Below are positions 1 through 14,583 of a stretch of DNA of 14,583 nt, in pieces. The stretch comes from Elusimicrobiota bacterium (GTDB lineage Bacteria; CAYTYR01; UBA6262): positions 1 through 14,583 of the forward strand of contig PMCA01000033.1 in assembly GCA_003153935.1 (NCBI GenBank). The letters are read 5' to 3'. A program made the translations under genes and the position numbers. Numbering within the stretch: the stretch's first letter is position 1; every line of letters begins with the position of its first letter. The notes beneath the pieces were generated by a model. That model was given only the letters and a program-made list of their open reading frames with translations, was not told where the DNA came from and did not search any database.

Positions 1-2
1 AC

Positions 3-1637
3 CACTGGACCTATAACCTGGACCTGCTGGAAAATTACCTGGCGATCTATCCGGAAAAAGAAAAAGAGATCCTGCTGGAGAAAAAGGAATTTACCTTTTA
101 TGATAACGTCCATGTGGTCCTGCCGCGGAGCGAAAAATACGTGGAGGCAGAGGGCAAGATCAGGCAGTTCGGCGCGGTGGTTACCGACGCGGAAAAGCTG
201 GAGATATTGAAAAAACGCACCCAGCACGCGCACCTGGTCAGGACGCATCACGGCTCGGGGAATATCTACCACACCACCCTGCTGGTGAAAATGATCTGCC
301 TGCTGGTCAATAAACTGGCCACCCTGGACGCGGATGGTATCGGCATGGAAATGGAAGCGGATAAACCCAGCTGGTATGACGCCTTGAACGGTTTACCGGG
401 AGTATTCGGCTCTTCTGTCCCGGAGACTTTTGAATTAAAACGGATGATCCAGTTCCTGCTGGCCAAGCTGACGGAACTGCGGATCGGACCGGCACACCAA
501 GTCATGCTGCCTGAGGAAATGGCCAGGTTCCTGTGCGGGCTGGAAAAGCTCCTATCAACCGTGCCGAAAATACCGGCATTAACTTTTTGGGATGAAGCCG
601 CCAAGTTAAAAGAAAAATACCGTGCGGAAACAAAATTGGGGATCAGCGGCCGGGAAAAACCTATAAACGGTGAACGCTTGTTCAGGTTCCTGGAGCTAAG
701 CTTAGCTAAAATTGACCGGGGACTGGCCAAAGCGATAGACAAAAAAACCGGTCTATACCATACCTATTACCAGCACGAAGCAGTCAAGTTCTCATATAAT
801 AAGAACCGTCGCGGCCAGAAACTGAATCACAAAGGCTGGCCGACCGTTTCGGTCAGTCAGTTCAAGGCCAGACCCTTGCCGTTGTTCCTGGAAGCCGAAG
901 TGCATTATTTGAAAACTGTCAAAAACAGAGATAAGGCCGAACAACTTCATCAGGCTTTAAAAAACAGTCCCTTGTATGATCGTGAGTTGTCTATGTATAA
1001 AGTAAACGCTTCCCTGGCCAAAGAAGCAGCCGATATCGGCCGCTGCACGGTTTTTGCCCCGGGCTGGCTGGAAAACGAATCGGTCTGGCTGCATATGGAA
1101 TATAAGTACCTGTTGGAACTGCTTAACTGCGGCCTGCACCAGGAATTTTTCGCGGAATTCGAGAAAGCGGGGATCTGCTTCCAGAAAGCGGATGTTTATG
1201 GCCGCAGCATCCTGGAAAACTCCTCCTTTATCGTCTCCAGCGCCTTCCCTGATCAACGGATGTGGGGCCGGGGATGCGTGGCCCGCCTGAGCGGCTCAAC
1301 CGCTGAATTTATTGAGATCTGGATATTGATGACGGCTGGCGCCAGACCCTTCAGGCTGGACCCGGCGGTGGGCTTGGTCCTGGAATTTAAACCTTTACTG
1401 CCGCAAAAATATTTCACGTCGTATAATACTTTTACCTGCATGTTTTTGGGCTCCACTAAGCTGATCTATCATAATGACAGCAACATTGATACTTTTGCTC
1501 CGGGGTTCAAGATCAAAAGAATAGAGATCGGCTGGCAGGATGGCGGTCATGATACTGTGACGGGGGCGTTGATCTTGCAGGATCAGGCCGAGCGCGTCCG
1601 GAACCAGGAAGCCGCCCAGATTGACATTTACTTTTAA
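3..1637 (+). CDS. Cellobiose phosphorylase-like (alpha/alpha)6 protein, 3' part (5' truncated by window)
   Basis: The reading frame is open from the first bases of the window, so the true start lies outside; about 544 C-terminal residues are seen, ending at TAA. A GTG at 114 is internal, because clear coding sequence continues upstream of it in frame. The region with EADKPSWYDALNGLPG (about residues 118-133 of the visible part), WLENESVWLHMEYKY and GRSILENSSFIVSS followed by RLSGSTAEF resembles large bacterial proteins usually annotated as cellobiose phosphorylase (GH94-like, alpha/alpha-6 barrel), from memory and not by search. The aromatic and acidic residues in these blocks fit a sugar-binding cleft. 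No signal peptide can be assessed. The likely role is phosphorolysis or hydrolysis of a beta-glucan-type oligosaccharide; the exact substrate is unknown. The family call is moderately sure, the reaction is not. Confidence 0.55.
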   Translation, partial: HWTYNLDLLENYLAIYPEKEKEILLEKKEFTFYDNVHVVLPRSEKYVEAEGKIRQFGAVVTDAEKLEILKKRTQHAHLVRTHHGSGNIYHTTLLVKMICLLVNKLATLDADGIGMEMEADKPSWYDALNGLPGVFGSSVPETFELKRMIQFLLAKLTELRIGPAHQVMLPEEMARFLCGLEKLLSTVPKIPALTFWDEAAKLKEKYRAETKLGISGREKPINGERLFRFLELSLAKIDRGLAKAIDKKTGLYHTYYQHEAVKFSYNKNRRGQKLNHKGWPTVSVSQFKARPLPLFLEAEVHYLKTVKNRDKAEQLHQALKNSPLYDRELSMYKVNASLAKEAADIGRCTVFAPGWLENESVWLHMEYKYLLELLNCGLHQEFFAEFEKAGICFQKADVYGRSILENSSFIVSSAFPDQRMWGRGCVARLSGSTAEFIEIWILMTAGARPFRLDPAVGLVLEFKPLLPQKYFTSYNTFTCMFLGSTKLIYHNDSNIDTFAPGFKIKRIEIGWQDGGHDTVTGALILQDQAERVRNQEAAQIDIYF

Positions 1638-1642
1638 GAAGG

Positions 1643-1720
1643 GATTACACCGATTATGAAAGAGATTTCACCGGTTAGAGCCTTTAATCTGTGTAATCTG
1701 TTTCTTAAATCTGTGTAATC
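1643..1720. repeat. GATTACAC-type inverted and tandem intergenic repeat
   Basis: The 91-base spacer between the phosphorylase-like gene and the MFS gene is almost entirely repeat. GATTACACCGATT (1643-1655) faces two direct copies of AATCTGTGTAATC (1686-1698 and 1708-1720), spaced 22 bases apart. The right side read as reverse complement matches the left arm over about 35 bases with one gap and several mismatches. It could fold into a hairpin in RNA, but no clear T-run follows the stem except TTTTTTT at 1722-1728, so a terminator role is possible but not proven. Confidence 0.75.
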
Positions 1721-1728
1721 ATTTTTTT

Positions 1729-2922
1729 ATGAAGCAATATTTTTCCTCGTTACGTCACCGCAATTTCCGCCTGTTCTGGTCCGGACAATTGATCTCGCTG
1801 TCCGGGACCTGGATGCAGAACATCGCCCAGGGTTGGCTGGTACTGCAACTCACCAATTCCCCTTTTTTGATGGGCATCGTCAGCGCCGTTGCTTCACTGC
1901 CTATCCTGCTGTTCTCCCTGGTCGGCGGAGTGATCTCCGACCGGCTGAATAAACGCAAACTCATTATTTTAACCCAAACTGCGCAAATGCTGCTAGCTTT
2001 CATCATGGGGGTGCTAATTTCTACTAAATACATTGCTCTGTGGCAGATCATCATAATTGCCGGAGCCCTGGGCTTGACGAACGCTTTTGACGCGCCGGCA
2101 CGCCAGTCATTTGTCATTGAAATGGTGGGCAAAGATGACCTGAGCAATGCCATTGCTTTGAATTCAATGATCTTTAACACGGCCCGTATCGTGGGCCCGA
2201 TGATCGCGGGATTTTTGATGGGATCCTTGGGGGTTGCTGCCTGTTTTTACCTTAACGGTATCAGCTTTTTGGCGGTCATTGCCGGGTTATTGCTTATGCG
2301 CGGCGATTTTGCCTCAAAAAATCTACGGCAAGATTCTTTGAAAGAAAGTACTCTGGCCGGAGCCAAATATGTATGGCAAAAAAAGGAAATAAGGAATTTG
2401 ATCATTCTTATAGCCGTATCCAGCCTGTTTGGCATGAGTTATATGGTCTTAATGCCGATTTTCGCGCGTGATGTTTTAAAAATTGGCCCAAAGGGGTTAG
2501 GAATATTGGTAGGGGCGATTGGCTGCGGGGCGTTGTTAGCTGCCTTTTCCCTAATGATCTTCAGCCATTCCCGCAAAAGCAGTCGTTTTGTTTCTCTGGG
2601 CGGCATGGTGCTGGGCGGAAGCCTGCTTATTTTCGGGTTTTCACATAATGTTTACCTTTCCTTATTGGCGTTGGTAGGGGTGGGGTGGGGCCTGATAACG
2701 CAAACCGCTACTATTAACAGCCTGCTGCAAAAGGATACCCCTGATGAACTGCGGGGCCGGGTGATGGGCTTCTATACCCTGATGTTCCTGGGCATGGTGC
2801 CAGTGGGCAGTTTCCTGGCCGGTCTTTTAGCGGAATGGTTAGGTGTGCCCACAGCGGTGGGGCTGGGCGGTTTGGTCTGTTTAGTAGCCAGCAGTATATT
2901 CTCTCGTGGCTTGCCGGACTAA
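1729..2922 (+). CDS. MFS transporter, MFS_3/EntS-like exporter family
   Basis: This 397-residue inner-membrane protein is hydrophobic throughout, with about ten to twelve predicted membrane helices. The N-terminus (SLRHRNFRLFWSGQLISLSG, then WMQNIAQGWLV) is typical of the EntS-like MFS_3 group of proton-driven exporters. The MFS motif A loop is present between helices 2 and 3 as GGVISDRLNKRK at residues 66-77. A second DRG-like loop, DELRGRVMG, lies in the C-terminal half. Substrate cannot be read from sequence; siderophores and macrolides are known substrates of relatives. The ATG at 1729 is chosen because it begins the conserved N-terminus, but no Shine-Dalgarno sequence precedes it; only a T-run does. 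It lies 91 bases after the upstream gene, across a repeat. Confidence 0.85.
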   Translation: MKQYFSSLRHRNFRLFWSGQLISLSGTWMQNIAQGWLVLQLTNSPFLMGIVSAVASLPILLFSLVGGVISDRLNKRKLIILTQTAQMLLAFIMGVLISTKYIALWQIIIIAGALGLTNAFDAPARQSFVIEMVGKDDLSNAIALNSMIFNTARIVGPMIAGFLMGSLGVAACFYLNGISFLAVIAGLLLMRGDFASKNLRQDSLKESTLAGAKYVWQKKEIRNLIILIAVSSLFGMSYMVLMPIFARDVLKIGPKGLGILVGAIGCGALLAAFSLMIFSHSRKSSRFVSLGGMVLGGSLLIFGFSHNVYLSLLALVGVGWGLITQTATINSLLQKDTPDELRGRVMGFYTLMFLGMVPVGSFLAGLLAEWLGVPTAVGLGGLVCLVASSIFSRGLPD

Positions 2923-2929
2923 TTTGTAC

Positions 2930-2959
2930 TTGACAATAAGAGGTCTATAAGTGTATGAT
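2930..2959 (+). promoter_or_regulatory. Sigma70-type promoter for the 55-residue protein
   Basis: A perfect -35 hexamer TTGACA (2930-2935) is followed after 18 bases by TATGAT (2954-2959). Transcription would start near 2966, about 40 bases before the ATG at 3006. The promoter begins just 8 bases after the MFS stop codon. Assignment is by consensus match only. Confidence 0.7.
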
Positions 2960-3005
2960 AAAAACGATTGCTAATACATAGAACCTGAGAAAAGAGGTGA
3001 AAACT

Positions 3006-3173
3006 ATGGCCAATTCGCACACTAATTCCAAAGGCGTTACCTATTACTTCCATAAAAAAGGGCATTTACAGTATTTCAGCAAAGATGCCACCGGCGCAGT
3101 AGAGATCCCCACCGAATTCGAAGTGATAGAAAACCAGAAAACCGGTTTACCTATAGCCAGGAGAAAGAAATAA
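3006..3173 (+). CDS. Conserved-looking 55-residue orphan protein
   Basis: An ATG at 3006 opens a 55-codon frame ending in TAA, with a good ribosome binding site (AGAGGTG at 2993-2999, 6 bases before the start). It has a consensus promoter upstream and a strong intrinsic terminator downstream, so it is a real, separately expressed gene. The protein has a basic, aromatic middle (GVTYYFHKKGHLQYFSKD at about residues 10-27), then EIPTEFEVIENQKTGLPIAR, and ends in the basic RRKK. There is no signal peptide, membrane segment or cysteine. I recall similar short proteins with a GLPI near the end in uncultured lineages, but I cannot name a family or function. The size, charge and strong expression signals would suit a small nucleic-acid- or ribosome-associated protein; this is speculation. 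Confidence 0.8.
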   Translation: MANSHTNSKGVTYYFHKKGHLQYFSKDATGAVEIPTEFEVIENQKTGLPIARRKK

Positions 3174-3198
3174 GTTATTATAATTTCTTTTAGTTAAC

Positions 3199-3238
3199 GA
3201 CCCATAAAGCTATTTACTTAGCTATATGGGTCTTTTTT
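3199..3238 (+). terminator. Intrinsic terminator after the 55-residue protein
   Basis: GACCCATA (3199-3206) pairs perfectly with TATGGGTC (3225-3232). An inner AGCT/AGCT stem (3208-3211 with 3220-3223) sits above an A-A mismatch, with the loop ATTTACTT, and six T residues follow directly (3233-3238). Confidence 0.9.
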
Positions 3239-3239
3239 G

Positions 3240-3268
3240 TTGATTTTTTACCCGGAAAGCAATACAAT
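3240..3268 (+). promoter_or_regulatory. Promoter for the GH5-ldh pair
   Basis: TTGATT (3240-3245) and TACAAT (3263-3268) are separated by 17 bases. They lie immediately after the terminator of the preceding gene and 36 bases before the ATG at 3304. This placement supports the ATG at 3304 as the GH5 start, since the upstream TTG at 3268 would overlap the -10 element. Confidence 0.6.
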
Positions 3269-3303
3269 TGAATCCTGATAAACACTACTGGCGAGGGGTG
3301 AAT

Positions 3304-4488
3304 ATGGACCTGCTTAAGATCAGTAAGGGGAAGATAGTTAATTCCCGGGACCAAGAAGTAATGTTACGCGGCGTGAACCTGGGTGGCTGGCTGATGATGG
3401 AAGGCTACATCCTGGGCGGGCGTAATATTGCCGAGAACCAATTCAAAAAAGAAATAGCCGCTAGTTGCGGCCAAAAAAGCCTGCTTAAATTCGAAGAGAC
3501 GTTTCGCAGCAATTTCATAACCGCCACCGACTTTGTGAATATAAAGAACCTGCGGGCCAGCGTTGTCCGCCTGCCTTTTCATTACCGCATCGTCACCACG
3601 GGGAAATGGTTTTATCTGGATAACGCCATCGCCTGGGCTAAAAAGAACGGTATTTACGTTATCCTGGACCTGCACGCCGCTCCCGGGGCGCAGAACGGAG
3701 ACTGGCATAGCGATTCAGAGGGTAAAGCCAGGCTTTGGACGGATAAGAAATACCGGGAAGAACTTTATGACATCTGGCGCCGTCTGGCTGAGCGCTATAA
3801 AAACGAACCGGCCGTCGCCGCGTATGACGTGCTGAATGAAGCGGTCGGAAAAAACACCAGGATCATCAAGGAAGTTTATGTACAGATCACCAAAGCTATC
3901 AGGGCCACCGGCGACCGGCATATAATCTTTATCGAGGGCAACACCTGGAGCCAGGAATTTGAGTTTTTGGGTAAACCCTGGGATGACAACCTGGCTTTCA
4001 GTTTCCATTATTACCTGCCGGGAGACTTCACTTTTAATTGCACGCGGAATTCGCGCTATCCCGGGAAAATAAACGGCGAACTATGGAATCGTCAAAAAAT
4101 GGAAAAAATATTGCTTCGTTACGTCAAATTACAGAAGAAATATAAGATCCCCATATATTGCGGTGAATTCGGGGTTAATTTGCGCTGTCCCGATTGCGGT
4201 ACGGAACTGGCCTGGGTCAGGGATGTGCTGGAGATCTTTAAGAAGTACGGGATACATTATACCTATTGGACTTATAAGGCAGTGGCCGGAGGATATTTCC
4301 CCGATGGCATCTACCAGTACCTGGATAATCCGCCCTGGATCAACAGGTGGAGCCAGACCACGGGAGTGGAGACATATTGCCAGGTCTGGCATAAAAACAC
4401 CAAAGCCATGGGTGACTCGTGGCAGACGAAAAATTTTGTCAAGAGCGCGGGCTTAAGCAAATTATTGGCTAAATATAACAGGAGTTAA
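3304..4488 (+). CDS. Glycoside hydrolase family 5 (cellulase superfamily), cytoplasmic
   Basis: This is a 394-residue TIM-barrel hydrolase. The start is ATG 3304, preceded by GAGGGG at 3293-3298; an in-frame TTG at 3268 lacks a binding site. Family landmarks are seen in order: LRGVNLGGWLMMEGY near the N-terminus, the strand-3 motif DLHAAPGAQNGDWH, the strand-4 acid/base in VLNEA (Glu179), HYY around residue 237, the strand-7 nucleophile in YCGEFG (Glu288), and YWTYK on strand 8. The whole catalytic set is intact. RGVNLGGW plus DLHAAPG resemble the exo-beta-1,3-glucanase-like branch of GH5, but subfamily assignment is uncertain. There is no signal peptide, so it probably acts on imported or intracellular beta-glucans or glycosides. 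It is followed by ldh after 5 bases and is probably cotranscribed with it. Confidence 0.88.
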   Translation: MDLLKISKGKIVNSRDQEVMLRGVNLGGWLMMEGYILGGRNIAENQFKKEIAASCGQKSLLKFEETFRSNFITATDFVNIKNLRASVVRLPFHYRIVTTGKWFYLDNAIAWAKKNGIYVILDLHAAPGAQNGDWHSDSEGKARLWTDKKYREELYDIWRRLAERYKNEPAVAAYDVLNEAVGKNTRIIKEVYVQITKAIRATGDRHIIFIEGNTWSQEFEFLGKPWDDNLAFSFHYYLPGDFTFNCTRNSRYPGKINGELWNRQKMEKILLRYVKLQKKYKIPIYCGEFGVNLRCPDCGTELAWVRDVLEIFKKYGIHYTYWTYKAVAGGYFPDGIYQYLDNPPWINRWSQTTGVETYCQVWHKNTKAMGDSWQTKNFVKSAGLSKLLAKYNRS

Positions 4489-4493
4489 CACCA

Positions 4494-5435
4494 ATGTCCA
4501 GAATAGCTATTATCGGCGCCGGTTCAGTAGGGGCCACTTTTGCTTATTCGCTGATGATCAGCGGGTTAGCCGAAGAGATAGTTTTGATCGACCGCAACCA
4601 GGCCAAGGCCGAGGCGGAGGTCATGGATCTGAATCATGGCCAGCCTTTCGTCAAACCTTTAAAGATCTGGGCGGGAAGCTACGTGGATTGTCGCGTGGCG
4701 GATATCGTGGTGATCACAGCCGGCGCCAAACAAAAACCCCAGGAGACGCGCCTGGCACTGGTGGACCGGAACGTGCTGATCGTAAAAGATATCGTCACCC
4801 AGGTTACTGGTGCGGGTTTTAGCGGCATTTTCCTGATGGTTTCTAACCCGGTGGACGTGCTGACCTATTTTACCTGGAAATTTTCCGGGTTCGACCGGCA
4901 AAAAGTGATCGGTTCAGGCACCGTCCTGGACAGCGCCCGGTTCCGGCAGTTATTGGCGGAACACTGTAAAGTGGCGTCACAGAGTGTCCACGCCTATATT
5001 ATCGGCGAGCACGGGGACAGCGAGGTGCCGGCCTGGAGCCTCACTAATATTGCCGGGATAAAAATGAAAGAGTTTTGCCCATTATGCCAGAATAAGGGCT
5101 GTAATAATAGAGAGGCGATGAACGAAATCTTTAAACAGGTTACCCTGGCGGCTTATAAAATAATCGAAGCCAAAGGCGCCACCTATTACGCCATCGGACT
5201 GGCCCTGGTGACCATCGTGCAGGCGATATTGCGGAACGAGAACCGGGTGATGCCGGTGTCGTCGGTGTTGACCGACTTTTACGGCATTAGCGACTTAGCC
5301 TTAAGCGTGCCGACGATCGTGAACAGCGCCGGCGCCGACAAGATACTGGAAGTGCCTTTAGCCGAAGCGGAGATTGCGGCCCTGCAAAGTTCCGCGCGGA
5401 TCCTGAAAGAGAGCATCAGCGCCGTTAAAGCATAG
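4494..5435 (+). CDS. ldh: L-lactate dehydrogenase (NAD-dependent)
   Basis: This 313-residue cytosolic enzyme interconverts pyruvate and L-lactate with NAD(H), closing the redox balance of fermentation. The Rossmann fold shows GAGSVG (8-13) with Asp33 at the end of strand beta-2, favouring NAD over NADP. The substrate loop GAKQKPQETRL carries Gln80 rather than the Arg of malate dehydrogenases, with the mobile-loop Arg86. Catalytic Asp146, Arg149 and His173 (in GEHGDSEVPAWS) are present. A Cys-rich segment, CPLCQNKGC (195-203), follows; cysteines here are also seen in LDHs of anaerobes. The binding site AGGAG (4480-4484) lies inside the end of the GH5 gene, and the 5-base gap suggests translational coupling. 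No regulator is adjacent. Confidence 0.95.
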   Translation: MSRIAIIGAGSVGATFAYSLMISGLAEEIVLIDRNQAKAEAEVMDLNHGQPFVKPLKIWAGSYVDCRVADIVVITAGAKQKPQETRLALVDRNVLIVKDIVTQVTGAGFSGIFLMVSNPVDVLTYFTWKFSGFDRQKVIGSGTVLDSARFRQLLAEHCKVASQSVHAYIIGEHGDSEVPAWSLTNIAGIKMKEFCPLCQNKGCNNREAMNEIFKQVTLAAYKIIEAKGATYYAIGLALVTIVQAILRNENRVMPVSSVLTDFYGISDLALSVPTIVNSAGADKILEVPLAEAEIAALQSSARILKESISAVKA

Positions 5436-5600
5436 CAATCTATTGAAAGGTCCCCTTTTCGGCTGCAATTTTTAATTTTTGGCTGCAACCGATATTTTAC
5501 TCGACTTACATAGCGCGTTGCTTATATGCTCGTCTCATAAAATTCGGTTTCGCTCAAAAATTATAAATTTCGCTACGAAAAAAGACCTTTCAATAAATTG
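5436..5600. repeat. 165-bp imperfect palindrome (long hairpin, MITE-like or RNA structure)
   Basis: This starts right after the ldh stop. The outer 17 bases CAATCTATTGAAAGGTC (5436-5452) pair with GACCTTTCAATAAATTG (5584-5600) with one mismatch. Pairing continues inward through TTTTCG/CGAAAA, a T-rich block and GGCTGCAACCGA against TCGGTTTCGCTC, so each arm is about 60 bases with roughly three-quarters matching. Each arm holds its own short direct repeat: GGCTGCAA at 5461 and 5481 on the left, TTTCGCT twice on the right. The element is far richer in AT than its neighbours. No coding frame and no clear target-site duplication are visible. It may terminate ldh transcription, form a structured RNA, or be a miniature inverted-repeat element. 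Confidence 0.75.
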
Positions 5601-5607
5601 TTTTTTC

Positions 5608-5636
5608 TTGACAAAACTTTTCAGAAGTATTATCAC
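5608..5636 (+). promoter_or_regulatory. Probable promoter of the NrdD-tail-like gene
   Basis: A perfect TTGACA (5608-5613) lies 8 bases after the palindrome. The -10 is less clear: TATCAC (5631-5636) gives 17-base spacing, TATTAT (5628-5633) gives 14, and TATAAG (5642-5647) would need a different -35. The leader before the ATG would be about 40 bases. Confidence 0.5.
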
Positions 5637-5683
5637 GATGTTATAAGCAGGTTAAATTAAAAATTTCCCAAGGAGGTAGAGGC

Positions 5684-6004
5684 ATGCAGGATGTGCAACA
5701 ATTTGTTGACGAGTTGAGTAAGACCGAGTATCTGCAGGTTGTGGAAGAGGACCATAGCGGTGATGCGGCCGAGGATTACTTAGTGGTAAAGAACAGCCTT
5801 AACGATGCTAAATATAAGATACTGGTAGATAGTATCTATAAATATGACTGGGCCAATCTGAAAAGGGTACTGGACGGCGGCGAAGCCAAGGTGATCGACC
5901 ATATCACTCGGATCGTCGGCTACTTCAGCAAAACCTCAAACTGGAATAAGTCGAAACTGGGGGAATTGGAAGATCGGCGTGCCGGAGATTACGCGGTCAA
6001 ATAA
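5684..6004 (+). CDS. Small protein with NrdD-like glycyl-radical tail
   Basis: The protein has 106 residues, with ATG 5684 behind a near-perfect AAGGAGGT binding site (5670-5677). The N-terminal 65 residues are acidic, with no recognised fold. Residues 72-103 (from DHITRIVGYF through SNWNKSKLGELEDR to GDY) resemble the extreme C-terminus of class III anaerobic ribonucleotide reductase NrdD. There an R-x-x-G-Y motif carries the glycyl radical and is followed by a W-N-x-G/S-K-x-x-E-x-x-D-R tail; Gly79 would be the radical glycine. The protein has no cysteine, so the zinc-binding cysteines that precede this motif in full NrdD are missing, and there is no catalytic barrel. It is transcribed alone and lies next to a superoxide reductase gene. 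It could be a replacement glycyl-radical domain, as GrcA/YfiD is for pyruvate formate-lyase, or a regulator; function is inferred. The similarity is from memory, not a search. Confidence 0.7.
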   Translation: MQDVQQFVDELSKTEYLQVVEEDHSGDAAEDYLVVKNSLNDAKYKILVDSIYKYDWANLKRVLDGGEAKVIDHITRIVGYFSKTSNWNKSKLGELEDRRAGDYAVK

Positions 6005-6021
6005 AACGGAAAAAAGTCAAT

Positions 6022-6060
6022 AAAAAGCGGAATGGCCCCATTGGCTGTTCCGCTTTATTA
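6022..6060 (+). terminator. Terminator after the NrdD-tail-like gene
   Basis: AAAGCGGAA (6024-6032) pairs with TTCCGCTTT (6048-6056). The inner TGGCC/GGCTG pairs with two wobbles around a CCATT loop. The tail is T-rich but interrupted (TTATTATATT), so it may be less efficient than the others in this window. Confidence 0.75.
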
Positions 6061-6069
6061 TATTATAAT
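6041..6069 (+). promoter_or_regulatory. Putative promoter of the superoxide reductase gene
   Basis: TTGGCT (6041-6046) and a perfect TATAAT (6064-6069) are 17 bases apart. The -35 box sits inside the 3' arm of the preceding terminator hairpin. Start of transcription would be near 6076, just before the dyad at 6082-6104. Confidence 0.5.
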
Positions 6070-6081
6070 AGTCGCATAAAC

Positions 6082-6104
6082 GTTCATCCGGCCTGGCCGG
6101 GAAC
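6082..6104. promoter_or_regulatory. Dyad symmetry upstream of the superoxide reductase gene
   Basis: GTTC-AT-CCGGCC, a central T, then GGCCGG-GAAC form a nearly perfect palindrome just downstream of the predicted transcription start. It could be an operator or a 5'-leader hairpin. No regulator gene is nearby to assign it to. Confidence 0.5.
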
Positions 6105-6128
6105 TAACAGAGAGAGAGAGGTACTATT

Positions 6129-6569
6129 ATGAAATTGTTTGTGTGCAGTATGTGCGGTTACATAGAATTTAATGACGCCCCGGATAAATGTCCGGTTTGC
6201 GGAGCGCCCAAAACGGCTTTTACGGAAGACGCCAACGCCCTGAAAAAACCCGCCGACCCCAACAACTTGTCCGACCTGGATAAAAAACACATCCCCATGT
6301 TCCTGGTAAAGAAACAATGTGGTTTGATCCCGGACGGTTGCGTAGACGTGAATATCAAGGTCGGGGAAATAACTCATGTCATGGAAGCCAAGCACTGGAT
6401 CCTGTGGATCGATCTGTATCATAACTATAAGTACATCGGTCGGCATATGTTCGTTCCGGAGAAGGTTAACCCGGCGGTTGGTTTGCATCTGAAGGTTAAT
6501 ACGGGCAAGATCACGGCTATCGAGAACTGCAATATTCACGGGAAGTGGCTGGGCGAAGCGGAACTGTAA
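6129..6569 (+). CDS. Rubredoxin-superoxide reductase fusion
   Basis: This 146-residue cytosolic protein reduces superoxide to hydrogen peroxide without making oxygen, the usual defence in anaerobes. Residues 1-33 form a rubrerythrin-type rubredoxin domain with Cys6, Cys9, Cys21 and Cys24 to bind one Fe, so it can supply electrons in cis. Residues 48-141 are the superoxide reductase (neelaredoxin/desulfoferrodoxin) domain: ligands His54 (KKHIP), His83 (THVME), His89 (AKHWI), Cys134 and His137 (CNIHGKW) complete the 4-His 1-Cys site. The usual Glu of the EKH motif is Lys52 here; the following Lys53, important for catalysis, is kept. Cys64 and Cys71 are extra. The start is ATG 6129 behind an AG-repeat with GAGAGG (6116-6121). 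It has its own promoter, dyad and terminator, so it is monocistronic. Confidence 0.92.
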   Translation: MKLFVCSMCGYIEFNDAPDKCPVCGAPKTAFTEDANALKKPADPNNLSDLDKKHIPMFLVKKQCGLIPDGCVDVNIKVGEITHVMEAKHWILWIDLYHNYKYIGRHMFVPEKVNPAVGLHLKVNTGKITAIENCNIHGKWLGEAEL

Positions 6570-6593
6570 ACACCCTCACGACGATAAAAAATG

Positions 6594-6640
6594 CCGGGTA
6601 CAAAATTACATTGATATTGTAACTTTTGTACCCGGTTTAT
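6594..6640 (+). terminator. Strong intrinsic terminator after the superoxide reductase gene
   Basis: CCGGGTACAAAA-TTACA (6594-6610) pairs with TGTAA-C-TTTTGTACCCGG (6618-6635): 17 base pairs with one bulged C, and a 7-base loop. TTTATTATT follows. A run of A residues precedes the stem, so it could also work on the minus strand. Confidence 0.88.
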
Positions 6641-6642
6641 TA

Positions 6643-6671
6643 TTGACTACTTAAAGCCAATCTGCTAAAAT
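6643..6671 (+). promoter_or_regulatory. Promoter of the glycosyltransferase gene
   Basis: TTGACT (6643-6648) and TAAAAT (6666-6671) are separated by 17 bases, directly after the terminator and about 36 bases before the ATG at 6707. Confidence 0.65.
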
Positions 6672-6706
6672 CTGGTTGTGATCCCAAAATCCCAGAGGGG
6701 GCTTAA

Positions 6707-7867
6707 ATGAAAGAGCCAATGATCTCCATTATAATCCCGGTGCGTAATGCCGAAAGAACGCTGGAAAAGACTTTCGATTACCTGTTAGGAGTTGATTATC
6801 CCAGGGACCGAATGGAGATCGTAATTGCCGATGGCGGCAGTACTGATAAAACCGTGGAAATCATCAAGACATGGCAGAAAAAATATCCTTTTATCAAGCT
6901 GGTAGATGTACCCAATTGCCCTTCTCCGGGGTATGCCCGCAATAAAGCCCTGGATGTAGTACAGGGAGAGTATTTATTCTTTACCGATGGGGATTGCGCG
7001 CCGACTAAAAATTGGATTTATGAAATACTCAAGCATTTCCGCCAGGATCCGGAAATAGGTATTGTGGGTGGAGAGATCAAGACTATCAGAGTGGAAAAAG
7101 ATAATTTAGTAGAGGCTTTTTGCGAATATTTTGGCTTTAACAATGTGAGCTGGCGATATGGTGGTATCGGCGAGGGGTATTTTCCACCCATGTCTGATAG
7201 GTCCCCCACGGAAATATGCGGTCACCGGGCTTATTTTATGGTTACTGCTAATGTGGCGTTTCGCCGGGTGGCCATAGAACGCGCCAAAGCCCGTTTCTGG
7301 GATTTACCGACTGGTGAAGATATAGAATTCGGCTTGAAGATCAAAAAAGACGGCTGGAAGGCTTTCTTTGCGCCAAAAGCCAGCGTAGAACATATGCATC
7401 GGGCAACCGATGTCGCTCTATATAAAGTTTGGGCCAGTTATTCCAAAGGCCATTTAGCTTTGCTTGATAAGTATGCTACTAACCATTTTGAACTCGTGTT
7501 CCAATTCCTGAAATCCTGTCCGCGTATCAAGATCCCTTCCCCGATCAAAGGATTTATCTACTTTGGTAATTTCCAAATGATGCATATTGCCGGCCTGGCT
7601 GCTATTATTGCCTTAATAAAGCTGGTCGCGGGATTATTTGCTAGTACCGCTACCTGGGTAACAGCCGGCTGGTTTGTGATCGCTTTGCTTTTGTTTATAT
7701 TTTTTGCTTATCGCTTTTTCTACTGGTGCTTTTTCTGGGAGCCGAAGAGCAAATTGCTATACTGGTTCAAAATTAAATATCTCTCCAACTGGCATTTCAT
7801 GCGCGGGGTCTGGCAGGGAATGAGCAAATATAATTACCGCATCTTCTGCATTGAACCGAGCTTTTAA
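6707..7867 (+). CDS. Membrane-anchored family 2 glycosyltransferase (GT-A fold)
   Basis: This 386-residue enzyme should transfer a sugar from a nucleotide-sugar donor to an acceptor at the cytoplasmic membrane face. The GT2 catalytic domain covers residues 5-235: SIIIPVRNAERTL at the N-terminus, ADGGSTD (41-47), the DxD metal site in FTDGDCAP (Asp94, Asp96), and TGEDIEFGLKI (202-212) holding the catalytic-base ED pair. Two hydrophobic spans, about 292-311 and 318-342, anchor the C-terminus, after which a short aromatic and basic tail remains in the cytoplasm. ATG 6707 follows AGAGGGGG at 6694-6701. No glycan cluster surrounds it, so the product (lipopolysaccharide, capsule or glycolipid) is unknown. 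The stop lies 10 bases from the end of the convergent receptor gene, with no terminator between. Confidence 0.9.
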   Translation: MKEPMISIIIPVRNAERTLEKTFDYLLGVDYPRDRMEIVIADGGSTDKTVEIIKTWQKKYPFIKLVDVPNCPSPGYARNKALDVVQGEYLFFTDGDCAPTKNWIYEILKHFRQDPEIGIVGGEIKTIRVEKDNLVEAFCEYFGFNNVSWRYGGIGEGYFPPMSDRSPTEICGHRAYFMVTANVAFRRVAIERAKARFWDLPTGEDIEFGLKIKKDGWKAFFAPKASVEHMHRATDVALYKVWASYSKGHLALLDKYATNHFELVFQFLKSCPRIKIPSPIKGFIYFGNFQMMHIAGLAAIIALIKLVAGLFASTATWVTAGWFVIALLLFIFFAYRFFYWCFFWEPKSKLLYWFKIKYLSNWHFMRGVWQGMSKYNYRIFCIEPSF

Positions 7868-7877
7868 CAGGCTGGCG

Positions 7878-9662
7878 CTAAACTTGCCAATCAAGCCCGG
7901 CCATTAACCACCGCCCGGGACGGGGCACTCCGCTGCTTTCCTCATAATAAGTGTTTAATAGATTATTGCCTTCAATATAGGCGCTCCAGCGAGCGCCTAT
8001 TTCTTTTACTACTTTCAGGTCCAGTACCCAGTATTGTTTTAGTTGGTTGGGTTTGCGGTAAGTGATGACCAGATCGGGCCTGATCCGGTAAGGCAGGTCG
8101 CAACCTATCCGGCCGCTGACTTGGTGTTTCAGGTAGGTAGAACAATATTTCGATTCCTGGCCCGAACTGTCAATAGCGCTGTTCAGGTATTGATAAGTTA
8201 TCGTCGCCAGGGATTTATAATTCATAATGCTTTCCCAACCATAGGAATTAATAATAGTAATGTTCTTGGCCTGGAATACACCGCTGGGATCGGTCCTTAC
8301 CCAGTCGATCGCATTTCTGATATCCCGCCAGAATACGGTATTTTGCCAACCCCAGGCGGTTTGTTTGTATTTAATCCCCGTCTCATAATTCCAGCCTTTT
8401 TCCGCTTGTAGCGCAGCGTCGCCCCGGCTGGAAGGATCCGCATAATAAAGCTCGGTAAAAGTTGGGACCCGGAAAGAGCGTCCCAATCCCGCCAGATAAG
8501 TAAATCCGGGAGTCAAAATATAATTCAGGTTAAGTGACGGGCTGACAATGCCGTGTCCGGAATAATTGTCATAAAAATCATCCCTCAAGCCCAATTGCAA
8601 TTTCCAGAGTTTAGGTAATCCGGGTAAATATTCTGTATACACGGAATATAGATTACGGTGATGCTGGCCCAGATTAGTGCTGTCGATGGCGTCCTGTTTG
8701 ATATCGGTGCCGATAATGGCGGTATGACCTGAGAGATGAAGAGTATAAGGCAGGCCGAAAGCGATAGTGGTATTAGTATGGTCGTTGAAGAAGAAATCCG
8801 GTCGCTCGCGGTCCAGGATAAAATAGTCATGGTGCTCGCGAAAACTCACCTGCGGCTGCAGCTCCTGGCACGGCCAACAGAGCCGGGTCCGACTGGTAGC
8901 CAGGAATGTCCGGGTTTTTTCGAATTCATCCGGGAAGGCTTCGGAGTAAAATTTGTAGGCGCCGAAGTCCTTGGCTACATAGCCCGCGGAAAAACTGGTA
9001 TCGCCATAGGGATGGGTTAATTTAAGCTGATAATTAAGGATATCGTCGCGAAAATCCGTATCGTCGCGCCAGCCACTGGAGCTAAGGTGCTGTAGAGAAA
9101 AATTTTGGGCTAAAATCTTAGTCGGCAAACTGGCAGAAAACTCGGCTCCGGCCAGGTGATTCTGTCCGGCGGATAACGAGGCGCGATAGCTGCGCTCATA
9201 ATCCGGCTCAGTGATGATATTGATCACTCCCCCTTGACCGTAGCTGCCGTAGAGGCTGGAAACCTGACCACCAGTTATTTCGATTCGGTCGATGGCGTCC
9301 AGGGGCATAGGCAGATCCAGGTTGTGATGGCCGGTCTGGGGATCATTTATCGGGAATCCGTTAACCATGATCAGATACTGATCGAAAGTGGCGCCACGAA
9401 GGCTGATATCGCCTTGTAACCCGAAGGCGCCGCGTTGCTGTATATTGACCAATCCGGTCTGCTCCAGCACGTCAGCAACGTTGGTAGCGGTCATATTCTG
9501 TATGTCTTTACGGGTAATCACCAGGCTGGCGCGCTCGGGGATCGTATCGGCCTCACCGCGTGATATAGTGCAAACCGAGGTTTCCAGGTAGATATCCTTA
9601 GCTTCACACCAATTGGCCAGGCTCGCCAGTAACAAGAAAAGCAGCAAAATTTTAACGCGCAC
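7878..9662 (-). CDS. TonB-dependent outer-membrane receptor (BtuB-like size)
   Basis: This 594-residue receptor imports a scarce ligand across the outer membrane using TonB energy. The start is GTG 9662 behind GAGAGGGG on the minus strand. Residues 1-21 are a signal peptide (KILLLFLLLASLA core, likely cut after CEA). A weak TonB box, LETSVCT, lies at 26-32. The plug domain covers about 45-152: LRGATFDQYLIMVNG, then DRIEITGGQVSSLYGSYGQGGVINII. The rest alternates as a beta-barrel, ending in GLDWQV. FRVPTFTELYYAD and YIEGNNLLNTYYEE are typical late-barrel motifs. At 594 residues it is in the size range of cobalamin-type receptors rather than the larger siderophore or SusC types, but no cobalamin riboswitch is present and no transport partners are adjacent. 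The ligand is unknown. Confidence 0.93.
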   Translation of the reverse strand: MRVKILLLFLLLASLANWCEAKDIYLETSVCTISRGEADTIPERASLVITRKDIQNMTATNVADVLEQTGLVNIQQRGAFGLQGDISLRGATFDQYLIMVNGFPINDPQTGHHNLDLPMPLDAIDRIEITGGQVSSLYGSYGQGGVINIITEPDYERSYRASLSAGQNHLAGAEFSASLPTKILAQNFSLQHLSSSGWRDDTDFRDDILNYQLKLTHPYGDTSFSAGYVAKDFGAYKFYSEAFPDEFEKTRTFLATSRTRLCWPCQELQPQVSFREHHDYFILDRERPDFFFNDHTNTTIAFGLPYTLHLSGHTAIIGTDIKQDAIDSTNLGQHHRNLYSVYTEYLPGLPKLWKLQLGLRDDFYDNYSGHGIVSPSLNLNYILTPGFTYLAGLGRSFRVPTFTELYYADPSSRGDAALQAEKGWNYETGIKYKQTAWGWQNTVFWRDIRNAIDWVRTDPSGVFQAKNITIINSYGWESIMNYKSLATITYQYLNSAIDSSGQESKYCSTYLKHQVSGRIGCDLPYRIRPDLVITYRKPNQLKQYWVLDLKVVKEIGARWSAYIEGNNLLNTYYEESSGVPRPGRWLMAGLDWQV

Positions 9663-9681
9663 GTATTTTCCCCTCTCAAAT

Positions 9682-9708
9682 GTTAACCATTATTATAAAG
9701 CGGTTAAC
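9682..9708. promoter_or_regulatory. Operator-like inverted repeat at the receptor promoter
   Basis: GTTAACC (9682-9688) and GGTTAAC (9702-9708) are perfect inverted repeats with a 13-base AT-rich spacer, 20 bases centre to centre, about two helical turns. On the minus strand the dyad begins at the last base of the -10 element and covers the transcription start, where a repressor would block transcription. The repressor is not encoded in the window. Confidence 0.55.
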
Positions 9709-9736
9709 TTATACCAGATCGCCGGTATTTTGTCAA
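9708..9736 (-). promoter_or_regulatory. Minus-strand promoter of the TonB-dependent receptor
   Basis: Read on the minus strand, TTGACA (9736-9731) and TATAAG (9713-9708) are separated by exactly 17 bases. The GTG start lies about 45 bases further on. The -35 region is only some 16 bases from the -35 of the divergent GlcD promoter. Confidence 0.7.
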
Positions 9737-9752
9737 CGGCCCAGCTTAAGAT

Positions 9753-9782
9753 TTGACAGGACGGGGGGAAATAAGGTAAAAG
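9753..9782 (+). promoter_or_regulatory. Putative promoter of the glcD-acpS-nnrD operon
   Basis: TTGACA (9753-9758) and TAAAAG (9777-9782) lie 18 bases apart. The expected transcription start would fall at or next to the ATG at 9789, implying a very short leader or leaderless mRNA. Only a weak, distant AAGGT (9773-9777) precedes the ATG. Confidence 0.4.
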
Positions 9783-9788
9783 ATATCC

Positions 9789-11180
9789 ATGGACAACCTG
9801 AATGAAATTATAGAAAAATTGATCACCATAGCCGGTAATGGAAACGTCTTAACGGACAAGGAACAGTTAGCCGATTACTCCCATGATGAAACCATGGGGT
9901 TACAAAGTTTTCCGGACCTGGTAGTGAAAGCGGAGAATACTTACCAGGTAGCCGAGGTATTGAAACTGGCCAACCGGTTCAATTTCCCGGTGGTACCGCG
10001 CGGCGCGGGCACCGGATTGAGCGGTGGCGCTGTGCCCAGTAGCGGCGGGGTAGTGTTGAGCCTGGAGAAAATGAACAGGATACTGGAAATAGACGAAGAA
10101 AATATGATGATCGTTACCGAACCAGGGGTGATAACGGGGGTCCTGCAAGCGGAAGTGGAAAAAAAGGGATTGTTCTATCCGCCTGACCCGGCCAGCCTGG
10201 ATTCGTGCCACATAGGCGGGAATCTGGCAGAATGCGCCGGCGGAGCCAGGGCGGTAAAATACGGCGTGACCAAGGATTACGTGGTCGGTATCGAAGCCGT
10301 ACTGCCCAATGGCGAGATCATCAAGCTCGGCGGCAAACTGCTTAAGAATGTGGTCGGTTATGACCTGATCAGCCTGATCGTGGGCAGCGAGGGCACACTG
10401 GCCGTGATCACTAAAATAGTACTCAAACTTATCCCCCTGCCCAAAGCGAAAATTGACCTGCTGGTCCCCTTCGATAATTACGAAACCTCCTCCGCGACCA
10501 TCGTGGAAATAATAAAAAGCAAGGTAGTCCCGGCGGCGATAGAATTTATGGATAAAGAAAGCCTGCGCGCTTGCGCGGAATGTTTGGGCAGGGAGCTGCC
10601 GTTCCCGGAAGCGGAAGCCCAGATCTTGATCGAACTGGACGGCGACGATAAGGAATACCTGGAGAAGCAAGCGGAAATGGTGGGCGAGCTCTGCCTGGAA
10701 AAAGGAGCTAAGGACGTGCTGGTGGCCGATACCAAAGCAAACCAGGATAAACTCTGGGAGGTGCGGCGGAAAATCAGTGAATCCCTGAAAATAACCGGCG
10801 TCCTAAAAGTCAGCGAAGATATTGTGGTGCCCATCAACCAGATGCCCACGGTTCTCCACGACCTGCAGGAATTGAGCAAAAAACTAAATGTCAAGATAGT
10901 TTGTTTCGGGCATTTGGGCGATGGCAATATTCATGTGAACCTATTGAAAAAACAGCTGACGGATGATACCTGGAACAGGATACTGCCGGAAGCCATTAAC
11001 GGGGTTTTTGATATAACCGTAGCCGCCGGCGGTACTATCAGCGGCGAGCACGGTATCGGCTTGACCAAGAAAAAATATCTGCGGCGTGTACTGTCCGAAG
11101 CGGAGATTGACATCATGAAGCAGATCAAGAAAACTTTTGATCCCAACAATATCCTGAATCCGGGAAAGATATTCGAATGA
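9789..11180 (+). CDS. glcD: FAD-linked oxidase, GlcD / D-lactate dehydrogenase family
   Basis: This 463-residue flavoprotein of the VAO/PCMH-fold type oxidises a 2-hydroxy acid such as glycolate or D-lactate. The FAD-binding domain includes PRGAGTGLSGGAVP (70-83), PPDPAS and GGNLAECAGGARAVKYG, then VVGYDLISLIVGSEGTLAV. The C-terminal cap holds GHLGDGNIHVN (374-384) and ISGEHGIG (417-424), the family substrate and metal-site motifs. Length is normal for GlcD. In anaerobes such enzymes often work with EtfAB or an iron-sulfur partner (GlcF), but neither is next to it here; substrate therefore stays open. A nearby L-lactate dehydrogenase does not imply a shared pathway, since stereochemistry may differ. 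Its last four bases overlap the start of acpS, so both are cotranslated. Confidence 0.9.
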   Translation: MDNLNEIIEKLITIAGNGNVLTDKEQLADYSHDETMGLQSFPDLVVKAENTYQVAEVLKLANRFNFPVVPRGAGTGLSGGAVPSSGGVVLSLEKMNRILEIDEENMMIVTEPGVITGVLQAEVEKKGLFYPPDPASLDSCHIGGNLAECAGGARAVKYGVTKDYVVGIEAVLPNGEIIKLGGKLLKNVVGYDLISLIVGSEGTLAVITKIVLKLIPLPKAKIDLLVPFDNYETSSATIVEIIKSKVVPAAIEFMDKESLRACAECLGRELPFPEAEAQILIELDGDDKEYLEKQAEMVGELCLEKGAKDVLVADTKANQDKLWEVRRKISESLKITGVLKVSEDIVVPINQMPTVLHDLQELSKKLNVKIVCFGHLGDGNIHVNLLKKQLTDDTWNRILPEAINGVFDITVAAGGTISGEHGIGLTKKKYLRRVLSEAEIDIMKQIKKTFDPNNILNPGKIFE

Positions 11181-11530
11181 AAATACTAGGCACGGGCATC
11201 GACATTATTGAAGTAAAAAGAATACAGCAAACTTTGCGCAGTAATAAGAGGTTTAGTGAAAGAGTGTTTACCGCCAAAGAGATCGCTTATTGTGAAGGCA
11301 AGGTTAATAAATACCAGCATTATGCCGTCCGCTTTGCCGCGAAGGAAGCCATTCTGAAAGCTCTCGGCTCCAAAGGCATCGCCCTTAAGGATATAAGCAT
11401 ACGGAACCTGGACACCGGCAAACCTGAACCGGTATTGACCGGTAAATTGAAGAAACTGGAAAAAAATATTATCGTCTCCCTGTCACACTGCCAGGAATAC
11501 GCGGTGGCGCAAGCCATATATTATCGTTAA
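11177..11530 (+). CDS. acpS: Holo-[acyl-carrier-protein] synthase
   Basis: This 117-residue enzyme moves 4'-phosphopantetheine from coenzyme A onto the serine of acyl carrier protein, activating fatty acid synthesis in the cytosol. The magnesium-binding motif GTGIDIIEV at 5-13 (Asp9) and RFAAKEAILKA (52-62, Glu57) are intact, as is the C-terminal VSLSHCQEYAVAQA block. Length matches the short AcpS type. ATG 11177 overlaps the stop of the oxidase gene by four bases (ATGA). It precedes nnrD by 9 bases; acpS next to the YjeF/Nnr gene is a common bacterial arrangement. Confidence 0.95.
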   Translation: MKILGTGIDIIEVKRIQQTLRSNKRFSERVFTAKEIAYCEGKVNKYQHYAVRFAAKEAILKALGSKGIALKDISIRNLDTGKPEPVLTGKLKKLEKNIIVSLSHCQEYAVAQAIYYR

Positions 11531-11539
11531 GAGGTTGCT

Positions 11540-12421
11540 ATGACGGAAAAACTGATCACCAAAGAGGAAATAAGGAAACTTCTGCCGAAGCGCGCCAAAG
11601 ACTCTTACAAAAACGTTTTTGGTCATGTGCTGGTACTGGCAGGCTCAGCCGGCATGACCGGAGCGGCCGCCTTAGCCAGCGAGGGCGCGATCAGGATAGG
11701 GGCGGGTCTGGTAACTCTTGGCATTCCTAAAAGCCTGAACCAGGTCATGGCGGTAAAGCTGACGGAAGTTATGACCAAGCCCCTGGCGGAAACAGAAGAA
11801 CAGACTTTAAGTTTGAAAGCCCTGGAAACCATCAACAATCTTATGCAATTGCGCAACATTAACGCCGCGGTCATCGGGCCGGGATTATCCACTCATCCGG
11901 AAACGGTGGAACTGGTGCGCAGTTTTGTCTCCGCCAGTAAAGTGCCCTTAGTGATCGACGCGGACGCTCTTAACGCATTGGTCGGCAAATTAGAGATTTT
12001 CAAAGCCGCGCGGGGTCCCATCGTCATAACTCCCCATGCCGGGGAACTGGGTCGGCTGATCGCGCAGCACGCCACGCTGATCAAGAAGGAAAGGGAGAAA
12101 TATCCGGTTGAATTCAGCCGGGAAACGGGCGCTGTTTGCGTGCTCAAAGGTTACCGAACCATCATTACCGATGGGGAAAAAGTATTCGTGAACAATACCG
12201 GCAATCCCGGTATGGCAACGGCTGGGAGCGGCGATGTATTAAGCGGCATCCTGGGCGGATTGCTGGCCCAGGGGTTGGAGGCCATGGACGCGGCGAAAGC
12301 GGCGGTATATATCCACGGGTTAGCGGGGGACCTGGCCATAAAAGAGACCACAGAGATGGGACTGGTGGCCAGCGATATCATAAAAGCTATACCGAAAGCG
12401 TTGAAAGCCATTATTAAATAG
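11540..12421 (+). CDS. nnrD: ADP/ATP-dependent (S)-NAD(P)H-hydrate dehydratase, stand-alone
   Basis: The 293-residue enzyme is a ribokinase-like metabolite-repair protein that dehydrates damaged NAD(P)H hydrate back to NAD(P)H. Visible motifs are GHVLVLAGSAGMTGAAALA (28-46), AAVIGPGLS (109-117), VIDADALNAL (138-147), TPHAGEL (164-170) and the nucleotide/catalytic loop NPGMATAGSGDVLSGI (222-237, Asp232). In many bacteria this domain is fused behind the NAD(P)HX epimerase domain (NnrE); here only the dehydratase is present and starts directly, with AGAGG just before the ATG. A separate epimerase may be elsewhere. It closes the oxidase-acpS-nnrD operon; an inverted repeat follows. Confidence 0.93.
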   Translation: MTEKLITKEEIRKLLPKRAKDSYKNVFGHVLVLAGSAGMTGAAALASEGAIRIGAGLVTLGIPKSLNQVMAVKLTEVMTKPLAETEEQTLSLKALETINNLMQLRNINAAVIGPGLSTHPETVELVRSFVSASKVPLVIDADALNALVGKLEIFKAARGPIVITPHAGELGRLIAQHATLIKKEREKYPVEFSRETGAVCVLKGYRTIITDGEKVFVNNTGNPGMATAGSGDVLSGILGGLLAQGLEAMDAAKAAVYIHGLAGDLAIKETTEMGLVASDIIKAIPKALKAIIK

Positions 12422-12423
12422 AA

Positions 12424-12516
12424 GCAGTTGTAAGTTGTAAGTGTTAAGTTTTAAGTTATGGTAAAAAAATTAAAGTAACCTTAACTTAACACTTTTCACT
12501 TAACACTTAAAACTGC
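12424..12516. repeat. TAAGT-type inverted repeat with 35-base arms
   Basis: The spacer between nnrD and the amidohydrolase gene (97 bases) is nearly all one hairpin. The arms 12424-12458 and 12482-12516 match at 29 of 35 positions in reverse complement, around a 23-base AT-rich loop with an A7 run. Inside each arm, TAAGT-type units recur, giving direct repetition as well. There is no T-run right after the stem, so it is not a classical terminator on the plus strand. Confidence 0.8.
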
Positions 12517-12528
12517 TCTTGGGAGCAG
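12513..12528 (+). promoter_or_regulatory. Hairpin over the ribosome binding site of the amidohydrolase gene
   Basis: CTGCTC (12513-12518), loop TTGG, and GAGCAG (12523-12528) form a perfect 6-bp stem. The Shine-Dalgarno candidate GGGAG (12521-12525) lies in the loop and 3' arm, 5 bases from ATG 12531, so folding would hide it. CTGC also belongs to the right arm of the larger repeat, so the two structures compete. Confidence 0.45.
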
Positions 12529-12530
12529 AT

Positions 12531-13715
12531 ATGAATTTCTTACAGGAAGCAAAAAAGTTAAAAGCTGAACTGGTGGCTATCCGGCGTCATCTGCATCAGA
12601 ATCCGGAGCTAAGTGGCCAGGAGTACGCGACCAGCAAATATATCAGCGGCCTGCTAAGGAAATGGGGCCTTAAAGTAAAACAGGTTCCTAATACCACGGG
12701 AATTGTAGGTTTGCTTGAACCGCCAACGACTAACGGCCAACGGCGAACGGGTTGTGTTGCTCTCCGGGCGGATATGGACGCTTTGCCAATACAGGAAGAA
12801 ACAGGTAAAATTTACGCTTCGAGAAAATCCGGGGTTATGCATGCCTGCGGCCATGACGGCAACATGACCTGCGTACTGGGAGCGGCCCGACTGTTGGCGC
12901 AGCAAAAAAAACAACTTCGTAAAACCGTTAAATTCATCTTCCAGCCGGCCGAGGAAATTTCTGGCGGAGCCAAATCTATGATCAAGGGTGGGGTTTTGAA
13001 AAATCCACCGGTGGAGATGATCATGGGTTTGCATGTATATATGCCGCTGGCGGCCGGTACCATCGGGATCAAATATGGCCAGATGATGGCGGCGGTGGAT
13101 GAATTTACTTTGACAATTTTAGGCTCGGGTGGGCACGGTGCGGCGCCACAACGGGGCGTGGATGCGATCGCGATCAGCGGGTCGGTGATCACCGCTCTAC
13201 AGCAGATCATTTCGCGTCAGACTGACCCGCTGGATCCGGTAGTATTGACCATCGGAACAATAAACGGCGGTAGCCGCTATAATATATTGGCGGATAAAGT
13301 AGTAATGACCGGCACCGTGCGCACTTTAAATGAGCAGACGCACCACTCCATGCCGGTAACGATAGAAAAAGTGGTCAAAGGTGTGACTGCGGCTTTCGGC
13401 GCTACCTACAGGCTGGAATATAAAGTCCTGGGTTGTTCGCTGGAAAATAACGAGAGCGTCCTGGATAAAATAAAATACGAGACCGGCCAACTTTTAGGCA
13501 CGGAGAAAGTGATAATCCTGAAGCGCCCCTCCATGGGCGGAGAGGATTTTGCCGCTTATCTCGAGACTGTACCGGGCGCTTTTATTTATCTGGGCGCGGG
13601 TAATCCGGCCAAAGGGATCAAATATCCCTGGCATCACTCACGTTTTGATATAGACGAAGAAGCCTTGCCTATAGGGGCGGCTGTCCTGGCGGAAAGTGTC
13701 TGGACCTGGCAATGA
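12531..13715 (+). CDS. M20 family amidohydrolase (hippurate hydrolase/aminoacylase-like)
   Basis: This 394-residue di-metal hydrolase cleaves N-acyl amino acids or similar amides. ATG 12531 with GGGAG 5 bases upstream is preferred over an in-frame TTG at 12519. Metal ligands seen are Cys106 and His108 (MHACGHDG), Glu141/Glu142 (QPAEE), His168 (GLHVY) and His368/369 in HHSRFDIDE; Asp81 lies in RADMDALPIQE. The dimerisation domain starts around 185 with SGGHGAAPQ. A cysteine as first metal ligand is typical of the amidohydrolase branch (IAA-amino acid hydrolase, N-acetyl-diaminopimelate deacetylase) rather than dipeptidases. The exact substrate is unknown. Residues 65-74 are encoded by a tandem heptamer repeat. 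Its stop codon overlaps the start of the next gene. Confidence 0.93.
   Translation: MNFLQEAKKLKAELVAIRRHLHQNPELSGQEYATSKYISGLLRKWGLKVKQVPNTTGIVGLLEPPTTNGQRRTGCVALRADMDALPIQEETGKIYASRKSGVMHACGHDGNMTCVLGAARLLAQQKKQLRKTVKFIFQPAEEISGGAKSMIKGGVLKNPPVEMIMGLHVYMPLAAGTIGIKYGQMMAAVDEFTLTILGSGGHGAAPQRGVDAIAISGSVITALQQIISRQTDPLDPVVLTIGTINGGSRYNILADKVVMTGTVRTLNEQTHHSMPVTIEKVVKGVTAAFGATYRLEYKVLGCSLENNESVLDKIKYETGQLLGTEKVIILKRPSMGGEDFAAYLETVPGAFIYLGAGNPAKGIKYPWHHSRFDIDEEALPIGAAVLAESVWTWQ
12724..12751. repeat. Four tandem 7-bp units inside the amidohydrolase gene
   Basis: CAACGAC, TAACGGC, CAACGGC and GAACGGG follow one another without gap inside the coding sequence. They encode PTTNGQRRTG (residues 65-74) in the loop between the conserved GIVGLLE strand and the VALRADMDALP strand. 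The period of seven is not a multiple of three, so gain or loss of one unit would shift the frame. Confidence 0.7.
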
Positions 13716-14583
13716 GTACGTTCAAAGTCGCCGCTGCTAAATGTAAGACCTATGAAAAAAGCGAGGTTACGAAAGCTTTAGCCGATCTCCTCGAACCTAT
13801 CGGCGGCCTTGGTGCCTATGTCAAACCTGGCCAAAAAGTGCTTATCAAACCCAATCTCCTGGCTCCACGCTCTCCGGAAACAGCAGTTACTACCCATCCT
13901 GCGCTTATTACCGCTATTGCCGAAGCCATCAAGAAACAGGGAGCCTTGCCGTTTATTGGGGACAGCCCTGGCGGAATGGGCATACTAGATAGCGGATTTA
14001 GCATACTGAAACGGATCGAACAACTATGGGAAATTACTGGCATGAAACAGGCGGCCGATGCCAGTGGGGCCACCCTGGTCAATTTTGAGAAAAGCCGATT
14101 TAAGGAACTGGAACTTTCTCTCGGAAAAAAGAAAATTAAAATACCTATTGCCGCCTGTGTGCTGGAAGATTTTGATGTGGTGATCAATGTCCCCAAATTC
14201 AAGACCCATAACCTGACTGTCACTACCGGCGCCATTAAAAATATGTTTGGCGTGATGCCAGGCATGACCAAAGCGCAATTTCATAAAGTAGCGCCGAAAA
14301 AAGAAGACTTTAGCACATTGATGGTAGCTTTATTTAACCAGGTTGTCCCCCAGCTCAATATCATGGATGGGATAATCGGAATGGAAGGGGAGGGCCCAGG
14401 CTCTAGCGGCACTCCTATCGCTACCGGTTTTTTGCTAGCTGCGGATAATGCTTTGGCCATGGATATTATACAAGCCAGTATAATGGGAATTGCTTTAGAA
14501 AAGGCCCCGGTCATTGCGGCGGCAATAAAAGCTGGCCTGGGGCCAAAAACCCTGGCTGAAATTGACCTACAGGGAGCATCGCT
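13712..14583 (+). CDS. DUF362 domain protein, 3' end outside the window
   Basis: ATG 13712 overlaps the amidohydrolase stop (ATGA), and the frame remains open to the window end: 290 residues seen. DUF362 landmarks are present: KVLIKPNLL (42-50), THPALI (61-66), FIGDSPGG (81-88), VINVPKFKTHNLTVTTGAIKNMFG (158-181) and IMDGIIGMEGEGPG (217-230). The single visible cysteines do not form an iron-sulfur motif; in many members a 4Fe-4S ferredoxin domain follows C-terminally and would be beyond this window. The biochemical role of the family is not firmly known. Overlap with the M20 gene suggests translational coupling, but a joint pathway is not evident. Confidence 0.88.
   Translation, partial: MSTFKVAAAKCKTYEKSEVTKALADLLEPIGGLGAYVKPGQKVLIKPNLLAPRSPETAVTTHPALITAIAEAIKKQGALPFIGDSPGGMGILDSGFSILKRIEQLWEITGMKQAADASGATLVNFEKSRFKELELSLGKKKIKIPIAACVLEDFDVVINVPKFKTHNLTVTTGAIKNMFGVMPGMTKAQFHKVAPKKEDFSTLMVALFNQVVPQLNIMDGIIGMEGEGPGSSGTPIATGFLLAADNALAMDIIQASIMGIALEKAPVIAAAIKAGLGPKTLAEIDLQGAS

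Follow-up and report, generated by a model that had tools for sequence, protein, structure and literature searches.

Does a small gene of an Elusimicrobiota bacterium encode a separate glycyl-radical domain for the class III ribonucleotide reductase NrdD, the enzyme that supplies anaerobes with DNA precursors? The question arises from the window, i.e. the whole stretch of 14,583 nucleotides that was analysed, for which a preliminary description had proposed either a spare radical domain for NrdD or a regulator of NrdD or its activase NrdG. For autonomous glycyl radical cofactors, published rescue concerns pyruvate formate-lyase (PFL) only; YfiD and Y06I alone have been validated, and for other enzymes of the glycyl radical class such cofactors have been a matter of speculation (PMC8683613). 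Work published from 2022 to 2025 treats the radical domain solely as the C-terminus of NrdD (PMC11226230, PMC12662201, PMC9669993), and a 2025 review mentions such cofactors only in connection with PFL damage. The account of split nrdD in phages (PMC3653736) deals with introns and inteins and with homing endonucleases. Among the open-access papers searched, none describes an NrdD radical subunit encoded apart from the enzyme. Whether PFL is the only glycyl radical enzyme with spare parts has been named an open question (PMC8683613), and the family of stand-alone proteins described below brings strong comparative-genomic evidence that it is not. The features of the locus are as follows.

5670..5676, forward strand: ribosome-binding site AAGGAGG, read from the sequence
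5684..6004, forward strand: gene of the putative stand-alone glycyl-radical protein, an open reading frame of 106 amino acids plus stop with an ATG start
5684..5884, forward strand: N-terminal domain, residues 1-67, proposed docking domain (AlphaFold2, block pLDDT 80-94)
5888..6001, forward strand: glycyl-radical loop, residues 69-106, homologous to the NrdD C-terminus (NRDD match)
5918..5920, forward strand: codon of Gly79, the predicted radical glycine (alignment to Prevotella copri NrdD)
6024..6056, forward strand: candidate terminator-like hairpin in the gap between the small gene and the superoxide reductase gene (pattern scan, 14-pair stem)
6129..6569, forward strand: superoxide reductase with a rubredoxin-like N-domain and a desulfoferrodoxin domain (PF01880, E=1e-18)

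The small protein and its NrdD-like tail

The reading frame, preceded by its ribosome-binding site, encodes 106 residues without a single cysteine, and the motifs listed in the preliminary description sit in the translation where they had been placed: R76-I-V-G79-Y80 (within RIVGYF), N86WNKSK91, G93ELEDR98 and G101DY103. Residues 69-99 match the Pfam family NRDD (PF13597) with E=6.3e-6 at profile positions 532-560 of 562, the score of 25.6 bits falling 0.6 bits short of the curated cut-off of 26.2, and the same residues are weakly matched by the NCBIfam NrdD models. Each of the 58 stand-alone relatives in the alignment has an NRDD match with E<=0.05 (best 3e-9), several of them above the curated cut-off, and a profile of these 58 retrieves P. 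copri NrdD (8p23) with E=0.0014. Gly79 aligns to the radical glycine of the latter enzyme, position 715 in the 743-residue PDB chain and Gly711 in the published numbering (PMC11226230), the PDB chain having four additional residues. The proposed likeness to the radical tail of class III NrdD is thus confirmed by both the NRDD match and the P. copri alignment.

The radical glycine is invariant in 59 of 59 distinct stand-alone tails, a set retrieved with a pattern that demanded this residue; among the Pfam and tblastn matches, which made no such demand, no stand-alone protein lacking it was found either. The loop R-x-x-G-Y...W-N-x-S-K-x-x-E-L-x-D-R is conserved at the same positions in these tails and in 59 distinct tails of intact NrdD, with R, G, Y, W and N at 100% and K, E, L, D and R at 91-100% in both sets. 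Beyond the loop the resemblance ends: unlike NrdD, the small protein is encoded by a separate gene, carries a new N-domain and has neither the 10-stranded barrel nor the zinc cysteines, and its 106 residues offer no counterpart of the finger-loop cysteine or the allosteric sites. Comparison with same-family relatives (pS 0.74-0.80, with synonymous sites near saturation; pN 0.19-0.20) points strongly to purifying selection on the gene.

The N-terminal part had been called unrecognised and the protein free of zinc-site cysteines, and both statements hold: CxxC is absent from all 65 stand-alone proteins, and no Pfam family besides NRDD recurs across the 58 members. AlphaFold2, run on the small protein alone, predicts for the N-domain a helix, three strands and two helices (alpha-beta-beta-beta-alpha-alpha), followed by a tail of low confidence that is flexible except for one helix; such an arrangement would be expected of a docking domain joined to a loop that becomes ordered inside a partner. 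For the N-domain fold no PDB match was convincing, as Foldseek returned nothing below E=0.27 and the best VIA-align Z was 2.9; a viral predicted protein, A0A5Q2WAZ7, resembles the query at 40% identity across 94 columns (E=2e-4).

NrdD partners with and without a loop of their own

The genome to which the window belongs (1.75 Mb, 95% complete) encodes one NrdD, full-length with 834 amino acids and an intact loop (GITRIVGYYSRTDNWN), with an NrdG2 gene just upstream of it (TIGR02495, 2e-62), so that full-length nrdD and nrdG are both present and adjacent in the organism's own genome; no class I or II ribonucleotide reductase was detected there. Alignment-based scans extended the stand-alone family to more than 60 members of about 90-155 amino acids in Planctomycetota (anammox-like ones included), UBA6262, Elusimicrobia, Omnitrophota, Auribacterota and several unclassified lineages, as well as in one Lokiarchaeota bin and on about 15 IMG/VR viral contigs; searches of annotated phage and plasmid collections gave no convincing near matches to the small protein. 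In a broad sample of 386 genomes, NrdD was present in 13/13 carriers and in 150/386 genomes overall (4.6e-6 if independent), which does not favour the idea of homologues spread among genomes devoid of nrdD, and NrdG2 scored above its curated cut-off in 42 of the 47 genomes tested. The scan also yielded 22 genomes with an intact NrdD and no full stand-alone protein, G469 showing one additional weak match. Some anammox-like Planctomycetota (G624, G535, G649) possess two different stand-alone genes alongside an intact NrdD.

The NrdD C-termini of carrier genomes fall into two classes. The loop is intact in the window's family, in the anammox-like Planctomycetota and in G071, G073, G120, G387, G401, G412, G417, G422, G424 and G425. 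About 30 genomes encode an NrdD that retains the zinc knuckles and the finger-loop CCR motif, with the glycyl loop deleted or its Gly changed to Ser: the protein ends directly past the zinc site in G344 (...HCRTTQIPGITNRTT) and G147 (...CGSQNVPGVSWIEEIKG), the loop has decayed in G410 (VERTDSYHQPRNNW) and in G414 (IERLDSYDHRLANW, Gly to Ser), and vestigial Gly-to-Ser loops are found at L169, L229 and L292. Nearly all of these genomes encode the stand-alone protein, the exceptions being two drafts (G596, G519) in which the gene was not detected. NrdD requires a glycyl radical to start catalysis. Class I or II enzymes were undetectable in 23 of 28 loop-less genomes tested (G344 and G271 among the loop-less genomes being about 100% complete), although some of these absences could be false, since the same search gave no hit in 3 of 14 control genomes (for M. 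jannaschii, one of the three, this is probably correct). Taken together, the need for a radical and the rarity of alternative reductases make it most likely that the stand-alone protein supplies the radical in trans, and an NrdD without its radical glycine may therefore still function. In lineages with loop-less NrdD, the comparison of these sequences suggests that the small protein is most likely an obligate radical subunit, and its pairing with such enzymes is the strongest evidence for action in trans. Elsewhere, two diverged planctomycete NrdD (L299 and L300, in G588 and G526) have Asp at the place of the radical Gly (TRIADYF), and no stand-alone gene was found with them.

Because the loop-less genomes had first been met via the stand-alone gene, NrdD was also sought in 216 Planctomycetota drawn independently. 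Here the stand-alone gene accompanied 12 of 14 loop-less and 8 of 21 intact enzymes (p=0.006), and the draw contained a genome from outside the stand-alone scan (G660) that combines a loop-less NrdD with the stand-alone gene. A tree of 97 NrdD cores requires about 10 changes of loop state, at least 6 of them on well-supported branches, which hints at how a repair part could become an essential subunit; intact and loop-less enzymes are closely related several times, G073, for example, being sister to G215/G344. Phylogenetically independent pairs point in the same direction, being only 6 in number and non-significant. Distances between NrdD cores correlate with those between stand-alone tails (Mantel r=0.86) more than with those between N-domains (0.55), and tails are more similar to the NrdD of their own genome (identity 0.76) than overall (0.67; p=1e-4, ignoring kinship); shared descent contributes to both results.

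Considering tail, partners and co-occurrence, it is highly probable, as far as sequence comparison can carry the claim, that the product of the small gene serves class III ribonucleotide reductase as a glycyl-radical subunit acting in trans. NrdG2 would abstract hydrogen from Gly79, the small protein would dock on NrdD through its N-domain, and its loop would enter the NrdD barrel in place of the enzyme's own, so that the radical could reach the finger-loop cysteine and NTP reduction could start. Such a two-component glycyl radical enzyme becomes directly testable and would be a natural system for radical transfer between polypeptides. The preliminary description had also allowed for regulation, and a tail mimic binding NrdG or the NrdD active site, thereby inhibiting or timing activation, is compatible with tail mimicry alone and with occurrence in phages. 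A mere binder, however, would not require an invariant radical Gly, and where a loop-less NrdD is the only detectable ribonucleotide reductase, the genome must have a radical donor, for which an inhibitor is no substitute. We regard a decoy of this kind as very improbable; of the two earlier suggestions the radical part is favoured by the sequences, and regulation explains nothing extra.

Gene neighbourhoods and the role in the window's organism

Gene order (neighbours identified by Pfam) separates the two classes of partner, with p values that take loci as unrelated and ignore kinship. A superoxide reductase, rubrerythrin, Rrf2 or 4Fe-4S ferredoxin-type gene lies within 1.6 kb at 10/19 loci with intact NrdD vs 1/32 with loop-less NrdD (p=6e-5), while nrdD or nrdG lies within this distance at 0/19 vs 8/32 loci (p=0.02). 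The small gene lies after superoxide reductase and before rubrerythrin in G398/G120, and after loop-less nrdD and before nrdG in G406, G418 and G419; a loop-less nrdD is directly upstream of it in G416, G147 and G284. These neighbourhoods support a spare where NrdD is whole and a subunit where the loop was lost. They bear equally on the idea that the small protein serves another glycyl radical enzyme, for example PFL, on which the known spare parts act (PMC8683613): the gene lies between nrdD and nrdG in several genomes, the tail and the NrdD of a genome diverge in parallel, and NRDD occurs in 58/58 members with no other recurring Pfam family, that of the PFL/GrcA radical domain included. Hence another enzyme as the partner is hardly to be expected. 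Membership of the PFL/GrcA family was rejected on the same Pfam scan of the protein and its 58 relatives, NRDD being the only family that recurs.

Two genomes of the window's family, one of them Elusimicrobia bacterium UBA6262, carry full-length relatives with 73-75% identity. In both, a superoxide reductase gene follows 4-16 nt after the small gene and an Rrf2-type regulator precedes it. The window keeps the order of small protein and superoxide reductase; the Rrf2 gene is absent and the hairpin intervenes, which should be taken as a candidate only, as terminator-like sites of such kind arise at about the chance rate in the scan. A strong promoter of its own and a binding site had been ascribed to the small gene. 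Neither was confirmed: the perfect -35-like TTGACA at 5608-5613 is paired with a weak -10, the promoter scan upstream of the gene gave no site above threshold, and the supposed binding site belongs to a 165-bp imperfect palindrome. The hairpin before the superoxide reductase gene and the lack of a clear promoter count against assuming co-regulation in the window. The palindrome itself (5436-5600, 62-nt arms, exact 11-bp inverted repeats ATTGAAAGGTC) sits just upstream of the small gene, at the place taken by the Rrf2 gene in the relatives; a small mobile element is one possible reading of it, a regulatory hairpin another. Of the earlier case for a role in oxygen damage, the superoxide reductase neighbour thus stands and is kept in the relatives, and the argument from promoter and binding site is not supported; the role itself we infer from the gene order of the relatives.

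Since the window's NrdD retains its own loop, the small protein there is most likely a spare. We consider it probable, by analogy with known spare parts and from the gene order in the relatives, that it revives NrdD after oxygen damage: once oxygen cleaves or quenches the enzyme's own loop, the spare would restore activity in the manner of GrcA/YfiD. With GrcA/YfiD of E. coli and Y06I of phage T4 the small protein shares its size, a variable N-terminal part followed by a C-terminal copy of the radical tail of a larger enzyme, a link to oxygen damage, and carriage by both bacteria and phages. It differs from them in that a Pfam scan reveals no relationship, the tail copies NrdD instead of PFL, the N-domain is another one, and its enzyme has often lost its own loop, which gives the small protein the look of a required subunit.

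A routine second radical subunit, working beside the loop of NrdD either constantly or under certain conditions and marking a step towards fission, would also fit an intact NrdD. It agrees with the intact-loop cases lacking nearby stress genes (G073, G387, G422, anammox-like Planctomycetota) and with intact and loop-less NrdD as sister groups, as for G073 beside G215/G344; against it speak the oxidative-stress or redox-type regulator neighbours in the window's family and in several other intact-loop genomes. For the window's genome we consider a routine subunit possible and rather unlikely, and the oxygen-repair spare the preferred reading.

Phage-borne members and other proposed separate radical carriers

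On the viral contigs the stand-alone gene is found in a DNA-replication setting, among genes for DNA polymerase A, primase, HNH proteins and methylases and an adenylosuccinate-synthetase-like gene. None of these contigs bears an NrdD, which is weak evidence given that they are fragments. Carriage by phages recalls Y06I, the T4-borne spare for PFL (PMC8683613), and suggests that phages bring the radical part for the nucleotide metabolism of their host. From the viral relatives, and from the one NrdD of the Lokiarchaeota bin that lies on a possibly viral contig, one might conclude that the small gene is derived from a phage and useless to its host. We find this extremely unlikely for the window, where no phage genes were recognised and where the gene keeps its position and its full length across the family under strong purifying selection. 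A wider proposal, on which we are evenly divided, combines the trans-acting radical subunit with its distribution: class III ribonucleotide reductase may have a widespread, hitherto undescribed dissociable radical subunit, at first a spare in stress operons for repair after oxygen damage, repeatedly turned obligate, and carried by phages that revive or take over the host NrdD for phage DNA synthesis.

Some further observations touch on these members. On the possibly viral contig of the Lokiarchaeota bin (L065), a loop-less NrdD with what appears to be an intein-like insertion occurs together with a stand-alone gene and a thioredoxin-like gene. One of the phage-borne genes (L045) has a radical SAM gene at a distance of 1.1 kb (11278-12159); this neighbour is weakly similar to MoaA and NrdG2 and might encode a phage activase.

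A different separation was met in Clostridia-like genomes (L194-L219; about 25 of 150 genomes with NrdD). Their NrdD extends no further than the zinc site, apart from a helix-like tail in many cases, and the glycyl loop is encoded next to it, behind a short helix-like lead-in, by an open reading frame of 50-80 residues. As with the stand-alone family, the loop resides on a separate polypeptide and NrdD stops past the zinc site; here, however, the split is a simple adjacent one, the loop reads EVYSRVVGYxRP and the alpha-beta N-domain is missing. This split looks independent of the stand-alone family. No report of it was found in the literature searched. In two genomes (L205, L206) the separate glycyl-loop reading frame is fused to a thioredoxin-like domain, joining the radical carrier and its likely reductant in one protein.
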